Shown in pieces: positions 1 to 64,000 of a stretch of 64,000 nt of DNA. The position numbers and the translations under genes are program-made. Source of the DNA: a virus; IMG/VR virus record IMGVR_UViG_3300021407_000012, positions 1-64,000 of that record. The stretch is one strand, 5' to 3'. How positions within the stretch are numbered: the first letter of the stretch is position 1; each line of letters starts with the position of its first letter. Below the pieces are notes generated by a model. The model did no database searches and was not told the DNA's origin. It saw nothing but the letters and a program-made list of their open reading frames with translations.

Positions 1-537
1 CAATATATCATTCACATTGCAATAGACTGTTATGAGTGCCGTCCGGGTGAGTATGTTTGGATGGATGAGGAAAAGGAAACAAACGACAAGGATGCCAAGA
101 TCGAAGCCCTTCTTGCTGATCTTGACGATATTTTTGATGAGTTGACCGATTTGTCAACTCCCGGTCATCCGGTTATTCCGTTCATGTTTTTGGGTATCAT
201 CAACGGTGATCGCTTGGATTTCCACACCCTCACTCCCGACGAAGGTGAATCCTTTGAAATTGGGGACGAAAACGAGGTTGATTTCTCGGCAGCGAAGGGT
301 CTTCCGGTTTTGAGTGATATTGGACTGTATCACCCCGATGACCAGCCTGTGACTGACGAGGATGATCTTCCTCCTACGTGCGCTGATTATCCTGATTGCG
401 TATGTGGACAGATGGATATTGCTCTTTATGGGGCACCACTCGAAGTGAAGTCTACGGAACGTGCTGACGATAAGCCTGAGGCTGAAAGTTCGACACTCGG
501 TGATATTCTTGACGCTGTGTTGAAGAACAAGAAGTAA
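1..537 (+). CDS. Acidic hypothetical protein, probably 5' partial
   Basis: The frame is open from base 1 to the TAA at 535-537. An in-frame ATG stands at 61, but the 20 codons before it are also open and protein-like, so the start may lie outside the window. The product is strongly acidic with a charged N-terminal helix and a short Cys-x-Cys pair near the middle. No family recognised. A strong terminator follows directly, so it ends a transcription unit. Confidence 0.75.
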   Translation, partial: QYIIHIAIDCYECRPGEYVWMDEEKETNDKDAKIEALLADLDDIFDELTDLSTPGHPVIPFMFLGIINGDRLDFHTLTPDEGESFEIGDENEVDFSAAKGLPVLSDIGLYHPDDQPVTDEDDLPPTCADYPDCVCGQMDIALYGAPLEVKSTERADDKPEAESSTLGDILDAVLKNKK

Positions 538-557
538 GGTGCGGTCCAGACACCATG

Positions 558-588
558 CCCGACACCTTTCGGGGTGTCGGGTTTTTCC
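558..588 (+). terminator. Rho-independent terminator
   Basis: A 9-bp GC-rich stem (558-566 with 573-581, CCCGACACC pairing GGTGTCGGG) and 6-base loop are followed by a T run. It closes the unit ending at 537. Confidence 0.9.
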
Positions 589-683
589 TTTGGAACGTTA
601 GGGAATATCTCCGATAAGTTGGCGCGTCCATCATGACTTGCCTGAGGCTAACGGTAGGGCATTTAAGAACAAAGGATGAACAT

Positions 684-911
684 ATGTCGCATCATGTACA
701 ATGTCATTTAACAGACGAAAAGAAAGAAGTTCATTATCATTGTTGGCTTCCCGAAGATTATGCAATACCGGGAAAATCAATAGAAGTTAAAATGGATGAC
801 GGGGAATGGCACCCATTTATTGTAGAGAATGCTTGGACACGTCTCCCCACTCCTGTTGTACGAGAGCGATCTCAGGATTATAAGAAAACAAGGAAAGCTA
901 GTGACATATAA
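684..911 (+). CDS. Hypothetical protein, 75 aa
   Basis: The start at 684 is chosen because AAAGGATG lies just upstream; an in-frame ATG at 633 has no ribosome binding site. The product is small, soluble and rich in His, Trp and charged residues (for example HYHCWLPEDY). It overlaps the next gene by 11 bases, suggesting coupled translation. Family unknown. Confidence 0.6.
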   Translation: MSHHVQCHLTDEKKEVHYHCWLPEDYAIPGKSIEVKMDDGEWHPFIVENAWTRLPTPVVRERSQDYKKTRKASDI

Positions 912-1143
912 TATATACATACAAACAAATGATGATGCTTTTTTCTGTGTTAAGAAGGATGGAGAGATATTAGATTATTCAGATTATCACGAGGCTGTTG
1001 AATATGCTAAGAACATATTCGAAATGTATTTTGGTACTGGTTGGCAACCTCGAAAAGTAACAATTACAATCGAAAAAAAAGATTGGAAAGAAACTAGAAA
1101 AAGAGGGTGGAATGACAATAGAAATAAAAGGAATCAAGGATAG
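901..1143 (+). CDS. Hypothetical protein, 80 aa, GTG start
   Basis: GTG at 901 is preceded by AAGGAAA at good spacing; the ATG at 829 in this frame lies deep inside the upstream gene and lacks a binding site. The product has a beta-rich N-terminus, a helix around residues 25-45 and a basic C-terminal tail. It overlaps thyX by 32 bases, so it is probably co-translated with it. No family recognised. Confidence 0.6.
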   Translation: MTYNIYIQTNDDAFFCVKKDGEILDYSDYHEAVEYAKNIFEMYFGTGWQPRKVTITIEKKDWKETRKRGWNDNRNKRNQG

Positions 1144-1945
1144 TATAAGTCCTGATGAAGTTAGAATAACAACGTTTCAATTGAGGTATCCTCGATTTAT
1201 TCACGCTGAGTTTATGACGCATCGTGTGTTTTCACGTAATGCGTCTTCTTCGCGTGCGATCCCAATCAAGAAACAGATTGAAGCCATTATTAAAGACCCG
1301 GCTATTCCTATGCATTGGGGTAAAAACCAAAAGGGAATGCAAGCTGAGTTTGAATGTAATGAAGCTGTGAGGATTGCCGGATTGGATTTTACCAATCGTG
1401 ATGCGTGGCTCTATGCCATGGAAAAAGCAATCGAAATTGCTGAAGCATTTGACAGAGCCGGTTATCACAAACAGATTGTGAACCGACTCCTTGAACCATT
1501 TTCCCATATTAATGTGCTGTGCACTTCGACTACTTATTCGAATTTTATTGCTTTGCGTAATCACAAAGATGCAATGCATGAAATGCAGGTAATTGGAGCG
1601 ACGTTCGCCGAATATCTCAAAGAACCCCCACAGCAAGTTTTGGCACAAGGGAAGTGGCATTTACCATATGTTGATACGACGGATGGGGAGTTTGTTAAAC
1701 AGTCGGTAGCTAGATCGGCTCGCCTTTCATATCTTACATTTGATATGAAGGAATCGACCCTGGATGATGATTTGCTTCTTTATGACAAACTGGTAGGTTC
1801 ACATCCTATTCATGCATCACCGGCTGAGCATCAAGCAACACCCGACTATAAGTTGCAAAATGGTAATTGGCTCAACCCTAGCAAGCATGGTAACCTTACG
1901 GGTTATATCCAGTATCGTAAGTTATTGGTCGGAGAATCTTTATGA
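1112..1945 (+). CDS. thyX: Flavin-dependent thymidylate synthase ThyX
   Basis: ThyX methylates dUMP to dTMP using methylenetetrahydrofolate, FAD and NADPH. The 277-residue product carries the ThyX signature near residue 36: HRVFSRNASSSR, matching RHRxxSxNxxSxR with the first Arg replaced by Thr. The substrate-binding region with EPFSHI and QKR-like elements follows. Length is a little above the usual 220-260. AGAGGG precedes the ATG. Together with the ribonucleotide reductase downstream it supplies deoxynucleotides for replication, independent of a host ThyA. Confidence 0.93.
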   Translation: MTIEIKGIKDSISPDEVRITTFQLRYPRFIHAEFMTHRVFSRNASSSRAIPIKKQIEAIIKDPAIPMHWGKNQKGMQAEFECNEAVRIAGLDFTNRDAWLYAMEKAIEIAEAFDRAGYHKQIVNRLLEPFSHINVLCTSTTYSNFIALRNHKDAMHEMQVIGATFAEYLKEPPQQVLAQGKWHLPYVDTTDGEFVKQSVARSARLSYLTFDMKESTLDDDLLLYDKLVGSHPIHASPAEHQATPDYKLQNGNWLNPSKHGNLTGYIQYRKLLVGESL

Positions 1946-2127
1946 AAAAATTTGAATATCTATTACGTTATGTTGAATTGCGTCAACCTGTAACTTCAGT
2001 CAAAACTTTGAATGGGTTGGGTCAAGAAGGATGGGAATTAATTGCGATCCTTCACGATATCGGCTATTTTAAAAGGGAACTTGTAGAAAGTTATGAACCT
2101 CTTGCGGTTCTGAACGAAGACTACTAA
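1942..2127 (+). CDS. DUF4177-like small protein
   Basis: 61 residues overlapping the thyX stop in an ATGA arrangement. The central LNGLGQEGWELIAI and the following FKRE strand match the pattern of DUF4177-type small beta proteins (LNxLGxEGWELVAV, FKRE). The function of that family is unknown. Its position between thyX and the reductase suggests co-expression in nucleotide metabolism. Confidence 0.75.
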   Translation: MKKFEYLLRYVELRQPVTSVKTLNGLGQEGWELIAILHDIGYFKRELVESYEPLAVLNEDY

Positions 2128-2128
2128 C

Positions 2129-2239
2129 GATAAATAAATTCAATAACTAGTTCTCCCAATATCCTAAGCTAACGTGTAGCGCACGGAGCAATTTTGTGCG
2201 TGCATGGTCTATTATTGTCTAAAAAGGAAGAAGAAGAAA
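2129..2239 (+). promoter_or_regulatory. Intergenic leader of the reductase gene
   Basis: It holds a TAAATA-type late-promoter-like string (GATAAATAAA near 2130) and a hairpin at about 2176-2199 (GCGCAC paired with GTGCGT). AAGGAAG lies before the reductase ATG. No cobalamin riboswitch core is visible although the enzyme needs B12. Confidence 0.4.
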
Positions 2240-4273
2240 ATGCTCGTAAAAACTAAAGAGGCTTTATTAAATGATGTTTCTACCGGAACCGTGCCGCAGG
2301 CTTTTATCAATTCAGGAAGATATTTTGAAACACTTTTTCAAGAATACGTTTATGTATCCCGGTATTCGAGATTTGTACACGAGTTGGGACGACGAGAATC
2401 GTGGAGTGAGACAGTTACAAGGTATTTTGACTTCTATACCACTCATCTTCGCGAAAGATGTGGATATGAATTATCCGCCGTTCTGAGAAATGAATTGGAA
2501 CAGGCTGTTTTGAACCTTGAGGTTATGCCTTCAATGCGTTGTCTTATGAGTGCAGGACCAGCACTTGTACGTGACGAAATGGCTGGTTTTAATTGTTCCT
2601 ATGCTACTGTTGATAATCCTAAGGTATTTGCCGACATTCTATATATTTTGATGGTTGGAACTGGTGTCGGTTTTTCGGTTGAGCGTCAATATGTAAATAA
2701 GTTACCGGAAGTTCCCGAAGAGTTGTATCCAACTGATACAACCATTGTAATTGCTGATTCCAAGATCGGATGGGCAAAGGGATTAAATGAGTTAATTTCT
2801 ATTCTGTATACCGGTTGTATCCCCAAGGTGGATTATTCCAGGGTGCGCCCGGCTGGCTCGGTATTAAAGACCTTCGGAGGGCGCGCTTCTGGTCCTGAGC
2901 CTCTTAAGCGTTGTTTTGATTATATCGTTTCGACGTTTAAAGAGGCAAAGGGTCGTAAGCTTACGTCTCTTGAATGTCATGATATGGTTTGTATGATAGG
3001 AGAATGTGTTGTATCTGGTGGTGTTAGGCGTTCTGCTACTATTTCTTTGTCTAATTTGTCTGATGATCGTATGCGTACAGCTAAGTCGGGTCAATGGTGG
3101 AATACAACGCCTTGGCGATCACTTGCAAACAATTCGGCAGTATATAATGATCGAAGACCCTCCATGGACGTGTTCATGTCGGAATGGTTTTCCCTGCATG
3201 CCTCCAAGTCAGGAGAAAGAGGCATCTTCTCAAGGTTCGCAGCTAAAAATGTCATCGAACGATCAAACGCTTTTAGAAAAGAATTCTGTGGTGATATCGA
3301 AGGTATCCGATATCGAGATGTTGACTTCGAATGGGGGTGCAATCCGTGTTCGGAAATAATTCTTAGACCAAACGAAGTCTGTAATCTAACAGAAATCGTT
3401 GTACGTGAAAATGATACTTTAGAGACGTTGCTTCGTAAGGCTCGAATTGCATCGATCCTTGGGACGTTTCAGGCAACTCTAACTCATTATCGTTTTCTTT
3501 CCAAGAAATGGCAACATAATGCTGAAGAGGAAAGATTGCTTGGTGTATCTTTGACAGGTATTATGGATAATCCAGTATTGGCGGGTGAAAATGTCGATAA
3601 ACTTAAGGATTGGCTTACTCAGATGCGAAGGGAAGTTATTAAAACTAATGTTGAGATCGCTAGCGACCTTAATATACCTTCTAGTACTGCAAGTACATGT
3701 ATCAAACCTAGCGGAACCGTGTCTTCGCTTGTCGATTCTGCTGCTGGAATACACGGTCGTCATTCCCCTTATTATCTTAGGACAATTAGGTCTGATAAGA
3801 AAGACCCATGTGCACAAGTCATGATCGATGCTGGTGTTCCTTATGAGGATGATATTATGCGTCCTGATCATAATATGGTATTCACCTTCCCTATGAAGAG
3901 CCCCCTAAGTTCTAAGAAGAGAGAGAATGCAACAGCTATTGATCAATTGAACTTCTGGCTTCTATATCAGATGTATTGGTGTGATCATAAGCCTTCTGTT
4001 ACTATTTCAGTAAGGGATGATGAATGGATGGATGTAGGAGCATGGGTATACGCTCACTTTGAATATATGTCAGGTGTTTCGTTCCTTCCTTATGCTGATC
4101 ATGTTTATTCCCAGGCTCCTTATCAAGAGATAACGGAGAAGGAATATCATGAGTGGCAAGCAAAGATGCCTCAAAATATTGACTGGTCCACTCTGACTAA
4201 ATATGAGAGTAACGATTTAACAATTGGGTCACAAAACTTCGCTTGTGTTTCAAAAGAAGGATGTGACCTTTAA
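2240..4273 (+). CDS. nrdJ: Adenosylcobalamin-dependent ribonucleoside-triphosphate reductase (class II)
   Basis: Makes dNTPs from NTPs using an adenosylcobalamin-derived thiyl radical. The ATG at 2240 has AAGGAAG upstream. Family motifs in order: FNCSYATVDNP (first redox Cys), RPAGSVLKTFGGRASGPEPL, SGGVRRSATI, the active-site NPCSEIILRPNEVCNLTE with the radical Cys, Asn, Glu and second redox Cys, then KPSGTVSSLVDSAAGIHGRH, and a C-terminal Cys-x5-Cys tail for re-reduction. At 677 residues it is shorter than the approximately 740-residue monomeric enzyme of lactobacilli. Class II enzymes work with or without oxygen. It depends on host B12, since no cobalamin genes are visible. Confidence 0.93.
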   Translation: MLVKTKEALLNDVSTGTVPQAFINSGRYFETLFQEYVYVSRYSRFVHELGRRESWSETVTRYFDFYTTHLRERCGYELSAVLRNELEQAVLNLEVMPSMRCLMSAGPALVRDEMAGFNCSYATVDNPKVFADILYILMVGTGVGFSVERQYVNKLPEVPEELYPTDTTIVIADSKIGWAKGLNELISILYTGCIPKVDYSRVRPAGSVLKTFGGRASGPEPLKRCFDYIVSTFKEAKGRKLTSLECHDMVCMIGECVVSGGVRRSATISLSNLSDDRMRTAKSGQWWNTTPWRSLANNSAVYNDRRPSMDVFMSEWFSLHASKSGERGIFSRFAAKNVIERSNAFRKEFCGDIEGIRYRDVDFEWGCNPCSEIILRPNEVCNLTEIVVRENDTLETLLRKARIASILGTFQATLTHYRFLSKKWQHNAEEERLLGVSLTGIMDNPVLAGENVDKLKDWLTQMRREVIKTNVEIASDLNIPSSTASTCIKPSGTVSSLVDSAAGIHGRHSPYYLRTIRSDKKDPCAQVMIDAGVPYEDDIMRPDHNMVFTFPMKSPLSSKKRENATAIDQLNFWLLYQMYWCDHKPSVTISVRDDEWMDVGAWVYAHFEYMSGVSFLPYADHVYSQAPYQEITEKEYHEWQAKMPQNIDWSTLTKYESNDLTIGSQNFACVSKEGCDL

Positions 4274-4289
4274 TTATAGGGGTCACATT

Positions 4290-4952
4290 ATGTCTAAAAT
4301 AGCTTGGCCACACGATGATAATGAAACGTTGATCAAGTTTTATGGAACGCCAGGAATGGTCAAACTAAGAGACTTTGTTCCTCCGTTCCAAATGATCGAT
4401 GCTGACACCAAAAAGCCAGTAAAATCGTTTGAAGTGCACCCCAAGTGTTTTAATGCTTTTGCCCAAGTGTTCCAAGAAATATGGGATAAGTGTAATCATG
4501 ATCAGTCAGTTATTGAAAAGTATCATCTTCATCTTTTTGGTGGTTCTTACAATAAACGTCTTGTTCGTGGTTCCACCTCTCATTGGTCTGTTCATGCTTT
4601 TGGTGCTGCCATCGATATTAATCCTGCTGGTGCTCCCATGGCAGTCGATGAGCGACCTACGCAAGAAAATATGCCTGACTTTGCGGTTGAAGCCTTCAAA
4701 CGAGCGGGAGCAACCTGGGGTGGAGACTTTCAACATCGCAAGGACTGGATGCACTTCCAATTCGTCTATGAAGGGAAACAGACGTTCTTTGAACCTGTAG
4801 TAATGCCTGTAAGTAATGTTGTAATTCAATCGAATACTTCAGTATTTTCTAATACTACCAAACATCCTGTAGTTATTAATACTACTCCTATTCCTATAGA
4901 ATCCCCTAGTATCTTTGACAACCTTCTCGATAAACTTAAGCACATATTGTGA
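4290..4952 (+). CDS. M15-family zinc peptidase (putative endolysin or D,D-carboxypeptidase type)
   Basis: The M15 (VanY / T5-endolysin type) zinc fold is indicated by SVHAFGAAIDIN (His and Asp ligands, SxHxxGxAxD) and KDWMHFQF (third ligand His). Members cut peptidoglycan peptide bridges, so lysis or wall entry is likely. GGGG before the ATG at 4290 fixes the start. After the catalytic domain (residues about 30-165) comes a 55-residue Asn/Thr/Val/Pro-rich tail resembling tails on several other proteins here. It lies just upstream of a barrel-fold protein. Confidence 0.85.
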   Translation: MSKIAWPHDDNETLIKFYGTPGMVKLRDFVPPFQMIDADTKKPVKSFEVHPKCFNAFAQVFQEIWDKCNHDQSVIEKYHLHLFGGSYNKRLVRGSTSHWSVHAFGAAIDINPAGAPMAVDERPTQENMPDFAVEAFKRAGATWGGDFQHRKDWMHFQFVYEGKQTFFEPVVMPVSNVVIQSNTSVFSNTTKHPVVINTTPIPIESPSIFDNLLDKLKHIL

Positions 4953-4959
4953 GGCTTGT

Positions 4960-5370
4960 ATGACCATAACCTTTACTGGAAAACACATCACTTGGTTCCT
5001 TCCGAAGCCTTATAAGTGGGTTGACAGTAAGGGCTATCAATGGTATGATCGGGGGGCGTTTAATAATGGGGAAGGTCCCAACGCTTCGGGACTGCCTTTC
5101 GAGACACCGGGTTTTGCGTTCCATAATGAGAACCATACGCTTGGGGGTTGGTGGCAAATTGATATTCCTGATATTAAAAAAAGGATTATAACCCGACAGA
5201 CTGACATTGGTCCTCGTAAGCCTGTTATTGATTTAAATGCGATGCTTGCATTTGAATTATTTGGGACTGAAATGAAGGCTGATGCTAATGATAACCATCA
5301 ATGGACTATAACCTATCTTGGAAAGCAATTGCCTAATAATGTAAAAGAAGGAATAACTGATCTTGATTAA
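4960..5370 (+). CDS. Possible double-psi beta-barrel (RlpA/expansin-like) protein
   Basis: 136 residues. TRQTDIGPRKPVIDLN followed by a helix (AMLAFELFG) resembles the DxGP...R.IDL..AA..LG signature of double-psi beta-barrel domains in RlpA-like wall proteins. Gly- and aromatic-rich N-terminal half. It starts 7 bases after the M15 peptidase stop, which suggests a joint role at the cell wall. The fold is inferred from this motif only. Confidence 0.5.
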   Translation: MTITFTGKHITWFLPKPYKWVDSKGYQWYDRGAFNNGEGPNASGLPFETPGFAFHNENHTLGGWWQIDIPDIKKRIITRQTDIGPRKPVIDLNAMLAFELFGTEMKADANDNHQWTITYLGKQLPNNVKEGITDLD

Positions 5371-5593
5371 TTATCTTCGTAATTCAAATGTGAAAATATC
5401 TATTGATCTAAATCCGTTCTATTGGAGATTTCATTTTGATAGGATACTTCCTTCTCAATATGATCCATATTTACGTGTTTGGTGGTGTCAACTTTTGTTC
5501 TTAAACTTGTGGATGGTAATAGATAATGGCAAGATCGTTTTGGACCCCCTTGAACAGATTGAAGTCAAAGAGGAAGAGGAAGATCATCCATAA
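5363..5593 (+). CDS. Tryptophan-rich hypothetical protein, 76 aa
   Basis: TTG start at 5363 with AGAAGGA upstream, overlapping the previous stop. The middle is rich in Trp, Phe and Tyr (NPFYWRFHF, VWWCQLLFLNLWM), and the C-terminus is a Glu-rich tail. It may associate with membrane. Family unknown; the non-ATG start lowers confidence. Confidence 0.45.
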   Translation: MINYLRNSNVKISIDLNPFYWRFHFDRILPSQYDPYLRVWWCQLLFLNLWMVIDNGKIVLDPLEQIEVKEEEEDHP

Positions 5594-6038
5594 ATACTGG
5601 ATGTGTGATTGGACATTCGAAGGTAAACCAGTAGATTTTGAATCCACAGCCGAGTATTTTGGATTTGTCTACTCGATAACAAACAGACTTACCGGTAAGA
5701 AATACATCGGTAAGAAAAAGCTTAAATTTACAAGATCAAGAAAAGTCAAAGATTCTAAGCGTCGGGTTCGTGTTGTAAAGGAATCTGATTGGAAGGAATA
5801 CTATGGCTCTTCTAAGGAACTTGCCAAAGATATTCATAAGCACGGCAAGGAATGCTTTGATCGGGAAATTCTTCGTTGGTGCAACAGCGCCGGGGAGTGT
5901 TCCTATTGGGAACTTTGGTACCAGATGACGAACCATGTCCTTCTGAATCCAGCAAATTTTTACAACAATTACGTCGGCGCTCGGATACATCGCAAGCACC
6001 TGATGAAAAAATATCTTGACGAGATTGAAGAGACGTGA
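5526..6038 (+). CDS. GIY-YIG-fold nuclease-like protein
   Basis: 170 residues. FGFVYSITNRLTGKKYIGKKKL near residue 46 matches the GIY-YIG core (GxxYxI..xTGKxYIGK), followed by a basic region and YYGSS and the conserved Arg/Glu-containing helix. The family cuts DNA, often as homing or repair enzymes. Similar proteins are common in T4-like phages. The ATG at 5526 overlaps the preceding gene by 68 bases. Confidence 0.7.
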   Translation: MARSFWTPLNRLKSKRKRKIIHKYWMCDWTFEGKPVDFESTAEYFGFVYSITNRLTGKKYIGKKKLKFTRSRKVKDSKRRVRVVKESDWKEYYGSSKELAKDIHKHGKECFDREILRWCNSAGECSYWELWYQMTNHVLLNPANFYNNYVGARIHRKHLMKKYLDEIEET

Positions 6039-6050
6039 TATAAGCTTCCT

Positions 6051-6113
6051 ATGGTTGATGAAATTCAAATTTCTACGTGGGTTAAACGTGAAAATGAAAG
6101 GAATTCTAGATAA
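6051..6113 (+). CDS. Possible 20-aa ORF coupled to the next peptide
   Basis: A short ATG-TAA frame whose stop overlaps the next start as TAATG. No clear ribosome binding site. It may act only as a translational coupler or be chance. Confidence 0.25.
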   Translation: MVDEIQISTWVKRENERNSR

Positions 6114-6211
6114 TGCCACACCCTCATAAAAATCGCCCTCGAACGGGGCGTCGTAAGATTGGTTCAAAGAAGCGTCGAAAGAAACAGCAACAGAAGAGTA
6201 TGAAGAGATGA
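6113..6211 (+). CDS. Very basic 32-aa peptide
   Basis: Begins MPHPHKNRPRTGRRK and is over 45 percent Lys/Arg, with no acidic residue. AAAGGA lies upstream. Start and stop overlap both neighbours (TAATG, ATGA), a sign of a real coupled cistron. It may bind nucleic acid; no family known. Confidence 0.5.
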   Translation: MPHPHKNRPRTGRRKIGSKKRRKKQQQKSMKR

Positions 6212-6390
6212 TCCCCGGATTGTTCTTTTTTGTCGTGATGGCAGTTATCTTCGGATGGTTTGTTCTTCAAGCCCTCCGAAGTAATATTGTGGTAATTCTA
6301 ATTGCCTTTGTCGTTGTTTGTTATATGATCAAGGATAATCAGAATTTTGAACCTGTTAACTTTTATTTACGTCAGTTATATAGTCAATAA
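6208..6390 (+). CDS. Small membrane protein, 60 aa
   Basis: ATGA overlap with the preceding peptide. Two hydrophobic stretches (residues about 3-20 and 26-42) predict an inner-membrane protein. It lies upstream of the lysozyme, so a lysis-related role is possible but unproven. Confidence 0.6.
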   Translation: MIPGLFFFVVMAVIFGWFVLQALRSNIVVILIAFVVVCYMIKDNQNFEPVNFYLRQLYSQ

Positions 6391-6571
6391 TAATCCTTTT
6401 GGTTGTCGATTTACCATGTAAAGTATTCAAAATGTTCTTTGCTGCATAGAGGTAAAGGGTTCCTAATAGATGGAGATCATTTGTATCGTCAGTCATTTGA
6501 ATCTGAGACTCAATATTGGAGTACAAGTTCTTTAGTTTCTTAAGTTTTTTGGTGTCTTCCACGGCTCCCAA
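6356..6571 (-). CDS. Helical hypothetical protein on the minus strand, 71 aa
   Basis: TTG start at 6571 (minus) with AGAGG five to six bases upstream. The product is helix-rich (KKLKKLKNLYSNIESQ) with a Lys-rich end. It is the only candidate for the 236-base gap before the lysozyme, and runs against all neighbouring genes. It overlaps the end of the membrane-protein gene by 35 bases. Moderate support. Confidence 0.45.
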   Translation of the reverse strand: MGAVEDTKKLKKLKNLYSNIESQIQMTDDTNDLHLLGTLYLYAAKNILNTLHGKSTTKRIIIDYITDVNKS

Positions 6572-6584
6572 TGTATCCTCTCCC

Positions 6585-6590
6585 TAAATA
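6585..6590 (+). promoter_or_regulatory. TAAATA late-promoter-like motif
   Basis: CCCTAAATA lies 37 bases before the lysozyme ATG, like T4-type late promoters, where TATAAATA is the only required element. Fits a late lysis gene. Confidence 0.45.
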
Positions 6591-6626
6591 TGAGTAACAC
6601 TTCATTACTTATCTTAGGGAGAGATT

Positions 6627-7394
6627 ATGACTACATTTACCCCCAGAGTGTGCGACATTTCCCACTATGAATGGATTGATAATGACAATGGATTTGGGAA
6701 GGCGCAAGCTGCTGGTCTATGGGGTATTATATCAAAAGCCACTCAGGGAACATCATCAAAAGATCAATATTACTTGTCACGTCGAGTAGCTGCTAAGAAA
6801 GCCGGATTGCTTTATGGTTCTTATCACTTCAATGACGGGGAAAATGTACAGAAACAGGTTGATTATTATCTAGCCTATGCTGATCCTCAACCCGATGAAT
6901 TAGTATGTCTAGACTATGAGGCAAATCCTGCTTCTGATATGTCTATTAATCAAGCAGTAGAATTTCTTCATCGAATAGAAGAGAAGTTAGGTCGTAAAGC
7001 AGTTATCTATTCTGGTAACAAACTTAAGGAAACGATTAGTCGCCTTTCTGCTACTGATCAAGCTTATGTTGCTTCGCATCGTCTTTGGCTTGCTCAGTAT
7101 TCGTATACAGCAACATTGCCTCATGGGTTTAAAAACTGGTGGCTTTGGCAATATACTGGCGATGGTGCTGGTCCGACCCCTCATTGGGTGAACGGAATTA
7201 CCGCTCCCGGCAACAAAGGACTTGACTTGAACATATTTTCTGGTACACTGGATGAACTGAAAGCAACATGGTCGGGACTACCCACTCAGGTAGCAAATGT
7301 ACAACCAACGGTAGTGGCACCATCAATTGTTCCTTCAGTACCGGTAGCTAACGTTGTACCAACACCAACAAAGCATTGGTGGGATGTATTCTAA
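6627..7394 (+). CDS. GH25-family lysozyme (muramidase)
   Basis: Hydrolyses the MurNAc-GlcNAc bond of peptidoglycan, a likely endolysin or wall-degrading enzyme. GH25 features: VCDISHYE at the N-terminus (first Asp), LYGSYHF, the catalytic LDYEANP near residue 98, YSG, and the C-terminal WLWQYT. GGGAGAG precedes the ATG. The catalytic domain covers residues 1-210; a Val/Pro/Thr/Asn-rich tail follows. No signal peptide is seen, so export would need a holin. It is followed by a terminator. Confidence 0.9.
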   Translation: MTTFTPRVCDISHYEWIDNDNGFGKAQAAGLWGIISKATQGTSSKDQYYLSRRVAAKKAGLLYGSYHFNDGENVQKQVDYYLAYADPQPDELVCLDYEANPASDMSINQAVEFLHRIEEKLGRKAVIYSGNKLKETISRLSATDQAYVASHRLWLAQYSYTATLPHGFKNWWLWQYTGDGAGPTPHWVNGITAPGNKGLDLNIFSGTLDELKATWSGLPTQVANVQPTVVAPSIVPSVPVANVVPTPTKHWWDVF

Positions 7395-7452
7395 GAGATC
7401 GGGGCTAAGCCCGATTGGTGGAGCGCGCTTAGGCTGAGCCTACGCCCCTAGA

Positions 7453-7478
7453 CCCCTCAGAGAAATCTGGGGGGTTTT
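7453..7478 (+). terminator. Rho-independent terminator with GAAA loop
   Basis: 9-bp stem (7453-7461 with 7466-7474), GAAA tetraloop, four T residues. Ends the lysozyme unit. Confidence 0.88.
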
Positions 7479-7491
7479 GACGAACAGAGGG

Positions 7492-7520
7492 TTGACAACA
7501 TGAATGTAGCAGTGTATGAT
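7492..7520 (+). promoter_or_regulatory. Possible sigma70-type promoter overlapping an ORF start
   Basis: TTGACA, 17-base spacer, TATGAT. It lies directly after the lysozyme terminator, where a new unit would start, but it overlaps the 5' end of the ORF at 7500, so one of the two readings may be wrong. Confidence 0.45.
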
Positions 7521-7670
7521 GAAGCTTACGAATGCAAGATAGCGTGTATCCCCCTTGTTAAGGTGGTACCTGATCGAATTGAAGAAGCCCAAATGTTCAT
7601 TAAGGAATTTGGTCGTTTCTGGTTCAAACGTGATGGAAAGAGGATGTACCTTACCTATGTGCCAGGGTGA
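7500..7670 (+). CDS. Hypothetical protein, 56 aa
   Basis: ATG at 7500 with AGAGGG 11 bases before it. The product looks protein-like (RIEEAQMFIKEFGRFWFKRDGKRMYL). The overlapping promoter-like string would start transcription inside it, so confidence is moderate. Confidence 0.45.
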   Translation: MNVAVYDEAYECKIACIPLVKVVPDRIEEAQMFIKEFGRFWFKRDGKRMYLTYVPG

Positions 7671-7730
7671 AAATTTTTTTCACTGAAATACGATTTTTGA
7701 AAAAATCGACATAAATAGGCTTAAGAGGGG

Positions 7731-7759
7731 TTGACAACGCCGTGCAGGTCGTATAGTAT
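7731..7759 (+). promoter_or_regulatory. sigma70-type promoter
   Basis: TTGACA (7731-7736), 17-base spacer, TAGTAT (7754-7759). Predicted start near 7766, upstream of a short ORF and a pair of alternative hairpins. Confidence 0.75.
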
Positions 7760-7792
7760 ATGAACCCTCGAAATTAGGAGTTAACAGTTCAA

Positions 7793-7870
7793 ATGAATTC
7801 GGATCGTACATATAGTATTAAATCGTGGTGGCTGAATAGCCCCGTGAATTCATTCGAATTAGATATTTAA
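7793..7870 (+). CDS. Possible 25-aa leader peptide
   Basis: ATG at 7793 follows AGGAG (12-base spacing) on the transcript from the 7731 promoter. It encodes 25 residues with adjacent Trp codons, then directly precedes competing hairpins. The layout resembles a leader peptide with attenuator, but no regulated gene is obvious downstream. Confidence 0.35.
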   Translation: MNSDRTYSIKSWWLNSPVNSFELDI

Positions 7871-7872
7871 CT

Positions 7873-7921
7873 CGACAAGGCGCTTCGGCATCTTGTCTGG
7901 TTAAAGGGACAAGATGCCGGG
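7873..7921 (+). promoter_or_regulatory. Mutually exclusive hairpins (attenuator-like)
   Basis: CTTGTC at 7892-7897 can pair with GACAAG at 7874-7879 (stem capped by a UUCG loop) or with GACAAG at 7908-7913 as part of a 12-bp stem (7886-7897 with 7908-7919). No T run follows, so it is not a simple terminator. Confidence 0.5.
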
Positions 7922-7989
7922 ACCAAAAAATCCCCAAATCTTATCCCACCAGTCTCCGAAAGTTTTTTCGGGTCGGACTAAAAAAAGTC

Positions 7990-8018
7990 TTGACTTTCGT
8001 AAAAAAGTTCGATAGGCT
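7990..8018 (+). promoter_or_regulatory. sigma70-type promoter
   Basis: TTGACT, 17-base spacer, TAGGCT. Predicted start near 8025, ahead of 135 non-coding bases and the first tRNA, so it probably opens the tRNA transcription unit. Confidence 0.6.
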
Positions 8019-8159
8019 GTTGTGATGTTGGGGTGGTCCCGCTCTTTAGGCTTCGTTGCCGGGGGACGAATTGTCTAGTAGGTCGTCTAAAACGCTCTGG
8101 TTTCTAGCAGTTCTTTATTATGTTTTTCCGAGAGCTATACGTAGCTTTTCGAAAAGCAT

Positions 8160-8235
8160 GCCTTCTAAAGCATTTCTGGTGATGCACTAGTTTCGTAAGC
8201 TAGGGAAAAGGGTCCGAATCCCTTTGGAGGCTCCA
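8160..8235 (+). tRNA. tRNA-Thr(CGT)
   Basis: Acceptor 8160-8166 pairs 6 of 7 with TGGAGGC, D stem GCAT/ATGC with GG in the loop, anticodon loop TTCGTAA, T arm AAGGG-TCCGAAT-CCCTT, CCA encoded. One T-T mismatch at pair 7-66. Confidence 0.8.
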
Positions 8236-8237
8236 AT

Positions 8238-8342
8238 TTCCAAGGGTTATCCATTAAATCGCTCCTATGAGCCTTAGGGCACTTGACATAGGGTAGCTGT
8301 TTGTGGCAAGATAATCTCTTCGTCCCTTGGAATCTTTTAACG
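8238..8342 (+). ncRNA. Candidate structured RNA closed by a 9-bp stem
   Basis: TTCCAAGGG at 8238-8246 pairs perfectly with CCCTTGGAA at 8334-8342; TTATC just inside pairs with GATAA near 8320. No ORF lies inside. Function unknown; it could be a stable spacer RNA or the 5' leader of the next gene. Confidence 0.4.
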
Positions 8343-8355
8343 TGAGGTATGTATT

Positions 8356-8478
8356 ATGATAGAGTTTAGTTTTGTTTCTTTATACATACTTGCCGTTGGT
8401 ATATGTCTCATGTCTTTTGTTCTAGGTATTGCAGTTGGTATAAAAATAGGATGGAACAATGCCCGTAAGAATGACTGA
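8356..8478 (+). CDS. Single-pass membrane peptide, 40 aa
   Basis: ATG at 8356 with GTGAGG upstream. About 22 central residues are hydrophobic (YILAVGICLMSFVLGIAVGI), and the end is short and basic. It overlaps the following regulator-like gene by 20 bases. Function unknown. Confidence 0.55.
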   Translation: MIEFSFVSLYILAVGICLMSFVLGIAVGIKIGWNNARKND

Positions 8479-8767
8479 TTTGTTTAATGAAGATGGTAAG
8501 CCACGTCGGCTCATTGAAATTGAACGTGAACAGTTAAAATTCTTAGTGAAACGATGTAATGGAAACGTTGCTCAGATTGCTAAGATCATGGGTGTTACTC
8601 GTAAACAAGCTTATCGACGTTTGTTTAAGACTGGTTTATATACACCTGAGAAACATCGGGTGCATGATAAAGAAACTGGTCAATGGAAAGCACCTGTTTT
8701 ATCAGCTAAACAAGTTGGTAAGGTAAATAAGGTTACACCTAAGGTCAAAGAATATCATTGGACCTAA
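8459..8767 (+). CDS. Fis-type helix-turn-helix DNA-binding protein
   Basis: 102 residues. Residues 20-55 (LKFLVKRCNGNVAQIAKIMG, then VTRKQAYRRLFKTGL) match the HTH_8/Fis pattern of a helix, GNVxxIA, turn, and a recognition helix with RRL. The C-terminus is basic. Likely a small transcription regulator of the tRNA region. AGGATGG precedes the ATG. It stops two bases before tRNA-Ala. Confidence 0.7.
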   Translation: MPVRMTDLFNEDGKPRRLIEIEREQLKFLVKRCNGNVAQIAKIMGVTRKQAYRRLFKTGLYTPEKHRVHDKETGQWKAPVLSAKQVGKVNKVTPKVKEYHWT

Positions 8768-8768
8768 T

Positions 8769-8843
8769 GGGGGATTAGTGCTAACGGGAACACGACGCAC
8801 TTGCAATGCGTAATCAAGGGTTCGACTCCCTTATCCTCCACCA
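8769..8843 (+). tRNA. tRNA-Ala(TGC)
   Basis: Acceptor GGGGGAT/ATCCTCC, anticodon arm ACGCA-CTTGCAA-TGCGT, T arm AAGGG-TTCGACT-CCCTT, CCA encoded. Confidence 0.93.
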
Positions 8844-8864
8844 TGATTTTAACATGAAGGTTAT

Positions 8865-9287
8865 ATGTTTGGTAAAAATAGTAAAAAACAAGGTGATAAA
8901 GGTTTAGGAGCAGCAATAGCGTATTTTACTGAATGTGAATATACAGTTTGTGTTCCTTTGACTGATAGTCAAGATTATGATTTACTTGTTGATACTGGTG
9001 AATTCATAAAACGAGTTCAGGTAAGAACAACTTCATATAAAAAACGATCTTTTTATCGTGTTAATCTTCGTGTTATGGGTGGTAATTCAAAAAAGAATTA
9101 TATTCATAAAACTGGTGATCAATTGATGTATGATTGGTTATTTGTTTTAATTGAAGATGGTACACAATATCTAATACCTAAAGATGAATTAGTTGCTAAA
9201 AGTTATCTTACTTTAGGTGCAGATAAAAGTAAATATAAAATACGGGAAGGTTTGATAAGGACAGAGGGTTCTGTCGATGCGCTGTAA
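8865..9287 (+). CDS. PD-(D/E)XK endonuclease of the intron-homing type
   Basis: 140 residues resembling the PDDEXK_5 group (I-Ssp6803I-like): KQGDKGLGAAIAYF, then YDLLVDTGEFIKRVQVRTTSY, where D (YDLLVD) and QVR take the place of the D...ExK core (Gln is seen in several members). I-Ssp6803I is known from a tRNA intron; this gene sits between two tRNA genes and its last 15 codons run into the tRNA-Tyr, the stop lying in the anticodon loop. It is probably a selfish homing gene. AT-rich codons compared with neighbours. Confidence 0.75.
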   Translation: MFGKNSKKQGDKGLGAAIAYFTECEYTVCVPLTDSQDYDLLVDTGEFIKRVQVRTTSYKKRSFYRVNLRVMGGNSKKNYIHKTGDQLMYDWLFVLIEDGTQYLIPKDELVAKSYLTLGADKSKYKIREGLIRTEGSVDAL

Positions 9288-9334
9288 ACGCATTCCCTAA
9301 GGGCGTGGCGTTCAACTCGACCACCTTCCCACCA
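9244..9334 (+). tRNA. tRNA-Tyr(GTA), atypical D and T arms
   Basis: Acceptor GGGAAGG/CCTTCCC, anticodon arm ATGCG-CTGTAAA-CGCAT, class II variable arm (CCC-TAA-GGG), CCA encoded. The D region is enlarged with its own GACAGA/TCTGTC hairpin, and the T stem needs a bulged A. The 5' half overlaps the end of the homing endonuclease gene. Confidence 0.65.
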
Positions 9335-9355
9335 TTTTTCGCTTGACAAAAGTTT

Positions 9356-9430
9356 GCCTCTATCGTATAGTGACTATTACACCACCTTTGTAACGTGGAT
9401 ACTTCAGTTTGATTCTGAATAGGGGCTCCA
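9356..9430 (+). tRNA. tRNA-Thr(TGT)
   Basis: Acceptor GCCTCTA/TAGGGGC (7 pairs, one wobble), anticodon loop TTTGTAA on a stem with one C-C mismatch, T arm TTCAG-TTTGATT-CTGAA, CCA encoded. Confidence 0.75.
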
Positions 9431-9452
9431 CTCTAAATTAGGAGAATATATC

Positions 9453-9770
9453 ATGACATTTAGAACGAATATTGTTTTGACGAAAGATACAAAATCTGAA
9501 GATATTGAAAATCAAATGAAAAAAGACTATATTGCTCGACCTCTTAGAGAGGTCGGAGAAGAAGTTCGTCCATTAACAAATTCTAAAACTGATGTAATTT
9601 ATCAAACATTCAAATGTTCAAATTGTGGTTATATTCAAATAGTTGATGTACCAAACACATTTTTTGGTACTGGTGAATGTGAAAAATGTAATCATGTAAC
9701 AAATATGAATGTAGAGGGATGTAATTGTGTCCTTATTCGTGGACCTAAACCTCTTGTATTAACAGAATAA
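9453..9770 (+). CDS. Zinc-ribbon-like hypothetical protein
   Basis: 105 residues. FKCSNCGYIQ and GECEKCNHV form two CxxC knuckles about 24 residues apart, typical of a zinc ribbon that binds nucleic acid or protein. A helical N-terminus precedes it. AGGAG lies before the ATG. No specific family recognised. Confidence 0.6.
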   Translation: MTFRTNIVLTKDTKSEDIENQMKKDYIARPLREVGEEVRPLTNSKTDVIYQTFKCSNCGYIQIVDVPNTFFGTGECEKCNHVTNMNVEGCNCVLIRGPKPLVLTE

Positions 9771-9811
9771 TGACTGGACGTGGCGGTCCTAAAAACGCTA
9801 CGATATATAAT

Positions 9812-9886
9812 GCCCATGTAGCTCAGTGATAGAGCGTCCGCCTGAAGAGCGGAGCGTCGGTGGTTTGATTCCATCCTAGGGCACCA
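9812..9886 (+). tRNA. tRNA-Phe(GAA)
   Basis: Anticodon arm TCCGC-CTGAAGA-GCGGA, D arm GCTC/GAGC, T arm GGTGG-TTTGATT-CCATC, CCA encoded. The acceptor has two mismatches at pairs 5 and 6, so decay is possible. Confidence 0.75.
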
Positions 9887-9890
9887 ATAT

Positions 9891-9974
9891 GCGGGTATGA
9901 TGTAATGGTAGCCTTGTCGGTTTCAAAAACCGATGTCGAAAGACGTGGGGGTTCGAGTCCCTCTACCCGTACCA
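9891..9974 (+). tRNA. tRNA-Leu(CAA)
   Basis: Acceptor GCGGGTA/TACCCGT, anticodon arm TCGGT-TTCAAAA-ACCGA, class II variable arm, T arm GGGGG-TTCGAGT-CCCTC, CCA encoded. Confidence 0.9.
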
Positions 9975-9979
9975 TTTAT

Positions 9980-10029
9980 GCGGTTCTCTAAGTACGAGAT
10001 TGAATTAGGGTGATCCCTTTGCCGCGCCA
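9980..10029 (+). other. tRNA remnant (50 nt)
   Basis: Begins GCGGTTC and ends TTGCCGCGCCA, so the acceptor ends pair over about five bases and a CCA is present, but only a short AGGG-TGAT-CCCT hairpin lies near the 3' end and no anticodon arm is left. Reads as a deleted tRNA gene. Confidence 0.4.
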
Positions 10030-10033
10030 GTTT

Positions 10034-10195
10034 ATGGGAAGTACTTTCTTCGTGTGGTCGATCCATCACGCAATGTATCAACCTATTTCGCATGTCATCA
10101 TATCCTTGATTGACTTTGTGACACGCTTCCCATACCTTTTAGGAGAGAGTGATGTTACCAGATGGTTTAATGAATATAGATACTTCAGAGTATAA
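10034..10195 (+). CDS. Possible aromatic-rich ORF, 53 aa
   Basis: ATG directly after the tRNA remnant, no good ribosome binding site. It is hydrophobic and aromatic with an RFP element like the small-ORF family described in the findings. It overlaps the better supported gene at 10152 by 44 bases, so it may be spurious. Confidence 0.3.
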   Translation: MGSTFFVWSIHHAMYQPISHVIISLIDFVTRFPYLLGESDVTRWFNEYRYFRV

Positions 10196-10376
10196 TGGTA
10201 ATATTGTCATAGAAATGATGATGAGTTTTTATTGGGGAGAAAATTTTCGAAATACACATACTAATTTAAATCGAATTGGTTGGACAGAAATTCCGCTGAA
10301 TATAATGTTTCCTCAAACATATAATGTTCGGGATTATCGACATTACGTTAATCGGTTTTTTTATAAGGATGTGTGA
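10152..10376 (+). CDS. Aromatic-rich small protein, 74 aa
   Basis: AGGAG six bases before the ATG gives a firm start. It shows an internal MFP element and a Tyr/His/Arg C-terminal helix (YRHYVNRFFYKD). It overlaps the next gene as TGATG. Function unknown. Confidence 0.65.
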   Translation: MLPDGLMNIDTSEYNGNIVIEMMMSFYWGENFRNTHTNLNRIGWTEIPLNIMFPQTYNVRDYRHYVNRFFYKDV

Positions 10377-10573
10377 TGTTTAGTAATGAAGATAGAGACT
10401 ATAAAAATCCTCAGATGTTGACTTCTACTCCACATACAGTTGGAGCGAAATGTTTAGAAATTGATGTGATGAAGTCGTATAATATAAGTTTTCCTCCTAT
10501 ACAAAATATATGGGGAGGATTTTATCAAACTGTGTCTGTGATAAGATATCTTCGTCAGTTTTTTGATGAATAG
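10376..10573 (+). CDS. Aromatic-rich small protein, 65 aa
   Basis: AAGGA precedes the overlapped ATG. It has SFPPIQNIW and the C-terminal helix VIRYLRQFF. The TAG stop shares two bases with tRNA-Trp. Function unknown. Confidence 0.6.
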   Translation: MFSNEDRDYKNPQMLTSTPHTVGAKCLEIDVMKSYNISFPPIQNIWGGFYQTVSVIRYLRQFFDE

Positions 10574-10645
10574 GTGTGAGCCGGTGGCGGTGCAGGAAAC
10601 TCCAAATCTCCATTGCCGAGGGTTCGACTCCCTACACACCTGCCA
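10572..10645 (+). tRNA. tRNA-Trp(CCA)
   Basis: Acceptor AGGTGTG/CACACCT, anticodon loop CTCCAAA, T arm with TTCGACT, discriminator G, CCA encoded. One mismatch in the anticodon stem. Confidence 0.88.
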
Positions 10646-10651
10646 GTTTAT

Positions 10652-10727
10652 TCCCCCGTAGCTCAGTTGGTAGAGCGAAATGCTGTTAACATTAGGGTCG
10701 GACGTTCGAGTCGTTCCGGGGGAGCCA
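10652..10727 (+). tRNA. tRNA-Asn(GTT)
   Basis: Acceptor TCCCCCG/CGGGGGA, D arm GCTC/GAGC, anticodon loop CTGTTAA, T loop TTCGAGT, discriminator G, CCA encoded. Confidence 0.93.
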
Positions 10728-10744
10728 TTTTTATAGGACATTTT

Positions 10745-10945
10745 ATGGAGTATATACCTTATGTGGTTAGAATTATGATCAAACAATTTTGGCATGATCG
10801 ATGGAAATTGCTCACTAAAGAATATGATTGGGACTACGAATATCTCTTTGGAGAGGGATTAGATTTTCCGGCAATGCCATGGGATCAATTTGGTCAAGTT
10901 CATAATGTAATGATGAAAACAATTTCAGATAGTATATTTTCTTAG
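10745..10945 (+). CDS. Aromatic-rich small protein, 66 aa
   Basis: ATG at 10745, 18 bases after tRNA-Asn. Many Trp/Tyr residues, an internal LDFPAMPW element and a C-terminal helix VMMKTISDSIF fit the dispersed small-protein family. Weak ribosome binding site. Confidence 0.5.
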   Translation: MEYIPYVVRIMIKQFWHDRWKLLTKEYDWDYEYLFGEGLDFPAMPWDQFGQVHNVMMKTISDSIFS

Positions 10946-10949
10946 TTAT

Positions 10950-11024
10950 GGGACCTTCCTCTATCGGCTAGGAGAATCGCCTTTCAAGCGATCAAGACGG
11001 GTTCGATTCCCGTAGGTCCTACCA
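10950..11024 (+). tRNA. tRNA-Glu(TTC)
   Basis: Acceptor GGGACCT/AGGTCCT, anticodon arm ATCGC-CTTTCAA-GCGAT, T loop TTCGATT, CCA encoded. Confidence 0.92.
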
Positions 11025-11095
11025 AAACATATGCAGTTCGCGGGAACCTGCATTCATTGGCGTCGCCGTGAAAAAATAAAATCCCGCTGAGTTAA

Positions 11096-11170
11096 GCCTC
11101 TTTAGTACTAGTGATAGAACAATCCCTTGGTACGGGATAAGCCTGAGTTTGATTCTCAGAAGAGGCACCA
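11096..11170 (+). tRNA. tRNA-Thr(GGT)
   Basis: Acceptor GCCTCTT/AAGAGGC, anticodon arm ATCCC-TTGGTAC-GGGAT, T arm CTGAG-TTTGATT-CTCAG, CCA encoded. Confidence 0.9.
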
Positions 11171-11177
11171 GATTTAT

Positions 11178-11255
11178 GCAGCATTGACGGGAATTGGTAT
11201 ACCTACTCCGCTTAAAACGGATTGTTTCTCGGTTCGAGTCCGAGATGCTGCACCA
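11178..11255 (+). tRNA. tRNA-Leu(TAA), short variable region
   Basis: Acceptor GCAGCAT/ATGCTGC, Leu-like D arm (GAATTGGTA), anticodon loop CTTAAAA, T arm CTCGG-TTCGAGT-CCGAG, CCA encoded. The variable region is only about five bases, whereas Leu tRNAs normally have a long arm. Confidence 0.82.
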
Positions 11256-11261
11256 ATTAAT

Positions 11262-11346
11262 GCGAGAGTGATGGAACTGGTAGACTTGCCGGTCTAAGAA
11301 GCCGGTGCCTTCGGGCGTGGGAGTTCGAGTCTCCCTTTTCGCACCA
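11262..11346 (+). tRNA. tRNA-Leu(AAG), copy 1
   Basis: Acceptor GCGAGAG/TTTTCGC, D arm with ACTGGTAGAC, anticodon loop CTAAGAA, class II variable arm TGCCTTCGGGCG, CCA encoded. A at position 34 is unusual for bacterial Leu tRNAs. Confidence 0.85.
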
Positions 11347-11376
11347 AACTTAACCTCAAACAGTGGAGTATATATT

Positions 11377-11589
11377 ATGACTACGAAGAACGTTAAAGGA
11401 ATTAAGTTTCATTTGTTCGGTTGTCATGATTTTGATAGACTCGAAGGCGCGGAATATATTGGTGAATTTTCAACTTTAAATGCAGCAAAGAAATATGCTG
11501 AAGAGGAAATGATTGGAACTGATTATATCTATTTCTTTGTTGTAGAAGTCAAAGCCCAAGGTCCATATGGTGGAGTTGCTTGGAAATAA
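11377..11589 (+). CDS. Hypothetical protein, 70 aa
   Basis: Soluble alpha/beta protein (FHLFGCHDFDRLEGAEYI, then KKYAEEEM). The leader TGGAGTATATATT directly before the ATG recurs before the gene at 17859. It lies between two near-identical tRNA-Leu genes. Function unknown. Confidence 0.65.
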   Translation: MTTKNVKGIKFHLFGCHDFDRLEGAEYIGEFSTLNAAKKYAEEEMIGTDYIYFFVVEVKAQGPYGGVAWK

Positions 11590-11594
11590 GTTAA

Positions 11595-11679
11595 GCGAGA
11601 GTGATGGAACTGGTAGACTTGCCGGTCTAAGAAGCCGGTGCCTTCGGGCGTGGGAGTTCGAGTCTCCCCTTTCGCACCA
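11595..11679 (+). tRNA. tRNA-Leu(AAG), copy 2
   Basis: Differs from copy 1 only near the acceptor 3' strand (CTTTCGC instead of TTTTCGC). Same anticodon loop CTAAGAA and variable arm; CCA encoded. Confidence 0.85.
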
Positions 11680-11691
11680 ATTTAGGATAAT

Positions 11692-11768
11692 GCGCTAATA
11701 GCCCAACGGCAGGAGGCAACGGTCTTAGAAGCCGTACAGTGTCAGTTCGAATCTGACTTGGCGCACCA
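11692..11768 (+). tRNA. tRNA-Leu(TAG), short variable region
   Basis: Acceptor GCGCTAA/TTGGCGC, anticodon arm ACGGT-CTTAGAA-GCCGT, T arm GTCAG-TTCGAAT-CTGAC, CCA encoded. The variable loop is five bases, not a Leu-type long arm. Confidence 0.85.
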
Positions 11769-11772
11769 TTTT

Positions 11773-11853
11773 ATGATTGGAAAAAATATTGGAAAGTATT
11801 ATTTATGGAACAAATATGACTTTCAAACGTTATCTCCTATAGAAGGGAGGTAA
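11773..11853 (+). CDS. Possible 26-aa ORF
   Basis: Short ATG-TAA frame between tRNA-Leu and the membrane-protein gene; its stop lies in the next gene's ribosome binding site. Weak support. Confidence 0.22.
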   Translation: MIGKNIGKYYLWNKYDFQTLSPIEGR

Positions 11854-11856
11854 CTT

Positions 11857-12078
11857 ATGATAGCAATGGCAATTTCTATCTTATGGTTGCTGATTGGTTT
11901 GATTGTTATATTAGGTGTAGTATGGCTTGCACTTTATGTTGTTAAGCTATTTACTCCTGTGCCAGATGCAGTTGAAAAAGCTGTTTGGGCAATTGTTTTG
12001 ATATTATGTTTGATTTCAGCCCTAGGCTTACTAGGGGGTGGATCAGTAGGAATACCACATCCACCTTGGATGCATTAA
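11857..12078 (+). CDS. Two-helix small membrane protein (holin-like size)
   Basis: 73 residues with two hydrophobic helices (about 5-30 and 44-60) and a Gly/Pro-rich end. GGGAGG precedes the ATG. A strong terminator follows. The size would suit a small holin or another inner-membrane protein; no family is certain. Confidence 0.6.
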   Translation: MIAMAISILWLLIGLIVILGVVWLALYVVKLFTPVPDAVEKAVWAIVLILCLISALGLLGGGSVGIPHPPWMH

Positions 12079-12081
12079 CTA

Positions 12082-12110
12082 GGGGGCTTCTTTGCCCCCT
12101 TCCTTTTATT
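12082..12110 (+). terminator. Rho-independent terminator
   Basis: GGGGGC (12082-12087), loop TTCTTT, GCCCCC, then TTCCTTTT. It separates the first tRNA block from the tRNA-like region. Confidence 0.88.
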
Positions 12111-12256
12111 TAAATAAAACGAAGAAATGGGTTCGATTCCCATACTTTTATAGGTCGCGGAAAGCCCGTTCGAAAGGGTAGACACAGACACCGAAAGTAG
12201 AGAGTAATTAACTCGAAATCACTATTAAAGTGAGCCATATGGATACGGCATTCGTT
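12111..12256 (+). other. Non-coding stretch with an isolated T-arm
   Basis: ATGGG-TTCGATT-CCCAT at 12127-12143 is a perfect tRNA T arm with no matching acceptor or anticodon arm around it. The rest has small hairpins (for example CCCGTTCGAAAGGG) and no ORF. Probably debris of tRNA genes. Confidence 0.4.
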
Positions 12257-12345
12257 GCTATAAGAGCGGAAACGGAGATTGTTCGAATCCTCCCTGCGCC
12301 GACAGGCGTTGTAGTTTAATGGGCAAAACACCGCTCGCCTATAGC
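12257..12345 (+). ncRNA. tRNA halves in permuted order (3' half before 5' half)
   Basis: Upstream half: GAGCGG (12264-12269), a T-loop TTCGAAT, acceptor strand CTGCGCC (12294-12300). After GACA comes the other half: acceptor strand GGCGTTG (12305-12311), D arm GTTT/AAAC with GG in the loop, and CCGCTC (12331-12336). CCGCTC pairs perfectly with GAGCGG, the acceptor strands pair 6 of 7, and TATAGC (12340-12345) pairs with GCTATA (12257-12262) beyond the anticodon stem. The anticodon cannot be assigned and the T stem is poor, so function is uncertain. Confidence 0.5.
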
Positions 12346-12355
12346 AGAATTTTAT

Positions 12356-12431
12356 GGGTCATTCGCCAAGTGGAAAGGCACGGGTTTTACACGCCCTGAT
12401 TGCGAAGGTTCGATTCCTTCATGACCTACCA
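12356..12431 (+). tRNA. tRNA-Val(TAC)
   Basis: Acceptor GGGTCAT/ATGACCT, D arm GCC/GGC, anticodon loop TTTACAC, T arm GAAGG-TTCGATT-CCTTC, CCA encoded. Confidence 0.85.
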
Positions 12432-12481
12432 GATGTCTCGGGAGTGAGAGGGCGACAGTCGAAAATTTTTTGAAAAAATTC

Positions 12482-12510
12482 TTGACTGTCCCTTCGACTT
12501 GCTGTAGAGT
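12482..12510 (+). promoter_or_regulatory. sigma70-type promoter
   Basis: TTGACT, 17-base spacer, TAGAGT; start predicted near 12517. The next 1.2 kb holds no credible gene, so it probably drives a long non-coding RNA. Confidence 0.65.
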
Positions 12511-12516
12511 ACTGAA

Positions 12517-13756
12517 ACTGAGAACAGAGTTGAGAGAAATCGAAACACAACATAGGAGGCAATCATGTGACCGCAAGGTCATAAACAGCCAACAACTTTA
12601 ATTGTTTTTGTGTGTAAAAGTGTGTAGAGAGTTTAAAGGTTAGGGAGAAATCACGGTTCGAGTCCGTGCGTTGTGGGGAAACCTGCTTTGTCGTCTAATG
12701 GTTAGGACGCTCCCGTTTCTATTCGTCTTTGGACGGATTAGGGCAAGCCCCCCTGAATGTGTGGGTATTAATATCAGAAAGTGTGTTATCACAAGGTAGT
12801 GTACACTACCTACCTACCGGGAGATAGGTACGCAAGCCTATCTCCCATTTAAAATTATCAGATGTATTACAGATTGGGGGCATAGCCTCGTCAGGATAAG
12901 CCAGGGTGACTTGGTAAAAGCGGTAAGTCTTCCTACAGACCCGCACTATTAGCAATAATAGCCCATCTATGCAGGTCCGGTCTTCCCCGTGAGGGGCAAT
13001 CGATGGCATCGGTTGTAAAGCAGGACGGTTAGGTAAGGTCGAAAGATAGGTTCGAGGGTAACACTGTAGAGCCAAGTCCCGAAAGGACACCTTACGTTCA
13101 AACTAACTTACTGTGTATAGATAACGGATAGTGGGATACAGAGCATGAGACTTGCAATCTAATGCGACCCGCAAAATGGAGGATAATGGCTGACGTTAAC
13201 ACAGTCGGACAGCATCCAAGAATTTGGTTTAGTAGCTCGCAAGGCGAAGGACAGTTGCCGTGTTGTATTTGGTACCTCAAAAGGGTATTGAGCAACAGTC
13301 GCAGCACGTCAAGTAGGTTTCCGATAATTGAAACTAGGTGTTTCAATCTCACTGTGAATGAGATGTCGGTTGGTTCAAATCCAACTTATCATGCAGAAAA
13401 AGCAAAGTCTGCGACTGTGTTGAATGAAAGTGGTTTAATCCTATGAGTCCTTTGGACTAACATAGGGGATTTGTTACTCGCAAGGTGACAGTCTTTGATA
13501 GCGTGATTTGTCATAGAGGGTTAGCCCCCTCGAATAGCTCGCAAGGCTAGTGGTGAAAAGCATGTCGAATAGTTCAACATGAAAGAGGTACCGCCCCCTC
13601 TATAATCAAGGCAACCATGTGACGATACTGGATAGTTGTCCAGTGGAAATCGGGGAACCTTTCTTAAATGTGCGCTCCGTCGCCGCATCCCTCGCAGGAT
13701 GGAGGATAATCCCGTAAGTTGTCATGTAGAACCCGTATTCTCAGGGTTTTATCTTT
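12517..13756 (+). ncRNA. Large non-coding, highly structured region
   Basis: About 1.24 kb without a convincing ORF, downstream of a good promoter. Visible structure: GACC-GCAA-GGTC hairpin at 12569-12580; tRNA-like halves in permuted order (T arm CACGG/CCGTG at 12652-12668, D-arm-like GTCTAATGGTTAGGAC at 12693-12708, GGGAG upstream pairing CTCCC downstream); palindrome at 12795-12810; 10-bp hairpin at 12819-12846; several CTCGCAAGG hairpins (13236, 13488, 13538); a His-like tRNA fragment (loop CTGTGAA, T arm GTTGG-TTCAAAT-CCAAC) at about 13325-13392. Size and tRNA context recall GOLLD or ROOL giant RNAs, but identity is unproven. Confidence 0.5.
12819..12846 (+). terminator. Strong 10-bp hairpin, possible terminator
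   Basis: GGGAGATAGG pairs with CCTATCTCCC around an 8-base loop; it is followed by ATTTAAAATT rather than a pure T run. It could instead be a domain of the large RNA. Confidence 0.45.
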
Positions 13757-13875
13757 TTATCGCGTGGGTGTCCAATGTTCCGATGTGCAGGACACATCTG
13801 GCTTGACCATTGCGCGGAGTAATCCCAGGTCAAGGAATAACTGATTACCAGTCGGAACAACCTTCCACGCGATAA
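13757..13875 (+). ncRNA. Compact multi-stem structured RNA
   Basis: Closing stem of 11 perfect pairs (13757-13767 with 13865-13875), inner stem TGTTCCG/CGGAACA (13776-13782 with 13853-13859), hairpin GATGTG/CACATC (13782-13798) and hairpin CTTGACC/GGTCAAG (13802-13808 with 13828-13834). Together they give a multi-branch fold immediately 5' of the small gene at 13888, so it may be a leader element or an independent RNA. Family not recognised. Confidence 0.6.
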
Positions 13876-13887
13876 GAGGATAATGAA

Positions 13888-14064
13888 ATGTATTTTCAAA
13901 CAACATCAAAAGCTATTAAGCAATGGTTACTTGATAGTAGAATATCTCTTATCTATGAAAGATATGATAACCCATTTAATGATTTTTTTCTCCGGTTATA
14001 TCAAACACAGATTAATAATAATGTACATTTTGTAATTCGACAACATTTATTTACGCGCGATTAA
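13888..14064 (+). CDS. Aromatic-rich small protein, 58 aa
   Basis: AGAGGA seven bases before the ATG. Contains IYERYDNPFNDFFLRLY and a C-terminal helix HFVIRQHLF. The TAA stop is bases 8-10 of the following tRNA-Val. Function unknown. Confidence 0.6.
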   Translation: MYFQTTSKAIKQWLLDSRISLIYERYDNPFNDFFLRLYQTQINNNVHFVIRQHLFTRD

Positions 14065-14129
14065 CTCATTGGTAGAGTGCAACTTTGACATAGTTGAAGT
14101 AAAAGGTCCGATTCCTTTATCGCGCACCA
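14055..14129 (+). tRNA. tRNA-Val(GAC)
   Basis: Acceptor GCGCGAT/ATCGCGC, anticodon arm CAACT-TTGACAT-AGTTG, T loop TCCGATT, CCA encoded. The 5' ten bases overlap the upstream ORF. Confidence 0.9.
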
Positions 14130-14133
14130 TTAT

Positions 14134-14212
14134 GGTCGGGTAGCTTAAAATATAAAGTAGCTGAAGCCTTGAAACTTCGGCAATGTAGGTGAAATCCCTA
14201 CCCTGATCGCCA
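14134..14212 (+). tRNA. Non-canonical tRNA, Ser(TGA)-like
   Basis: Acceptor GGTCGGG/CCTGATC, G CCA end. The anticodon arm is a 7-bp stem (GCTGAAG/CTTCGGC) with an 8-base loop CCTTGAAA; TGA is the likeliest anticodon. The T arm GTAGG-TGAAATC-CCTAC lacks the normal TTCRA loop. No Ser-type long arm. It may be a tRNA mimic. Confidence 0.5.
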
Positions 14213-14216
14213 ATTA

Positions 14217-14282
14217 AATCCTAGAGTAAGTCCCCTTTGTTTTTCGACAAGGTGAGATATAACCATTGTAGCATCTAGGATT
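14217..14282 (+). ncRNA. 66-nt RNA element with a 9-bp terminal stem
   Basis: AATCCTAGA pairs perfectly with TCTAGGATT; an inner hairpin forms around CCTTTGT...ACAAGG. It sits between two non-canonical tRNAs and is tRNA-sized, but shows no T loop or CCA. Identity unknown. Confidence 0.4.
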
Positions 14283-14287
14283 ATTAT

Positions 14288-14386
14288 GCCTCGGTAGCTT
14301 AGAAAATAGAGCGCATCCCGTTTAATATTCATATGGTGGATATTGGGAGGGGTGAGACGTAGGTGAAATACCTACCAGAGGCACCA
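14288..14386 (+). tRNA. Non-canonical tRNA with extended anticodon arm (99 nt)
   Basis: Acceptor GCCTCGG/CAGAGGC, D stem GCTT/GAGC, T arm GTAGG-TGAAATA-CCTAC (same odd T loop as the RNA at 14134), CCA encoded. Between D and T arms CATCCC/GGGAGG is extended by AATATTC/GGATATT around a 7-base loop ATATGGT, with GTTT unpaired. This is either an enlarged anticodon arm or an insertion; the anticodon is uncertain. Confidence 0.5.
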
Positions 14387-14401
14387 ACGATAGAGGATAT
14401 T

Positions 14402-14587
14402 ATGGCACGCAAATCTTTTTTGGATTGTAAACATGAGAATGTTCAAGAGTTTACGGAATGTTGTCTTGATTGTGGATATAATATTTGGACAACAAAAAAA
14501 GAATATCTGAAAGACCTTCAGCGACAAGCTGGTGGGAAAAACGTTGAAGAAATTCGAAAGCTTGAAAAACAGCTTGGAATAGGTTAA
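14402..14587 (+). CDS. Cys-rich small protein, 61 aa
   Basis: AGAGGA precedes the ATG. A CKH...CCLDCG arrangement in the first 30 residues suggests a zinc knuckle, followed by a charged helix to the end. It stops one base before tRNA-Ile. Unknown function. Confidence 0.6.
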   Translation: MARKSFLDCKHENVQEFTECCLDCGYNIWTTKKEYLKDLQRQAGGKNVEEIRKLEKQLGIG

Positions 14588-14588
14588 T

Positions 14589-14661
14589 GCGAGGTTAGTT
14601 TAGTGGCAGAATAGGCGCTTGATAGGCGTTTGGCTCGGGTTCGATTCCCGTACTCGCACCA
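14589..14661 (+). tRNA. tRNA-Ile(GAT)
   Basis: Acceptor GCGAG/CTCGC plus weak inner pairs, anticodon arm GGCGC-TTGATAG-GCGTT, T loop TTCGATT, CCA encoded. Confidence 0.85.
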
Positions 14662-14667
14662 TTTCAT

Positions 14668-14742
14668 GGACCAGTGGCTTGACGGGGAAGCAGTAGACTT
14701 TTAATCTTCGATATAGGGGTTCGAATCCCCTCTGGTCTTCCA
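14668..14742 (+). tRNA. tRNA-Lys(TTT)
   Basis: Acceptor GGACCAG/CTGGTCT, anticodon loop CTTTTAA, T arm AGGGG-TTCGAAT-CCCCT, CCA encoded. Confidence 0.9.
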
Positions 14743-14872
14743 ATAGAATGCATTAGTATATTCTACAGATATTAATGTGAAAAGTATACGGTTCCGGTTG
14801 CATGTTTTGTAGAGAGTATATTGTAAACGTAAAGGGGGACAGTCTTCAAAACGGGAACCCAATAAATATCGA
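14743..14872 (+). other. Non-coding leader with a GGTTCC/GGGAACC stem
   Basis: GGTTCC near 14792 pairs with GGAACC near 14859 around about 60 bases; no tRNA or ORF fits. Probably the 5' leader of the usg-like gene or an unknown small RNA. Confidence 0.35.
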
Positions 14873-15112
14873 ATGCTAAGCGGATATGGGTTGACAACGG
14901 CTCACATTTTGTATAGAATACCGGACTACCAGAACATCCTTCAAACGTTTGTCTGGCAAGAATTTGACTTTCATCCTGAGTATCCTCATTTGAGGAAGTT
15001 TCTTGTCTTCTGGCATAAGAAGATTGAAGGACCGATCTTTAAGGTCGAAGTTGCTCATGCTGGTTATGAAAACAAGATTGAACTTGCAAAGGATATCTGG
15101 AAATTACAATGA
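14873..15112 (+). CDS. usg: Usg-family protein
   Basis: 79 residues. LSGYGLTTAHILYRIPDY, LQTFVWQEFDFHPEYP and LRKFLVFWHKKIEGP match, from memory, the Usg family of alphaproteobacteria (often near tryptophan genes), whose biochemical role is not known to me. The match covers nearly the whole protein, so the start at 14873 is likely right despite a weak binding site. It points to an alphaproteobacterial host as source. Confidence 0.85.
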   Translation: MLSGYGLTTAHILYRIPDYQNILQTFVWQEFDFHPEYPHLRKFLVFWHKKIEGPIFKVEVAHAGYENKIELAKDIWKLQ

Positions 15113-15327
15113 ATATGATTAAAGATATAATTGAAGAGTTGTATGGAAATATGTTCGATGCAACTAATACATCAACAATTTATGATTGGCGTAGTGCTTT
15201 TGAATATTATAAAGTAATAGGATATGATGAAATGAGATATCTGGATATACGACGATCAGAATTTTCCCAGATGCCCTTAGGGTATATGTGGAATAATCAC
15301 GATAAGATTTTTAGATCAGTGGAATAA
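15109..15327 (+). CDS. Aromatic-rich small protein, 72 aa
   Basis: ATGA overlap with usg. Residues include IYDWRSAFEYYKVIGYDEMRYLD and a C-terminal HDKIFRS helix. It ends one base before tRNA-Lys(CTT). Function unknown. Confidence 0.6.
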   Translation: MNMIKDIIEELYGNMFDATNTSTIYDWRSAFEYYKVIGYDEMRYLDIRRSEFSQMPLGYMWNNHDKIFRSVE

Positions 15328-15328
15328 T

Positions 15329-15405
15329 GGACCAATGGCTCGATTGGAATGGCACGCCGCTCTTAACGGTTGTTTATAAGGGTTCGATTCCCTTTTGGTC
15401 CTCCA
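15329..15405 (+). tRNA. tRNA-Lys(CTT)
   Basis: Acceptor GGACCAA/TTGGTCC, anticodon loop CTCTTAA, T arm AAGGG-TTCGATT-CCCTT, CCA encoded. Confidence 0.9.
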
Positions 15406-15412
15406 TTTTAAT

Positions 15413-15487
15413 GCGTCTGGACGCTGCTAGTGTGGCGACTCCCCTGTCACGGGAGCGAGCGGGGAGCGTAACCCCGTAGACGCGCCA
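15413..15487 (+). tRNA. tRNA-Asp(GTC), atypical T loop
   Basis: Acceptor GCGTCTG/TAGACGC, anticodon arm CTCCC-CTGTCAC-GGGAG, discriminator G, CCA encoded. The T arm CGGGG-AGCGTAA-CCCCG has a non-canonical loop. Confidence 0.85.
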
Positions 15488-15488
15488 A

Positions 15489-15640
15489 TTCCCCGTATCT
15501 CGCTAGTAGGTACAGCATTATATTGATTAGCTGGTACGTGGGATAAAACAGGTCACAAAGAGAGTTGAGAGCCTTTACATGTGACCCGTTGGATAAAAAT
15601 GCTGATAGTTTATCGCAATGAATTGTGGCTCATGGTTTTA
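15489..15640 (+). ncRNA. Candidate structured RNA
   Basis: TCCCCGTA near 15490 pairs with TACGTGGGA near 15534, CAGC/GCTG forms inside, and GGTCACA (15551-15557) pairs with TGTGACC (15580-15586). GGATAAAA occurs twice (about 15541 and 15591). No ORF. Unknown function. Confidence 0.35.
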
Positions 15641-15650
15641 TAGGTGATCA

Positions 15651-15836
15651 ATGATCCGTGATACGGAAGCTAGAGAAATTGAAAGATTGTATGCTGTCTA
15701 TGCAAAGACTGTAGGGTATTTTGGAGAAGCTTTGAAGACTATACCTGATCATCCTTTGACTTTTTTTCCTATTAAACCGTATCAACGTAGTATTAGAAGA
15801 TACATACAAGAGACAATAAGTTATTTTTTTAGTTAA
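15651..15836 (+). CDS. Aromatic-rich small protein, 61 aa
   Basis: AGGTGA precedes the ATG. It has a charged N-terminal helix, TFFPIKPYQ in the middle and a C-terminal helix YIQETISYFF, fitting the dispersed family. It ends just before tRNA-Pro. Confidence 0.6.
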   Translation: MIRDTEAREIERLYAVYAKTVGYFGEALKTIPDHPLTFFPIKPYQRSIRRYIQETISYFFS

Positions 15837-15837
15837 A

Positions 15838-15914
15838 CAGGGCGTAGCTCAGTCTGGTAGAGTTCTCGTTTTGGAAACGAGCGGTCGCACGTTCGAGTCG
15901 TGCCGTCCTGACCA
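15838..15914 (+). tRNA. tRNA-Pro(TGG)
   Basis: Acceptor CAGGGCG/CGTCCTG with the C1-G72 pair typical of bacterial Pro tRNA, anticodon arm CTCGT-TTTGGAA-ACGAG, CCA encoded. Confidence 0.93.
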
Positions 15915-15934
15915 ATTATTCACCATAAAAATCT

Positions 15935-16008
15935 CAGGGAGTAGCTTAGTGGTAAAGTTCTCGCTTCGGAAGCGAGCGACAAAGGTTCGATTCCTTTTTC
16001 CCTGACCA
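15935..16008 (+). tRNA. tRNA-Pro(CGG)
   Basis: Acceptor CAGGGAG/TTCCCTG, anticodon arm CTCGC-TTCGGAA-GCGAG, T loop TTCGATT, CCA encoded. Confidence 0.93.
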
Positions 16009-16079
16009 TTTCATAAAAAGTTCCTCTAAATAAAAATCTTTTTTACTCGATTATTGCGATTGCTAAGAGTTTTCTCCCC

Positions 16080-16085
16080 TAAATA
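16080..16085 (+). promoter_or_regulatory. TAAATA late-promoter-like motif
   Basis: CCCCTAAATAC, 31 bases before the ATG at 16116; fits a late structural gene inside the tRNA island. Confidence 0.45.
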
Positions 16086-16115
16086 CTACGTCGAACACAA
16101 AGACGCGGAGGGAAA

Positions 16116-16475
16116 ATGAATTTAGATCAATATCAGCGCCTCTTTGTGATGTTAGAACTAGTCTTACACGAACAAAGGGAGTTAAAGAAGATGGTAGTAG
16201 ATTTTACAGCACTTATAAGCCAAGTTGCTAACACTGTTGGTGCAGAACAGTCAGCAATTGTTGCAATTCAGGGTATCGCAGCAGAAATTCAGGCAGCAGT
16301 AGCTTCCGAAGATTCAGCAGCAGCAACCGAGATTGCATCTCTTGCATCTCAGCTTTCGGCTTCAGCTAATGCTCTAGCAGCAGCAGTTGCAACCACGGTT
16401 CCGGCTAACACTGTAAGTAACACTGTTGTTGCGAACACTGTTCCGGTTACCAATACCGCTCCGGTATCTAACTAA
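16116..16475 (+). CDS. Ala-rich helical protein with Asn/Thr/Val tail
   Basis: 119 residues: a charged N-terminal helix, a long Ala/Ser/Gln-rich helical segment (residues 40-95) that may be a coiled coil, and a C-terminal tail made of ANTV/SNTV-like units. GCGGAGGG lies before the ATG. The late-type motif and terminator suggest a single, well-expressed late gene, perhaps a virion surface or fibre-associated protein. Family unknown. Confidence 0.65.
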   Translation: MNLDQYQRLFVMLELVLHEQRELKKMVVDFTALISQVANTVGAEQSAIVAIQGIAAEIQAAVASEDSAAATEIASLASQLSASANALAAAVATTVPANTVSNTVVANTVPVTNTAPVSN

Positions 16476-16500
16476 TACGCCTTTCCAGGGCGTCGTGTTA

Positions 16501-16529
16501 GGGGGGCAGCAATGTCCCCCTTTCTTTTA
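16501..16529 (+). terminator. Rho-independent terminator
   Basis: G5/C5 stem (GGGGG...CCCCC) with a 10-base loop followed by TTTCTTTT. Confidence 0.82.
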
Positions 16530-16543
16530 TAAGGGAGATCAAG

Positions 16544-16735
16544 ATGCGAGATTTTCGTAGAGGAAGAGAATATGGGCGTGTTGAGATTGTGCAGGTTTCT
16601 GTTGCTAACACAGCCAATACTGCTAATACGACAAGTAACACTAGTACAACCACCAATCCTTTAGCTAACGTTGTAAATCAAGTAGCTAATGTGGGTAGTA
16701 TCTTTTCAAGTTTAGGTAATCTATTCAAACGTTAA
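16544..16735 (+). CDS. Asn/Thr-rich small protein, 63 aa
   Basis: GGGAGA precedes the ATG. An Arg-rich start (MRDFRRGREYGR) is followed by VANTANTANTTSNTS repeats and a hydrophobic C-terminus ending in FKR. It shares the Asn/Thr low-complexity style of the previous gene. Unknown function. Confidence 0.6.
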   Translation: MRDFRRGREYGRVEIVQVSVANTANTANTTSNTSTTTNPLANVVNQVANVGSIFSSLGNLFKR

Positions 16736-16736
16736 T

Positions 16737-16827
16737 GCGCTTCGGTGTTGGACATGAGATGGACTTATAAACCATTTTGCAGCGGACGGCTGTATCTAAC
16801 TAGGTTCGAATCCTAGGAGGCGCACCA
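16737..16827 (+). tRNA. Class II tRNA with anticodon TAT (Ile codon ATA?)
   Basis: Acceptor GCGCTTC/GAGGCGC, anticodon loop CTTATAA on a stem with one A-A mismatch, long variable arm with CAGC/GCTG, T arm CTAGG-TTCGAAT-CCTAG, CCA encoded. A long variable arm is not expected for Ile, so amino-acid identity is doubtful. Confidence 0.7.
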
Positions 16828-16834
16828 TTTTTCC

Positions 16835-16863
16835 TTGACTGGTAGGACTTAATCTGCTAGGAT
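16835..16863 (+). promoter_or_regulatory. sigma70-type promoter, leaderless transcript
   Basis: TTGACT, 17-base spacer, TAGGAT; seven bases later comes the ATG at 16870, so the mRNA probably begins at its start codon. Confidence 0.7.
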
Positions 16864-16869
16864 GGTATC

Positions 16870-17271
16870 ATGAAAGCTATGATGTCAATTGACCAATATG
16901 CTGATCCATTGCCCTTGTTGACAATGTTCGTGCATGGTTGCCCCCACAAGAGGGTTTATCGTCCGTATCTTCAAAGGATGCGAGATGATTTCACACATTC
17001 GGCTCAGAGGCAACTTAAGTTGCCGTTCATCAAGAACGAGTATAATTCAGGTTATATGATTGATTATCCTATCGATATTAACGTGGTCTATACTAATCCC
17101 ATGAGTGAGGATATGGATCACTTGATGGAAGCATTGTATATGATCATGGATGGTCCTTCAGGTTCTTTGAAGGGTCCTTCAGTTCTAAAGGATGATCGAT
17201 TGATCAAAGGTTTTTCTTGTCGGATATATTATCCCGAAGATAAAACCAAACGTGAAACGGAGAGATGGTAA
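16870..17271 (+). CDS. Possible RusA-like Holliday junction resolvase
   Basis: 133 residues. IDINVVYTNPMSEDMDHLMEAL and VLKDDRLIKGFSC resemble the RusA pattern, in which acidic residues in D..N...K.-type and DD-containing segments bind metal to cut four-way junctions. The classic DxDN motif is altered, so the call is tentative. The promoter places transcription start at the ATG and there is no ribosome binding site. Confidence 0.45.
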   Translation: MKAMMSIDQYADPLPLLTMFVHGCPHKRVYRPYLQRMRDDFTHSAQRQLKLPFIKNEYNSGYMIDYPIDINVVYTNPMSEDMDHLMEALYMIMDGPSGSLKGPSVLKDDRLIKGFSCRIYYPEDKTKRETERW

Positions 17272-17441
17272 TGGTAACATATGTTTATATTTTAGTATTC
17301 TGTGTTGCCACCAACTTTGCATCTTGTCAACCGATTAAAGTTTTTGCACATAGTTCGGGTTGTGTTGCAGAGATAAAATCTAATCCTATTTCAAGACACG
17401 GATACTATGATTGTTTTGAATTACAAGTACATGAGGATTAA
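17271..17441 (+). CDS. Small exported Cys-containing protein, 56 aa
   Basis: TAATG overlap with the preceding stop. A hydrophobic N-terminus (VYILVFCVATNFASC) looks like a signal or lipoprotein signal, followed by a short soluble part with two further Cys. Function unknown. Confidence 0.5.
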   Translation: MVTYVYILVFCVATNFASCQPIKVFAHSSGCVAEIKSNPISRHGYYDCFELQVHED

Positions 17442-17443
17442 TT

Positions 17444-17635
17444 ATGGGTTCAACATCAGCAGCAAAAAAGCGTTCCGACGCTTATCAATTTGGAGAACAA
17501 GCACGACATTTTTTCAAGACGTTTAATGGTAACAGGTTAGCCCAAGATGGTAAGCCTGTTCCTCACCCTAATGATCTTGAACAACGTAAACGTTTTCCAG
17601 AACGTAAACCTAAGAAAGCAAAACAGGAAGGTTAA
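17444..17635 (+). CDS. Basic hypothetical protein, 63 aa
   Basis: GAGGA upstream. Hydrophilic, Lys/Arg-rich at the C-terminus (RKRFPERKPKKAKQ). The TAA stop is bases 8-10 of tRNA-Ser(CGA). Possibly nucleic-acid binding. Confidence 0.6.
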   Translation: MGSTSAAKKRSDAYQFGEQARHFFKTFNGNRLAQDGKPVPHPNDLEQRKRFPERKPKKAKQEG

Positions 17636-17712
17636 GTCGCCAGGGAGCGACCACGGCTTCGAACACCGTAGGTACCTAACGGTATAGGATTCGAGTTCCT
17701 CGCCTTCCACCA
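17626..17712 (+). tRNA. tRNA-Ser(CGA)
   Basis: Acceptor GGAAGGT/GCCTTCC, long D stem GTCGC/GCGAC with a 6-base loop, anticodon loop TTCGAAC, class II variable arm TACC/GGTA, T loop TTCGAGT, CCA encoded. Confidence 0.85.
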
Positions 17713-17720
17713 TTTTTTCC

Positions 17721-17749
17721 TTGACAATTCAAGGAAACTCTGATACATT
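17721..17749 (+). promoter_or_regulatory. sigma70-type promoter of tRNA-His
   Basis: TTGACA, 17-base spacer, TACATT. The predicted start coincides with the 5' end of tRNA-His (17757). Confidence 0.75.
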
Positions 17750-17756
17750 CCATTAT

Positions 17757-17831
17757 GCTAGCGACCAAGGATTTGGGACCTCGGCTGTGAACCGGGCGTA
17801 AGTTGTGGCTTGACTCCACCCGCTAGTACCA
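17757..17831 (+). tRNA. tRNA-His(GTG)
   Basis: Acceptor GCTAGCG/CGCTAGT, anticodon arm CTCGG-CTGTGAA-CCGGG, CCA encoded. The base before position 1 is T, which would face A73 where His tRNAs normally have G-1 and C73. T loop CTTGACT. Confidence 0.9.
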
Positions 17832-17858
17832 TTTTTCTCAAACCATGGAGTATATATT

Positions 17859-18116
17859 ATGACTATTACTGTTGCTGATTTGGTTCCGGGAGCGTTTTTG
17901 GTTAACGTCAATAATGATATTTTGGTTATTCTTGGACCGTCATCCAAAAAAGAAAATCATCTGAAGGCTCTTCTTGTTGATAATTTGGGTGTTGAAGTTT
18001 CTCGATTTGAGATTAGTCATCTCGTTGAGGCTCTTAATACGAGTGAGATGCGTTTAGTTGATCTTGAGGAAGGGGAAAACGATATGCAGGAAGTATCAGA
18101 AACGGAAAAGGTTTAA
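17859..18116 (+). CDS. Hypothetical protein, 85 aa
   Basis: Leader TGGAGTATATATT as at 11377. A beta-rich N-terminal half (VADLVPGAFLVNVNNDILVIL) is followed by an acidic C-terminus. Perhaps a small SH3-like barrel; family not recognised. Confidence 0.65.
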   Translation: MTITVADLVPGAFLVNVNNDILVILGPSSKKENHLKALLVDNLGVEVSRFEISHLVEALNTSEMRLVDLEEGENDMQEVSETEKV

Positions 18117-18125
18117 TATAATAAA

Positions 18126-18213
18126 GGAAGGATGTGTGAGTGGTTTAAACAGCTACCCTGGAAAGGTAGTATACCGAGAGGTATCGTCGGTTCGAATCCG
18201 ACTTCTTCCGCCA
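18126..18213 (+). tRNA. tRNA-Ser(GGA)
   Basis: Acceptor GGAAGGA/TTCTTCC, anticodon loop CTGGAAA, class II variable arm TACCGAGAGGTA, T loop TTCGAAT, G CCA end. Confidence 0.93.
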
Positions 18214-18224
18214 TTTAATAGAAT

Positions 18225-18312
18225 GGATAGTTGGCAGAGTGGATGATCGCACTTGTCTTGAAAACAAGCGTACCGAGAGGTACCGTGGGTTCGAATCCTA
18301 CACTATCCGCCA
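18225..18312 (+). tRNA. tRNA-Ser(TGA)
   Basis: Acceptor GGATAGT/ACTATCC, anticodon arm CTTGT-CTTGAAA-ACAAG, class II variable arm GTACCGAGAGGTAC, G CCA end. Confidence 0.94.
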
Positions 18313-18329
18313 TTTAAAAGAGACGTGAG

Positions 18330-18932
18330 ATGTTATTATATCATGGAACAAGTAAGAAATTGGTTGATGATATTTTGAAAGAAGGTTTGAAACCTCGGGG
18401 AGAAGATAAAGGTAACTGGTACGTAAATAACATACCAAGCCATCCCGATTTAATATACCTAACTGATCAGAAATGGCTAACGTATTTTTACGCTCTTAAT
18501 TGTGCGGTTAATACAATGTCAAATGGAGGGTGTCTTCTTACAATTGATACTGAATTTCTTGACGAAGATAAGTTTCGGATTGACGAAAATTACTACACCG
18601 AAATTGAATTGGATCGAACAAATGCTACTAATAAGGCTGTTCCTTTTGAAATACGATATGATCAATTAGATAGAATAGCATCAGATAAACGTTGGAAAGA
18701 ATCGTTATCTGTATGTAATGCTTGTTCTTTTAAAGGGGTCATTCCTCCGACAGCTATTATAAGTACTGATTATGTCGATAATGAATGGAATCCTCTTTTT
18801 AGAAAAGAGTTTGTGGCTTCTTCAGATGTAGAAGCTAATTTAGCAACAATTAAAGTTGTTTTGGACACTACAGGAGTTTTCATAAATACCAACACAGGTG
18901 AATGCTGTTGGGAAGATAGAATTTCAACTTGA
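18330..18932 (+). CDS. Putative ADP-ribosyltransferase-fold protein
   Basis: 200 residues. It begins LLYHGTSKKLVDDILKEGLK, then PDLIYLTD and a helix with YALNCA, the pattern of the ART/PARP-like superfamily (HGT for NAD binding, YLT strand, A..YA helix). Such enzymes modify proteins or RNA with ADP-ribose; T4 uses Alt and Mod this way on the host polymerase. The third catalytic residue is not clear. A Tpt1/KptA-like role is another option. Confidence 0.5.
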   Translation: MLLYHGTSKKLVDDILKEGLKPRGEDKGNWYVNNIPSHPDLIYLTDQKWLTYFYALNCAVNTMSNGGCLLTIDTEFLDEDKFRIDENYYTEIELDRTNATNKAVPFEIRYDQLDRIASDKRWKESLSVCNACSFKGVIPPTAIISTDYVDNEWNPLFRKEFVASSDVEANLATIKVVLDTTGVFINTNTGECCWEDRIST

Positions 18933-18988
18933 CCACGGATGTACTGGCAAGTTAGTTGGGGAGTTGGAAGCCCTTACAAACCGTTTAT

Positions 18989-19065
18989 AGCGCGGACAAG
19001 CTTCGGTAGGCTGGCATGTCTCATAAGCATGTGTAAAGTGGGTTCGACCCCCACCTGCGCAACCA
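18989..19065 (+). tRNA. tRNA-Met(CAT), initiator-like acceptor end
   Basis: AGCGCGG pairs with CTGCGCA except for an A-A mismatch at pair 1-72; unpaired 1-72 is a mark of initiator tRNA. Anticodon arm CATGT-CTCATAA-GCATG lacks the three G-C pairs of standard initiators. D loop TTCGGTAG, T arm GTGGG-TTCGACC-CCCAC, CCA encoded. Confidence 0.85.
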
Positions 19066-19081
19066 AAATAAAGGATATATC

Positions 19082-19312
19082 ATGTATGATGTAGGTTTCA
19101 ATTGGAAATCTGAGTTTAAGAATGAGATGATATATATTCCTCCAAAAATAAAGAGACACATAACAATAAAATATCGATTACCGTTTGAAACAGGTTGTGC
19201 TTCTTGGAGATGGTATCATAAGTTTCTTCATACACACGAAGATAAAATGATATTTCCTGTTATGTGTGATACAAATGAAATCCTTATGGAAAAAGGATTG
19301 GTAATGTGTTAA
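19082..19312 (+). CDS. Hypothetical protein, 76 aa
   Basis: AAGGA precedes the ATG. Basic, aromatic protein (KIKRHITIKYRLPF, SWRWYHKFLHTH) of the small-ORF style. Nine bases before the next gene. Function unknown. Confidence 0.6.
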   Translation: MYDVGFNWKSEFKNEMIYIPPKIKRHITIKYRLPFETGCASWRWYHKFLHTHEDKMIFPVMCDTNEILMEKGLVMC

Positions 19313-19321
19313 AAGGAGAGT

Positions 19322-19579
19322 ATGATGAAGTGGTTTATGCTTGAAGGAAAGTATTGCGTTTTGTTTTATATCATGATGGCAATCTGCTTCCAGATGGGTT
19401 ATTTGTCTGGCATTGGTTTCCTCACAGTTTTATCATCGATCCTTTGGACTGTGGTTATCCTTTTTGGATGTGTATTGTTATCGTCCTATCTTATGGTTTT
19501 AGATTATAAGAAATATCGAGCAGCGCAAATTCTTGCGGCTCAAGAGGAACGGGATTTAAAAGAGCAGGCGGGAGAATAA
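19322..19579 (+). CDS. Two-helix membrane protein, 85 aa
   Basis: AAGGAGAG before ATGATG (either start fits). Hydrophobic helices at about 10-30 and 35-60, then a charged cytoplasmic helix ending in ERDLKEQAGE. Directly precedes the release-factor gene. Function unknown. Confidence 0.65.
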   Translation: MMKWFMLEGKYCVLFYIMMAICFQMGYLSGIGFLTVLSSILWTVVILFGCVLLSSYLMVLDYKKYRAAQILAAQEERDLKEQAGE

Positions 19580-19581
19580 TA

Positions 19582-20238
19582 ATGCGTAAGATTTTGGAGA
19601 TATCGCAGGCAGAGGGCGGGGAAGACTCCCGTTTATTTGCGCACGACCTTTTTAATGCCTATCGTAAGCTATGCGAGCGCATGGGTTGAAGAGGTACCCC
19701 CGTAGGGGAACTTATTTTACAGATTGACAACTGTGATGATCGCATATACAATGAGATCGGTGGTCATCGAATTCAACGTGTCCCCCCGACAGAAAGACGG
19801 GGACGTGTTCATACGTCTACTGTTACAGTGTCGGTGACTGATGAATTGAAAAATGACTTTAAGATCAATGAGAAGGATTTGAAAGTTGACTGGTTTTCGG
19901 GGTCCGGTAAAGGCGGCCAACATCGTAATAAACATCAAAACTCCTGTAGACTTACTCACATACCTACAGGAATTACTCAAAAAGCCGAAGCTAGAGATCG
20001 ACAAACGTCTTATCGCGAAGCATTTCAGGCATTATCTTCACTTCTACAATCTAGCCGGGCGTATCAGGCGACCGTTAGCCAAAGCAACATTCGACGGGAC
20101 CAGATGGGCAGTGGAATGCGCGGTGACAAAAGAAGAACCTATCGCTTCCAAGATAACATTGTAACGGATCATGAATTAGGTACAAAGAGTACTTGTATTG
20201 ATCTAATGAATGGAAAGTTTGAAAAGATATGGTCATAA
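19582..20238 (+). CDS. RF1-type peptide chain release factor homologue with in-frame UGA
   Basis: One frame runs from ATG 19582 (GGAG upstream) to TAA 20238, interrupted only by TGA at 19687-19689. The 35 codons before it (KILEISQAEGGEDSRLFAHD) match the PCRF domain; after it come GGHRIQRVPPTERRGRVHTS with the PxT stop-recognition motif of RF1 (UAA/UAG) and GSGKGGQHRNKHQNS with the catalytic GGQ. UGA sits where related proteins usually have Trp. Readthrough would give 218 residues, shorter than cellular RF1 (no N-terminal domain). A C4/G4 hairpin begins about ten bases after the UGA. Alternatives: pseudogene, or a separate C-terminal product from GTG 19828. Confidence 0.75.
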
Positions 20239-20408
20239 CACATGAATATTATGAGACAGAGAATGTCAAAGAACGTGCACTTGATGTATTATTGAATGTA
20301 TTAGGAGCGAATATCTATAGGTCTATAGGACGTATCTTTCCTATTGTTCCTGACATGTATTCTTATAATCATTATGTTACTATAATAGAAGAAATAATGC
20401 GGGTATAG
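20229..20408 (+). CDS. Small protein of the FP-motif family, 59 aa
   Basis: Overlaps the release-factor stop by 10 bases. Contains LLNVLGANIYRSIGRIFPIVP and a C-terminal YVTIIEEIMRV, closely patterned like the product at 57025. The TAG stop is bases 8-10 of tRNA-Gly(GCC). Confidence 0.6.
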   Translation: MVITHEYYETENVKERALDVLLNVLGANIYRSIGRIFPIVPDMYSYNHYVTIIEEIMRV

Positions 20409-20473
20409 CATAACGGTTTATGTGCCTGATTGCCAATCAAGCGTAGTGGGTCCGACTCCCTCTGCCCGCACCA
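20399..20473 (+). tRNA. tRNA-Gly(GCC)
   Basis: Acceptor GCGGGTA/TGCCCGC, anticodon loop TTGCCAA, T loop TCCGACT, CCA encoded. The 5' ten bases overlap the upstream ORF. Confidence 0.92.
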
Positions 20474-20483
20474 ATTTTACCCC

Positions 20484-20512
20484 TTGACAACATGAAAGTA
20501 ATGAGGTAGATT
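20484..20512 (+). promoter_or_regulatory. sigma70-type promoter, leaderless transcript
   Basis: TTGACA, 17-base spacer, TAGATT, then the ATG at 20519 seven bases on. Confidence 0.72.
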
Positions 20513-20518
20513 GCAAAA

Positions 20519-20689
20519 ATGTCTGAAGAAGCGAGAGATATGAATAACTACAAGCCTTACAGGACGAAGGCTCAGAAAGCTGAAGCCCGTCGTCTAGCCG
20601 TCAAGATTGACGGTCGTTGGGTGTCGTCTGCCCCTGTTTCGCGTCATGCGAGCAAGGAATTAACCATTGATGTACCGGAGGAAAAGTAA
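20519..20689 (+). CDS. Basic hypothetical protein, 56 aa, leaderless
   Basis: The ATG coincides with the predicted transcription start; no ribosome binding site. Product rich in Lys/Arg/Ala (KAQKAEARRLAVKIDGRW). Its stop overlaps the next start as TAATG with GGAGG before it. Function unknown. Confidence 0.6.
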   Translation: MSEEARDMNNYKPYRTKAQKAEARRLAVKIDGRWVSSAPVSRHASKELTIDVPEEK

Positions 20690-20907
20690 TGTCGGAAATG
20701 GCATGCCCCGCTGAAAAACTCAAGTGGGGCGACGAGGTTCGGCTTAAGACCGATGAAAAGTCCAAGGGTTTGATCGTTGATGTGCAGAAAGATGCCACAA
20801 CGGGTAAGCCGGATTATTTTGAGGTTGACTGGAAAACCGGTCAAAAGACGATGATTTATCACAAGGATCAACTGCTTCTTTTGAAGCCTTCGTTTGATAG
20901 GAGCTAA
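20689..20907 (+). CDS. Hypothetical beta protein, 72 aa
   Basis: CGGAGGAAAAG precedes the overlapped ATG. KWGDEVRLKTDEKSKG and YFEVDWKTGQKTM suggest a small SH3-like barrel with KOW-like spacing. GC content and codon use are higher than in neighbours. No firm family. Confidence 0.65.
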   Translation: MSEMACPAEKLKWGDEVRLKTDEKSKGLIVDVQKDATTGKPDYFEVDWKTGQKTMIYHKDQLLLLKPSFDRS

Positions 20908-20908
20908 C

Positions 20909-21148
20909 ATGTTCCGCATGTTAATACGATACTTCAAAGAGTACATTGGTTATTATCGTCCTAGTCGTGTCGATATGATCATCAATAGATCGATCCAGGC
21001 AAAGATTGATCCGAATTTGTTTAAAGACTTTGTTGAGGAAATGCAAAAGCTTCAAGTGCCGCCTGTGCATATGGCAGCTACACATAAACCGCGTTTCACA
21101 TCGAGTGATGGTGTGATGACCGATTTGGTCACTGGTGAAGTTTTGTAA
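20909..21148 (+). CDS. Hypothetical protein, 79 aa
   Basis: AGGAG precedes the ATG at 20909. Basic N-terminal helix (FRMLIRYFKEYIGYYRPSR), a helical middle and a short strand-rich C-terminus. Function unknown. Ends just before tRNA-Glu(CTC). Confidence 0.65.
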   Translation: MFRMLIRYFKEYIGYYRPSRVDMIINRSIQAKIDPNLFKDFVEEMQKLQVPPVHMAATHKPRFTSSDGVMTDLVTGEVL

Positions 21149-21152
21149 TTCT

Positions 21153-21227
21153 GGGGGTTTCTTCTATCGGCTAGGAACCTCGCTTCTCAAGCGAGTAAGA
21201 CGGGTCCGACTCCCGTAACCCCTACCA
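21153..21227 (+). tRNA. tRNA-Glu(CTC)
   Basis: Acceptor GGGGGTT/AACCCCT, anticodon arm CTCGC-TTCTCAA-GCGAG, T loop TCCGACT, CCA encoded. Confidence 0.92.
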
Positions 21228-21240
21228 AGGTTAAGGAAAG

Positions 21241-21507
21241 ATGAACGACGTGTTTGTGAAAACTTTCATTATGGGACGTATGTTGGACAAGATAGTGGAA
21301 TTTGTTCCATTGTCTGAAAGACAACTGCTATTGATTACTAATCAACCGCCCCCTAATTTTATTCAATCTAGGGCTCCTAATAAGGTTATATTTCTTTCTC
21401 AAGGAGGAAAGATAAACATCATACCGACTGGCATGATCCAACATTGGACCTGGGCTGGTTCGAGGGCTCTAAAAGCTTATACAACAAAATGGTTTGCGTA
21501 TGAATGA
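21241..21507 (+). CDS. Hypothetical protein, 88 aa
   Basis: AAGGAAAG precedes the ATG. Mixed alpha/beta with NQPPPNFIQSRAPNK and a C-terminal aromatic helix. Overlaps the phosphatase gene by eight bases, so co-translated. Unknown. Confidence 0.65.
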   Translation: MNDVFVKTFIMGRMLDKIVEFVPLSERQLLLITNQPPPNFIQSRAPNKVIFLSQGGKINIIPTGMIQHWTWAGSRALKAYTTKWFAYE

Positions 21508-22195
21508 TCTAACTGTAAAGAATTTTACGTATGTGGTCGGAGATATCCATGGGATGTATGGCCAGATGCATCAATTGGTCGAGGCTTGTCTGGGACATGC
21601 CAAACATTATTCAATGCATCCGAAATTTGTATTTCTTGGAGATTATATTGACCGCGGACCAAAGTCAAAAGAAGTTATCCAATACTTAATCGATTTCCCC
21701 CATGATAAAGTTTGTCTCATGGGAAACCATGAAGATATGTGTCTTGATTGGGGTAATCAGAGTATGTGGAGAAATAACGGTGGTATGAAGACCGAAGAAT
21801 CATACCTACCGCAAGGTAGGGTATTGGATGAACATAGAGAATGGATGCGTCGCCTACCCCTTATTCATGAGGATGCACACCGCATTTATGTTCATGCTGG
21901 TTTAAATGATCAATGGTCATTAAAAGAACAGGTAAGAAAGGATATGCTTTGGATTAGAAATGCTTTCCTTTTGTCTGATCATGATTGGGGTAAACTTGTG
22001 GTTCATGGGCACATGCCCTACGATCCTAAAGATTTCCCTCAGTGGGGAATTGATAAGGTTCGTCTTAATCTTGATACTGCTTGTGTGTATGGTGGTTCTT
22101 TGACCGCTGCCTTCTTTAATGATGAACAGCGTAATCCCATCGGATACATTCAAGTTGAAGCTGATAACGTCAACAAGTATACTCAAGGAGTATAG
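21500..22195 (+). CDS. Lambda-type serine/threonine protein phosphatase (metallophosphatase)
   Basis: 231 residues. Metal-site motifs in order: VGDIHGMYGQM (GDxHG), FLGDYIDRGP (GDxxDRG), LMGNHEDM (GNHE), then His residues in VHAGLND and VHGHMP. This is the PPP-family arrangement of phage lambda phosphatase, which removes phosphate from Ser, Thr, Tyr or small substrates. ATG at 21500. It may reverse host kinase signalling; the target is unknown. Confidence 0.92.
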   Translation: MNDLTVKNFTYVVGDIHGMYGQMHQLVEACLGHAKHYSMHPKFVFLGDYIDRGPKSKEVIQYLIDFPHDKVCLMGNHEDMCLDWGNQSMWRNNGGMKTEESYLPQGRVLDEHREWMRRLPLIHEDAHRIYVHAGLNDQWSLKEQVRKDMLWIRNAFLLSDHDWGKLVVHGHMPYDPKDFPQWGIDKVRLNLDTACVYGGSLTAAFFNDEQRNPIGYIQVEADNVNKYTQGV

Positions 22196-22196
22196 A

Positions 22197-22337
22197 ATGG
22201 ACACCGCAGTTCTTAATAAAGTTGATCAAGAATTTGAATATCGTAAGAAGCGTATCATTGATGATTTGCGTCGTCGGGGTCGTTCCGAAGAAGATATTCA
22301 AGCCCATTTGAAATGGATGGAAGAAAACCGAGATTAA
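22197..22337 (+). CDS. Charged helical protein, 46 aa
   Basis: CAAGGAG seven bases before the ATG fixes the start. Almost fully helical and charged (QEFEYRKKRIIDDLRRRG). Directly upstream of the RNase P RNA; an inverted repeat (TAATACG/CGTATTA, 22335-22361) overlaps its stop. Confidence 0.65.
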   Translation: MDTAVLNKVDQEFEYRKKRIIDDLRRRGRSEEDIQAHLKWMEENRD

Positions 22338-22363
22338 TACGTATACTACCTCTGCGTATTAAA

Positions 22364-22724
22364 GTTATAGACGGACTATCGCTGTACACCTATATGGGCT
22401 ACCTTCGGGTACTGTACAGAGGAAAGTCGGGGCTGCACACGAAACCGTACAAGGTAACACCTTGGTATTCATAACTGCCACGCTTTTATGAATGACGATT
22501 AGAGCAACAGAAAATATGTATGCTTTATATACATGCCTAGATAGAGTGGGATAAACTTGTATATAAAGGCGTAGTGAAATTGGCAATCTCTACGGGCAGC
22601 AATCCCTAATAGGTCACTAGCCTTCGTGGGCGTTACGGTGACGGGTCGGGAGCTAGAGGGTAATCGCGAGGTTACTCCCAGATAAATGATAGTACTTGAC
22701 AGAACCCCGCTTATAGTCTATAAT
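22364..22724 (+). ncRNA. rnpB: RNase P RNA (type A)
   Basis: Catalytic RNA that trims tRNA 5' ends. Conserved regions occur in order and spacing: GAGGAAAGTC at 22419, GGTAAC with its flanking stem at 22453, AGAGCAACAGAAA at 22501, AGATAAATGA at 22680 and ACAGAACCCCGCTTATAG at 22699. The 5' GTTATAGAC pairs with 3' GTCTATAAT to form helix P1. About 361 bases, close to the E. coli length of 377. It lies in the middle of the tRNA island it would serve. Confidence 0.95.
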
Positions 22725-22766
22725 GCTACTACCTTAGAATGACCATGATATTGAACGTAACAATTT

Positions 22767-22790
22767 GGGGCAGTTGGTCGAGCCCCCCTT
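22767..22790 (+). terminator. Possible terminator after rnpB
   Basis: GGGGC pairs with GCCCC around a 10-base loop, followed by a short pyrimidine stretch. Weak T run. Confidence 0.4.
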
Positions 22791-22806
22791 GAATTAAAGG
22801 TGATAT

Positions 22807-22998
22807 ATGAAGATTAATCTATTTGCTGCTGCTTTTCTTGTTACCATGGCTTTATTGATTTTTAAAGCATTAGGTTATATTACCATTGGATGGTTTTGGG
22901 TATTCTTGCCCCTTATCATTGGATTTGGATTTTGGATTTTGGTTTTGTTCTTTTGGATTGGAATATTTATTTTGGCTGCTATCTTTAGTAAAGATTAA
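22807..22998 (+). CDS. Highly hydrophobic membrane protein, 63 aa
   Basis: AAAGGTG precedes the ATG. Two hydrophobic helices fill nearly the whole chain (FAAAFLVTMALLIFKALGYI and a Trp/Phe-rich second helix). It ends two bases before the next tRNA. Function unknown. Confidence 0.62.
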   Translation: MKINLFAAAFLVTMALLIFKALGYITIGWFWVFLPLIIGFGFWILVLFFWIGIFILAAIFSKD

Positions 22999-22999
22999 T

Positions 23000-23080
23000 G
23001 CACGCATAACCCCCTCGTCTTCGAAACGAGAGAAAGGTAACTGGATGTAAATGGGGGTTCGAATCCCTCTGCGTGCTCCA
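23000..23080 (+). tRNA. tRNA-Arg(TCG) lacking a D arm
   Basis: Acceptor GCACGCA/TGCGTGC, anticodon arm CTCGT-CTTCGAA-ACGAG, T arm GGGGG-TTCGAAT-CCCTC, CCA encoded. Only TAACCCC separates acceptor and anticodon stem; instead there is a 22-base variable region containing GGTAACTGGATGTAAAT. The tRNA-Arg at 23913 has the same plan. Confidence 0.75.
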
Positions 23081-23081
23081 T

Positions 23082-23159
23082 GGTTTCTTAGCTCAGTTGG
23101 AATAGAGCATCGCCCTGCGAAGGCGAAGGTCATCGGTTCGAGTCCGATAGAAACCTCCA
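23082..23159 (+). tRNA. tRNA-Arg(GCG)
   Basis: Acceptor GGTTTCT/AGAAACC, D arm GCTC/GAGC, anticodon arm TCGCC-CTGCGAA-GGCGA, T loop TTCGAGT, CCA encoded. Fully canonical. Confidence 0.93.
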
Positions 23160-23178
23160 TTTTATAAAGGGAGATGAT

Positions 23179-23706
23179 ATGACAGGTGAATATAATTATA
23201 AAGGTGATTACGGTGCTATTGCGGATCGACCAATCGATTCAGCTACTTGGACTGGTGAAGACACTAGTAAGTATCCGGTAGCGAATGCTGTTTATATCAA
23301 TACCAATCCTGTTGGTACTAGTAATGTAATGCTTGAAACTACTCAAGATACAAAGTATCAACAGTTTGAAGATGAAATACGGGCACTAATCAACAAACTA
23401 TCACTTGAAGGTAATTCAAATACGCCTGATTTTATTCTCGCTGAGTTTCTGACAAACTGTCTTAAGGATTGGGATAGTGTTTCCTCTTATGAACAGTTTA
23501 TGGATAGCGATGAAGTCCTTTGGGACTATCTGTGGCTTGCTCGCAGAACATTTCGAAACACAAAGACTGTTCGTGCCAAGTGGTATATGCCGGTTATCGC
23601 TGAAAAGATAGCTTCGTCTTGGTGGAAAAAGTTGTATGTTTTCTGGGGAAGGCTTTGGGTTGCTTACCTAAATAATGGTAACTATAGTGATGCCTGGAAA
23701 AAGTAA
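23179..23706 (+). CDS. Hypothetical protein, 175 aa
   Basis: AAAGGGAG precedes the ATG. The first 60 residues are Asn/Thr-rich with VANAVYINTNPVGTSNV, like other low-complexity stretches here; the rest is helical with a Trp-rich region near the end (SSWWKKLYVFWGRLW). Family unknown. It sits between tRNA genes. Confidence 0.68.
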   Translation: MTGEYNYKGDYGAIADRPIDSATWTGEDTSKYPVANAVYINTNPVGTSNVMLETTQDTKYQQFEDEIRALINKLSLEGNSNTPDFILAEFLTNCLKDWDSVSSYEQFMDSDEVLWDYLWLARRTFRNTKTVRAKWYMPVIAEKIASSWWKKLYVFWGRLWVAYLNNGNYSDAWKK

Positions 23707-23710
23707 TTAT

Positions 23711-23787
23711 TGGGGAGTAGGCTACGTTGGCTAAACCGCTTGGCTCTGAACCATGAGTAGAAGGTTCGACACCTTCCTCCCCATCCA
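23711..23787 (+). tRNA. tRNA-Gln(CTG)
   Basis: Acceptor TGGGGAG/CTCCCCA, anticodon loop CTCTGAA, T loop TTCGACA, discriminator T, CCA encoded. Confidence 0.88.
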
Positions 23788-23795
23788 TTTTTCTC

Positions 23796-23824
23796 TTGAC
23801 ATTCGAGGGAGATAAGTATACAGT
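23796..23824 (+). promoter_or_regulatory. sigma70-type promoter of tRNA-Cys
   Basis: TTGACA, 17-base spacer, TACAGT. The predicted start matches the 5' end of tRNA-Cys at 23832. Confidence 0.75.
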
Positions 23825-23831
23825 AGATAAT

Positions 23832-23905
23832 GTCCTGTTGGCAGACCGACGATGCAACGGATTGCAACCCCGTTAAAGCTGGTTTAATTCCGGCACAGGA
23901 CTCCA
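23832..23905 (+). tRNA. tRNA-Cys(GCA)
   Basis: Acceptor GTCCTGT/ACAGGAC, anticodon loop TTGCAAC, T arm GCTGG-TTTAATT-CCGGC, CCA encoded. Confidence 0.92.
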
Positions 23906-23912
23906 CTTTAAT

Positions 23913-23995
23913 GGTCTAGTAACCGGTTCGGGTTTCTACCCCGCTATCCGTAATTGGAGTTGTAAATGCGGGTTCGAGCCCTGCCTAGATCGCCA
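23913..23995 (+). tRNA. tRNA-Arg(TCT) lacking a D arm
   Basis: Acceptor GGTCTAG/CTAGATC, anticodon stem CGGG/CCCG with loop TTTCTAC, T arm GCGGG-TTCGAGC-CCTGC, G CCA end. Eight bases (TAACCGGT) replace the D arm and the variable region holds CGTAATTGGAGTTGTAAAT, matching the tRNA-Arg(TCG) design. Confidence 0.75.
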
Positions 23996-24011
23996 TTTTA
24001 GGAGGTATATT

Positions 24012-24173
24012 ATGAAAGATGTTGATGCTGATCTTACCGAAGCATTATCGATTATCGCTGGTTTAATGTATTATGTTTCTGGTCATGATCTACGAGAAAG
24101 AGAAGCAAAGATTTTGAAAGAGTATTGCAATCGTGCTAATTCTCTTAGACAAAAGTATCAAACGCTTTCTTAG
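24012..24173 (+). CDS. Helical hypothetical protein, 53 aa
   Basis: GGAGG precedes the ATG. Two helices around GLMYYVSGHDLREREAK. The TAG stop is bases 8-10 of the following tRNA. Confidence 0.62.
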   Translation: MKDVDADLTEALSIIAGLMYYVSGHDLREREAKILKEYCNRANSLRQKYQTLS

Positions 24174-24239
24174 TTCAACCGGAGAGAATAGTTGTTTCCT
24201 AAACTTCAGATTTGGGTTCGAGTCCCAAGGAAAGCACCA
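24164..24239 (+). tRNA. tRNA-Arg(CCT), alternatively Gly(TCC)
   Basis: Acceptor GCTTTCT/GGAAAGC, D stem GTTC/GAAT with GG in the loop, T arm TTGGG-TTCGAGT-CCCAA, CCA encoded. Anticodon loop TTCCTAA gives CCT but leaves two T-T mismatches in the stem; an AGTT/AACT stem with an 8-base loop would favour TCC. It overlaps an ORF stop at its 5' end and an ATG at its 3' end. Confidence 0.78.
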
Positions 24240-24568
24240 TGACTAGATTAGAGAAGATTGATGCGTTTTATGCGGTTGCTTTTATTGGTATTATGATCTA
24301 TGTTTTTTGGTTTTATGTTCCTATGCAGTCTCATAGTTATTACATTCAAGGAACATTTGACGGTAAAGTTGGTTTAATAATGAATAGTCCTTTCATAGTT
24401 AAAGAACTTTGTGAGGATGTTGCTAAAGAGGCTCAAGCCGAAGTTGATTTGAATAAACTGAGCATCTATATGATCCCTATAGAAGATCGTACTGATGTAA
24501 TGAAAGAAGCTTTGAAAACTGATATCAAGATATCTTGTGTTTCAAAGAAACCGATTATGGAAAGTTAA
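24239..24568 (+). CDS. Membrane-anchored hypothetical protein, 109 aa
   Basis: The ATG uses the terminal A of the preceding tRNA's CCA, and AAGGA inside that tRNA's acceptor stem is at ribosome-binding distance. One N-terminal transmembrane helix (residues about 9-31) and a soluble C-terminal part with a Cys pair. The TAA stop is bases 8-10 of tRNA-Ser(GCT). Function unknown. Confidence 0.65.
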   Translation: MTRLEKIDAFYAVAFIGIMIYVFWFYVPMQSHSYYIQGTFDGKVGLIMNSPFIVKELCEDVAKEAQAEVDLNKLSIYMIPIEDRTDVMKEALKTDIKISCVSKKPIMES

Positions 24569-24645
24569 ATCGCCAGGGCGCGATACCCGATTGCTAATCG
24601 GAGGGAACCGAAAGGTTTGAGTTTCGAGTACTCAGCTTTCCGCCA
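24559..24645 (+). tRNA. tRNA-Ser(GCT)
   Basis: Acceptor GGAAAGT/GCTTTCC, long D stem ATCGC/GCGAT, anticodon arm CCGA-TTGCTAA-TCGG, class II variable arm AACCGAAAGGTT, G CCA end. Confidence 0.9.
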
Positions 24646-24649
24646 ATAC

Positions 24650-24724
24650 GCGATGCTTGTATAGAAGGATATGCCCTAGGTTTCCACCCTAGAGAGACTG
24701 GATCGTTACCAGTGCATCGCTCCA
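24650..24724 (+). tRNA. tRNA-Gly(TCC), atypical T loop
   Basis: Acceptor GCGATGC/GCATCGC, anticodon arm CTAGG-TTTCCAC-CCTAG, CCA encoded. T arm ACTGG-ATCGTTA-CCAGT with a non-canonical loop. Confidence 0.87.
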
Positions 24725-24751
24725 TATTAACCCTAACAGAGGATTATTATT

Positions 24752-25060
24752 ATGAGTTTAACAGGTATGATTTTAGGTTGTGTGCTTGCCGCTGGTGGCA
24801 ATGCTCCGGTGGATTGTGGTTCTGATACTGATTTGGTATTGGCTCGCTCTAAGCCAGATGTTTTTGCAACATTAAATGATTGTAATGAGGAATCTGGTCA
24901 GTATGTAGCTGAGATGGTAAGCCCCGTTGCTCGCCTTATGTATGGGGTACCTCCTGAAGTAAACGTAATCTATTATCGTTGCCTGGACGGTGATAAGGTA
25001 GTTTATGACTCTCTTACTCAGGGGAAGAATATTCTCGACCAAGATAATGATTCGAAATAA
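24752..25060 (+). CDS. Exported Cys-containing protein, paralogue A
   Basis: 102 residues with a short hydrophobic N-terminus (LTGMILGCVLAAGG) and Cys residues at matching places to the next protein: LNDCNEESGQY and YYRCLDGDKVVYDSL. Likely exported, disulfide-bonded. Tandem copy of the gene at 25076. Confidence 0.65.
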   Translation: MSLTGMILGCVLAAGGNAPVDCGSDTDLVLARSKPDVFATLNDCNEESGQYVAEMVSPVARLMYGVPPEVNVIYYRCLDGDKVVYDSLTQGKNILDQDNDSK

Positions 25061-25075
25061 GAAAGGAAACATATC

Positions 25076-25402
25076 ATGCTTACAGGTGTTATTCTTGCGT
25101 GTGCCGTTAGTTTAGCTAACCCTTCAATCAACGCTGTTGATCCTGAGAATTGTATGCCGATTTGGTCATATTCTTCTGATCCTTTGGCTTTTGAAGATGT
25201 GGATGAATGTCAATCAGAATCAAGGGATTTTCTTGAACAACTTGCACAGAGCGACGATATTCGAAAGCATTTGAATGCTCCTACTGTCCGTACATTGAAT
25301 AATGGTAGCATTCCAGTTTATTTCTTTGTTTGTAAAGACAAGGATGAGAAAGTAGTTTATAACTCCTTGAAGAATGCTCAAGATAATAACAAGGATCAAT
25401 AA
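25076..25402 (+). CDS. Exported Cys-containing protein, paralogue B
   Basis: 108 residues, GAAAGG upstream. LTGVILACAVSLANP at the start, then VDECQSESRDF and FFVCKDKDEKVVYNSL align with paralogue A in order and spacing. Function unknown. Confidence 0.65.
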   Translation: MLTGVILACAVSLANPSINAVDPENCMPIWSYSSDPLAFEDVDECQSESRDFLEQLAQSDDIRKHLNAPTVRTLNNGSIPVYFFVCKDKDEKVVYNSLKNAQDNNKDQ

Positions 25403-25416
25403 ATAGAGAGAGTTAT

Positions 25417-25487
25417 TGGGGTGACCAGAAGTTGGAACGGTGCCTTTGAAGCATCGGAGTAGGGGGCAGTACCTTACACCCCATCCA
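25417..25487 (+). tRNA. tRNA-Gln(TTG), non-canonical T loop
   Basis: Acceptor TGGGGTG/CACCCCA, anticodon arm GGTGC-CTTTGAA-GCATC, discriminator T, CCA encoded. T arm TAGGG-GGCAGTA-CCTTA: the loop GGCAGTA replaces TTCRANN and is the same as in the phage tmRNA. Confidence 0.8.
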
Positions 25488-25492
25488 GTTAT

Positions 25493-25568
25493 GGCGGTAT
25501 AGCTTAATCGGCTAGAGCGGGCGTCTCATAAGCGTCAGATTCGGGTTCGATCCCCGGTTCCGCTACCA
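25493..25568 (+). tRNA. tRNA-Met(CAT) (elongator, or Ile2)
   Basis: Acceptor GGCGGTA/TTCCGCT with one mismatch, D arm with CGGCTAGAGC, anticodon arm GGCGT-CTCATAA-GCGTC, T loop TTCGATC, CCA encoded. Lysidine modification could make it Ile2; sequence alone cannot tell. Confidence 0.87.
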
Positions 25569-25587
25569 ATTTAAGAAAGGTAACCAG

Positions 25588-25773
25588 ATGACAAAGATGT
25601 TTGCGGTTTTTGCACTTATTATCATGACGATCCCGGCATTGGGTGCTACACCTTCTATTGTTGCACGCCACCCTTCCCAGCCTCGTGTACAACCACATTT
25701 TCAGAACCATGTGCCGAGTAAACCTATGCAACAGCAGCGTTTAAATCCGCGTGGGAGTGTTGTAGTTCAGTAA
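25588..25773 (+). CDS. Small secreted protein, 61 aa
   Basis: GAAAGG before the ATG. Signal peptide MTKMFAVFALIIMTIPALGA, then a Pro/Gln/His-rich mature part of about 40 residues. Function unknown. Confidence 0.62.
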   Translation: MTKMFAVFALIIMTIPALGATPSIVARHPSQPRVQPHFQNHVPSKPMQQQRLNPRGSVVVQ

Positions 25774-25785
25774 AGGATATAATCC

Positions 25786-25875
25786 ATGCTTTTGTTCTTA
25801 CAAATTATAACAGCTATTGGTATCATTGCCGGTGCTTATTTTATGTATAGAACTTGGCCAAATAAAGATTTGTAA
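25786..25875 (+). CDS. Single-pass membrane peptide, 29 aa
   Basis: AAAGGA precedes the ATG. LLFLQIITAIGIIAGAYFMY is a single transmembrane helix; short polar tail. A strong terminator follows. Confidence 0.5.
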   Translation: MLLFLQIITAIGIIAGAYFMYRTWPNKDL

Positions 25876-25904
25876 TAGGGCAGCACACACACAATTGCTA
25901 CCCC

Positions 25905-25950
25905 AAGCCCCCATAGATATACGAAAATTATGTCTATGGGGGCTTTTTTT
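25905..25950 (+). terminator. Rho-independent terminator
   Basis: Stem of at least 12 pairs (AGCCCCCATAGA with TCTATGGGGGCT) and a seven-T run. Ends the tRNA island. Confidence 0.93.
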
Positions 25951-25963
25951 ATGCTTTTTTAAC

Positions 25964-25992
25964 TTGATCTACCTTTCGATTTGTGGTATAAA
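25964..25992 (+). promoter_or_regulatory. sigma70-type promoter, also containing TATAAATA
   Basis: TTGATC, 17-base spacer, TATAAA; the -10 region reads TATAAATA, equal to the T4 late consensus. The leader carries a TGCTG/CAGCA hairpin before the gene at 26046. Confidence 0.65.
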
Positions 25993-26045
25993 TATCTTGC
26001 TGCAATGCAGCATTTCATTTAAACTCTAGACGAAAGGAAATGATT

Positions 26046-26240
26046 ATGAAGAAGATGTTTGTAATGGCGGCTCTTGCCGTTGCTTTAGTCAATCCGGTTT
26101 TTGCTGCGGAGACTGTTTCGAAGGTTCATTATAAGAGCCCGAAGACCCCGATGAAGGTATACTCGCCTAAGTATTACTTTCCGACAACGACTGCCCCGTA
26201 TGATCATGATTTCCAGCTTGGTGCTCAGATTTACGGGTAA
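26046..26240 (+). CDS. Small periplasmic protein, 64 aa
   Basis: AAAGG lies eight bases before this ATG, favouring it over the ATG at 26040. Signal peptide KKMFVMAALAVALVNPVFA with cleavage before AETVSK; the mature 45 residues are Tyr/Lys/Pro-rich. Own promoter and terminator suggest strong independent expression. Function unknown. Confidence 0.7.
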   Translation: MKKMFVMAALAVALVNPVFAAETVSKVHYKSPKTPMKVYSPKYYFPTTTAPYDHDFQLGAQIYG

Positions 26241-26246
26241 GGTTTA

Positions 26247-26269
26247 AGGGGCATAAGTGCCCCTTTTCA
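26247..26269 (+). terminator. Rho-independent terminator
   Basis: AGGGGCA-TAAG-TGCCCCT stem-loop followed by TTTTC. Confidence 0.85.
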
Positions 26270-26282
26270 TTTGGAGATACTA

Positions 26283-26474
26283 ATGAATCCTTTAGTTTAT
26301 TGGTATAAGAAAAACCTTGATAATAAAATCGTAAGTTTCCGTGATAGTTGGAGCGGGATTTTTGTTCTTTCAATTCCCGATAATAGTTGGTCCCGGTGGC
26401 ATCATTTTCTTCCTGTTTCAACTACTAGAATGTATACGTTTGCCTATCGACCCAATTCATTGTTCGATGAATAA
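26283..26474 (+). CDS. Aromatic-rich small protein, 63 aa
   Basis: GGAG precedes the ATG. Trp/Tyr-rich (SWSGIFVLSIPDNSWSRWHH). Unknown function. Confidence 0.58.
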   Translation: MNPLVYWYKKNLDNKIVSFRDSWSGIFVLSIPDNSWSRWHHFLPVSTTRMYTFAYRPNSLFDE

Positions 26475-26564
26475 ATAAGGATATGAATATGATTAACAAA
26501 GGAGATTACCTCATGACGATATAAGGAAGCAATTGGGCTTCCTATATTCTCATAGGAGGTAAGT

Positions 26565-26780
26565 ATGACTGGTGCCACTCAACAGGCAAAGAAGTCTAAG
26601 AAGCAGCGTAAGGTTGGTCGTAATGCGACCTACTGTAACTTTTATCGTTTGACTAATCGTCGCGAGAAGAACAAGGTGAAGAAGATTAATCGTCACCTTA
26701 AGAAGCACAGCGGAGATAAGGTTGCCAAAGACGCTGTTGTGCGTCTTAAGAACGTTATCGCTGGAATCAAGGGGGAGTGA
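26565..26780 (+). CDS. Very basic helical protein, 71 aa
   Basis: AGGAGGT precedes the ATG, a near-perfect ribosome binding site. About 35 percent Lys/Arg (KKSKKQRKVGR, REKNKVKKINRHLKKH), almost no acidic residues before the end. Likely binds DNA, RNA or ribosomes. Its stop lies in the terminator stem region. Confidence 0.72.
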   Translation: MTGATQQAKKSKKQRKVGRNATYCNFYRLTNRREKNKVKKINRHLKKHSGDKVAKDAVVRLKNVIAGIKGE

Positions 26781-26793
26781 AATCCCCCTTTTA
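26769..26793 (+). terminator. Rho-independent terminator overlapping a stop codon
   Basis: AAGGGGGA-GTGAAA-TCCCCCTT plus TT; the TGA of the basic protein gene is in the loop. Confidence 0.85.
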
Positions 26794-26808
26794 CATCATG
26801 AGGATCAT

Positions 26809-27021
26809 ATGAACATATTCTTCAATATACGTCCATATACATCTAGACCTTATATGTTGGATTCTGATACACATTCGCCTAATCTAGAAAGATATATAAG
26901 TAGGTCAGCCATTAATTTTGTGAGGGAAGTTTTTCCTCATGCCATAAACACGTGTGGAACATTACAACATTTCTATACGATTATGAATGACTATTTCACG
27001 TGTATATTAGCTGAAGGATGA
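26809..27021 (+). CDS. FP-motif family small protein, 70 aa
   Basis: GAGGA precedes the ATG. INFVREVFPHAINT and the C-terminal HFYTIMNDYFTCI fit the dispersed family. Overlaps the next gene start. Confidence 0.6.
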   Translation: MNIFFNIRPYTSRPYMLDSDTHSPNLERYISRSAINFVREVFPHAINTCGTLQHFYTIMNDYFTCILAEG

Positions 27022-27023
27022 TC

Positions 27024-27218
27024 ATGATACAATTAATGTATGTTGAATTGTATAAGTCTAAATTAATTCAATCAGGATCGATGTCTGGTCGTTTAGAACG
27101 TGAATTAGACATTGATACAACATCAATAAGACGTGTTTTTGACAATCATTATCGGGCTGAGATGCATTTTGTTGCTGATGTACTAGGTTTGTTTACCGAT
27201 ATATTCGCCCCCGACTAA
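27024..27218 (+). CDS. Small protein, 64 aa
   Basis: AAGGA lies six bases before the ATG at 27024. Charged N-terminal half (SGRLERELDIDTTSIRRVF), hydrophobic end (ADVLGLFTDIFAPD). The stop codon is in the loop of the terminator. Confidence 0.6.
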   Translation: MIQLMYVELYKSKLIQSGSMSGRLERELDIDTTSIRRVFDNHYRAEMHFVADVLGLFTDIFAPD

Positions 27219-27232
27219 GGGGGCTTTTTTTT
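27207..27232 (+). terminator. Rho-independent terminator with stop codon in the loop
   Basis: GCCCCC-GACTAA-GGGGGC followed by eight T residues. Confidence 0.93.
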
Positions 27233-27235
27233 GCC

Positions 27236-27264
27236 TTGACGAACCCCTAACTATCTGATATACT
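27236..27264 (+). promoter_or_regulatory. sigma70-type promoter of map, leaderless
   Basis: TTGACG, 17-base spacer, TATACT; the ATG at 27273 lies nine bases after the -10 box. Confidence 0.75.
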
Positions 27265-27272
27265 GGTGCAAA

Positions 27273-28025
27273 ATGGAATATGAAGAAAAATTCCGGGGTA
27301 TGGCTCATGCAGGTCAACACGCATCCCGGTGCCTCTCGTTATTAAAAGATTTGATTGTACCGGGCTGGTCAACGGCTCGGATTGATGCGTTCGTCCATGA
27401 TTATGCTAAGGCTAATGATTTAATATGTGCGACGAAGGGATATAAGGGTTTCCCTGCCTATTGTTGTACTTCCGTCAACCACATTGTCTGTCATGGTATA
27501 CCATCCTTAAGTAAAATACTCAAAGATGGTGACTTATTAAAGGTTGATATCACATTCATTAATAAGGATGGCTGGCATGGTGATACATGTCGGACATATT
27601 TCGTCGGTGACGCTTCAGTTAAAGCCACTCGGGTTGCTCAGGTCGCTAAGGAAGCCATGGATAGAGCGATTGCTATTATTCGCCCCGGTGTGACGTTTGG
27701 TCATCTGGGGAAGGTATGTGAAGACTATGTTAACAGTCAAAGGATGGGTGTGGTCAAGGGATATTGTGGTCATGGAATAGGGCAAGAGTTTCATACTTTA
27801 CCTCCTATTCTACATTATTATGATCCGAAGAGTTCCTATGCGCATCAACCTATTCTAGAAGGAATGACCTTTACAGTTGAACCAATGGTAACATTTGGTA
27901 AGTCGGATGTAAAGGAACTGTCTGATGGGTGGTCGGTAGTTACTAAAGACCGATCCCTGTCAGCACAATGGGAACACACAATAGGAGTAGTTGCAAATGG
28001 GCACCACATATTCACCGCCTACTAA
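27273..28025 (+). CDS. map: Type I methionine aminopeptidase
   Basis: Removes the initiator Met from new proteins. 250 residues with all five metal ligands: Asp in KVDITF, Asp in GDTCRTYFVG, His in GHGIGQEFH, Glu in TVEPMVTFG and Glu in QWEHTIG. His in VCHGIP (substrate His) is present. Length is normal for the bacterial type I enzyme, without extra domains. Transcription probably begins at the ATG. It belongs to the translation-support set of this phage. Confidence 0.95.
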   Translation: MEYEEKFRGMAHAGQHASRCLSLLKDLIVPGWSTARIDAFVHDYAKANDLICATKGYKGFPAYCCTSVNHIVCHGIPSLSKILKDGDLLKVDITFINKDGWHGDTCRTYFVGDASVKATRVAQVAKEAMDRAIAIIRPGVTFGHLGKVCEDYVNSQRMGVVKGYCGHGIGQEFHTLPPILHYYDPKSSYAHQPILEGMTFTVEPMVTFGKSDVKELSDGWSVVTKDRSLSAQWEHTIGVVANGHHIFTAY

Positions 28026-28227
28026 AATACCCCAAAAATTGTACAAATTGGTAAGAAAAATGTCTGGTATAGTCAATCATTGTTACGATCCAAGAGATCA
28101 TCTGGCAGTCCATTACTTTCATGAAGAGAGTTATATAGCAAGAAATGCTCGGATCATGGACCCGGTGGAAGTAACTTTGAGATGGGATGGAATATTCGAT
28201 AAAAAGAGGAAAGTATATGACGAATAA
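27997..28227 (+). CDS. Hypothetical protein, 76 aa
   Basis: ATG at 27997 with AGGAG nine bases upstream, overlapping the end of map by 29 bases; an internal ATG at 28060 (55 aa) is an alternative start. HYFHEESYIARNARIMDP and a C-terminal WDGIFDKK. Unknown function. Confidence 0.5.
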   Translation: MGTTYSPPTKIPQKLYKLVRKMSGIVNHCYDPRDHLAVHYFHEESYIARNARIMDPVEVTLRWDGIFDKKRKVYDE

Positions 28228-28411
28228 AGAAGTAAAACAACTTGTCAACTTGATACTATCAATTGAGCGACGTTGCAAGACTGAAAATGTATTTCTTCAA
28301 GCTACTGTTGATCCCTACAAGGAATTTGATCCTGAGGCACAACAGGGACCGCTGGTCACTAAGCTGTTTCAAATGGCGAAGGATATGAAAAAGCAACTCG
28401 CCCGTAAATAG
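28217..28411 (+). CDS. Helical hypothetical protein, 64 aa
   Basis: GAGGA before the ATG. Two charged helices flanking DPYKEFDPEAQQGP. Overlaps the previous stop by 11 bases. Function unknown. Confidence 0.62.
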   Translation: MTNKEVKQLVNLILSIERRCKTENVFLQATVDPYKEFDPEAQQGPLVTKLFQMAKDMKKQLARK

Positions 28412-28414
28412 TTC

Positions 28415-28443
28415 TTGACAAAAGCCGAGAAATCCAGTAGTAT
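28415..28443 (+). promoter_or_regulatory. sigma70-type promoter of the glutaredoxin gene
   Basis: TTGACA, 17-base spacer, TAGTAT; predicted start about 15 bases before ATG 28465. Confidence 0.78.
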
Positions 28444-28464
28444 CAATACTTTAAGGGAGATCAT

Positions 28465-28710
28465 ATGAAAGTCGAATTGATTACTCGCACGGGTTGTATT
28501 CACTGCAACTCGACCAAACAGATTCTAAACAATCATAATATCGAATATACTGAAAAGGTTATTGGGGAGGATATTTCAAGAGAGGAAGTTAAGGCTCTCT
28601 ATCCTGATGTAACCAAGGTTCCGATCATTTTGGTGAATTCTACTCGTGTCGAAGGACCATCAGAGTTGAAGTTGCTTTTGGAGAAGGGTCAATTGGAGCA
28701 ATTGCAATGA
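28465..28710 (+). CDS. Glutaredoxin-like thiol oxidoreductase
   Basis: 81 residues of thioredoxin fold: strand VELITRT, redox motif CIHC, cis-Pro segment VPIILVN and a C-terminal GPSELKLLL helix, matching phage glutaredoxins. AGGGAGA before the ATG. A likely job is to supply electrons to ribonucleotide reductase. Confidence 0.88.
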   Translation: MKVELITRTGCIHCNSTKQILNNHNIEYTEKVIGEDISREEVKALYPDVTKVPIILVNSTRVEGPSELKLLLEKGQLEQLQ

Positions 28711-28982
28711 GCTATCTATCAGTTAATAAGAATGAACTTCAACGAGATTTGAAACTAGCTATTGCCGAGATTGCTTATCATAACGATGAAGGTGTGCCCC
28801 GTAAAGCTATTATTACGTTGCAGCGTGAATATATTCCAGAACATGATAGATATCGTATTGATGAAATTGTTAATCAAGAAAGCAGGGGCGATGTTATTAA
28901 AGTTTGGGATGTTAATCATTCGGCTTGGCGTCTTATTCCTCTTGCGCATGTAGTATATGTACAAATGAAAGATGGCTGGTGA
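28707..28982 (+). CDS. Small SH3-like (DUF2693-type) protein
   Basis: 91 residues, ATGA overlap with the glutaredoxin. RYRIDEIVNQESRGDVIKVWD and AWRLIPLAHV resemble the phage DUF2693 pattern (conserved WR strand). The role of that family is unknown to me. The match is from memory of the WD...WR spacing. Confidence 0.5.
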   Translation: MSYLSVNKNELQRDLKLAIAEIAYHNDEGVPRKAIITLQREYIPEHDRYRIDEIVNQESRGDVIKVWDVNHSAWRLIPLAHVVYVQMKDGW

Positions 28983-29160
28983 AAAAATTTATATGCATAC
29001 ATTTCCTCATTCGATCCAGGGACCCACACAACGTGTTTATGCTAAGTTGCGTGATCGAATAATATGTTATAGTTGGATGTATACAGAACGATGGGATAAC
29101 AACGTACTTAATTCTATTGTTGAAACTTTAGAACATCATGGGATTTTCGATGAAGAATGA
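28972..29160 (+). CDS. Aromatic-rich small protein, 62 aa
   Basis: ATG overlaps the preceding gene; another Met lies at 28993. CYSWMYTERWDNNVLNSIVE is followed by HHGIFDEE. Dispersed-family style; function unknown. Confidence 0.5.
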   Translation: MAGEKIYMHTFPHSIQGPTQRVYAKLRDRIICYSWMYTERWDNNVLNSIVETLEHHGIFDEE

Positions 29161-29359
29161 CCTTAGTTGTATACGAGATTATGGCAACAATTTACGTATG
29201 GATTGTGAGAATAAAACATATAATAGAATAGACTTGGTTTTATCTCATTTACTTGATGATGTTGGTCTATTTGCTCTATTTAATATGTTTTGGGATTTTA
29301 ATCTGAGGGGAAATCTTGATCAGTACTTACAAAACGAAAAGATTTGGGCAAAAAGATGA
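29150..29359 (+). CDS. Small hydrophobic-helical protein, 69 aa
   Basis: ATG at 29150 with GGGA upstream; an in-frame ATG at 29138 is possible. VLSHLLDDVGLFALFNMFWDF is a long apolar helix. Overlaps both neighbours. Function unknown. Confidence 0.5.
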   Translation: MKNDLSCIRDYGNNLRMDCENKTYNRIDLVLSHLLDDVGLFALFNMFWDFNLRGNLDQYLQNEKIWAKR

Positions 29360-29586
29360 AATATTATCTTATTCAAACACTTTCACAACACTCTATAAGC
29401 TATTTGATATCGACGGAGGAAGTGGTATCGAATGCGGCGATACAGGAAGCGATTGAGCAGGGTGTTATTCGAGAATATCAGCAAGAATTTTTGGGGGAAA
29501 GGATCGTCGGTCTTCAAGAGATTACCGAAGATGAGATGAAGAAACGTATACCTATTAAAGATGAAGAAAAATTTGATCAAGGCTAG
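29356..29586 (+). CDS. Hypothetical protein, 76 aa
   Basis: ATGA overlap. Soluble, acidic, helical (EEVVSNAAIQEAIEQGV), with a basic-acidic end. No family recognised. Confidence 0.6.
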   Translation: MKYYLIQTLSQHSISYLISTEEVVSNAAIQEAIEQGVIREYQQEFLGERIVGLQEITEDEMKKRIPIKDEEKFDQG

Positions 29587-29779
29587 AGACATTCGAGATA
29601 CAGTTTGGGATATCTATTATTCCTATGTTCATTTGATTGCCCATAAAATTCAATTTGAACATATATTTGATTTTATTCCGAATATTGCTGATTATAATTT
29701 AGTTGAAATTCAGTGGGATATGCCTTTATGGAATCCCGTTTTGAGTGCATTGAGAGATAGTAAGTTTTATGACAAATAG
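29561..29779 (+). CDS. FP-motif family small protein, 72 aa
   Basis: DTVWDIYYSYVHLIAH, FDFIPNIADYN and a C-terminal VLSALRDSKFYDK match the dispersed family order (helix, aromatic-Pro, helix). Overlaps the phosphoesterase start. Confidence 0.58.
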   Translation: MKKNLIKARDIRDTVWDIYYSYVHLIAHKIQFEHIFDFIPNIADYNLVEIQWDMPLWNPVLSALRDSKFYDK

Positions 29780-30326
29780 ATTTGTGATATCAGATACACA
29801 TTTTTTTCATACCAAGTGTTGGGACACATTCAAGAGGGACGATGGTAGTCCCCTTCGACATTTTACCTCGACTGAGGAAATGAATGAAACAATGATCAAC
29901 AACTGGAACGCAGTTGTGAACCACGATGATACTGTTTATCATTTGGGGGATGTTACTTGGGAGTATAAGAAACCATTTAATGAACTAATGCATCATTTAA
30001 AGGGACGGAAAATCCTTATCCTTGGAAATCACGACAAACTTTCTAAGAAGGTACCAGTTCTTCTAGATCATTTTGAGCGTATTGAACTTTGGAAGGGTTT
30101 TCATGAATTAGGATGTACTTTTATCCATATTCCAATTAATATTAATGACTTACGTGATGGTGATATATGTGTTCACGGACATATTCATTATCGGCATTAT
30201 ATGAATAAGGCTGGCTTGCTTGATCCTCGTTATATCAATGTTTCGGTTGAACAAACAAACTATGCTCCTGTCCCGTTTGATATTTTGAGAGATATGATTG
30301 AAACAAGAAGGAGAGTTATAAAATGA
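29769..30326 (+). CDS. Calcineurin-like phosphoesterase
   Basis: 185 residues. Metal-binding motifs: ISDTHFFH (DxH), HLGDVTW (GD), LILGNHDK (GNHD), IHIP and VHGHIHYRH (GHxH). This two-metal phosphoesterase family acts on nucleotides, RNA ends or phosphoproteins; substrate cannot be read here. Similar proteins are frequent in large phages. It starts the run leading into the heptose genes and overlaps them. Confidence 0.9.
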   Translation: MTNRFVISDTHFFHTKCWDTFKRDDGSPLRHFTSTEEMNETMINNWNAVVNHDDTVYHLGDVTWEYKKPFNELMHHLKGRKILILGNHDKLSKKVPVLLDHFERIELWKGFHELGCTFIHIPININDLRDGDICVHGHIHYRHYMNKAGLLDPRYINVSVEQTNYAPVPFDILRDMIETRRRVIK

Positions 30327-30766
30327 AAGACTTTGAAATAGGTATTACATTTGGATCGTGGGATTTACTTCATCCCGGTCATATCACTTTTCTACAAACG
30401 TGTTCGTTGGATTGTGAAACCTTGATTGTTGGTTTGCATGTTGATCCACGTCGGGAAAATAAGAACAAAGCCCCGATGGTTGAAACTGTATTTGAACGTT
30501 GGGTGCGTCTAAACGCACTTCGTCTTGAATCTGAACTTGAGATCGTTCCTTATTCACTTGAGGAAGATATTGTCAATATGTTAGCTATGATGTCTCCTGA
30601 TGTCTATTTTATTGGGGGAGATTATAAAGATAAGTTGGAAACTATTACGGGTTATGATATGTGTGTAAAGAAAGATATCACAATTTCTGTGATTGAACGT
30701 TCTCATAACTTAAGTACTACTCGTTTGAAACAGGCAGTTGTTGATTGGATGGATTGGGCAAAATGA
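30323..30766 (+). CDS. Nucleotidyltransferase of the HldE C-domain / cytidylyltransferase type
   Basis: 147 residues. FGSWDLLHPGHITFL carries the HxGH nucleotide-binding motif, and RSHNLSTTRLK is the ST-T/K-containing motif of the family. Heptose-1-phosphate adenylyltransferase (HldE C-terminal half) and glycerol-3-phosphate cytidylyltransferase share this fold. Given gmhA, gmhB and a HddA-like kinase next door, the likely product is a nucleotide-activated heptose. The base used (ADP, CDP or other) is not known. Confidence 0.82.
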   Translation: MKDFEIGITFGSWDLLHPGHITFLQTCSLDCETLIVGLHVDPRRENKNKAPMVETVFERWVRLNALRLESELEIVPYSLEEDIVNMLAMMSPDVYFIGGDYKDKLETITGYDMCVKKDITISVIERSHNLSTTRLKQAVVDWMDWAK

Positions 30767-31338
30767 ATCATTTACAGCACTATTTTGAATTGGTTGGGCA
30801 GCTTGCTGAAGATATGCCGCTTTTTCACATCGATGAAATGATCGATGTATTGGCGGCTTGTGACGGGCGAGTGTTTGTGATCGGGCTTGGTGGCTCGGCT
30901 GGAAACGCTTCACATATGGTCAACGATCTTCGTAAGCTTTGTCATATCGAGGCTTATTCCCCCCTGGATAATGTATCGGAATTTTCAGCCGTTGTTAATG
31001 ACGATGGTATTGATGGTTTCTTTGTTGATTGGTTGATCAATTCAAACTTCAACGAGCATGATATTCTGTTTGTCCTTTCCGTTGGAGGGGGAAACCGAGA
31101 GAAAAATGTATCGGTCTGTATTTCCCAGGCTGTTCTTCATGCTTACTCTATTCATGCCAAGATACTTGGTATTGTAGGAAGAGATGATGGTACTACGGCT
31201 CAATATGGTGATCACGTGCTTGCTATACCACAAGCCGATGAAAAGTTAGTAACTCCGTTGTCCGAAGCTTTTCAAGCTGTGGTATGGCATTCTATGGTAT
31301 CTGATCCTCGATTACAGGCTCGTCCAACAAAATGGTAA
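30763..31338 (+). CDS. gmhA: Sedoheptulose-7-phosphate isomerase (SIS domain)
   Basis: 191 residues, ATGA overlap with the nucleotidyltransferase. GLGGSAGNASHMVNDL is the phosphosugar-binding GGSA/GNAxHxxxDL signature of GmhA, with later SVGGGN (SxSG-like) and LGIVGRDDG. It converts sedoheptulose-7-phosphate to heptose-7-phosphate, the first step of the NDP-heptose pathway. Length is normal for GmhA. Confidence 0.88.
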   Translation: MNHLQHYFELVGQLAEDMPLFHIDEMIDVLAACDGRVFVIGLGGSAGNASHMVNDLRKLCHIEAYSPLDNVSEFSAVVNDDGIDGFFVDWLINSNFNEHDILFVLSVGGGNREKNVSVCISQAVLHAYSIHAKILGIVGRDDGTTAQYGDHVLAIPQADEKLVTPLSEAFQAVVWHSMVSDPRLQARPTKW

Positions 31339-31547
31339 GTGCGATATTCAGGATTGATATTCTTCAAGAGACATTAAATAAACTTGGTGAACGCATTTGG
31401 CGTTTGGATCAAGATTTGCGTAAGTTTGAGTATTTTAGGGATCGATATACCAAGAACGTATATGGTCCTATAAAATTTTATGATGAGTGGATTCTTTTCA
31501 ATACCATAAGAAGTTATGAATATAGGATTTTTGCCCGTGATGAATAA
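31332..31547 (+). CDS. Aromatic-rich small protein, 71 aa
   Basis: Starts inside the gmhA end and stops inside the gmhB start, so it is tightly coupled to both. Helical, charged (LNKLGERIWRLDQDLRKFEYF). Function unknown. Confidence 0.55.
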   Translation: MVSAIFRIDILQETLNKLGERIWRLDQDLRKFEYFRDRYTKNVYGPIKFYDEWILFNTIRSYEYRIFARDE

Positions 31548-32061
31548 AGCAGTGTATCTTGATAGAGATGGTGTTATTAATCCTTTAATTCATCGGGGAC
31601 CCCGAGGTTGGACACCCCCTTGGAATGTTCATGAGTTTTCTATATACCCATGGGTAAAGGAAGCAATCAAATCTTTAAAGAATGATGGCTTTATGGTATT
31701 TGTGGTATCTAATCAACCGGACGTGTATTCACACGAAATGCCCTGGACGATGACCGGAACGATCAATCAGATTTTGCTTGACAATCTGGCGATTGATGAT
31801 ATAATGACCTGTCATCAGCGTGGGAATTATAACTACAAGCCTAACCCAGGCATGTTAATTTCACTCCGGGACACCTATATTATCGACATGAGCGAATCAT
31901 GGATGGTAGGTGATACTTGGAAAGACGCTGTTGCTGCACATATAGCTCATGTTCGTTATATACATCTCGGGGACGAAGACCCTGTTTCGTCTAGTGTGTT
32001 TGCTAAGGTACCAACTCTTAAAGAAGCTGTTCCTATTATATTAGACCCTGAGGCATTATGA
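31540..32061 (+). CDS. gmhB: Heptose-1,7-bisphosphate phosphatase (HAD family)
   Basis: 173 residues. YLDRDGVINP is the HAD motif I in the GmhB/HisB form (DxDGxxN), SNQPDV is motif II, and GDTWKDAVAA is motif III/IV. GmhB removes the C7 phosphate of heptose-1,7-bisphosphate. The Cys/His zinc loop of many GmhB enzymes is not obvious. The gene lies between gmhA and transaldolase. Confidence 0.82.
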   Translation: MNKAVYLDRDGVINPLIHRGPRGWTPPWNVHEFSIYPWVKEAIKSLKNDGFMVFVVSNQPDVYSHEMPWTMTGTINQILLDNLAIDDIMTCHQRGNYNYKPNPGMLISLRDTYIIDMSESWMVGDTWKDAVAAHIAHVRYIHLGDEDPVSSSVFAKVPTLKEAVPIILDPEAL

Positions 32062-32282
32062 TGGCACCTAGACCATGGGAACCTGTTGGAAGATATTACC
32101 TACTTGAATGGTGGGAAGATAATGTTACAGATTTAATGGGTGCGTTAGCACAATTATATAGTGTGGATATCTATGGTACTAATGCTCGTTTAATACGTTT
32201 TGCTACTCAAAGATGGAATTTCATGCAATCAATAAAAGAACGAATCTCACGTTTACAAGATCAAATATATCGAAGAGGATAA
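32058..32282 (+). CDS. Aromatic-rich small protein, 74 aa
   Basis: ATGATGG start overlapping the gmhB stop. WEPVGRYYLLEWWEDN start and a long basic C-terminal helix (FMQSIKERISRLQDQIYRR). Function unknown. Confidence 0.55.
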   Translation: MMAPRPWEPVGRYYLLEWWEDNVTDLMGALAQLYSVDIYGTNARLIRFATQRWNFMQSIKERISRLQDQIYRRG

Positions 32283-32284
32283 AA

Positions 32285-33025
32285 ATGAAAAACATTCGTT
32301 TGTTCGCCGATACAGCGTCGATGACTGATATTAAGGAAATGGTAGCTAATGACTTGGTGGAAGGATATACTACTAATCCTACGCTCATGCGTCGAGCGGG
32401 AATTAAGGATTATAAGGGATTTGTCACCGAAGTCTTGGATTACCTAGCGGAACATCATCCCGATGGATGTATCTCTTTTGAGGTATTTTCGTCGGATGAA
32501 ATGGAGATGGTTTATGAGGCTCGGGAGTTGAAAAAACTCAACTATCATAACTATAATATGTATGTCAAGGTGCCTTATCTCAATATCGATGGACGCCCTA
32601 ATGAGCAAGTTATTCGTAATCTGCTCAAAGAGGATATTTCAGTCAACGTAACAGCAGTTTTTAATCAGATACAGGCTATCCATTCTATTCAGATGTTAGC
32701 CGACGATAATAATGATCATATTATATCGATCTTTGCTGGTAGAATTAATGATACTGGATATCCGGCTGAAAAAATTGTAGCCTATATTATAGCTATTCCA
32801 ACTCAGAATGTAGAAATCCTTTGGGCATCCCCTCGTCAGGTTTTTGATTATGTTTTGGCAGATAGTGTAGGGTGTCATATTATCACCATGACCCCCGATT
32901 TAATAAGGAAGATACCGGGAATTGGTACGCCTCTGAAACTGGCAGCATTGAATACATCGCGTCAGTTTTATGATGACGCAAAAGCTTGTGGTTATAAACT
33001 TTGGGAGAATGAAGATGGGGTTTGA
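32285..33025 (+). CDS. Transaldolase (TalC/small type)
   Basis: 246 residues. LFADTASMTDI at the start, TTNPTLMRRAG, the Schiff-base Lys strand MYVKVPYL, VNVTAVFN and IFAGRINDTG are the ordered motifs of the small transaldolase family. AGAGGA precedes the ATG. Transaldolase interconverts sedoheptulose-7-phosphate with other sugar phosphates, so it sets the level of the GmhA substrate. Some phages use transaldolase to feed the pentose-phosphate pathway instead. Confidence 0.88.
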   Translation: MKNIRLFADTASMTDIKEMVANDLVEGYTTNPTLMRRAGIKDYKGFVTEVLDYLAEHHPDGCISFEVFSSDEMEMVYEARELKKLNYHNYNMYVKVPYLNIDGRPNEQVIRNLLKEDISVNVTAVFNQIQAIHSIQMLADDNNDHIISIFAGRINDTGYPAEKIVAYIIAIPTQNVEILWASPRQVFDYVLADSVGCHIITMTPDLIRKIPGIGTPLKLAALNTSRQFYDDAKACGYKLWENEDGV

Positions 33026-34025
33026 TGAAAATGAGATCAGTGCCAAGGCATATGGTGGAACTGAGATAGCGAAGAGACTGCTGGCAAATACTCTTGATAA
33101 AGAATTGCTATCTCATTTCCAAATTATTCCATCGCGCATTCGGGAATTGAAAGAGGATAAGATTCGTATCCTGTTTCTAAATGACCTTGCGGGCGATCCT
33201 GAAGTTGCTCAGTTGAAGGACCATAACTATCGAAACAAGTTTCATAAATTTGTGTTTATTTCAAATTGGCAATATCAACAGTTTCAGACAATTCTGAATT
33301 TACCATATGATCACAAGTCTATTGTGATTGAAAGTGGTATTGCTCCTTCTAGTGCTAAGTTCGAAAATAAACCAACCGATAAGATTAATCTGGTTTATAC
33401 TTCTACCCCTCAACGAGGGTTGAATATCCTGGCGGCTGTGTTCAATGAATTGTGTAAGAGGTATGATAACCTACATCTAGACGTGTTTTCGTCATTCAAG
33501 ATTTATGGATGGGAAGAACAGGATAAGGCATTTGAGCCTTTATACCAGCAAATCCGTGATAATCCTAATGCGACTTATCATGGCTTTGTCCCCCATGATG
33601 AACTTTTGAAGCATGTTGCAGAACAGTCGCATATCTTTGCTTATCCGAGTGTTTGGCAGGAAACTTCTTGTCGGGCTATGTTAGAAGCCATGGCTTCGCA
33701 GTGTGTTTGTGTACATCCAAATTTCGCTGGTTTGCCTGATACGTCGGGAAGTTTGAACCTTATGTATGCAGGTGATCAAGATATGCAAGTTCATGCTAAC
33801 TTGTTTATGAGCAGCGTTGAACAGGCTATCAAGATGATCAATGATCGAGAAAATGTTGACAAGCTTCAACAGCGTTTGCAATATGTTCAAAACTATATCA
33901 ATGGACGTTTTAATATAGCCAACGTATCTCGGACCTGGGATAATCTTTTGAGAGGATTGCTTCAGACTATGCCTGATCCAAATTCTCGACGCTTCCCCGG
34001 TGATATGTTTTCGTATAAATTCTGA
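33015..34025 (+). CDS. Family-4-like glycosyltransferase
   Basis: 336 residues. GGTEIAKRLL near the N-terminus, then a GT-B C-terminal domain with LVYTSTPQRGLNIL, YHGFVPHDEL, FAYPSVWQETSCRAMLEAMA (the E-x7-E donor motif). ATG at 33015 has GGGAGA at seven bases. It would transfer the activated sugar made by the neighbouring genes, perhaps to LPS, a virion protein or phage DNA. Acceptor unknown. Confidence 0.88.
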   Translation: MGFDENEISAKAYGGTEIAKRLLANTLDKELLSHFQIIPSRIRELKEDKIRILFLNDLAGDPEVAQLKDHNYRNKFHKFVFISNWQYQQFQTILNLPYDHKSIVIESGIAPSSAKFENKPTDKINLVYTSTPQRGLNILAAVFNELCKRYDNLHLDVFSSFKIYGWEEQDKAFEPLYQQIRDNPNATYHGFVPHDELLKHVAEQSHIFAYPSVWQETSCRAMLEAMASQCVCVHPNFAGLPDTSGSLNLMYAGDQDMQVHANLFMSSVEQAIKMINDRENVDKLQQRLQYVQNYINGRFNIANVSRTWDNLLRGLLQTMPDPNSRRFPGDMFSYKF

Positions 34026-34216
34026 TGAAACATTTGGTTAAAGAAGATATTGAGTATATTGCATATAATACACGAAGGGCAACGTATGATTGTCTTCCGT
34101 GGTTGAAACCTGCGATTGGTACTTTGAGTAAATTGGGATTTTTAGAAAACATTCAGGCTGTTCGTCTGAAAGGAATGATGTGGATATTTAATGATGGCTC
34201 ATGGATGGATAAGTAA
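34025..34216 (+). CDS. Small protein, 63 aa
   Basis: TGATG overlap with the glycosyltransferase stop. DIEYIAYNTRRATYDCLPWLKPAIGTL, ending NDGSWMDK. Dispersed small-ORF style. Confidence 0.55.
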   Translation: MKHLVKEDIEYIAYNTRRATYDCLPWLKPAIGTLSKLGFLENIQAVRLKGMMWIFNDGSWMDK

Positions 34217-34430
34217 TTTGATATTAAATGCTTGTGTGTACACACTTGAAGCAGAACTATGGAGCCGTCAACATAAGTATAGTTTTTATGAGATGTATGA
34301 CATATTCAATAATAATCAACATATGGAAAATCACTTTGAGTTGGAAGATCAAATAGAGGCTTTATCAAATAAGATTTGGAGAAAAGATGGGAAACCGATA
34401 CGGAAGAAATCAGAAAAGAAAGCATCGTGA
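34191..34430 (+). CDS. Small charged protein, 79 aa
   Basis: Two adjacent ATGs (34191, 34194). Trp- and His-containing helices (EAELWSRQHKYSFYEMYDIF) and a Lys-rich C-terminus. Overlaps both neighbours. Confidence 0.55.
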   Translation: MMAHGWISNLILNACVYTLEAELWSRQHKYSFYEMYDIFNNNQHMENHFELEDQIEALSNKIWRKDGKPIRKKSEKKAS

Positions 34431-34968
34431 GATTATCCAAAGATTGCTTGAGCAAACGATTAAGCTGAGTAATGAAAATGTTCAGCTTAAGAATGAGGTT
34501 GAATATTTTCTAAGGATGGATCGTGAAATTGCTCAGACATTAGGTACCGCAACGGCATTTCGTTTGGTGACTGATAAAATTCGAACGTCAAATACAGAAC
34601 CGGAGCAAATGCATCTGAATATGTTTAATCGTCCGATGTATGCTTATACTGATGGTACTGGACAACTGTTACAAGAGATTCAAACGACTAAGCATCATTT
34701 GAAGAAACTGTTTACTCATATTCAAGCTGATCCACAAAAGTATGGATCGTACATTAAGGTACTTGTAGGTAACGAAACCAAGGCAGCTATTTTTGTTGAT
34801 AATGATTATCTGTTTCGTAGTGGTTTGACGCCTCGGGATATCGAGTATCTTTCAAAACATTTGGCTGAAGAGCTAGGTACTTTTATTAATCAACACTACC
34901 AGACAGAACGGGATATTAATCATGTTAATCGTCAAAACTCCCCTGAGGGTGCCCTTCTTCTCCGGTAG
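34387..34968 (+). CDS. Coiled-coil hypothetical protein, 193 aa
   Basis: A basic start (MGNRYGRNQKRKHREIIQRL) leads into a predicted coiled coil at residues 15-50, then an alpha/beta domain with GSYIKVLVGNETKAAIFVDN. It overlaps the heptose kinase start by 47 bases. No family recognised; its position suggests a role with the sugar module. Confidence 0.65.
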   Translation: MGNRYGRNQKRKHREIIQRLLEQTIKLSNENVQLKNEVEYFLRMDREIAQTLGTATAFRLVTDKIRTSNTEPEQMHLNMFNRPMYAYTDGTGQLLQEIQTTKHHLKKLFTHIQADPQKYGSYIKVLVGNETKAAIFVDNDYLFRSGLTPRDIEYLSKHLAEELGTFINQHYQTERDINHVNRQNSPEGALLLR

Positions 34969-36019
34969 TTCCGACCATCCTGCCTTTGTTCAAACAGAGG
35001 GGGGAATGGCATTTTCAGCGACTATTGATAAGTATGTCTATGTGATTATTCATAGTAATGTTGAAAATCAATTTAGATTTACTCATGATACTATACAAGT
35101 AGGTCATGATGTAACTCAGATTAAACATACAATTACCGAGAAATCATTTGAAGCAATTAATTCTCGAATTCATGATTATAATCGTATAAACAGAACTGAG
35201 TTCCAGGCATTACCAAAGAATAGTCTTACGATTGCTTCGTTGAATGATATCAATCAGGTTGGAACGGGTTTAGGGGCATCTTCGGCTTATACCGTTGGTT
35301 TGGTAAACGCTCTATATACCTTCTGTAGTTTCCCCCCTAATGAAACTACACTCGATAAGATGGCTGAGATGGCTTGTAAGATTGAGATTGATTATTGTAA
35401 ATATCCTATTGGTGTACAGGATCAATGGGCAGCGTCGATAGGAGGAACAAACCTGTTCACATTTAATAAGGATGAAACTGTTGGTGTTGAACAGTTCCAT
35501 AATATGGAACGTATGCGTCGGTTTGCTAACTCTCTTGTTTTGATCAATAGTGGGGTTCAACGTCATTATAAGGATATTGTTGAAACAGGAAAAGAAACAA
35601 AAGGTTATCTGACGCATCCTAAGTATGATAAGCTTAAGGAAGCCCAGAAAGCAAATATGCGCGAAGGTAAGATTCTAGCGAAAACAGCCTGGGATATTTT
35701 GAATTCCCGAGAAGGAAACGGCAACCTAGATTACATAGGGGAAATGCTAAATAATTCTTGGAGAAAGAAGAAGCTTACTGATAGAAAAGTTACTGACGAA
35801 CAAATTGATGGTCTTTATGATCTTTGTATAGATAATGGCGCTATTGGTGGTAAACTGCTTGGGTCAGGTGGGGGAGGATATATGTTGTTTTATGTCCCTC
35901 ATGACAAGCGTGATGAATTCTTAACCAAACTTCCTTTTGAATATAAGTCTCGGGTGGTCAACTTCTCTTTTACGCACGAAGGCTCAAAAATTATATATAA
36001 TGATAGGAGCACTAAATAG
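34922..36019 (+). CDS. hddA: D-glycero-D-manno-heptose 7-phosphate kinase (HddA-like, GHMP family)
   Basis: 365 residues. GHMP motifs: TPLRVPFFSGSSDHPAF at the start, VGTGLGASSAYTVGLVNAL (ATP loop), and LLGSGGGGYMLFYV near the end. This pattern matches HddA-type sugar kinases, which phosphorylate heptose-7-phosphate at C1; other GHMP sugar kinases are possible. It completes a GmhA-kinase-GmhB-nucleotidyltransferase set within 5.7 kb. Confidence 0.85.
   Translation: MLIVKTPLRVPFFSGSSDHPAFVQTEGGMAFSATIDKYVYVIIHSNVENQFRFTHDTIQVGHDVTQIKHTITEKSFEAINSRIHDYNRINRTEFQALPKNSLTIASLNDINQVGTGLGASSAYTVGLVNALYTFCSFPPNETTLDKMAEMACKIEIDYCKYPIGVQDQWAASIGGTNLFTFNKDETVGVEQFHNMERMRRFANSLVLINSGVQRHYKDIVETGKETKGYLTHPKYDKLKEAQKANMREGKILAKTAWDILNSREGNGNLDYIGEMLNNSWRKKKLTDRKVTDEQIDGLYDLCIDNGAIGGKLLGSGGGGYMLFYVPHDKRDEFLTKLPFEYKSRVVNFSFTHEGSKIIYNDRSTK
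36014..36019 (+). promoter_or_regulatory. TAAATA late-promoter-like motif
   Basis: CACTAAATAGAG, 11 bases before the GTG start at 36030, overlapping the kinase stop codon. Confidence 0.35.
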
Positions 36020-36029
36020 AGAGGGTAAA

Positions 36030-36377
36030 GTGGAAGCGAATAATGTAATTCAATTTCCAAAAATCAACCATCGCTTGCAAGAAGTTAAAACCACTGAAGA
36101 AAACGTTAAATCTACAGTGGATGTACTGAGAAATCAGTTGATCCAAGAGGTAACAAGTTTGGTTTGCCATCCTTTGTTTGCTTCACTCGATACAGCCGGT
36201 TTTACTTTGGACACAAGTACAATGAAAGAAGGGGCTTTGATTACAGAAGCAATTAAAGCTTTCATAATGAAGTATTATGGAGTTGAACACAGCTTTCATA
36301 AGATTGCAAAAAGTATGTTTGAAGTTGATAAACATAACAATGTAAATATAGTAGGTAACTTGAAACTAAAGGAATGA
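36030..36377 (+). CDS. Hypothetical protein, 115 aa, GTG start
   Basis: GTG with AGAGGG at five bases is preferred to the in-frame ATG at 36000. NNVIQFPKINHRLQEV start, helical middle, C-terminal KHNNVNIVGNLKLK. Conserved-looking phage protein of unknown role. Confidence 0.6.
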   Translation: MEANNVIQFPKINHRLQEVKTTEENVKSTVDVLRNQLIQEVTSLVCHPLFASLDTAGFTLDTSTMKEGALITEAIKAFIMKYYGVEHSFHKIAKSMFEVDKHNNVNIVGNLKLKE

Positions 36378-36808
36378 CTATGAAACTTGGTATATATGAA
36401 ATTTTGAATGCGGTGAATACAAAAAAGACCAAAAAAGAAAGACTAGAAGAGCTACAAAAGCACACAAACAACGAGGTTCTTCAGACGCTTTTGAAGATGG
36501 CGTTTGATCCTGAGTTGAAATGGCGTTTACCTTTTGGTTCGCCTCCTTATACTCCGTCCCCTAATTTCGATCAACAGGGGATGTTGTATGGCGAAATGCG
36601 TCGTTTTTATATCTGGGCACGTATTGACGACCGGGGAGATCGTATTGCTCCTATTAAACGTGAACAGCTATGGATTGATCTTCTTGAACACCTTCACCCC
36701 GAAGATGCCAAGATTATCTGTGCTGTGAAGGATAAGAATTTACCTGATGTTTATCCTCATGTGACAAAGAAATTGGTAGCTGAAGCATGGCCAAATCTTT
36801 TACAATAA
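36374..36808 (+). CDS. Conserved T4-like phage protein (DUF6433-like)
   Basis: 144 residues. IYEILNAVNTKKTKKERLEE, FDPELKWRLPFGSPPY and HPEDAKIICAVKDKNLPDVY follow a pattern I associate with the DUF6433 family of T4-like phages. Helical; role unknown. Met codons at 36374 and 36380 are both usable. Confidence 0.7.
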   Translation: MTMKLGIYEILNAVNTKKTKKERLEELQKHTNNEVLQTLLKMAFDPELKWRLPFGSPPYTPSPNFDQQGMLYGEMRRFYIWARIDDRGDRIAPIKREQLWIDLLEHLHPEDAKIICAVKDKNLPDVYPHVTKKLVAEAWPNLLQ

Positions 36809-37026
36809 AGAGTGTCAATTATCGAACTGATAATGATATACGAGATGGAATGGTCAATAGAATAGATAATGTCTATTCTGCTGATGAACATACATATTGG
36901 GTTAAGATTATTGAGAAGTCTTATGAGGAATTTGTACGAGTGTGGAATTTAAGCACTGTTCTTCGCCCCCCTCGAATGTTAAATGAATTCATTACTATAT
37001 CTCATGCTATTTTTAAGGAGAAATAA
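36787..37026 (+). CDS. FP-motif family small protein, 79 aa
   Basis: TYWVKIIEKSYEEFVRVWNL, then VLRPPRMLNEFITISHAIFKE at the C-terminus, close to the family pattern. Overlaps both neighbours. Confidence 0.58.
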   Translation: MAKSFTIKSVNYRTDNDIRDGMVNRIDNVYSADEHTYWVKIIEKSYEEFVRVWNLSTVLRPPRMLNEFITISHAIFKEK

Positions 37027-37262
37027 TGCCAAACTATTGGGTTCGTAATAAGAAAACTGGTAAGTATGTTGCGGTGCTTTCAATGACCATCTCTGAGATG
37101 GAGACGTTCGAAAAGAAGGAATTGAAGGGTACTGATCTAGAGATAGCTGCTGGGGCTCCGGGAATCGGTTATTCGTTTCATCGTATGAAGCCTTCGGATG
37201 GTTTCAAGGATCGACTAAGAGATATCAAGAGATCACACCCAGGAAGTACAATAGACATTTAA
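37026..37262 (+). CDS. Conserved phage protein, 78 aa
   Basis: NYWVRNKKTGKYVAVLSMTI then SEMETFEKKE resembles a short protein found in many T4-like phages (strand, SISEMEEF helix). Function unknown. Confidence 0.65.
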   Translation: MPNYWVRNKKTGKYVAVLSMTISEMETFEKKELKGTDLEIAAGAPGIGYSFHRMKPSDGFKDRLRDIKRSHPGSTIDI

Positions 37263-37486
37263 TGTATAAATGGGTTTTTCTCTATTACATCGTATTTGGG
37301 TTTATTGTTTTACATAACATATATGGTAAAGAGGTTTATGTAAATTCGGGAGAGATTATGATAATAGCCCCTCCCGATGCTATTTCCCCACGTGGTACCG
37401 GTTCTAAAGTGCTTGTACATGATACTTGGTTATACATAAGAGAAATTCCAAAAGATGTCATTAGAGCGATTAAAGATGAAACGTAA
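37262..37486 (+). CDS. Membrane-anchored or secreted protein, 74 aa
   Basis: N-terminal hydrophobic helix WVFLYYIVFGFIVLHNIY, then a small beta-rich domain. Starts on the previous stop. Confidence 0.6.
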   Translation: MYKWVFLYYIVFGFIVLHNIYGKEVYVNSGEIMIIAPPDAISPRGTGSKVLVHDTWLYIREIPKDVIRAIKDET

Positions 37487-37682
37487 AAAGAAGAAGCGTG
37501 ATATATCACGTATCAGACGTAAGATTGATAATTATATCTATGGAAAGTATTTTGATACTCTTAGTAAATATCAAGATCAAGATGATATTAGATTTCCTAT
37601 GCCCTCTTGGGCTATTATGAGTTATCAAACTGAAGAATATATGAGATATATGAATGGCGAAATTTATTCATCAAAACTATGA
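37476..37682 (+). CDS. Basic aromatic small protein, 68 aa
   Basis: MKRKKKKRDISRIRRK start, then Tyr-rich (YIYGKYFDTL, FPMPSWAIMSYQ). Overlaps both neighbours. Function unknown. Confidence 0.55.
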   Translation: MKRKKKKRDISRIRRKIDNYIYGKYFDTLSKYQDQDDIRFPMPSWAIMSYQTEEYMRYMNGEIYSSKL

Positions 37683-38334
37683 ATCGGCTGACCTCAAGAA
37701 AGAAGATACTGATCAAGGTAGGTTCTATATTACCCCTGAGGGAGATCGCTACCCTTCTGTGACTACAGTCCTATCCAAGTCTCGGGATCAAACTGGTCTT
37801 AAAAAGTGGCGAGAGGCTATTGGTAAAGAACAAGCCAATCAGATACTCAAACAGGCTCAGAATAGAGGAAACGCTGTACATTTATTAGCCGAAGAGTACA
37901 TTAAGAACAATCCTAATTGGGCACGAGGGCACATGCCGTCCAATCTGGATTCCTTCAAGCAGTTCAAACTTTTGCTTGACACCAATCTCAACCTAGTGTA
38001 TGGTCAGGAACTTAGACTCTACTCCACCTTACTTCAGGCGGCTGGAACTGCTGACTTGGTGTGTAGGTGGAATGGTGAAAATGCCATTGTTGACTTTAAG
38101 ACAGCACGTAAAGAGAAGACCGAAGAATTTGCATTAGGATATCTGTTACAAGCTACAGCTTATTCAATAATGGTAGAAGAACGTTTTGGACTAGTCTGCC
38201 CTCGTATAGTGGTATTGCTAGCCAGAGATCACGAAAATATACCGCAGGTTTTCATCAAGGAAACCGCTGATTATCGTCAGCGAGTGACCGATATCTTCAA
38301 GAATTACACCTTGAAGACAATAAATAAAGGATGA
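37654..38334 (+). CDS. PD-(D/E)XK exonuclease (RecB-like domain)
   Basis: 226 residues. YPSVTTVLS, the GNAVHLLAEEY helix (RGxxxHxxxE), AGTADLVCRW and IVDFKTARK (D...DxK, metal and catalytic Lys) with LLQATAYSIM (QxxxY) give the RecB-type nuclease order. Probably a DNA exonuclease used in recombination or host DNA breakdown; common in T4-like phages. Confidence 0.88.
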   Translation: MAKFIHQNYESADLKKEDTDQGRFYITPEGDRYPSVTTVLSKSRDQTGLKKWREAIGKEQANQILKQAQNRGNAVHLLAEEYIKNNPNWARGHMPSNLDSFKQFKLLLDTNLNLVYGQELRLYSTLLQAAGTADLVCRWNGENAIVDFKTARKEKTEEFALGYLLQATAYSIMVEERFGLVCPRIVVLLARDHENIPQVFIKETADYRQRVTDIFKNYTLKTINKG

Positions 38335-38915
38335 AAACATTTAAGCAACATTCGAACGTACTTTTAGAAATGGGTCTTAGTCGAATGCGAACGCATTTCC
38401 AGAACGGTCCTGTTGGGATTGTATCTGCTTTTCAGGGCAAAGATCGAAACGAAGATGAAGATAACCATAAGAAGCTTATTGGTATGGCTCGGGAACATGG
38501 TTATGGTCCTATTCAAACTACTGGTCGTTCCCAATGGGGACCTGAAAAGTCTGTAGTTATTCCGGGTGTTTCTAAAGAACATCTAGAAAAGTTTGGAAAC
38601 CATTTCAACCAACAGGCAGCTATTCATGTTACTGATGGGGGAACTAAAGCGAACCTTCATTGGTTAAAGTCATCGGATAAGCCGGGTGTTACTGAGCATC
38701 TTGGGGGTGTCCATTATAATAAGCCCAATGACCTGGGGGTTACTATTCTAAAAGGTCACGGTTTTAATACAAAGGATAAAACTTCTATTGGTGCTGAAAA
38801 GACTGATGGGGAACGTCCCACAAGATCATTTACCTTTGGGGAAGGGTATATTTTGGAAAAGATTGAAATTCCACCTTCGGGAATGCTTAGACAGGAAGCA
38901 ATCCCTCTAGTATAA
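38331..38915 (+). CDS. Hypothetical protein, 194 aa, MKTFKQ-type N-terminus
   Basis: Starts MKTFKQHSNVLLE, an N-terminus seen on head-core-associated proteins of T4-like phages. GPVGIVSAFQGKDRNEDEDN and SVVIPGVSKEHLEKF follow. Gly-rich alpha/beta protein. It might be packaged in the head; enzymatic role not identified. Confidence 0.6.
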   Translation: MKTFKQHSNVLLEMGLSRMRTHFQNGPVGIVSAFQGKDRNEDEDNHKKLIGMAREHGYGPIQTTGRSQWGPEKSVVIPGVSKEHLEKFGNHFNQQAAIHVTDGGTKANLHWLKSSDKPGVTEHLGGVHYNKPNDLGVTILKGHGFNTKDKTSIGAEKTDGERPTRSFTFGEGYILEKIEIPPSGMLRQEAIPLV

Positions 38916-38926
38916 GGATTGTTTTT

Positions 38927-39211
38927 ATGAATAATACCACTCCAAATACAGTACACGCTAATACCACCTCGGTATCAACTCGACATTATTCGTTTGCTCT
39001 CCCGGTAACTCTATCGGCATTTTATACGTCGATGGCTCCCGGTTATCTTCAGCAAAAGGGTATTTGGGCTGATCTACCGGTTTCGTTTCAGTGGTTGATT
39101 TATAATGCTTCTCAAAAGGGAGAGAGTGTTACAATCACTAAGGCAGAATTAGATCAAATTTCGGATGCTCATTGGCAGCATATTCAGCCATTGCTTTCGG
39201 GTATGGTGTGA
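38927..39211 (+). CDS. Hypothetical protein with Asn/Thr N-terminus, 94 aa
   Basis: AAGGA upstream. First 18 residues Asn/Thr-rich (NNTTPNTVHANTTS), then a helical domain with Trp residues. Part of the Asn/Thr-rich set described in findings. Confidence 0.62.
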   Translation: MNNTTPNTVHANTTSVSTRHYSFALPVTLSAFYTSMAPGYLQQKGIWADLPVSFQWLIYNASQKGESVTITKAELDQISDAHWQHIQPLLSGMV

Positions 39212-39372
39212 TGCACGATAGTAGAATTTTTAATGATTATGATCATCGAACATTTAAGATGATTGATAAAGATGTTGATCTTGCTCCATTTTCTACAGAA
39301 CTATCATTAGCAGGATCGCGTCTTCGTTGGATACTTTTAGAAGTTATTGAAAAAACATCATGGTTTAGATAA
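39211..39372 (+). CDS. Small protein, 53 aa
   Basis: TGATG overlap. FSTELSLAGSRLRWILLEVIEKTSWF forms a C-terminal helix. Unknown. Confidence 0.52.
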   Translation: MHDSRIFNDYDHRTFKMIDKDVDLAPFSTELSLAGSRLRWILLEVIEKTSWFR

Positions 39373-39924
39373 ATGATTATACGAGTGATATTCTTTGGGG
39401 GCTATCTAGCTTCCATCAATGATATGGCAGCATGGCAGAATTCAGCTAAACTTCAAAAGCCAGATGTTGAATTTGAAACCCACCATTGGGTATCAGGTGC
39501 ATCCGCTGGTGATCCGGTCCCCCATTATCAACAGACACTTGCTGCCGCTGAATTACAAATCAAGAATACGCCTGAGAAGACATTCTATATTGTTGGTCAT
39601 TCATCAGGATGCGCAGTTGCCAATGAATTGGCAAAGCGTGTTATAAAGTTGAAACATTGGTGTGTCGTTGCTTTGGATGGTTTTCGTCCGACGAATGATC
39701 TAAATCCCGATTGTTGGTCGGCGATGTGTGAAGGACACAAATCACTCAATTATGATGCTTTGAAGAGTGCTGTTCATTTCTCGGTTTATCAGGCGAAAGA
39801 TGCTACCACTAAGTGGGCACTTCATTTCTCGCTTGTTAATACGAATTCAACTGATAAACTTGTCCATGATATTGTTCATGGTTATGCTAATTGTGAGGCA
39901 AATCTATGTTGGCTTCGGGAATGA
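39373..39924 (+). CDS. Alpha/beta hydrolase
   Basis: 183 residues. FYIVGHSSGCAVANELA is the GxSxG nucleophile elbow, preceded by a short strand and followed by VVALDGFRP and a C-terminal His (DIVHGYANCE). A small esterase/lipase-like fold; acidic residue and substrate not certain. It may act on lipids, LPS acyl groups or a small signal. No signal peptide. Confidence 0.78.
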   Translation: MIIRVIFFGGYLASINDMAAWQNSAKLQKPDVEFETHHWVSGASAGDPVPHYQQTLAAAELQIKNTPEKTFYIVGHSSGCAVANELAKRVIKLKHWCVVALDGFRPTNDLNPDCWSAMCEGHKSLNYDALKSAVHFSVYQAKDATTKWALHFSLVNTNSTDKLVHDIVHGYANCEANLCWLRE

Positions 39925-40094
39925 GTGCTTTTGATTATGGGTTTATTGCTGATAGAATATTCAATATGGTTATGTCCCCTATTTTTACCGAATGTCTTAA
40001 ACACGCACCAATGACTAATCATCGATTGTTTACTGAACAACTTGCTATGTTTACTCGAATGGAACGAACGATACAAAATGGATTTGCCAAATAA
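39906..40094 (+). CDS. Small protein, 62 aa
   Basis: Helical (YGFIADRIFNMVMSPIF, LFTEQLAMFTRMERTI). Overlaps the hydrolase end and methylase start. Confidence 0.52.
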   Translation: MLASGMSAFDYGFIADRIFNMVMSPIFTECLKHAPMTNHRLFTEQLAMFTRMERTIQNGFAK

Positions 40095-40662
40095 AAAGTT
40101 TCCTGTGATTTACTCAGACCCGGCGTGGTCTTTTATGACCTTTTCTAACAAAGGAAAGGGTCGATCCCCGGAGCAGCATTATCCTTGTTTGAATTTACCA
40201 GATTTGAAAGCAATTCCAGTAGGGGATATTGCTGAGAAGAATAGCGTTCTTTTGATGTGGACAATCGATACTCATATTCCTCAGGCTCTTGATTTAATGA
40301 AATGTTGGGGATTTGAATATAAGACGGTTTGTTTTTATTGGGCTAAGTTGAATAAGTCCGCCCCGGAACATGAATGGAAAGAAAAGGATTTCTTTAAAGG
40401 ACTTGGTTATTATACGCGAGCTAATCCCGAGCAATGTCTTATTGGAACGCGAGGAAAAGGATTGACACGTAAAGGTAAAGATGTCCCCCGCCTGATTATA
40501 TCAAAGCGTCGAGAACATTCCCGTAAACCAGATGAAGCTTATAAGCGTATCATGCGTTTGTATGATGGTCCTTATATTGAACTATTCGCTCGCCAATCTT
40601 GGCCAGAATGGGAAGTTTGGGGAAACGAAATTAATAAGTTTGAGGTAGCTGATGGCAAATGA
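40078..40662 (+). CDS. MT-A70-family DNA adenine N6-methyltransferase
   Basis: 194 residues. IYSDPAWSF is the DPPW-type catalytic motif (here DPAW), HYPCLNLPDL and VLLMWTIDTHIPQALDLM follow as in MT-A70 proteins, with IELFARQSWPEWEVWGNE at the C-terminus. SAM-dependent adenine methylation may protect phage DNA from host restriction. Frequent in phages of Gram-negative hosts. Confidence 0.9.
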   Translation: MDLPNKKFPVIYSDPAWSFMTFSNKGKGRSPEQHYPCLNLPDLKAIPVGDIAEKNSVLLMWTIDTHIPQALDLMKCWGFEYKTVCFYWAKLNKSAPEHEWKEKDFFKGLGYYTRANPEQCLIGTRGKGLTRKGKDVPRLIISKRREHSRKPDEAYKRIMRLYDGPYIELFARQSWPEWEVWGNEINKFEVADGK

Positions 40663-40852
40663 TCTTGATGGAGTTAAGATGCATTTTGATGCTAGGACTA
40701 GAAACCTAGAAAATCGATGCAAGGAACTTGAACGTCGGGTTGCTCTTCTGGAAAGAGACAACAAGACGTTGAAAGCAGAGAACAAAAAGCTAGCAAGGAA
40801 AGGACTTAAGTCCTATGTTGATGCGGTGACAAAAACCTCAATGAAGGGTTGA
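40652..40852 (+). CDS. Coiled-coil protein, 66 aa
   Basis: Residues 12-48 form a clear heptad coiled coil (LENRCKELERRVALLERDNK). Overlaps the methylase stop; may pair with another protein. Confidence 0.62.
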   Translation: MANDLDGVKMHFDARTRNLENRCKELERRVALLERDNKTLKAENKKLARKGLKSYVDAVTKTSMKG

Positions 40853-40877
40853 CAGTGTTATTTTCTTCTGCTAGAGT
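40849..40877 (+). promoter_or_regulatory. sigma70-type promoter
   Basis: TTGACA (overlapping the upstream TGA), 17-base spacer, TAGAGT; predicted start near 40884, before the gene at 40910. Confidence 0.78.
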
Positions 40878-40909
40878 GTCCAAAGTGAGAAAATATCAGG
40901 GGAATGTAA

Positions 40910-41179
40910 ATGTTGAATTTAGGCAGTCCACCAAACAAGGGTTTTAATCCAAATAGTCAATGCAAGGGTTTGTTTGCGAGCGTTGTAGTCATGGAAGAAC
41001 GTATCACGGCGCTTATGCGAAATGCCCTGAAGGGGGTAAAAGTTAATCCGGTATTTGAACCTCGACTGATAGCTGTTGCACGCAGAGCAATTAAGATATA
41101 TGGTGCTGATGATAATGCTGTCATCAACGCTATCATCATGGCAAGGGAAGCACTTATCTCAACCGAATGTAAGGAGTGA
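40910..41179 (+). CDS. Hypothetical protein, 89 aa
   Basis: AGGGGAA before the ATG. Helical C-terminal two thirds (RLIAVARRAIKIYGADDNAV). Starts a new transcription unit. Function unknown. Confidence 0.65.
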   Translation: MLNLGSPPNKGFNPNSQCKGLFASVVVMEERITALMRNALKGVKVNPVFEPRLIAVARRAIKIYGADDNAVINAIIMAREALISTECKE

Positions 41180-41182
41180 GCT

Positions 41183-41389
41183 ATGTCTGTGAATTACAAT
41201 CCTAATTGGAAAAATGGTCTGCCCCCGGCGCCGAGTAATAAGACGCTTGTGTATCGTGATCTTTATCCTACGTCTGTGTCCCTTCCTGTAACATCCAACG
41301 ATCCGCTTACGTGGTGGCTTTGTGGTGTTGGTGTCGCTTTGGCTGTGTTGGCTTTTGTTATGTGGGGCGCTCATGTGGTTGTTGGATAA
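41183..41389 (+). CDS. C-terminally anchored membrane protein, 68 aa
   Basis: Pro/Asn-rich soluble half then one transmembrane helix WWLCGVGVALAVLAFVMWG. Function unknown. Confidence 0.6.
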   Translation: MSVNYNPNWKNGLPPAPSNKTLVYRDLYPTSVSLPVTSNDPLTWWLCGVGVALAVLAFVMWGAHVVVG

Positions 41390-41603
41390 GAGACTGTTTC
41401 AGTTGATTGGAATTAGACTATACAAAGGCATCAAATGGATTTTGATAGCTTTTGTTATTGCCTTTGCCGTAGTTTTCTTTTCTTCTGTATTTTATGGTTT
41501 ACTATCATTGATTTTACCTGTACCAATTGCTATGATCGGTACGTGTTTTATTCTTGGTTGTATATTATTGGGATTTGCTGATAGAAGTGATGAAAGGGAG
41601 TAA
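41373..41603 (+). CDS. Membrane protein, 76 aa
   Basis: ATG at 41373 with GGGGCG upstream. Two hydrophobic helices (WILIAFVIAFAVVFF, VPIAMIGTCFILGCILLGF). Overlaps the preceding membrane gene, so the pair may act together. Confidence 0.6.
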   Translation: MWLLDKRLFQLIGIRLYKGIKWILIAFVIAFAVVFFSSVFYGLLSLILPVPIAMIGTCFILGCILLGFADRSDERE

Positions 41604-41606
41604 ATT

Positions 41607-42086
41607 ATGCCGTATATTGAGAACAAAGATAATATTCGGGAACGTATTATGATTGGTAAACAAAAGCCTACTAATCCAGGGGAGTTGAATTATTATATGA
41701 CGACCCAGATACTTAGATATCTGGCTGATCAACGAGCAATGTTCGGAAGACTTTCCTATCAGACATTGAATTATGTCTATGGAAAGCTTGATGAAATCTA
41801 CGATAATGCCGACAAGATAAGTTTAGCTCTTGACAAAGAACGTTTTGTTCAAAACGTTCAATTGGTTATTCGTCGGTATATTTTAGATACTGATAATGTT
41901 TTCTCTGAAAATGGAGAACATATCATGACTGATGTACGGGGGGCAATCCGTGCTTGTCAAGCTGAATTCTATCGTCGCTTGATTGCCCCTTATGAGGATC
42001 AAAAAATAAAAGAGAACGGGGACGTTTATCCTGTTGACAACGGGGCTGTGTTGTGGTCTTCTTATGAGACAAAGACCGGGAGATAA
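41607..42086 (+). CDS. Conserved phage protein (DUF6899-like)
   Basis: 159 residues. MPYIENKDNIRERI, NPGELNYYMTTQI and AIRACQAEFYRRL follow a pattern recalled from the DUF6899 family, widespread in phages, role unknown. AAGGGAG precedes the ATG. Confidence 0.7.
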   Translation: MPYIENKDNIRERIMIGKQKPTNPGELNYYMTTQILRYLADQRAMFGRLSYQTLNYVYGKLDEIYDNADKISLALDKERFVQNVQLVIRRYILDTDNVFSENGEHIMTDVRGAIRACQAEFYRRLIAPYEDQKIKENGDVYPVDNGAVLWSSYETKTGR

Positions 42087-42089
42087 ATT

Positions 42090-42494
42090 ATGACTGTTGG
42101 TGATATTCTACATCGTGACCAAGCATTGAAAGGCTATTCGCTTGCAGCCGTTGAGCAAATGGCAATTCATTGGTTGATGATGTCGCAGATTTTTGCGGGA
42201 CGTAAGATCGATGCTATCAAGCTTCGTCGCGCTGCAACTGGTGATGGGCTGAAGGAAGCCAAGGATTACGTTGAAGAGATTGAGGCTAAACTTAAGCCTT
42301 CCACTTACGCACCGGTTAATCCTCCGTTTGCTCTTACGGAGGTTCAATATAAGGAAGTGTTGCGTCGGCTTGATAAGCTTGAGCAAGATGCTTATGATCT
42401 TTTCCAGATTGTCGGTGATCATGATAAGAAAATCCGACGTGTTAATAAGAGAGCGTTTAGAGAGTTACCGGAGCATGCACGCAATGGGGATTAA
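42090..42494 (+). CDS. Protein with ribosomal L7/L12 C-domain-like motif
   Basis: 134 residues. IDAIKLRRAATGDGLKEAKD closely resembles the factor-binding helices of ribosomal protein L7/L12 (IKxxRxxTGLGLKEAK). The rest is helical and charged. L7/L12-like modules in phages have been noted in unrelated proteins; a ribosome-linked role is speculative. Confidence 0.6.
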   Translation: MTVGDILHRDQALKGYSLAAVEQMAIHWLMMSQIFAGRKIDAIKLRRAATGDGLKEAKDYVEEIEAKLKPSTYAPVNPPFALTEVQYKEVLRRLDKLEQDAYDLFQIVGDHDKKIRRVNKRAFRELPEHARNGD

Positions 42495-42792
42495 TACCGT
42501 AGCTGTTCTTTTTAATGATGTGGCACATCAGATGCCTGATCGTATGTATCGGGCAGTTGTGGATTATCGTTATGAAAAGAATGAGCATTTTGGTTTGGGG
42601 ACGGTGATTTCTGCTGCCCATGCCGATCACTATCAGGTTGTAGTTGTGCAAGGTAACACGGGATGGACGCTTGACAAAGCCCCTGATCTTCCGTTATACT
42701 GCCAGGATCAATTGGCGGAATGCCTTCGTCGGCACGGTTGGAGGGTTACGAAAAATGTTCGCTCGGCATCCAAAAGAATTTCTGGTCTATAA
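42484..42792 (+). CDS. Hypothetical protein, 102 aa
   Basis: GGAG lies about ten bases before ATG 42484 (ATG 42475 is the alternative). Beta-rich with HQMPDRMYRAVVDYRYEKN. Higher GC than neighbours. Unknown. Confidence 0.6.
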   Translation: MGINTVAVLFNDVAHQMPDRMYRAVVDYRYEKNEHFGLGTVISAAHADHYQVVVVQGNTGWTLDKAPDLPLYCQDQLAECLRRHGWRVTKNVRSASKRISGL

Positions 42793-43039
42793 TAATAAGC
42801 CCGCTTGGGGCGTCATTATAGATAATACCGATCAAGCTGTGCTCCATCTTGTGCGCTATGAAAAGGCACGCAAGGCGGATTTTCATCATGTGTATTACAT
42901 CGCTCCGCAGTACCTCGAAAAAATGAGTGTTGGCGAGGCGACTTTTCTTTGGGGTGATGAACGCGGCATTTCTTCGTTTGATGTTGTTCCCCTTGCCGTG
43001 GTAAATAAGGTAAAGGAACTGTATAATAAGGAAAACTAA
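42755..43039 (+). CDS. Hypothetical protein, 94 aa
   Basis: GGAGGG before the ATG. KPAWGVIIDNTDQAVLHLVRY and FDVVPLAVVNKVKEL; alpha/beta protein. Overlaps the previous gene by 38 bases. Confidence 0.62.
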   Translation: MFARHPKEFLVYNNKPAWGVIIDNTDQAVLHLVRYEKARKADFHHVYYIAPQYLEKMSVGEATFLWGDERGISSFDVVPLAVVNKVKELYNKEN

Positions 43040-43040
43040 A

Positions 43041-43898
43041 ATGGCTAAAAAAAAGAATAAGGGAACAGAATATGAAATCAATTTTGTTGAAATTTTAACG
43101 AAAGCAGGTTTAGCCTCGCCGGGGCATACTACGGGAGGAAATGGTACCGACGCTTATATTTGTGATTTCTTGGTTGAACTTAAGAAGAGTAAGAAAGCTC
43201 ATTATCTTCAAAAGACTTTACATTGGATTAATGGTAAAGGTTGGCAATTTGCTGAACCTGAAGAGAAAACCTCTCAAGTAGAGTTTATGAAATGCTTAGA
43301 AACGTTGCCGAGTATTCTTGAATATATCAATGAAAATTGGCCAAAGCCAACAGGGAATTATGAAATTGATGTTGAACGTATTGTGAATTTAGAGGATATT
43401 CAAAAGCACGCAAAGATTACTAATGATCAAATGATGGATATGATTAGGACATTCTATTATGATAAGAGAAATACTTATCTTCATGTGGGGAGCGGTTTTG
43501 GTCTGTACCATTTTAACGATGATCATGGACATTTTCTTACACCTAGATTTGGTGGTGGCGCTGCTAAAATGAGAGCGCGTCTTAAGAAAACAAAGACACC
43601 GAAAGAGGAAGGAAAAAAAATACAGTACCACTTTCAGTTGCAGTTGGAGTTAACTTCGCTTCCAAAATCACCTATTGACTTGAACGATCCGGTTATGCTA
43701 CAATCCTTCATCGATAGACACCGGGACGGCTTTATCTCGGGAAAATGGAAGATAGAACATTGGGATCGTCTTAAGCCTCTTCTTAGACTTGGCTTTATTA
43801 CATCGTTACCTCCTAAACCGATAAGGAAAGACAATGAACAAGTTTCAGGCGGCTTTCGAAGCGAAGCGGGCTCGTTTAGTCACAGCCTTGCGCTCTAA
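43041..43898 (+). CDS. Possible PD-(D/E)XK nuclease, 285 aa
   Basis: KGTEYEINFVEILTKAG at the start and GTDAYICDFLVELKKSKKAHY give an E...D..(V)ELK arrangement like restriction-type nucleases. The remaining 200 residues are not recognised; a His/Phe/Gly-rich part (LYHFNDDHGHF) follows. A large phage nuclease or DNA-modifying accessory is the best guess. Confidence 0.5.
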   Translation: MAKKKNKGTEYEINFVEILTKAGLASPGHTTGGNGTDAYICDFLVELKKSKKAHYLQKTLHWINGKGWQFAEPEEKTSQVEFMKCLETLPSILEYINENWPKPTGNYEIDVERIVNLEDIQKHAKITNDQMMDMIRTFYYDKRNTYLHVGSGFGLYHFNDDHGHFLTPRFGGGAAKMRARLKKTKTPKEEGKKIQYHFQLQLELTSLPKSPIDLNDPVMLQSFIDRHRDGFISGKWKIEHWDRLKPLLRLGFITSLPPKPIRKDNEQVSGGFRSEAGSFSHSLAL

Positions 43899-44091
43899 GG
43901 AAACTGGCGTCATTTTGACGCTGCCGCGCCCAAAGCGTCATTATGATGTGTTTGTGTCAAACAACATCCCCCTTGAGGAAAGAACCAAGTATGATTGTGG
44001 GTTTTTCGATCCGCAGGAAAATGATTTCCTCAAGCAGGGTCGGGGTGATGGGGAGTATCCTCTTGATTCCGTTAGGGTGTTTGTGGTATGA
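43834..44091 (+). CDS. Hypothetical protein, 85 aa
   Basis: AAGGA before the ATG; overlaps the previous gene by 65 bases. Basic N-terminal helix, then TLPRPKRHYDVFVSNNIP. Unknown. Confidence 0.58.
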   Translation: MNKFQAAFEAKRARLVTALRSKETGVILTLPRPKRHYDVFVSNNIPLEERTKYDCGFFDPQENDFLKQGRGDGEYPLDSVRVFVV

Positions 44092-44294
44092 TTGAACAAA
44101 ATTTTTTCGTCAAAAGACTTGGACGTATTCATGAGAAAACGACTAAAAAGCTTAAAATTTTTGTAGATTTTAAGCTTTATCCTTTTCATCCTTTTGATAT
44201 GGCTAGAAATATTGATAATGTTAACCTTATGTATAATATTCAACTTCACGATCATGAATGGCAAATATTGTACGAACAGTGGTTTCAGAGGTAA
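44088..44294 (+). CDS. FP-motif-like small protein, 68 aa
   Basis: Basic start (FFVKRLGRIHEKTTKKLK), FKLYPFHPFDMARN, C-terminal HEWQILYEQWFQR. ATGA overlap. Confidence 0.57.
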   Translation: MIEQNFFVKRLGRIHEKTTKKLKIFVDFKLYPFHPFDMARNIDNVNLMYNIQLHDHEWQILYEQWFQR

Positions 44295-44475
44295 AATGTT
44301 TAATTATGATCGATTCGATGAAGTGAAAAGGGTGTTGTATATTGCAACAAATATGCATTTAGGTAATCCTTATGTATATTATAAAGGTATTGATCTATCG
44401 ATACCTTTATATCGAGGATGGGGAACTATCCTTAGAACAGGATTGACAAGTGTTTTGGGAGCGTTTGACGCATAA
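44295..44475 (+). CDS. Small protein, 59 aa
   Basis: Directly follows the previous stop, AGAGG in its end. Contains PLYRGWGTILRTGLTSVL, similar to PLRRWGIVLKQDMLLAI in the product at 47622, which suggests a second small paralogue group. Confidence 0.55.
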
Positions 44476-44800
44476 CGAACAAGATCGATACTGGTCCCTC
44501 TCGCAAAGGCTTAAGAGGTATGTGACGGCTTGTCTTCAATTTCCTGGTGTTGAAAAGGCTATGATAGAGTGGTTGAAGGCTGCTCATGAAGAGCGCGAAG
44601 CAATCTGCCGACGTGAAGAGCGTAAGAGTAACCATTTTACTCATAATGTCGCCAATCACGTTCATTATGACCAAGAAACCATCCGAATGCACTTGGAGTT
44701 GGAATTGAATTTTTGCCGAGATCATATGGTTAATTCAGTGTGTACCGATGCTGAGTTAATTGAGATTGAATTACTGGCATGCAAGGGATGGGGAATATGA
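44450..44800 (+). CDS. Hypothetical protein, 116 aa, GTG start
   Basis: GTG with AGGA eight bases upstream. Helical, His/Glu-rich (EEREAICRREERKSNHFTHN). Overlaps both neighbours. Unknown. Confidence 0.58.
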   Translation: MFWERLTHNEQDRYWSLSQRLKRYVTACLQFPGVEKAMIEWLKAAHEEREAICRREERKSNHFTHNVANHVHYDQETIRMHLELELNFCRDHMVNSVCTDAELIEIELLACKGWGI

Positions 44801-45012
44801 ACCATACTGAAGTTGGGGAGATCAAAGGTAAGATCAACACTAAGGTTTTTAACCGTTATCTTAATATAGCTAAAAATGATGTTGTTGATAATTGGTGGGT
44901 TATAGCAAACGAACTTTCAAGATTTAACGGTTGTTTTACTATTAGAAATCCTCTTCAAAGAGCTATAGCTGATATGCGATATCTAGATAAACTAAATAAA
45001 CCCCAGAGGTAA
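44797..45012 (+). CDS. FP-motif-like small protein, 71 aa
   Basis: ATGA overlap. VFNRYLNIAKNDVVDNWWVIAN, then NPLQRAIADMRYLDKL. Dispersed-family style. Confidence 0.57.
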   Translation: MNHTEVGEIKGKINTKVFNRYLNIAKNDVVDNWWVIANELSRFNGCFTIRNPLQRAIADMRYLDKLNKPQR

Positions 45013-45020
45013 AAAACAAA

Positions 45021-45308
45021 ATGATACTTCCTGAATCTTTAGTAGGTTATATTGCATCGGTCTATATTTGTCTAGCATCAGCGACCGTTTGTGATAATTC
45101 AAATGCTCTTTGGACAAATTGGGCTTATATGCGCCCTGATAATGGTATGGTCGAACTTTCGTCCCCTGAGAAATTGAAGCAGATTTGTATCGATACAATG
45201 AAAAAAAATATTCCGAAGATCAATGCTCCTTATTTTACCATGGACGGGTCGAAAGAGGGCGAGCGATTAAAAATTCGGATTGAATGCGAAAAAGGTGTTG
45301 ACATCTGA
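45021..45308 (+). CDS. Possible exported protein, 95 aa
   Basis: N-terminal hydrophobic stretch LVGYIASVYICLASATVC, then soluble part with two further Cys. The last codons contain the -35 box of the tmRNA promoter. Unknown. Confidence 0.6.
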   Translation: MILPESLVGYIASVYICLASATVCDNSNALWTNWAYMRPDNGMVELSSPEKLKQICIDTMKKNIPKINAPYFTMDGSKEGERLKIRIECEKGVDI

Positions 45309-45326
45309 CCCAAGATGCAGTATAAA
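45298..45326 (+). promoter_or_regulatory. sigma70-type promoter of the tmRNA
   Basis: TTGACA, 17-base spacer, TATAAA (reads TATAAATA, also a late-type box); predicted start near 45333. Confidence 0.8.
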
Positions 45327-45332
45327 TAAGAC

Positions 45333-45624
45333 ACTGGACGATTAGTTGATGGTTCAACTAAACACGAAACACTCGGGGGCAGTACCCGATACCTCCACCA
45401 AAAGCACATACCCTACCCAAAGGGTTGTTGACAGGGTTGGAAGGATCAACGCACAGGATGTGCTTTTGATGGGGGTAAAATAGGTTCGACTTCGTGTGGA
45501 ATGGAATCGGATAGTCGGTCGGTATATAACTGTCGCATCAAACGACAACTTTGCTCGGGAACTCGCCCTCGCGGCGTAATTCCCTACGGAGTTCGGTAGC
45601 TTCCTTGGCAACAGAAAAGCTACC
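45333..45624 (+). ncRNA. ssrA: Circularly permuted (two-piece) tmRNA
   Basis: Rescues stalled ribosomes. The acceptor piece comes first: T arm TCGGG-GGCAGTA-CCCGA and 3' end TACCTCC-A-CCA at 45400. A spacer closed by AAAGCACAT/ATGTGCTTT (45401-45409 with 45459-45467) follows; then the coding piece starts GGGGGTA (45471), pairing with TACCTCC, then AGGTTCGAC. The tag frame begins at GCA 45535 and reads ASNDNFARELALAA to TAA 45577-45579, like alphaproteobacterial tags. A final GGTAGCTT/AAGCTACC hairpin (45595-45624) may terminate it. Confidence 0.93.
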
Positions 45625-45662
45625 ATTTCACCATGTGTTTAACGAAAATAGGAGTGTATACA

Positions 45663-46169
45663 ATGAGTTTGAATTCGAATGTTCGTAAGTTTGACCCTGT
45701 AAAGGGTATGGCGTTTCAGGGCGACCTCGCCATCGTTCCGGTTCCGGCTTCCGTGAAGCTTAACACCGCCAACGAAATCCAGCCCAAGAACGGCTACCTT
45801 GTTCTTCTTGAGGGTGAGTTGACTGGTCATCACCATGCAATTCCGGTCCTTGAGCGTCCGACCACTCAGGTTGAGCCGAAGACCACCCCGAAGAAGACCA
45901 GCAAGACTGTTGAAAACCTTTTCGACCTTGCTACTCAGGCTCCGTCCACCGCCAAGATGTATCGTGATGCAAACGTCGCATCAGAGATGCAGCGCCTCGG
46001 CATCCTTACCCGTACCGACCTGATTGTCGGTGTGCTTGAGGTTTCCGAAGGTAACGGTGTTATCCTTCGCCATCACGAGCATGATGGTATCCACCTTCCG
46101 AAGGGCACTTACTACATCGGTCGTCAGGTCGAAAGTGCTTTCAATGAAGAGCGCCGGGTCGCCGACTAA
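45663..46169 (+). CDS. Hypothetical protein, 168 aa, GC-rich cassette gene 1
   Basis: AGGAG before the ATG. FQGDLAIVPVPASVKLNTANEI and LVLLEGELTGHHHAIPV, then a Lys/Thr/Pro linker and a C-terminal HEHDGIHLPKGTYYIGRQ segment that mirrors the first (metal-binding-like His clusters). Codon use is clearly more GC-rich than in flanking genes. In my memory such a protein often precedes DUF6745 genes. Function unknown. Confidence 0.68.
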   Translation: MSLNSNVRKFDPVKGMAFQGDLAIVPVPASVKLNTANEIQPKNGYLVLLEGELTGHHHAIPVLERPTTQVEPKTTPKKTSKTVENLFDLATQAPSTAKMYRDANVASEMQRLGILTRTDLIVGVLEVSEGNGVILRHHEHDGIHLPKGTYYIGRQVESAFNEERRVAD

Positions 46170-46188
46170 TAATCGGTAACCAGTATCA

Positions 46189-46211
46189 GGGGGCTTGATT
46201 GCCCCCTTTTT
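46189..46211 (+). terminator. Rho-independent terminator
   Basis: GGGGGC-TTGATT-GCCCCC followed by five T residues. Confidence 0.92.
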
Positions 46212-46244
46212 ATCTCCATGTCCTTCTAACATGAGGTTTATATT

Positions 46245-47369
46245 ATGAGCAATAAGAAATTGATTTCCCTCACCGACGAACACAAGGCACAAATCCACCC
46301 TTGGCATGAACGGTGGGTAAAGATCGCGATGCGAACCAAGCCTCAGACTGAGGATGAGCGGGAGATCATGCGTGGGGCAGTAAAGGGTTTGTATAAGGCT
46401 GCAAACTTGGAAATGCCTCGGTATATCATTTTTGGTGATTCTCCGGTTTCGTGCCAGATTACCGCTGGTGGTTCATACTATGCGATGAACACCAAAACCT
46501 CCCTCAATCTCAATATCCAAACTGATAATCCGATTATCAAGTCGGCGATCAAAACTCTGGAACAAATCATTGGACCGGAGAAGTTGGTCAAGAATGAAAA
46601 GAAGCCTGTCAAGGTTGATGATACCAAGTTGAATTGGGGTCGTCAGATGGTCATCGCTATGCTGCCGCATGGCAAGACCAAGGACGTTGATGGTCTGTGC
46701 GATGAAATCAAGGTCGCACTCAATGCTTACTCCGGTGGTAACATGTGGAGCGCAGGCGTTGACTTCATTTCCTTCTTCAGACACGTCGTTGGATTGGATA
46801 TTGACTATACGGAATGGGATCATTACGAAAAGGCATCAATGTATGGCGGTTTCCGTTATATGTATGCTGACTTCTGTGTTATCTCAGACTTCCCGAAGCA
46901 TATCTCCCTGGACAACGGTAACGTTGCTCATAACGATGAAGGTCCCTCGCATGCTTGGCGAGATGGCTTTGAAATCTTTAACTGGCACGGAATTTTGATT
47001 GCTCCCGAATACCAGTGGGTTATCAAGGAGCCTCAAAAGCTTACTCCGGTTATTATTGCCAACGAGCGCAACGCCGAAATGCGTCGTATCATGCTCGAAA
47101 AGTTCGGCTTTGAGAAGTATCTTGAAGCTGGTAAGGCAGAAACCATGGCGAAGGATATGGACGGCAATGGCTTTGAGCGATTGCTTTTGTCCCTCACTGT
47201 TGGGGCAGATCGTATCCGGGTGCTTCAGGTGCTCAACGGTTCCCTTGAAGCCGATGGTTCCCGTCGAAAGTTCCATATCGGAGCAATGCCGGGCACTAAC
47301 CCCCACGAGTGTGTGGCGGCATCTTACGGTATTAGCCCTTCGAAGTACAAGGAAGAGGTTCGTACTTAA
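46245..47369 (+). CDS. DUF6745-like protein, 374 aa
   Basis: GAGG upstream. The segment NDEGPSHAWRDGFEIFNWHG followed by WVIKEP resembles the RDGW.ly.W.G..VP core of DUF6745 proteins, whose activity is unknown to me. N-terminal 100 residues helical. GC-rich codons as in the preceding gene, and bracketed by terminators, so the two form a separate cassette, possibly acquired together or highly expressed. Confidence 0.65.
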   Translation: MSNKKLISLTDEHKAQIHPWHERWVKIAMRTKPQTEDEREIMRGAVKGLYKAANLEMPRYIIFGDSPVSCQITAGGSYYAMNTKTSLNLNIQTDNPIIKSAIKTLEQIIGPEKLVKNEKKPVKVDDTKLNWGRQMVIAMLPHGKTKDVDGLCDEIKVALNAYSGGNMWSAGVDFISFFRHVVGLDIDYTEWDHYEKASMYGGFRYMYADFCVISDFPKHISLDNGNVAHNDEGPSHAWRDGFEIFNWHGILIAPEYQWVIKEPQKLTPVIIANERNAEMRRIMLEKFGFEKYLEAGKAETMAKDMDGNGFERLLLSLTVGADRIRVLQVLNGSLEADGSRRKFHIGAMPGTNPHECVAASYGISPSKYKEEVRT

Positions 47370-47397
47370 TAAAAGCCTCGGGCTTACGAATTAAAAA

Positions 47398-47420
47398 GGG
47401 GGGCTTAATTGCCCCCCTTT
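47398..47420 (+). terminator. Rho-independent terminator
   Basis: GGGGGGC-TTAATT-GCCCCCC plus TTT. Confidence 0.88.
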
Positions 47421-47436
47421 GGTTAGGAGCAGGGAT

Positions 47437-47625
47437 ATGAACGCTATTATAACCAAAATGAACAATCTTTATCATCGTGCCTACCATATGGTATTTCTTA
47501 GAACTAACATTGAAGAAAGAAAATATGTAACAGGCGAATTTATGCCCTTACGTGCTCCTTATGTAACTTTGTGTAATATGTGTCAAATTGAGGCTGACCG
47601 TTGTATAGCAAAGGCATTCAAATGA
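47437..47625 (+). CDS. Small protein, 62 aa
   Basis: AGGGA before the ATG. LYHRAYHMVFLRTNIEERKY and a C-terminal CNMCQIEADRCIAKAF. Unknown. Confidence 0.58.
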   Translation: MNAIITKMNNLYHRAYHMVFLRTNIEERKYVTGEFMPLRAPYVTLCNMCQIEADRCIAKAFK

Positions 47626-47807
47626 AGCTAATGAATAGATATTATGATTTAGATGAAACGCTACGTCATAAAACTCTTACGGCACAATGTGAATTAAAGG
47701 ATGTATCGGTTCAATCAGGTATAGTTCCATTACGGAGATGGGGAATTGTCTTAAAACAGGATATGCTTTTGGCAATTATAAAGGAAAGTGACCGGGCATT
47801 CATATGA
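47622..47807 (+). CDS. Small protein, 61 aa
   Basis: ATGA overlap. PLRRWGIVLKQDMLLAII resembles the C-terminal part of the product at 44295. Overlaps gp33 as ATGA. Confidence 0.57.
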   Translation: MKLMNRYYDLDETLRHKTLTAQCELKDVSVQSGIVPLRRWGIVLKQDMLLAIIKESDRAFI

Positions 47808-48031
47808 TTGATATCAAAATAAAGTCTGAAACTTTTACCACCGACGTTGAAAAAATTGTCGCAGGCGGTAGTAAATATTTGGATGCTATTTTACGTTGGG
47901 CTGATGAAAAGGGGGTGGAAATGGAGTATATCTCATCCCTTATTGATGAGAATCCAGCTATTAGGCTTAAGCTTCAGAGGGAAGCTGAAGACCTACACTT
48001 CCTAAAGAAGGCTCGAAGGGTCCGAATCTAA
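47804..48031 (+). CDS. 33: Late transcription coactivator gp33-like
   Basis: 75 residues. KYLDAILRWADEKGVEMEYI and IRLKLQREAEDLHFLKK match the pattern of gp33 of T4-like marine phages (YIDAVVxxCEExGIExE, IKxKxExEAxxLNFL). gp33 binds the polymerase flap and links late promoters to the sliding clamp. The T4 synteny with gp59 and gp32 just downstream, and TAAATA motifs before late genes, support this. Confidence 0.75.
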   Translation: MIDIKIKSETFTTDVEKIVAGGSKYLDAILRWADEKGVEMEYISSLIDENPAIRLKLQREAEDLHFLKKARRVRI

Positions 48032-48065
48032 ATATCCTCAGGTAAATCCAAACTTGAGGTAACCA

Positions 48066-48524
48066 GTGAGGATTGTATTTGAGGGAAAGCCAAAGAAAAT
48101 CAGTTTAAAGAAATGTCGGCAAGCCCTGCACTTCTTTGCTTCGATATTATTTCCTCGTCGGATCAATACTCGGCTACCTCTGGTTGTAAAGTTTATACCC
48201 GGCTACCTTAAGAAAGAAGATTGTAAAGGAGCTACCGATTGGGTGGAAGCAGATGCCCCCTTGTTTTCTTTCGAATTAGATGATAATCTATCGTCTCGGG
48301 AAACCCTGAAGGTTATCGCTCACGAGTTAGTTCATGTTAAACAGATGCGCCTAGGGGAATTGGTCGAGACTAATCATGCATCGAAGTTCCTTTATAAGAA
48401 CAAATCGTTTGATATCGCCAAGATTGATTATTGGGACTTGCCTCATGAGATAGAGGCATATGGTAGAGAAGTAGGTTTATATACTCGTTATCATGATATC
48501 GTTGTGAAAAAGAGAAAGAAATGA
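48066..48524 (+). CDS. HExxH metalloprotease-like protein, GTG start
   Basis: 152 residues; GAGGT before GTG 48066. VIAHELVHVKQM is a zinc HExxH motif and LPHEIEAYGRE supplies a downstream Glu, like SprT-type or gluzincin phage proteins. N-terminal basic helix. Could process a phage or host protein; substrate unknown. A CTAAATAT motif lies at about 48032. Confidence 0.72.
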   Translation: MRIVFEGKPKKISLKKCRQALHFFASILFPRRINTRLPLVVKFIPGYLKKEDCKGATDWVEADAPLFSFELDDNLSSRETLKVIAHELVHVKQMRLGELVETNHASKFLYKNKSFDIAKIDYWDLPHEIEAYGREVGLYTRYHDIVVKKRKK

Positions 48525-48745
48525 ACCCTCTTAGATTTTATAGACGTGATACTGGTAGATGGTACCAGATACAATTATACTTTCAAACTCATTTCATGAC
48601 AGATGGGTGGCTATCCGATGTGGTTTATAATTATGCTGCCAGGGTGTTGACTAAAAGACTTGTTGGACTTGACCCCCCTCGTCATTATACTATAGGTATG
48701 TTAAAACTAATGAGTGAGAGTATCTACAATGAAACATCCTCTTAA
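48521..48745 (+). CDS. Aromatic-rich small protein, 74 aa
   Basis: ATGA overlap. RWYQIQLYFQTHFMTDGWLSD then GLDPPRHYTIGMLKLMSESIY, fitting the family order. Confidence 0.58.
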   Translation: MNPLRFYRRDTGRWYQIQLYFQTHFMTDGWLSDVVYNYAARVLTKRLVGLDPPRHYTIGMLKLMSESIYNETSS

Positions 48746-48926
48746 CCTTAGAATTTTTACTGAACGTCCTAGTATCGGTCTTGTATATAGAAGTGCTTAT
48801 CTTTATCATGAATGGATGACGCAAAGTGTTTATTATGAAGTAAATAATATTCTCCGTAGAAGAGAATGGTTATTCGATATATATGACCAACTTAGAACGA
48901 TAAACAGGCATCTTTATGCACGCTGA
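48729..48926 (+). CDS. Aromatic-rich small protein, 65 aa
   Basis: LVYRSAYLYHEWMTQSVYYEV with a basic end (LRTINRHLYAR). Overlaps neighbours on both sides. Confidence 0.56.
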   Translation: MKHPLNLRIFTERPSIGLVYRSAYLYHEWMTQSVYYEVNNILRRREWLFDIYDQLRTINRHLYAR

Positions 48927-49485
48927 TGAAGCGTTGAATCTTTACATTGCCCTGAAACTTCATTTCTCATCAATGTCATATGACTATGATAGATTTGGGG
49001 GTGAGATTAAAAATCCAGTGTCGGTTGAATGTCGTCCCGACAAGCTGAATTTTATGAAGCTGGCGAAAAAGAAAGACGTGTTCGGGCGGCTGGTATCCAA
49101 CCTGATCGTAAATCCGCGTGCACATATTTCCTCGATAATCGGCAAAGAAGGAGAGGATATCTATTTCGCTTGGAAGCGCCGGCATGAAAGTTTGAAGTAT
49201 CATATCAAAGAAGAAATGGAGAAACTGAAGGAAATCTTCCCCGAAGGTTTTAAGGTTGTGCAGCATCAACACCCCGAAGCCTTTAAGATGTATATTCGAA
49301 AGGATGTGTCTATTGAAGCTTTAGCGATCCTGAACAATTTTACTAATATGTTTCGAGCATGGGATAGAGATTTGAGAGATGATCCAGTGTGGGTAAACAT
49401 GCGTATTCCACTTCTGAAATATGGGAAATGGTTACATTATGATCGACAGGAAATGAGTAAGATTGTGAAGGAAGCTTTGTTATGA
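48916..49485 (+). CDS. 59: Replicative helicase loader gp59-like
   Basis: 189 residues. LNLYIALKLHFSSMSYDYDRF, FGRLVSNLIVNPRAHIS and ILNNFTNMFRAWDRDL follow the order of T4 gp59 (YKLYLMIKQHM..YD, FISNLVANQDAWIGD, LDSFLNIID). gp59 loads helicase gp41 at forks and interacts with gp32. All-helical, usual length (217 in T4). Two genes upstream of gp32. Confidence 0.82.
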   Translation: MHADEALNLYIALKLHFSSMSYDYDRFGGEIKNPVSVECRPDKLNFMKLAKKKDVFGRLVSNLIVNPRAHISSIIGKEGEDIYFAWKRRHESLKYHIKEEMEKLKEIFPEGFKVVQHQHPEAFKMYIRKDVSIEALAILNNFTNMFRAWDRDLRDDPVWVNMRIPLLKYGKWLHYDRQEMSKIVKEALL

Positions 49486-49676
49486 GGGGGATAGACAAGA
49501 GAGAGTATGAATTTATGCAGGGATGGATGGCTCGTACTCAACGATACTATCCATATATGACCAGTTATGCTTTGTGGGAGGGACCACGGAACGGTGATCC
49601 TCTGATCGTTTTCCACCCCCACCCGCCGTTGCGCATCCAAACCTACATGGACCAGATTTTCGAAAAAAACCCTTGA
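49482..49676 (+). CDS. Small protein, 64 aa
   Basis: ATGA overlap with gp59. YEFMQGWMARTQRYYPYMTSY and FHPHPPLRIQTYMDQIF give the family order of aromatic helix, FHP, C-terminal helix. Confidence 0.57.
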   Translation: MRGIDKREYEFMQGWMARTQRYYPYMTSYALWEGPRNGDPLIVFHPHPPLRIQTYMDQIFEKNP

Positions 49677-49701
49677 CAGGACAAGGGGTTAGCTGTATAC
49701 T
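49673..49701 (+). promoter_or_regulatory. sigma70-type promoter of gp32
   Basis: TTGACA, 17-base spacer, TATACT. Immediately followed by the late-type box at 49705, so gp32 may have tandem early/middle and late promoters. Confidence 0.78.
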
Positions 49702-49704
49702 CCC

Positions 49705-49710
49705 TAAATA
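49705..49710 (+). promoter_or_regulatory. TAAATA late-promoter-like motif
   Basis: CCCTAAATAG four bases after the sigma70 -10 box and 63 bases before gp32. Confidence 0.4.
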
Positions 49711-49772
49711 GTGAGGGTTCGGACAAACCGATCCCACTGTATACAACGTAAAAAACGAAAAGGGAGAATACA

Positions 49773-50696
49773 ATGACTTTTGCTAATCTAAAGAAGAATG
49801 CTAAAACATCTATTGAGACGATCAATAAAAAAGTTCAAGAGATGAACAAGTTCCAGAGCGATGATCGCTTTTGGCAACTGACAACCGACAAGGCTGGTAC
49901 AGGCGAAGCCACAATTCGCTTCCTTCCCACAAAAGACGCTGCGGCAAATGATGATGACATTCCATTCGTTCGTGTTTGGGACCATGGTTTTAAGGGTCCA
50001 GGCGGATGGTATATTGAAAAGTCGCTAACTACACTAGGTCCCGACACTCCTGATCCGGTGGCAGAATATAACAGCGCACTTTGGGCAACGGACGAAAAGG
50101 CTAAGAAAGATATCGTTTCTGGTACACCGAATAATCCCGGTACAAAGCGACGACTTCATTACGTTTCCAACATTCTTGTTGTGAACGATCCTGAAAATCC
50201 TTCGAACAACGGTAAGGTTATGTTGTTCAAGTATGGAAAGAAGATTTTTGAGAAGTTGAATTCGGCAATGAACCCGAAGTTTGCTACTCAGAAGGCAATC
50301 AATCCATTTGATATGTGGAGCGGTGTTAATCTAATCCTTCGTGCTCATAAGGAAGATGGTCAGCGCGTTTATTCACAGTCAGAATTTGAAGCTGCATCAC
50401 CGATTGCATCTACTGATAAGGAAATTGAAAAGATTTGGGGTAACACTTATTCCCTTAAGGAATTTGTTGACGCCAAGAATTTCAAGTCTTATGATGAACT
50501 TAAGGCACGTCTTGAACGTGTTTTGAAAAAGCCGGTAGCAGGTGCTACCTCTTCAGTTGAAGAACAGTCTCCGGTGAGACAGTCAACTGAGGGTCGCTCA
50601 AAGCCGGAACCGACCCAACAGGCAGAAACGCCACCTTGGGATGGTGAAGGTGACGAAGATGATGAACTAGCTGAATTTCGTAAGCTAGCTCAGTAA
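49773..50696 (+). CDS. 32: Single-stranded DNA-binding protein gp32
   Basis: 307 residues. N-terminal LASK-like basic region (ANLKKNAKTSI), core with DRFWQLTTDKAGTGEATIRF and NPENPSNNGKVMLFKYGKKI FEKL order (compare T4 [24 protein letters not shown]), FDMWSGVNL, and an acidic C-terminal tail (GDEDDELAEF) that contacts other replication proteins. The zinc-binding Cys residues of T4 gp32 are absent: the segment around LGPDTPDPVAEYN has no Cys. GGGAG before the ATG. Confidence 0.93.
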   Translation: MTFANLKKNAKTSIETINKKVQEMNKFQSDDRFWQLTTDKAGTGEATIRFLPTKDAAANDDDIPFVRVWDHGFKGPGGWYIEKSLTTLGPDTPDPVAEYNSALWATDEKAKKDIVSGTPNNPGTKRRLHYVSNILVVNDPENPSNNGKVMLFKYGKKIFEKLNSAMNPKFATQKAINPFDMWSGVNLILRAHKEDGQRVYSQSEFEAASPIASTDKEIEKIWGNTYSLKEFVDAKNFKSYDELKARLERVLKKPVAGATSSVEEQSPVRQSTEGRSKPEPTQQAETPPWDGEGDEDDELAEFRKLAQ

Positions 50697-50716
50697 CTTA
50701 GTGCCCTCGTGGTACG

Positions 50717-50752
50717 ACCCTCCGACAAGCAGCGTCTTTCGGAGGGTTTTTT
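50717..50752 (+). terminator. Rho-independent terminator
   Basis: ACCCTCCGA (50717-50725) pairs with TCGGAGGGT (50739-50747), then TTTTT. Confidence 0.93.
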
Positions 50753-50756
50753 CTTG

Positions 50757-50785
50757 TTGACAATCCCTCCGAGATCGCTTATATT
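50757..50785 (+). promoter_or_regulatory. sigma70-type promoter
   Basis: TTGACA, 17-base spacer, TATATT, directly behind the gp32 terminator; start predicted near 50792. Confidence 0.78.
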
Positions 50786-50814
50786 GGCTCTACGTGGTAG
50801 ATACAAAGGACAAG

Positions 50815-51834
50815 ATGATGAAAAAGGTGATTGTTATCATGGCTTTGCTGGCGTCTACGTCAGCCTATGCTCATGGTCCCGGTGGTTTCGGCGGCTTCCA
50901 TGGTGGAGGCGGCGGAGGTTTTGGAGGTTTTCATGGTGGAGGCTTTGGTGGTTTTCATCTCGGTGGTGGTTTTGGAGGTTTCCATCCTGGCGGCGGTTTT
51001 CACCCTGGCGCGTGGAGTGGATGGAATCGCCCAGGTTGGGGAGGATGGCGCGGACCTGTAATCGGTGGTAGTTGGGGGCGTCCGTGGGGCGTTCCGTGGT
51101 CGGCTATTCCTTCCGCACCGGTTTATTCGTCCCCGCCTCCGGTTTATTATGATCCCCCGCCTCCCCCGCCTCCGGTTTATTATAATCCGCCGCCGCAGTA
51201 CTATGCGCCGCCCCCGCCCCCTCCTTACTATAACGAGGGTCCGGGATTGTCTGATATTGGACCGGTGGTCGTTGATATTGTGAACGGGATTCTTGGTCCG
51301 ATCCTGCAACAGTTTTTTGCACAGCCTCAATATGCGCCGCCTCCACCCCCTCCGGTGTATGAGCCGCCCCCGCCCCCTGTTTATGCGCCCCCGCGTATAA
51401 ATCCGTCTTATACGCGACCGCGTGTAGAAGCACCACCCCCGGCACGTCCCTCGGCGCCGCGCCCCCCTCGTGCACCTGCCCCGATTGAACCGTTGGTACA
51501 GAACGGTGTGATGAACGGGACAGTGACTTGTAAAACAAGTGATGGAGCAACCGTTGCAATTGAACTTGCAATGACTGCTAAGACGCATCAACTTACCAAG
51601 TTTCACGTGACGTTTACACTTGCAAACGGGGACTTTAAAGATCGGACTGATCAGTACAATAATATCAAGCTGCATAATGATAAGAACACGTTGTATTGGG
51701 AAGGTGATCGTGCTCATATGCATATGATCGGCACGTTTGCCCAGGATGGCACTTACAACGAAGTTCTTATTGATGATGGTAAGCGTAAGATCATCACGAA
51801 TAATGCCCGTTGTTCGGAACCAACAATGCAATGA
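50815..51834 (+). CDS. Exported Gly/His- and Pro/Tyr-rich low-complexity protein
   Basis: 339 residues. Signal peptide MMKKVIVIMALLASTSAYA; then about 45 residues of GGFHGGG-type repeats, a Trp/Gly/Pro segment, several PPPPPVYY-type blocks around a hydrophobic helix (VVVDIVNGILGPILQQFF), and a folded C-terminal domain of about 110 residues with two Cys (VTCKTSD, NARCSEP). Much more GC-rich than its surroundings. It has its own promoter. Likely moved into the envelope; may be of bacterial origin. Function unknown. Confidence 0.78.
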   Translation: MMKKVIVIMALLASTSAYAHGPGGFGGFHGGGGGGFGGFHGGGFGGFHLGGGFGGFHPGGGFHPGAWSGWNRPGWGGWRGPVIGGSWGRPWGVPWSAIPSAPVYSSPPPVYYDPPPPPPPVYYNPPPQYYAPPPPPPYYNEGPGLSDIGPVVVDIVNGILGPILQQFFAQPQYAPPPPPPVYEPPPPPVYAPPRINPSYTRPRVEAPPPARPSAPRPPRAPAPIEPLVQNGVMNGTVTCKTSDGATVAIELAMTAKTHQLTKFHVTFTLANGDFKDRTDQYNNIKLHNDKNTLYWEGDRAHMHMIGTFAQDGTYNEVLIDDGKRKIITNNARCSEPTMQ

Positions 51835-52034
51835 CACATGGAGATGTACATAAAGCGATAATGAATGCCACTATTGACAAAATATGGCGTTTCCAAAATC
51901 AATTACCGGCTAATACAAAACTTAGTGAACTTCTTCGACGAGAAGTACAACGTACACCAACGTTTATGAATATTATTTTGCGAGATGCTAATATGGTTTC
52001 TAATATCGCAAGGGATATATTTAATGAAGACTGA
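51831..52034 (+). CDS. Small helical protein, 67 aa
   Basis: ATGA overlap. MNATIDKIWRFQNQLPANTK and FMNIILRDANMVSNIARDIF. Dispersed-family style. Confidence 0.57.
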   Translation: MTHGDVHKAIMNATIDKIWRFQNQLPANTKLSELLRREVQRTPTFMNIILRDANMVSNIARDIFNED

Positions 52035-52443
52035 CCATGAAAAACCACATCAAGCAATTCAAAATCATTTTAATACAAGTGAACGAGAATTGAAACGTTT
52101 AATACATTATTATTGTATGCCTAGTAAGTCAGATTTTTCTGAGTATGATGATACTCGACTTACTGACCAGAGAAATTGGGTTCACAACGGTTTGTTTATT
52201 TCTAATTATTCTGCGTTTAAAGAAACTCGCTGGTGGATACTTTTTCCTTGGCAGGACACGTTTGTGAATTTAGCTTTGGCTGTTCTCACCGGAGCTATTC
52301 TTTGTATTGTAATAGTGATTATGAGTGTAGGGGTGGTAGGGTTTGTGGGTTGGGTACTCAGTCTTCATGGATGGGTATTTGCTTTAGTAGTTATTCCTAT
52401 TATTTTACTTTTTACCTTTATAGGTGGAATAGTATCACAATGA
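52024..52443 (+). CDS. Membrane protein, 139 aa
   Basis: AAGGGA before the ATG. Soluble N-terminal 70 residues, then two transmembrane helices (residues about 84-108 and 112-137). Role unknown; adjacent to the holin candidate, so it may be lysis-related. Confidence 0.65.
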   Translation: MKTDHEKPHQAIQNHFNTSERELKRLIHYYCMPSKSDFSEYDDTRLTDQRNWVHNGLFISNYSAFKETRWWILFPWQDTFVNLALAVLTGAILCIVIVIMSVGVVGFVGWVLSLHGWVFALVVIPIILLFTFIGGIVSQ

Positions 52444-52670
52444 AGGATATAATTATTGGTGTATTTGTTCTGGTTGTGGTGGCGGGGATTCTGACGCATC
52501 GGAAGAAAGTTGCATGTACAACCTCTTTTCCATGGTGCGTCCATATGCATAAATCCCCAGAATTGCCCCGAATGCAAGGTGAAATAATCCCCCTCCCTGA
52601 AGGGTTAAAGGTACCCATTGAACAAGGGGAGTTATATGTTCGTAAGCATGGAATAGAGCATTTAAGATAG
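52440..52670 (+). CDS. Possible membrane-anchored protein, 76 aa, antisense to holin gene
   Basis: ATGA overlap with the membrane-protein gene; DIIIGVFVLVVVAGIL transmembrane start. Most of it lies opposite the minus-strand holin candidate, so either a genuine antisense overlap exists or one of the two is not real. Confidence 0.42.
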   Translation: MKDIIIGVFVLVVVAGILTHRKKVACTTSFPWCVHMHKSPELPRMQGEIIPLPEGLKVPIEQGELYVRKHGIEHLR

Positions 52671-52800
52671 GGAATACAACAAAGTCAAAGGTACAGATAA
52701 TAGCATAGAGCCAAGCCATTGTTGGTCGCCATGCATACATGTACCAATGTTCGTAATCTTCATCGCTTTGTATTTTGGGACCAATTCGGAAGAGGCTCAT
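52453..52800 (-). CDS. Putative three-helix holin
   Basis: 115 residues on the minus strand. RPTMAWLYAIICTFDFVVFP, PLTLQGGGLFHLAFGAILG and a terminal YGRTMEK resemble three-TM holins of gene-transfer-agent type (WRPxxxW...; R..EK end). A holin lets endolysin reach the wall. A TAAATA box read on the minus strand lies six bases before its ATG. Confidence 0.68.
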   Translation of the reverse strand: MSLFRIGPKIQSDEDYEHWYMYAWRPTMAWLYAIICTFDFVVFPILNALFHAYEHITPLVQWVPLTLQGGGLFHLAFGAILGIYAYGRTMEKRLYMQLSSDASESPPPQPEQIHQ

Positions 52801-52811
52801 AAATATATTTA
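52800..52811. promoter_or_regulatory. Palindromic divergent late-promoter-like element
   Basis: TAAATATATTTA gives a TAAATA box on both strands: towards the holin on the minus strand and the gene at 52823 on the plus strand. Confidence 0.5.
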
Positions 52812-52822
52812 TGGCTAGATAA

Positions 52823-53281
52823 ATGAGTTTAATTGATCTTACAGGAAGGACTTTTGGGAATTGGATTGTTTTACGTAAAGGTAAAACGAAAAATCATGCT
52901 CATTGGATATGTAAATGTTCGTGTGGTGATGAGTATGAAGTAAGGAGTGATCATTTAAGAACGGGGAAATCAACTCAATGCACAAATTGTGCAATTCCCA
53001 AACATGGTATGTATGGAACTAGAACATATAAATCATGGTCTTCTATGATTGGTCGGTGTTTTAATGAAAATCATATTCGATATGAAGATTGGGGTGGGAG
53101 GGGAATTACTGTTTGTGATGAATGGTTAGACTTCAAGAATTTTTTTAAAGATATGGGGGTTCGTCCTGAAGGAATGTCATTGGATCGTAAAGATAATGAT
53201 TTAGGTTATTATAAAGACAATTGTAAATGGTCAACCCCCAAAGAACAAGCAAAAAATAGAAGAAACAGATATGGCTCTTAA
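52823..53281 (+). CDS. HNH-type homing endonuclease-like protein
   Basis: 152 residues. YKSWSSMIGRCFNENHIRYE, WGGRGITVCDEWLDFKNFF, DMGVRPEGMSLDRKDNDLGY and NCKWSTPKEQAKNRR are the successive blocks of phage HNH proteins (GGRGI, W..F..F, LDRxDN, NCRW). An N-terminal zinc-like segment (CKCSCGDE, CTNC) is typical of the mobile form. Inserted between holin and tail genes, so probably a selfish element. Confidence 0.85.
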   Translation: MSLIDLTGRTFGNWIVLRKGKTKNHAHWICKCSCGDEYEVRSDHLRTGKSTQCTNCAIPKHGMYGTRTYKSWSSMIGRCFNENHIRYEDWGGRGITVCDEWLDFKNFFKDMGVRPEGMSLDRKDNDLGYYKDNCKWSTPKEQAKNRRNRYGS

Positions 53282-53954
53282 ATTTACTGATTTACTAGAT
53301 ACCATCAAGGCAGTTGCCTCATCGAGATTAGGAGCCATTTCAAACCAAGGCATGAATTGGATGCTCGAAAAGGTCGGGGAGTTAAGGCGAGCAGCCCTAG
53401 AAGCAACCTCTGACACTCGTTACACGCCATCACCTGAGAAGATCATAGACGAATTATCGACGGCAGTAAAAGACGATGATCTACTTAAAGGGGTCAAACA
53501 GGATCATCCCCTTAAGAAGGCATCGATGTTTAAGATCGGGGACCTGATTTTATTTCAATACGATGCCAAGTTGAAAGACAAGCTGCCCTATTGGGATCGT
53601 TTCCCGGTTGTGTTTCCGATCAACTTCTATAAGGATGGGTTCCTAGGGATTAACCTTCACTACCTGCCCCCTTTGTATCGGGCGCAATTGATGGATGCTC
53701 TCTATAACATACGTAACAATCAGAATATGGATGAAACAACGGTATTGAATGTCTCATATGAAATCCTTAAAGGTGCTTCTCAATTCAAATCCTTTAAGCC
53801 ATGTGTCAAAAGATATCTGTATCATCATATTACTTCGCATTGGCTTATTATTGCTCCTGAAGCTTGGGAGCCTGTTTTGTTTTTACCGATAGCTAGATTT
53901 CAAAAAGCAAATCAGCAACGTGTTTGGGATGATTCTTTGAAGAGGATACAGTGA
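53271..53954 (+). CDS. Conserved T4-like structural or assembly protein, 227 aa
   Basis: FKIGDLILFQYDAKLKDKLP, YWDRFPVVFPINFYKDGFLG and INLHYLPPLYRAQLMDAL form a motif series I know from T4-like marine phages, usually annotated as hypothetical or structural. Overlaps the HNH stop by 11 bases. Exact T4 counterpart not certain. Confidence 0.7.
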   Translation: MALKFTDLLDTIKAVASSRLGAISNQGMNWMLEKVGELRRAALEATSDTRYTPSPEKIIDELSTAVKDDDLLKGVKQDHPLKKASMFKIGDLILFQYDAKLKDKLPYWDRFPVVFPINFYKDGFLGINLHYLPPLYRAQLMDALYNIRNNQNMDETTVLNVSYEILKGASQFKSFKPCVKRYLYHHITSHWLIIAPEAWEPVLFLPIARFQKANQQRVWDDSLKRIQ

Positions 53955-54301
53955 TGATTGGTGGATATATGATTGGTCCTAGACGTGTTCGTTATAATCC
54001 TGACGAAGAAGAGAGATTTGATGAGTGTATACTTGAGTATTACAAAGTACGAACTGATCATACGTATGTAAGTACTGATTCTTATATAACCGGGACGCTT
54101 TTAGAATTGTATGAAGATCAAGTTCCAAAAGTCCAAATACAAAACCTTAAATTATGGAATCGTTGGCCAATATGGAACTCATTCCGAATTCTAAGTTATT
54201 GGATGCTTAAAAATAATATCGATCCGTTATTTGTAACGAATAAGAATACGTATTTTGAAAGACTTAAATCGTGGATTTTGACCCTAAATAAGGAACAATG
54301 A
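53951..54301 (+). CDS. Hypothetical protein, 116 aa
   Basis: TGATG overlap. Acidic-aromatic, with LWNRWPIWNSFRILSYWMLK. Larger relative of the Trp-rich small-ORF style. Overlaps the next start as ATGA. Confidence 0.6.
   Translation: MMIGGYMIGPRRVRYNPDEEERFDECILEYYKVRTDHTYVSTDSYITGTLLELYEDQVPKVQIQNLKLWNRWPIWNSFRILSYWMLKNNIDPLFVTNKNTYFERLKSWILTLNKEQ
54285..54290 (+). promoter_or_regulatory. TAAATA late-promoter-like motif
   Basis: CCCTAAATAAGG, eight bases before ATG 54298; AAGGA of the ribosome binding site follows directly. Confidence 0.42.
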
Positions 54302-54963
54302 GTGGCATTACTGGTTCCGATAGTCTTGTAGGGTTTAACATTGAGACGTTTAGAGGGTATCTCAATAACGTTCAAGGTGTTCTAAAGCCTTCGAAGTTTA
54401 TGATATATCTTACTCCCCCAGCGGCAATTGATCAAGGACCATTAACATCCTTTGGTCGGCAAGGGGCACAAGGTGTTCAATTTGCTTGTTCGGCTGCAAT
54501 GCTTCCAGGCATGGAAGCTATTACATTCGACGCTCGACGTTATGGTTATGGAGCTATCCAAAAGCTTCCGTGGGCACCGGGATTTGGTCCCTGTCCTATG
54601 CAGATTATTACGGATGCTGCCGGTTTGGAGTGGTCATTCTTTAGACTATGGCTTTCGAAACTTGTTTCGTTTGATATGTCGCGAGGGATCAATAATCCTA
54701 ATCCAGCCGGATATTACCCTTACGAGGTAGGATACCTACCTGATTTTGCCGTGAATGTTTCAGTCATTCAGTTTAACGACACCGGTCAAGAAGTTTTGGA
54801 AGTGACTTTACGTAATGCCTACCCTATTGGTTTGGGAGAAGTGAAGCTTGATTGGGGTGAAAACAATGCCGGTCGGTTTAACGTATTCTTTCATTTCCAA
54901 GATTGGAAGCAAGAGGACTTGACTATACAACAGCAATTTGGATTGGACCCTGAACAGGACTGA
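54298..54963 (+). CDS. Tail-tube-type protein (gp54/gp19-like)
   Basis: 221 residues. KPSKFMIYLTPP, CSAAMLPGMEAITFDARRYG, WSFFRLWLSKLVSFDMSRG and VLEVTLRNAYPIGLGEVKLDW fit the tail-tube fold shared by T4 gp19 (tube) and gp54 (tube initiator). Its place in the baseplate cluster slightly favours gp54. Structural, late. Confidence 0.65.
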   Translation: MSGITGSDSLVGFNIETFRGYLNNVQGVLKPSKFMIYLTPPAAIDQGPLTSFGRQGAQGVQFACSAAMLPGMEAITFDARRYGYGAIQKLPWAPGFGPCPMQIITDAAGLEWSFFRLWLSKLVSFDMSRGINNPNPAGYYPYEVGYLPDFAVNVSVIQFNDTGQEVLEVTLRNAYPIGLGEVKLDWGENNAGRFNVFFHFQDWKQEDLTIQQQFGLDPEQD

Positions 54964-54977
54964 CGCACTATATTTGA

Positions 54978-54983
54978 TAAATA
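54978..54983 (+). promoter_or_regulatory. TAAATA late-promoter-like motif
   Basis: TTGATAAATACTTTATGG; the box lies four bases before ATG 54988 of the homing endonuclease gene. Confidence 0.35.
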
Positions 54984-54987
54984 CTTT

Positions 54988-55617
54988 ATGGAAAAATATG
55001 GATTTGTGTACCTTTGGTACGATAGGAAACATAAGAGATACTACGTTGGATCACATTGGGGGTCTGAAGATGATGGATACATTTGTTCATCAAATTGGAT
55101 GCGTGATGCATATCGAAGACGCCGGGAGGATTTTAAACGACGAATTCTTTCTCGTGTTAATACAACACGACAAGAACTTTTAGATGAAGAACATAAATGG
55201 TTAAACCTTATAAAAATTGAGGAATTAGGAAAACGATATTATAATCTTCGTACATGGCATCAAGGACATTGGACAACAATTGAAAATACATTATCAATAA
55301 GGGAAAAAATTTCAAAAGCTAACAAAGGACGAAAGTTACTTCCGCGTTCAGATGAGTATAAGAAGAAAATTTCAAAAGCTAACAAAGGACGAAAACAAAC
55401 TCCTGAAGCAATTGAAATTAATCGTCAAGCACAACTTAAATCGTATGAGAATGGACGCGTTGCTTTTATGAAAGGAAAAACATACGAAGAATTAGGTTAT
55501 ATTCATCCAATGCTTGGAAGAAAACATACCGAAGAAAGTAAACAGAAAATTAAAGAAGCCCGTGCTAAACAACCCCCTCCCCGATTAGGAAAAAAGAAAA
55601 ATTATGCGTTATTTTGA
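54988..55617 (+). CDS. GIY-YIG homing endonuclease with NUMOD3 repeats
   Basis: 209 residues. YGFVYLWYDRKHKRYYVGSHW is the GIY-YIG core, with Arg and Glu of the catalytic helix (RRRREDFKRRIL, LLDEEHKWL). Two ISKANKGRK repeats and a later HPMLGRKHTEESKQKIKEA are NUMOD3 DNA-binding modules. The two repeat units share over 25 identical bases. Free-standing homing gene in the tail cluster. Confidence 0.9.
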   Translation: MEKYGFVYLWYDRKHKRYYVGSHWGSEDDGYICSSNWMRDAYRRRREDFKRRILSRVNTTRQELLDEEHKWLNLIKIEELGKRYYNLRTWHQGHWTTIENTLSIREKISKANKGRKLLPRSDEYKKKISKANKGRKQTPEAIEINRQAQLKSYENGRVAFMKGKTYEELGYIHPMLGRKHTEESKQKIKEARAKQPPPRLGKKKNYALF

Positions 55618-55843
55618 GATATATAATCAAAAAATAGAGAACATCAAGAAATCTTTGTATAGGGAGACTTGGCGGTTAACCGCTACCAATCCCTTTTTTG
55701 TTTTCCACAACCCCCAAAATCTTCCAAATTTAGATTCATATTTAAGGAGATATCATGACACTACCTACAATCGCAGTTTCGACATTCGAAGTGACGTTGC
55801 CTTCAAACCAAAAGAAACTCAAGCTTCGTTCCATGCTTACTAA
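55604..55843 (+). CDS. Small protein, 79 aa, overlapping the next gene
   Basis: ATG overlaps the endonuclease stop. WRLTATNPFFVFHNPQNLP has the aromatic-Pro element. It runs 89 bases into the gp26-like gene, longer than usual overlaps, so its C-terminal part is doubtful. Confidence 0.42.
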   Translation: MRYFEIYNQKIENIKKSLYRETWRLTATNPFFVFHNPQNLPNLDSYLRRYHDTTYNRSFDIRSDVAFKPKETQASFHAY

Positions 55844-56477
55844 GGAGGAAAAGGTTCTCCTTATTGCAAAGGAATCCCGTGACCTCAATGACGTTATGGT
55901 CGCTGTGACTGATGTTATTCAAGCTTGTATTCAAGAGCCAAAGGATACTAAGGTAACAGACTGGCCAATCTTTGACGTGGAATATGCATTTGTTCGTTTG
56001 CGATCAATGTCCGTTTCACCGACGATTGATTGGGGATTGGTCGATCAAACCAATCAAAAGGAACATAAGTTCAAGATCGATTTGAACGATGTCAAGGTCG
56101 TTGGACTTGAAGGACGAGAAGCCCCGTTTGTTATTAATGTCGGTAACGGTATTAAGTTTACCCTGGATTATCCTAAGGTAGCATTGCATGGTGATAAGAA
56201 GTTTCTTGATTTACGAGGGGAACGATCTTTCAACGCGATGCTCGCCAAGTCGCTGGTATCGATTTCACAAAACGAGATAACGACCAAGGCAAAGGATATT
56301 AAGCCCGACGAGCTAGAGGCTTGGGTTGACACCCTTCCTATTCAAGCATATAATGATGCCCGTGAATTCTTTCGTGACCTTCCCCATATCGAGTGGACAA
56401 CTGAGTATACCGATGGGAATGGTGAAAAGGTTCCGGTGAGGTTGAGTACGCTCAATGATTTTTTTATGTTTGTCTGA
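55755..56477 (+). CDS. 26: Baseplate hub protein gp26-like (tail chaperone candidate)
   Basis: 240 residues. FEVTLPSNQKKLKLRSMLTKEEKVLLIAKES is split as LPS...LR...KEEK.LL.A.ES, then VIQACIQEP and FDVEYAFVRLRSMSV, the signature of T4 gp26-type baseplate hub proteins (PF12322). AAGGAGA before the ATG. The 3' end carries seven T residues followed closely by the stop, with a gp51-like frame open in -1. Confidence 0.83.
   Translation: MTLPTIAVSTFEVTLPSNQKKLKLRSMLTKEEKVLLIAKESRDLNDVMVAVTDVIQACIQEPKDTKVTDWPIFDVEYAFVRLRSMSVSPTIDWGLVDQTNQKEHKFKIDLNDVKVVGLEGREAPFVINVGNGIKFTLDYPKVALHGDKKFLDLRGERSFNAMLAKSLVSISQNEITTKAKDIKPDELEAWVDTLPIQAYNDAREFFRDLPHIEWTTEYTDGNGEKVPVRLSTLNDFFMFV
56459..56465 (+). promoter_or_regulatory. 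Candidate -1 ribosomal frameshift site
   Basis: TTTTTTT (read T TTT TTT in the gp26 frame) four codons before the gp26-like stop. Slipping by -1 enters the open frame that encodes the gp51-like segment. Confidence 0.55.
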
Positions 56478-56521
56478 GCCACAATAACCTTATAAACTAC
56501 CTGCGTCTCAATCTTAATTTG

Positions 56522-56665
56522 ATGCATCATCATAAATGGAGTTTGTCTGATATAGAAAACATGACGCCATGGGAGCGTGATTTCTATGTTGACTTGATCC
56601 ATGAACAGATGAAAGAATCTGAAGAAAAGAGCATTCAAGATGAGTTCAACAGTTTCTTATCGTAA
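56522..56665 (+). CDS. 51: gp51-like baseplate hub assembly segment
   Basis: 47 residues from ATG 56522, but the frame is open back into the end of the gp26-like gene without a good ribosome binding site. HHHKWSLSDIENMTPWERDFY matches T4-like gp51 (hub assembly catalyst). It may be made as a gp26-gp51 fusion by -1 frameshift, as in lambda gpG/gpGT, or from its own start. Confidence 0.65.
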   Translation: MHHHKWSLSDIENMTPWERDFYVDLIHEQMKESEEKSIQDEFNSFLS

Positions 56666-56834
56666 GGCAAAGTCTTTCATTTACAATTGGTTATATTTGC
56701 AGTTCTTCGCACCGTTGAAAGATTTGAAAGATGATTATAATGAAGTTTTGACTATGCCGACTGGATTGCCCAATCATCATCTTGGTTTACATCGTTATAT
56801 GCAATTTACTATGATTAGTGTAATGGGGAAATAA
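56640..56834 (+). CDS. FP-motif family small protein, 64 aa (triplet member 1)
   Basis: FIYNWLYLQFFAPLKDL, MPTGLPNHHL and C-terminal MQFTMISVMGK. First of three tandem related genes. Overlaps the gp51-like end and the next start (TAATG). Confidence 0.62.
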   Translation: MSSTVSYRKAKSFIYNWLYLQFFAPLKDLKDDYNEVLTMPTGLPNHHLGLHRYMQFTMISVMGK

Positions 56835-57022
56835 TGACATATAAGTATACCAAATATCCTAATCCGAATAAAAATACCAAAATTTGGGATTATACCTATT
56901 TAAAGATGTTGGGTGAAATGAGCCATCAATATATGCATGCATATCCTGATTGGGACCCCCTTGTTAATCCTTTAAGTATTATCACTTTACAGGGTGCTGT
57001 TAGTAGTGTGATGAGGAAATAA
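56834..57022 (+). CDS. FP-motif family small protein, 62 aa (triplet member 2)
   Basis: NPNKNTKIWDYTYLKMLGEM, HAYPDWDPLVNPLS and C-terminal LQGAVSSVMRK. Shares NKNxxIW and the end pattern with the next product. Confidence 0.64.
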   Translation: MTYKYTKYPNPNKNTKIWDYTYLKMLGEMSHQYMHAYPDWDPLVNPLSIITLQGAVSSVMRK

Positions 57023-57024
57023 CA

Positions 57025-57207
57025 ATGGAATGTTATGGTCTTAATAAAAATATCCAAATTTGGGGTGTTACCTATCGAGCATTCTACCTAAAAGTCAGTG
57101 GAGCTATATATAATAGGTATGAGAAACTCTTTCCTTGGGTTTATCCTTCTGTTTCATTAGATTATGATACTTTATCAGAAGCTATTAATAGTGTATTCAA
57201 ACATTAA
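57025..57207 (+). CDS. FP-motif family small protein, 60 aa (triplet member 3)
   Basis: LNKNIQIWGVTYRAFYLKVS, LFPWVYPSVSLDYDTL and C-terminal SEAINSVFKH. Also matches the product at 20229 (GAxIYxxxxxxFP). Last plus-strand gene before the minus-strand block. Confidence 0.64.
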   Translation: MECYGLNKNIQIWGVTYRAFYLKVSGAIYNRYEKLFPWVYPSVSLDYDTLSEAINSVFKH

Positions 57208-57220
57208 CAAATGTTAAGAA

Positions 57221-58468
57221 TCAGTTCCACCCGCCCCTCATACATCGGCACGTTGTTGATGATAAGTTGTTATCATTGTGGATTTCATGAGTTAAGTCCG
57301 CGACTAGATAAGGACCGGTCAATTCAGAATCCTCATAGTTTCCGCCGCTTTCGTCTAAACCAGCCGGGCTAAGGATATTTAAATTGATACCAGCCCCCAC
57401 AGTTACACTTAACCCCCCTTGAATTGGAAACTTAGCATAGACTGACGGAGTACACGAAACGATTGCTCTAAACAACGCCTCGATATCAGTACGTCTAACA
57501 AATTGAGCAGGTATCTTATCAGTATCAACGACTAGGAATTGTTGTTGCCCACCATTTCCTCCATAAGCAATCTGTTGTGCTTGTTGATTATATTGACCAT
57601 CTGTGGTCGGAATAGGAACAGGGGATGGAGGGATATCATAAATCAATTTGTTACTCTTCTTATCAAGCACTCGATATTCCTGTTTTAGTGCCATAAGAGT
57701 TTCAGATATAGATAGACGGTTACCTTGTTGTTCTTCGCCTGGAATGGATGTGGTATAATCAATAATTTGGTTGGTATTGAGTATCATATTTTCCCAAGCA
57801 AAACCGGGAGTTACACTTTGATAGAAGGATGGTCCCCCACCCGACGCCTGTTGAAACATATATTCAGCGGGGGCTAATACACATCCTGAATTATTTCTGT
57901 AATAACATGTAACTCCACTCTGATATTGAGCAAATGTTAGTATTTTTCGAAATTCGTCAATAGCTTTGAAAGGCTTTAGTTTATCAACCACATAAGGATT
58001 GACCGGAAACAGTAAGCCATTGGATGCTACAGGAATGGATAATCCCCCTCCTACACCTTCGGAATGAATTTGTGATATAGCATCGGTGGCAGTGATTTGT
58101 TGAAACGATTTGGATATAATATTGGAGCGTTCGGTATAATATTCAGGACCGATCACTTGTAGTTCATACGCGAGTGTACGTGCGTTTTCAGAAAGATTTT
58201 CTTTCGTAAGGGAGTGTAACGCGCCAGAGCCCGAATAACCTCCACCCCCGGAAGCAGAAATAGAAAAAGAGACAGGTTCGCCGCCTCGCAAACCAAGTCG
58301 ATCAACCAATTTACTGTTGTCAAGAATAAGTGCTCTTGCTGTAATATACGGTTTACAGACCGATTCGAAGATTTCCAGTTTGTTGACATAGGCTGCTATA
58401 TCCACTCCGTTGATTACAAACGAGTTAACACCAGCGTATCCTACTTGGGTTGCATTTGTCTGAATCAT
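57221..58468 (-). CDS. 27: Baseplate hub protein, gp27-like
   Basis: 415 residues, minus strand. VNSFVINGVDIAAYVNKLEIFES, SVCKPYITARALILDN and a long beta-rich body with ELQVIGPEYYTERSNIISK suggest the tail-hub fold of T4 gp27, which forms the ring at the baseplate centre. It directly follows gp53 in the same orientation. Identity rests on order and general pattern. Confidence 0.65.
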   Translation of the reverse strand: MIQTNATQVGYAGVNSFVINGVDIAAYVNKLEIFESVCKPYITARALILDNSKLVDRLGLRGGEPVSFSISASGGGGYSGSGALHSLTKENLSENARTLAYELQVIGPEYYTERSNIISKSFQQITATDAISQIHSEGVGGGLSIPVASNGLLFPVNPYVVDKLKPFKAIDEFRKILTFAQYQSGVTCYYRNNSGCVLAPAEYMFQQASGGGPSFYQSVTPGFAWENMILNTNQIIDYTTSIPGEEQQGNRLSISETLMALKQEYRVLDKKSNKLIYDIPPSPVPIPTTDGQYNQQAQQIAYGGNGGQQQFLVVDTDKIPAQFVRRTDIEALFRAIVSCTPSVYAKFPIQGGLSVTVGAGINLNILSPAGLDESGGNYEDSELTGPYLVADLTHEIHNDNNLSSTTCRCMRGGWN

Positions 58469-58469
58469 A

Positions 58470-59351
58470 TTAGTTATCGTTCAGTAGTTTCTCCAAAGCA
58501 TTGGCTGTCGGGGTTTTATATGGATCGTTAAGAACTAGAAGGCTCTTACGACTTTCATTAATACCACGTTCCATTTCATAGTACGTAATGTTTTGCCAGT
58601 AAACCAATTCATCGATTGGAATGGATTGTTGAAGTAACAATAAATCAGTAATAAGAACTCCATTGGGATCGATAAAACCAGCATTGGCAGTCCAGAGTTG
58701 AACAGTATCACCAACGTCAAACTCATTAAGAATTTGAGCAACAGTCATTGTAGTTGAATTAATGATTGATGTAACTATACCAGTTCCCACAACAGATAAA
58801 TCACTATTAGCTGCTTGCACAAGAGTATTTGAAACAAACTGAGCGGTATTGGTTACTTGCACTTCGTATAGTACATTCAAGTTCGTGAACCAATCGGTAG
58901 GGTTTCTCTTATAACCAATGATAGAAGTAGGACCCCAGATAGGAATGAAGTATTTCTTTTGGTTTATAGGCAATCGATTATAATAGTTGGGGGCGTAAGT
59001 TAAGTCGTCGTCTGACCAATTGGTTTGCCAGTAGGCTGTCATCGATTGAGCTAATTCAAATGATCCATACTTATCGACAATGAACTCGTTAAACTCTTCT
59101 TGTCTCAAAAACCACCCATAGTATGGGTCAACAATCCCATTGGCGAGATACAATAACCAATCCCAATGAGAATCCCCATAATAGTTATATGATAACACAT
59201 CTGACCGTTGATAATCAGGTACGTCATAACCATAGAAAGCATTAGGGCTTTGACGAATATGATCAGCAATAACCACTCGCCTAGAGATATCTCGGATGTT
59301 TGTATTCCCATATAGAATAACAGGGAAGTTTTCAAAGTAATTTGTTGCCAT
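58470..59351 (-). CDS. 53: Baseplate wedge protein gp53
   Basis: 293 residues. YNYYGDSHWDWLLYLANGIV followed by DPYYGWFLRQEEFNEFIVDKYG is the strongly conserved gp53 segment (YG.P.LYW.LL..N...DPYY.W). In T4 gp53 joins wedges into the hexagonal baseplate. A C-terminal insertion with TNTAQFVSNTLVQAANSDLS is Asn/Thr-rich. Shares its start with the previous stop on the minus strand. Confidence 0.85.
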   Translation of the reverse strand: MATNYFENFPVILYGNTNIRDISRRVVIADHIRQSPNAFYGYDVPDYQRSDVLSYNYYGDSHWDWLLYLANGIVDPYYGWFLRQEEFNEFIVDKYGSFELAQSMTAYWQTNWSDDDLTYAPNYYNRLPINQKKYFIPIWGPTSIIGYKRNPTDWFTNLNVLYEVQVTNTAQFVSNTLVQAANSDLSVVGTGIVTSIINSTTMTVAQILNEFDVGDTVQLWTANAGFIDPNGVLITDLLLLQQSIPIDELVYWQNITYYEMERGINESRKSLLVLNDPYKTPTANALEKLLNDN

Positions 59352-60322
59352 TAGGCACCTTTCGCAATAGCTACTGCATTATCCAAATCAGTATTAGTAA
59401 CAAAGTCACCTTTACGCCAGTATTCGATTTCAACAAACTGAGCATGAATAATAACTGAAACAGGGGCATTTTGAGGGGTCGAGGCTCCCGCAGTTGTATC
59501 AGGATCGGCACGATGAAACGATGGAGCATGACCACCTGCATAATCAACAAGGAAATTGGTTAAAACAGCAGGCTTGAACTTGAAGATATAGTCATCATTA
59601 GGATTGAATTTGATCAACCAAACTGAAGGGAATTCCCAATATAAACCACCCGGAATATTAATACCAGTGTTAAGAACATTTTGTACACCAGCACCAGCAG
59701 CCGGTGCCATATTATTGTTAATATACTGAATAATTTTTCGGATTTGTTCAGCCTCTTTAGGAGTATTACAAGCAAGAGTCCAAGTTAGTTGGTGTTGTTT
59801 ATATTCGGGTGATTCAAATAGAATAGTAATGAATTGGTTTGGAGCCACACCTCCAAATGCACGTAATGCTGTTAAACCAGCTTGTGCTAATCCTCCCGCA
59901 GCAACACCGGTACCAACAGCACCAAAAGTATGAGAGATGGCATTAACAGATTGAGCAAGGCTGCGACCTAACGCAGAACCAGCTAGACCGGCAAGAATTT
60001 TACCACCGGAATCAAAAAATTCAGCAAGTAAGTTAGCTTGGTTCCAACGAACACCATGGGCATCGATTAATTGATCAGGTAATGGTAAAAATATCTGTCC
60101 GTCAGTATTTTGAAGAACAACAGAATTAGCTTGCTGACCCCAATCAATAGCTGCAAGGGAAGTATAATACTTTGGTAAATCCTCAGGAAACTGCATTTGT
60201 TGAATTGTCGTAGTAGCAGCCTGGGATGCTTGGACTACCGGAGCAACGGGCACCGTGCCTGCAAAAACAGAAGGAATAAAAACTTGGGGATTAGTGGTAA
60301 CACTAGAAGCGAGATCAGCCAT
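59351..60322 (-). CDS. Baseplate tail-tube cap protein (gp48/gp54-like)
   Basis: 323 residues. An Ala/Val/Thr-rich start, a Gly/Ala helical middle (GVAAGGLAQAGLTALRAFG), then QHQLTWTLACNTPKEAEQI and FPSVWLIKFNPNDDYIFKFKP, typical of tube-cap proteins related to the tube fold. A TAAATA box lies five bases before its ATG on the minus strand. gp48 is the likelier T4 counterpart because a gp54-like gene occurs at 54298. Confidence 0.62.
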   Translation of the reverse strand: MADLASSVTTNPQVFIPSVFAGTVPVAPVVQASQAATTTIQQMQFPEDLPKYYTSLAAIDWGQQANSVVLQNTDGQIFLPLPDQLIDAHGVRWNQANLLAEFFDSGGKILAGLAGSALGRSLAQSVNAISHTFGAVGTGVAAGGLAQAGLTALRAFGGVAPNQFITILFESPEYKQHQLTWTLACNTPKEAEQIRKIIQYINNNMAPAAGAGVQNVLNTGINIPGGLYWEFPSVWLIKFNPNDDYIFKFKPAVLTNFLVDYAGGHAPSFHRADPDTTAGASTPQNAPVSVIIHAQFVEIEYWRKGDFVTNTDLDNAVAIAKGA

Positions 60323-60325
60323 CGA

Positions 60326-60769
60326 TTATTTAGTCCTATATCCTAGAGCAGTTTCCCCCCATATTTCGAATTTAATACCCCGTTTTTTACACCAATCCTT
60401 GGCAGCTTCCCATTTTTTCATGTTTTTGGCATATTCAAAGGTTTCTTTCAGACTTCTTTTGGTCATCTGACCTTTCTTGGTTAACTGTGTGGTAGGAGGA
60501 ACTTGCTGGTATTCAGGCTTAATCTCTATGAGATACTGTGAACCATCCTTCTTTTTGTACCAGAGGTCTGGAAAGTAACGGTGGACTTTGTTATCTAGGG
60601 GGGAGACATAGGGTATAATGATTTCCTCTGATGACCATTGCACCACGTCGGGATCATGATCGAGTTTCATCATAACGTTAAACTCCCAACCTGATCGATA
60701 TACGATATTCGTAGGGTTACCTTTATATTTGCTCTTATTTTTGGGCTTAAAGATACCTTTTCTGGTCAT
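60326..60769 (-). CDS. 4: Head completion protein gp4
   Basis: 147 residues. KYKGNPTNIVYRSGWEFNVM, VVQWSSEEIIIPYVSP and KVHRYFPDLWYKKKDGSQYLIEIK match T4 gp4 nearly motif by motif (IIYRSSWE, EWGSETIIIPYLSP, HRYFPDF). The E...D...ExK arrangement is a TnsA-like nuclease core that may trim DNA at the filled head. Late box TAAATA upstream on the minus strand. Confidence 0.92.
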   Translation of the reverse strand: MTRKGIFKPKNKSKYKGNPTNIVYRSGWEFNVMMKLDHDPDVVQWSSEEIIIPYVSPLDNKVHRYFPDLWYKKKDGSQYLIEIKPEYQQVPPTTQLTKKGQMTKRSLKETFEYAKNMKKWEAAKDWCKKRGIKFEIWGETALGYRTK

Positions 60770-60775
60770 ATATAT

Positions 60776-60791
60776 TATTTAGAACTAAATA
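60776..60791. promoter_or_regulatory. Divergent late-promoter-like inverted repeat
   Basis: TATTTAGAACTAAATA: CTAAATA reads towards the plus-strand gene at 60796 and, on the other strand, towards gp4. ATGs lie five and seven bases from the boxes. Confidence 0.62.
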
Positions 60792-60795
60792 TTTG

Positions 60796-63700
60796 ATGGC
60801 TAATACAACTTCTTCAGCAACAACCACTGGCGCAGCCAAAGGATCGACGTTTAAAGCTTATGCTGGCAATTTGATTGGCGGTATTGTTGAAGGTGCAGCA
60901 CGTGGTTTAGGTGTGTCTGATGGGGGAATAGGACAAGCTATTAAGACAGCAACGACGCCTCGTGTTTCCTATGTGTCTAGTCCAAGTGGCACCCAAACTC
61001 CAATGCCATCTTCAATGAGGATGATGGTGCAAGAACAACTTAAATTACCACCGCCCGAAGAAATTGAACAAGCCACACGTGATTTAGAAAATGATCCAAA
61101 ACTTCCTGAAGACGGTTCGATTAACACTGCATACAATCGCTTGCATGACCATGTGCAGGAAGGCTTTGTTGCAATCACCGATGTTATTCAACATAACTTT
61201 CATCTTGTTGAACAACGCCTAACTGAGCAGTCACGTGCAATCAACATCATCAATACTGAGCAACAGAAAACGAAACGTTCTCTTGAAGACCTCGAACAAC
61301 GTTTTGGTCGATTTGAGCGTGGGGGGTTACAAAGCAGAGGTAATGACCCTTTTAAGTTTGGGAATGGTATAAGTGAGAAATCGTGGAAATCATCTCCTAA
61401 TAACGGGGGTGGTATTATTGAGGCACTTGAAAATCTTGGAGAAGGTGCTTTAGCTGGATGGATAGCTAGAAAGCTTTGGCCAACAATGCTTCGCTCTGTT
61501 CCATGGTTAGCAGCGGGAGCGGCATTAGGAGCAGCAGCTTGGTTTGGAGAAAAGGGACGTTCTGAATTAAATGCCCTACCCAAAGCAACATGGGGAGATA
61601 AACTTGATTCATTGGGATGGGGAACGTCACCGTCTGTTCAAGAATATAATCGTCGTCGTTCCTCTCTTCAGTCTCATAATAGACGAAGAGATGCCCTTGG
61701 ATTAAGTAGCGGACCACTCTCAGGTAATATCGATGATCGGCGCGGACAAGCACCTTATACTGGCTCGGGAGAAGGATCAGGTAAACCATTATTTTTTCAA
61801 GGGGGAGCCCCTAATGAAAAGGGTCCTATTCAATTGAATGCGGACCAAGCTATTATTTCAGGTAAGACAACTGAAATCAAATCAGATAGAACCGAAATCA
61901 AAGGTTCTACTCTTACCATTAGTGCTGATAAAGTTAAACTATCTGATAGTGCCAAGAGAAGTCTACTTGAACAATTAGGATTAGGCAATCTTCATATGCC
62001 TTCTCTTGCGTCAGTACTGAGTGGAATGTCAGGTGGGGCAACGTCGGCTGTTAGTGGTTTATCAACGATGGGTAATCAAGCATCGGGTGGGGCAACTGGT
62101 GACGTACTATCAAACCAAGTAAATCCTCAATCCGATAGTTTTTTTGGTAAATTCGGACAAGCTTTTGCTGATATAGGTAAAACAATTGGGGGTGGTATTA
62201 CTAATGGTTTTACTGATCATCCTAATCATGCTATAGGTGGTTTTAATTCTGGTATGGCTCGTCGCCCTGATGGTATGGGTGGTTATGCTAATGCTCCGGG
62301 ATCGACATATGTATGGCGACCGGGCGGTGGTGGAGGCGGTGGGGGACGCACTACTTGGTCCGGTGGTTCACGTCCTAGTGGGGGTGGATATGGCGGTGGT
62401 GGAATAGGTATTAATCCTAACACTCCTATTAATGTTCCGGCTGGAACGCCGGGTACGACTGCTACTCTAATGTCACAACGTGCTCAGTTTAGAGATATGT
62501 TGAATAATCCTCAAACCCGTGAACTTGCCATGGGTTTGATGGTAGCAGAAAACAACGGTAGCGCCCAAGGTAGAATGTCAGTTTTGGAAACTGCATTAAA
62601 TCGTGGTGTTTCGCATGGATTTAATAATTCTAATCAAATCTTTTCGTCAGCTTATTATGCTCCCTTTCATGATGGGGGATTACAACGGGCGTTGGGTCAA
62701 CTTCGAAGCAATCCTCAATTACGTGCCCAAGTAAACGCTGAAGTTGATCAAGTTTTAGGGGGATCAAACTGGTCTAATTTTGGTACTCAAAATGGATCGG
62801 CTGGTGTTGCAGCATCAGCAGCACGTGACCAAACAGTAACCGCGCGCTGGACTGGTGAAACTTATTCACGAAAAGATAATCCTATCGGTACAGCACATCA
62901 TGGTGCTGGTACGATCCGAATGGAAGGTGGATGGTATCAAAACACTCAGAGACAAATTCAAGATTGGGATCGTCAACATCCCCAGAATAATACAACTCCA
63001 CAAGGACAACCATCAGTTCCCCAGAATAATACAACTCCACAAGGACAACCATCAGTTCCTCAGAATACAACACCAGCATCGCCAACTTCTCAAAACAATG
63101 GACCAACTGTTGCAATTCCTTCAGGACGTTTAACATCGAAACAGCTTGAAAACTTTGTAGCACACCATGAAGCTTTTGAACCTAAGCCGTTTTCTGATTT
63201 TGGACAAACTAATATTGGTTATGGTACTAGTGCTCGACCGGGTGAAACATCTATTTCAGAACCCGAAGCACGTCAGCGAATGGTTTCTGAATTAGATAAA
63301 CACATGGCAAAAGTCCATGAAATGAATCCAAAACTGGATCAAGGTACTAAAAATGCTTTGGCATCCTTATCATATAATATTGGTGATAACTGGATGACTT
63401 TGAAAAATCAGGATGGTTCGAAGACTTTAGGTGATTATGTTCGTGATGGAAATATACAAGGAATTAAAGAAAAAATTGTTCAATACAATAAGGCTGGTGG
63501 AAAAGTACTTTCGGGATTAACAAAACGACGTAATGATGAATCCCAAATGATTGGCAATCCTCGATGGGGAGATGTTACAGGTTCGGATGTTGGTAAGGAT
63601 TGGGGACGTGCTGAAAACCAAGGTGTACCGGGACAACCGACCCATACACAACAAGACCCTTCTAAGCCTTATCCCGCTGGTCAGACAAGCCAAGTACCTA

Positions 63701-64000
63701 TTGGACAACCACCTAGAGCAGGGACGCCCCCAACACCAGGGCGTTCCTCTCCCGATGGTGGAGGTAATCAATCACATATTGGCAATCTAGCAAAGGCTGA
63801 TGAATTTCTTTATCAAGCATATAATCGAAGTTCTCACACTGATTCTGGTGGTCCTTATGGATGGAAAGATGTTCAAGCTTCTCAGCGTTATGGGATGTCA
63901 CTTAAAGAATATGCTATTCAAGGTATGGACCCTAGAATGCGAATGGCATTGTATGAACAAGGTCAAACATACGAGAAAGCAACAGGACAACCATTTACCC
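60796..64000 (+). CDS. Large virion protein with GH24 lysozyme domain (3' partial)
   Basis: Open from ATG 60796 to the window end (at least 1068 codons). N-terminal region with coiled coil (residues about 110-175) and an apolar helix (PWLAAGAALGAAAWF); Gly-rich middle; a domain starting near residue 570 with MSVLETALNRG, vaguely like cell-wall hydrolases; a Pro/Gln/Thr linker with 39-bp repeats; then a GH24 lysozyme domain near residue 785 with HHEAFEPKPFSDFGQTNIGYGT (Glu, Asp, Thr as E-x8-D-x3-T). Probably a tail-associated lysozyme for DNA entry. Confidence 0.85.
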   Translation, partial: MANTTSSATTTGAAKGSTFKAYAGNLIGGIVEGAARGLGVSDGGIGQAIKTATTPRVSYVSSPSGTQTPMPSSMRMMVQEQLKLPPPEEIEQATRDLENDPKLPEDGSINTAYNRLHDHVQEGFVAITDVIQHNFHLVEQRLTEQSRAINIINTEQQKTKRSLEDLEQRFGRFERGGLQSRGNDPFKFGNGISEKSWKSSPNNGGGIIEALENLGEGALAGWIARKLWPTMLRSVPWLAAGAALGAAAWFGEKGRSELNALPKATWGDKLDSLGWGTSPSVQEYNRRRSSLQSHNRRRDALGLSSGPLSGNIDDRRGQAPYTGSGEGSGKPLFFQGGAPNEKGPIQLNADQAIISGKTTEIKSDRTEIKGSTLTISADKVKLSDSAKRSLLEQLGLGNLHMPSLASVLSGMSGGATSAVSGLSTMGNQASGGATGDVLSNQVNPQSDSFFGKFGQAFADIGKTIGGGITNGFTDHPNHAIGGFNSGMARRPDGMGGYANAPGSTYVWRPGGGGGGGGRTTWSGGSRPSGGGYGGGGIGINPNTPINVPAGTPGTTATLMSQRAQFRDMLNNPQTRELAMGLMVAENNGSAQGRMSVLETALNRGVSHGFNNSNQIFSSAYYAPFHDGGLQRALGQLRSNPQLRAQVNAEVDQVLGGSNWSNFGTQNGSAGVAASAARDQTVTARWTGETYSRKDNPIGTAHHGAGTIRMEGGWYQNTQRQIQDWDRQHPQNNTTPQGQPSVPQNNTTPQGQPSVPQNTTPASPTSQNNGPTVAIPSGRLTSKQLENFVAHHEAFEPKPFSDFGQTNIGYGTSARPGETSISEPEARQRMVSELDKHMAKVHEMNPKLDQGTKNALASLSYNIGDNWMTLKNQDGSKTLGDYVRDGNIQGIKEKIVQYNKAGGKVLSGLTKRRNDESQMIGNPRWGDVTGSDVGKDWGRAENQGVPGQPTHTQQDPSKPYPAGQTSQVPIGQPPRAGTPPTPGRSSPDGGGNQSHIGNLAKADEFLYQAYNRSSHTDSGGPYGWKDVQASQRYGMSLKEYAIQGMDPRMRMALYEQGQTYEKATGQPFT
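62980..63060 (+). repeat. 39-bp tandem repeat in the virion lysozyme linker
   Basis: Two nearly identical 39-bp units begin at 62980 and 63019 (period exactly 13 codons, encoding PQNNTTPQGQPSV) with a shortened third from 63058. They encode a flexible linker. Confidence 0.9.

Follow-up and report, generated by a model that had tools for sequence, protein, structure and literature searches.

A phage gene for a two-piece, alphaproteobacterial-type tmRNA upstream of gp32 in a T4-like myovirus

Is a circularly permuted tmRNA gene found within a virus contig an ordinary host ssrA gene carried by the virus, or a gene of the phage itself, and could its product function in ribosome rescue? This question is raised by a locus in the virus record IMGVR_UViG_3300021407_000012, an 81.8-kb linear contig of which we analyzed positions 1 to 64,000 (64,000 nucleotides; hereafter, the window). 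An earlier note had described the locus as a phage-encoded tmRNA of the permuted, alphaproteobacterial form that appeared to be host-derived. We assign a probability of about 0.84 to the reading that this is a phage gene for a working two-piece tmRNA of the alphaproteobacterial type, which would be processed, charged and used for tagging on stalled ribosomes.

Anatomy of the tmRNA gene

A complete, circularly permuted tmRNA gene of the alphaproteobacterial type occupies positions 45298-45627 (+) of the window. The Rfam alpha_tmRNA model RF01849 matches positions 45294-45627 with 92.2 bits (E 9.3e-24, cut-off 50), the tmRNA_permuted model RF04321 matches this gene with 68.6 bits (cut-off 47), and ARAGORN reports a tmRNA of the permuted type (tmRNA*), with the tag VASNDNFARELALAA, at 45308-45670 (+). 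The fold of the tmRNA strand has a z-score of -4.22, and none of the 100 shuffles was equally stable. The gene consists of the following elements.

45298-45327 (+), promoter, TTGACA, 17-base spacer and TATAAA(T), found by pattern search
45333-45400 (+), acceptor piece ending in encoded CCA, from the RF01849 and RF04321 alignments and ARAGORN, with the 5' end deduced from the promoter
45362-45368 (+), P2 helix, acceptor-piece strand ACACGAA, 7 bp with 45491-45497
45373-45389 (+), T arm TCGGG-GGCAGTA-CCCGA, all 5 stem pairs formed, loop of the Rfam alpha consensus type
45390-45396 (+), acceptor stem, 3' strand TACCTCC, 7 of 7 pairs with 45471-45477 including G3:U70, covarying in phage relatives
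45397-45400 (+), discriminator A73 and encoded CCA
45401-45470 (+), intervening spacer of 70 nt, expected to be excised
45401-45409 and 45458-45466 (+), spacer closing helix AAAGCACAT/ATGTGCTTT, 9 bp
between the spacer helix and the acceptor 5' strand (+), UGAU, found in 26 of 27 phage genes
45471-45627 (+), coding (mRNA-like) piece, from ARAGORN and Rfam, with the 3' end set by the Rfam match
45471-45477 (+), acceptor stem, 5' strand GGGGGTA, from pairing and covariation
45491-45497 (+), P2 helix, coding-piece strand TTCGTGT, 7 bp with 45362-45368
45535-45579 (+), tag frame ASNDNFARELALAA followed by TAA (stop at 45577-45579); ARAGORN starts one codon earlier, at GTC 45532
45595-45625 (+), 3' hairpin GGTAGCTT/AAGCTACC around TGGCAACAGAA, which matches the alphaproteobacterial consensus UGGCAACAGAA

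The architecture proposed in the earlier note is thus borne out by both Rfam models and ARAGORN: the acceptor piece with its encoded CCA (ending at 45400) precedes the coding piece (from 45471), GGGGGTA at 45471 pairs with TACCTCC along the full stem, the 9-bp helix closes the spacer, and the tag frame follows the acceptor 5' strand. The note would have had the claim dropped if there were no match to a permuted model and no covariation of the acceptor stem; the matches and the covariation (see below) are both present, and the claim stands. The P2 helix joins the two tmRNA pieces, although some of the neighboring helices of the alpha model are not formed as in RF01849 (mismatch marks in the alignment), and both elements of alanine identity, G3:U70 and A73, are present. 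With the Caulobacter-type two-piece tmRNA of Alphaproteobacteria (RF01849), the window gene shares the permuted order, the encoded CCA, G3:U70, the GGCRGUA T loop, the 3' UGGCAACAGAA motif and a tag that contains NDN (here, NDNFA) and ends in LAA.

The T loop GGCAGUA, which had been considered unusual, is the alphaproteobacterial norm (Rfam alpha consensus GGGGGCgGUACCCG). The second part of that observation, that the loop is shared with a phage tRNA, holds: the tmRNA gene has the 12-mer GGGGGCAGTACC in common with a tRNA-like element of the window, and this sharing is real and odd.

25417-25487 (+), tRNA-Gln(TTG)-like gene with T loop GGCAGTA, from the cloverleaf fold and anticodon TTG

This element was not called by ARAGORN or Rfam, and the trait is not shared by a 181-kb relative (contig G002), in which ARAGORN calls a tRNA-Gln(ttg) with the usual T loop TTCGATT at the same place. 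Because the acceptor pattern itself fixes some of the T-loop bases, sets of loci picked with it were left out of the T-loop statistics.

The suggestion that the gene has its own promoter was also upheld. The site at 45298-45327 is the only one in the window that matches TTGACA-N17-TATAAWT without a mismatch, and -35/-10 elements with 11-12 of 12 matches, 41-49 bases before the T arm, recur in many phage tmRNA genes, whereas the promoters of chromosomal ssrA genes mostly have 7-9 of 12 matches (maximum, 10). The consensus promoter of the window gene is also closer to the T arm than in chromosomal alphaproteobacterial genes. A sigma-70 scan of the window did not list this promoter, because the scan demands T at the last -10 position. 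We also considered TATAAATA as a T4-like late promoter; there are only two such sites, fewer than expected by chance, so this reading is not favored.

Conservation among phages

The source of the contig is a T4-like myovirus, and its host is probably an alphaproteobacterium. The window encodes the T4-like gp32, DNA end protector gp2, gp4, gp48, gp53, tail tube and baseplate hub proteins, and genes for ribonucleotide reductase and thymidylate synthase also lie near the tmRNA gene. A second contig (G001, 113 kb) is identical to the record over 16.9 kb around the tmRNA gene and differs from the start of the window by one mismatch in 17.8 kb. A megablast search of 24 kb against isolated phages gave no match. 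Among isolated phages, the proteins nearest to gp32 are those of cyanophages and pelagiphages. Transaldolase-like and glycosyltransferase-like genes are located at 32213-33025 and 32970-34025 (+).

RF01849 matched 36 of the 51 gp32-related or isolate records, 30 of them above the cut-off. The isolates with matches include Mesorhizobium phage Cp1R7A-A1, Pelagibacter phage HTVC008M, Rhodobacter phage RcXuper, Ruegeria phage V10 and Sinorhizobium phage Phosso, and in these five records no tmRNA is annotated under the RF01849 match. Wherever ARAGORN detects a tmRNA in a gp32-relative locus, the tmRNA gene shares the strand of gp32 and is upstream of it, at most about 7 kb away; in a circular reading of the HTVC008M record, its tmRNA (83.8 bits) precedes gp32 by about 7 kb. 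Two further BLAST hits, Acinetobacter phage BS46 and the uncultured LR756511, were set aside, having no tmRNA match in Rfam. In Ruegeria phage V10, a GOLLD RNA is located just before the tmRNA; the window also contains a GOLLD RNA (13253-13747 (+), 174.5 bits), which overlaps a tRNA-His gene within the tRNA array.

Phage one-piece tmRNA genes are often found beside many tRNA genes, and those of mycobacteriophages and Bacillus phage G have the standard gene order, not the permuted one. Like the two-piece tmRNA of the window, these one-piece tmRNAs are phage-encoded (PMC4131195). Two-piece tmRNAs of phages have been published as well, those of Melnitz and its relatives, along with 53 two-piece ARAGORN calls in 18,146 phage genomes (PMC9004378), and a 2025 tmRNA database includes 79 phage sequences of all forms (PMC11915505). 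The window tmRNA therefore adds to a known kind, enlarging a little-noticed class, and the earlier note overrated the novelty of a phage-encoded two-piece tmRNA. As in the window, the tmRNA of the pelagiphages and the Methylophilales phage Melnitz is a permuted, alpha-type molecule encoded by T4-like myoviruses; the Melnitz tmRNA was placed under a glutamine riboswitch (PMC9004378), whereas Rfam detected no riboswitch in the window.

For comparison of sequence and structure, we used 26 phage tmRNAs, namely, gp32 relatives, isolates found by BLAST and the window gene, which were not picked by a tmRNA pattern. Only genes in which all 7 acceptor pairs form were retained by the script, which took the best-pairing 5' strand; this biases the percentage of paired acceptor positions but leaves the variety of pair types unaffected. 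Across the 26 tmRNAs, compensatory changes occur at acceptor pairs 4-7, and G3:U70 is invariant (26 of 26 genes with the full 7-pair stem). The register of the spacer helix is 92% paired, compared to 35-55% when it is slid by 1-3 positions; in chromosomal genes, this helix is less strict, with 72% paired. UGAU directly precedes the acceptor 5' strand in 26 of the 27 phage genes (window, isolates and gp32 relatives) and, as read from the sequence and fold, can pair with the encoded ACCA except for one A.C mismatch, so that the precursor would be one nearly continuous hairpin. The spacer helix and the UGAU motif thus give a testable precursor structure.

The phage tags end in Ala-Ala in 23-24 of 24 cases, with all four alanine codons in use. 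That the two alanines are kept despite the varied codons points to selection on the C-terminus of the tag as a peptide. The tmRNA of the closest distinct relative (contig L011, 4125-4487) differs from that of the window in its T loop, TGCGACT, and in a long tag frame read as VKDNDYVAPLWDFASLREPALVA.

Divergence from chromosomal ssrA

Although the gene is of the alphaproteobacterial type in all its tmRNA features, as would be expected of an ordinary host ssrA gene recently captured and carried by the phage, its sequence is far from those of chromosomal genes. In a sample of 116 Alphaproteobacteria, almost all full-length chromosomal genes score 143-313 bits with RF01849 (277 and 294 bits in two named cases), the exceptions being an extra copy, which scores 72.8 bits, and some matches that are partial or very weak, whereas phage tmRNAs score 41-113 bits and the window gene 92 bits. 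The spacer is 70 nt long in the window, compared to a median of 33 nt in the chromosomal sample. A BLAST search against 289 Alphaproteobacteria yielded short matches in 102 genomes, nearly all around the T arm, and the best identity is 58-62% over alignable columns.

In phylogenetic trees, for which chromosomal loci were sampled by the acceptor pattern among the matches listed, the phage copies form clusters separate from those of the chromosomal copies, with 2-8 label changes versus 41-71 in shuffles, and a single clade of all viral copies was not rejected by the AU test (p 0.199). The window gene forms a long branch, the position of which shifts with the alignment: in one careful tree, it fell within the chromosomal set beside SAR116 genes, but this placement was lost under piece-by-piece alignment. 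Because three trees disagree, we dropped the attempt to name the host from the tmRNA phylogeny, and no host is named.

Taken together, the scores, the short BLAST matches and the clustering in the trees identify the class as alphaproteobacterial and make recent capture from a host unlikely; the conserved position upstream of gp32 across distant phages also speaks against it, and we give such an event little chance. The suggestion of the earlier note that the gene is host-derived is accordingly unsupported as far as recent capture is concerned. The tmRNA gene is of the alphaproteobacterial type and has been with phages for a long time. More broadly, the comparison indicates that phages have kept two-piece tmRNA genes over a long period, at a conserved place before gp32, rather than capturing them in passing, and that the phage copies are a set that diverged from chromosomal ssrA.

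Predicted function and the RNase P RNA of the same phage

Established tmRNA biology suggests how the window gene would work. Transcription from the promoter at 45298 would yield a single precursor, in which RNase P would cut 5' of GGGGGTA and tRNA 3'-end enzymes would expose the encoded CCA, with removal of the 70-nt spacer; the two resulting pieces would be held together by the acceptor stem and P2. Given G3:U70 and A73, the phage tmRNA would be charged by the host alanyl-tRNA synthetase. No SmpB was found in the 81.8-kb record, nor in any of 17 records that were related or carried an RNase P RNA, so the phage tmRNA would rely on host SmpB for delivery to stalled ribosomes. The tag (A)ASNDNFARELALAA would be added and the product sent to host ClpXP. 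The likely gain for the phage is that ribosomes remain available while many mRNAs are being cut in the infected cell.

The presence of a tmRNA in a phage that lacks its own SmpB could also fit a decoy, that is, a tmRNA-like RNA that sequesters SmpB or alanyl-tRNA synthetase and blocks ribosome rescue in the host; such a role has been proposed for the RNA of mycobacteriophage DS6A that consists of the tRNA-like domain only (PMC4131195). However, the window gene keeps a full coding piece, tag frame and stop codon, and the LAA end is conserved at the protein level in relatives; a decoy would not need a tag, which makes this explanation improbable. Still less credible is that the copy has decayed or that phage and host DNA were joined in the contig, for which the low score relative to chromosomal genes might be cited: the second contig is identical around the gene, the acceptor stem is intact, as are the spacer helix and the tag, and relatives keep the tmRNA gene in place.

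A further gene of the window, located inside the phage tRNA array, encodes the RNA of a candidate processing enzyme.

22363-22729 (+), class A RNase P RNA gene, RF00010 167.8 bits (cut-off 100)

Its P4 helix, GUCGGGG/CCCCGC, differs from the usual GUCCGGG/CCCGGC by a compensatory change and retains the bulged U. RNase P RNA is also present in the records of two relatives; in the 181-kb relative, it is located at 3348-3679 (locus L389; 139 bits) and is followed by tRNAs in the same order as in the window, Arg(gcg), Gln(ctg), Cys, Arg(cct), Gly(tcc), Gln(ttg) and Met. HTVC008M differs from the window phage in having no RNase P RNA. An RNase P pattern singled out 14 viral loci with many tRNAs; in 11 of them, an RNase P RNA scores above the cut-off, one of these being the near-identical contig of the window, and the tRNA arrays of about ten other viral contigs (L212, L218, L220, L228, L232, L237, L243, L247, L257 and L259) contain it. 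RNase P RNA matches were few in the records of isolated phages, and for none of them did the annotation name a phage RNase P RNA; the one annotated case among these matches is a Salmonella chromosome record. We found no description of a phage RNase P RNA in the open-access literature.

Because RNase P is expected to make the 5' cut of the tmRNA, the RNase P RNA and tmRNA genes may work together, and phage-run maturation of tRNAs and tmRNA is possible. No RnpA was found in the phage records searched, so host RnpA would be needed. We consider, as a tentative proposal with somewhat worse than even prospects, that the phage carries a self-contained kit in which an RNase P RNA of its own, together with host RnpA, would process about 30 phage tRNAs and split the two-piece pre-tmRNA. 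If so, RNase P RNA genes of phages would be genuine and widespread and would have gone undescribed until now. The presence of the RNase P RNA in the same genome raises the question of whether phages replace a host RNA-processing enzyme as well as tRNAs. Two of the contigs listed above, L237 (tmRNA at 4074-4409) and L257 (7997-8332), each combine a standard one-piece tmRNA with an RNase P RNA and more than 20 tRNAs.
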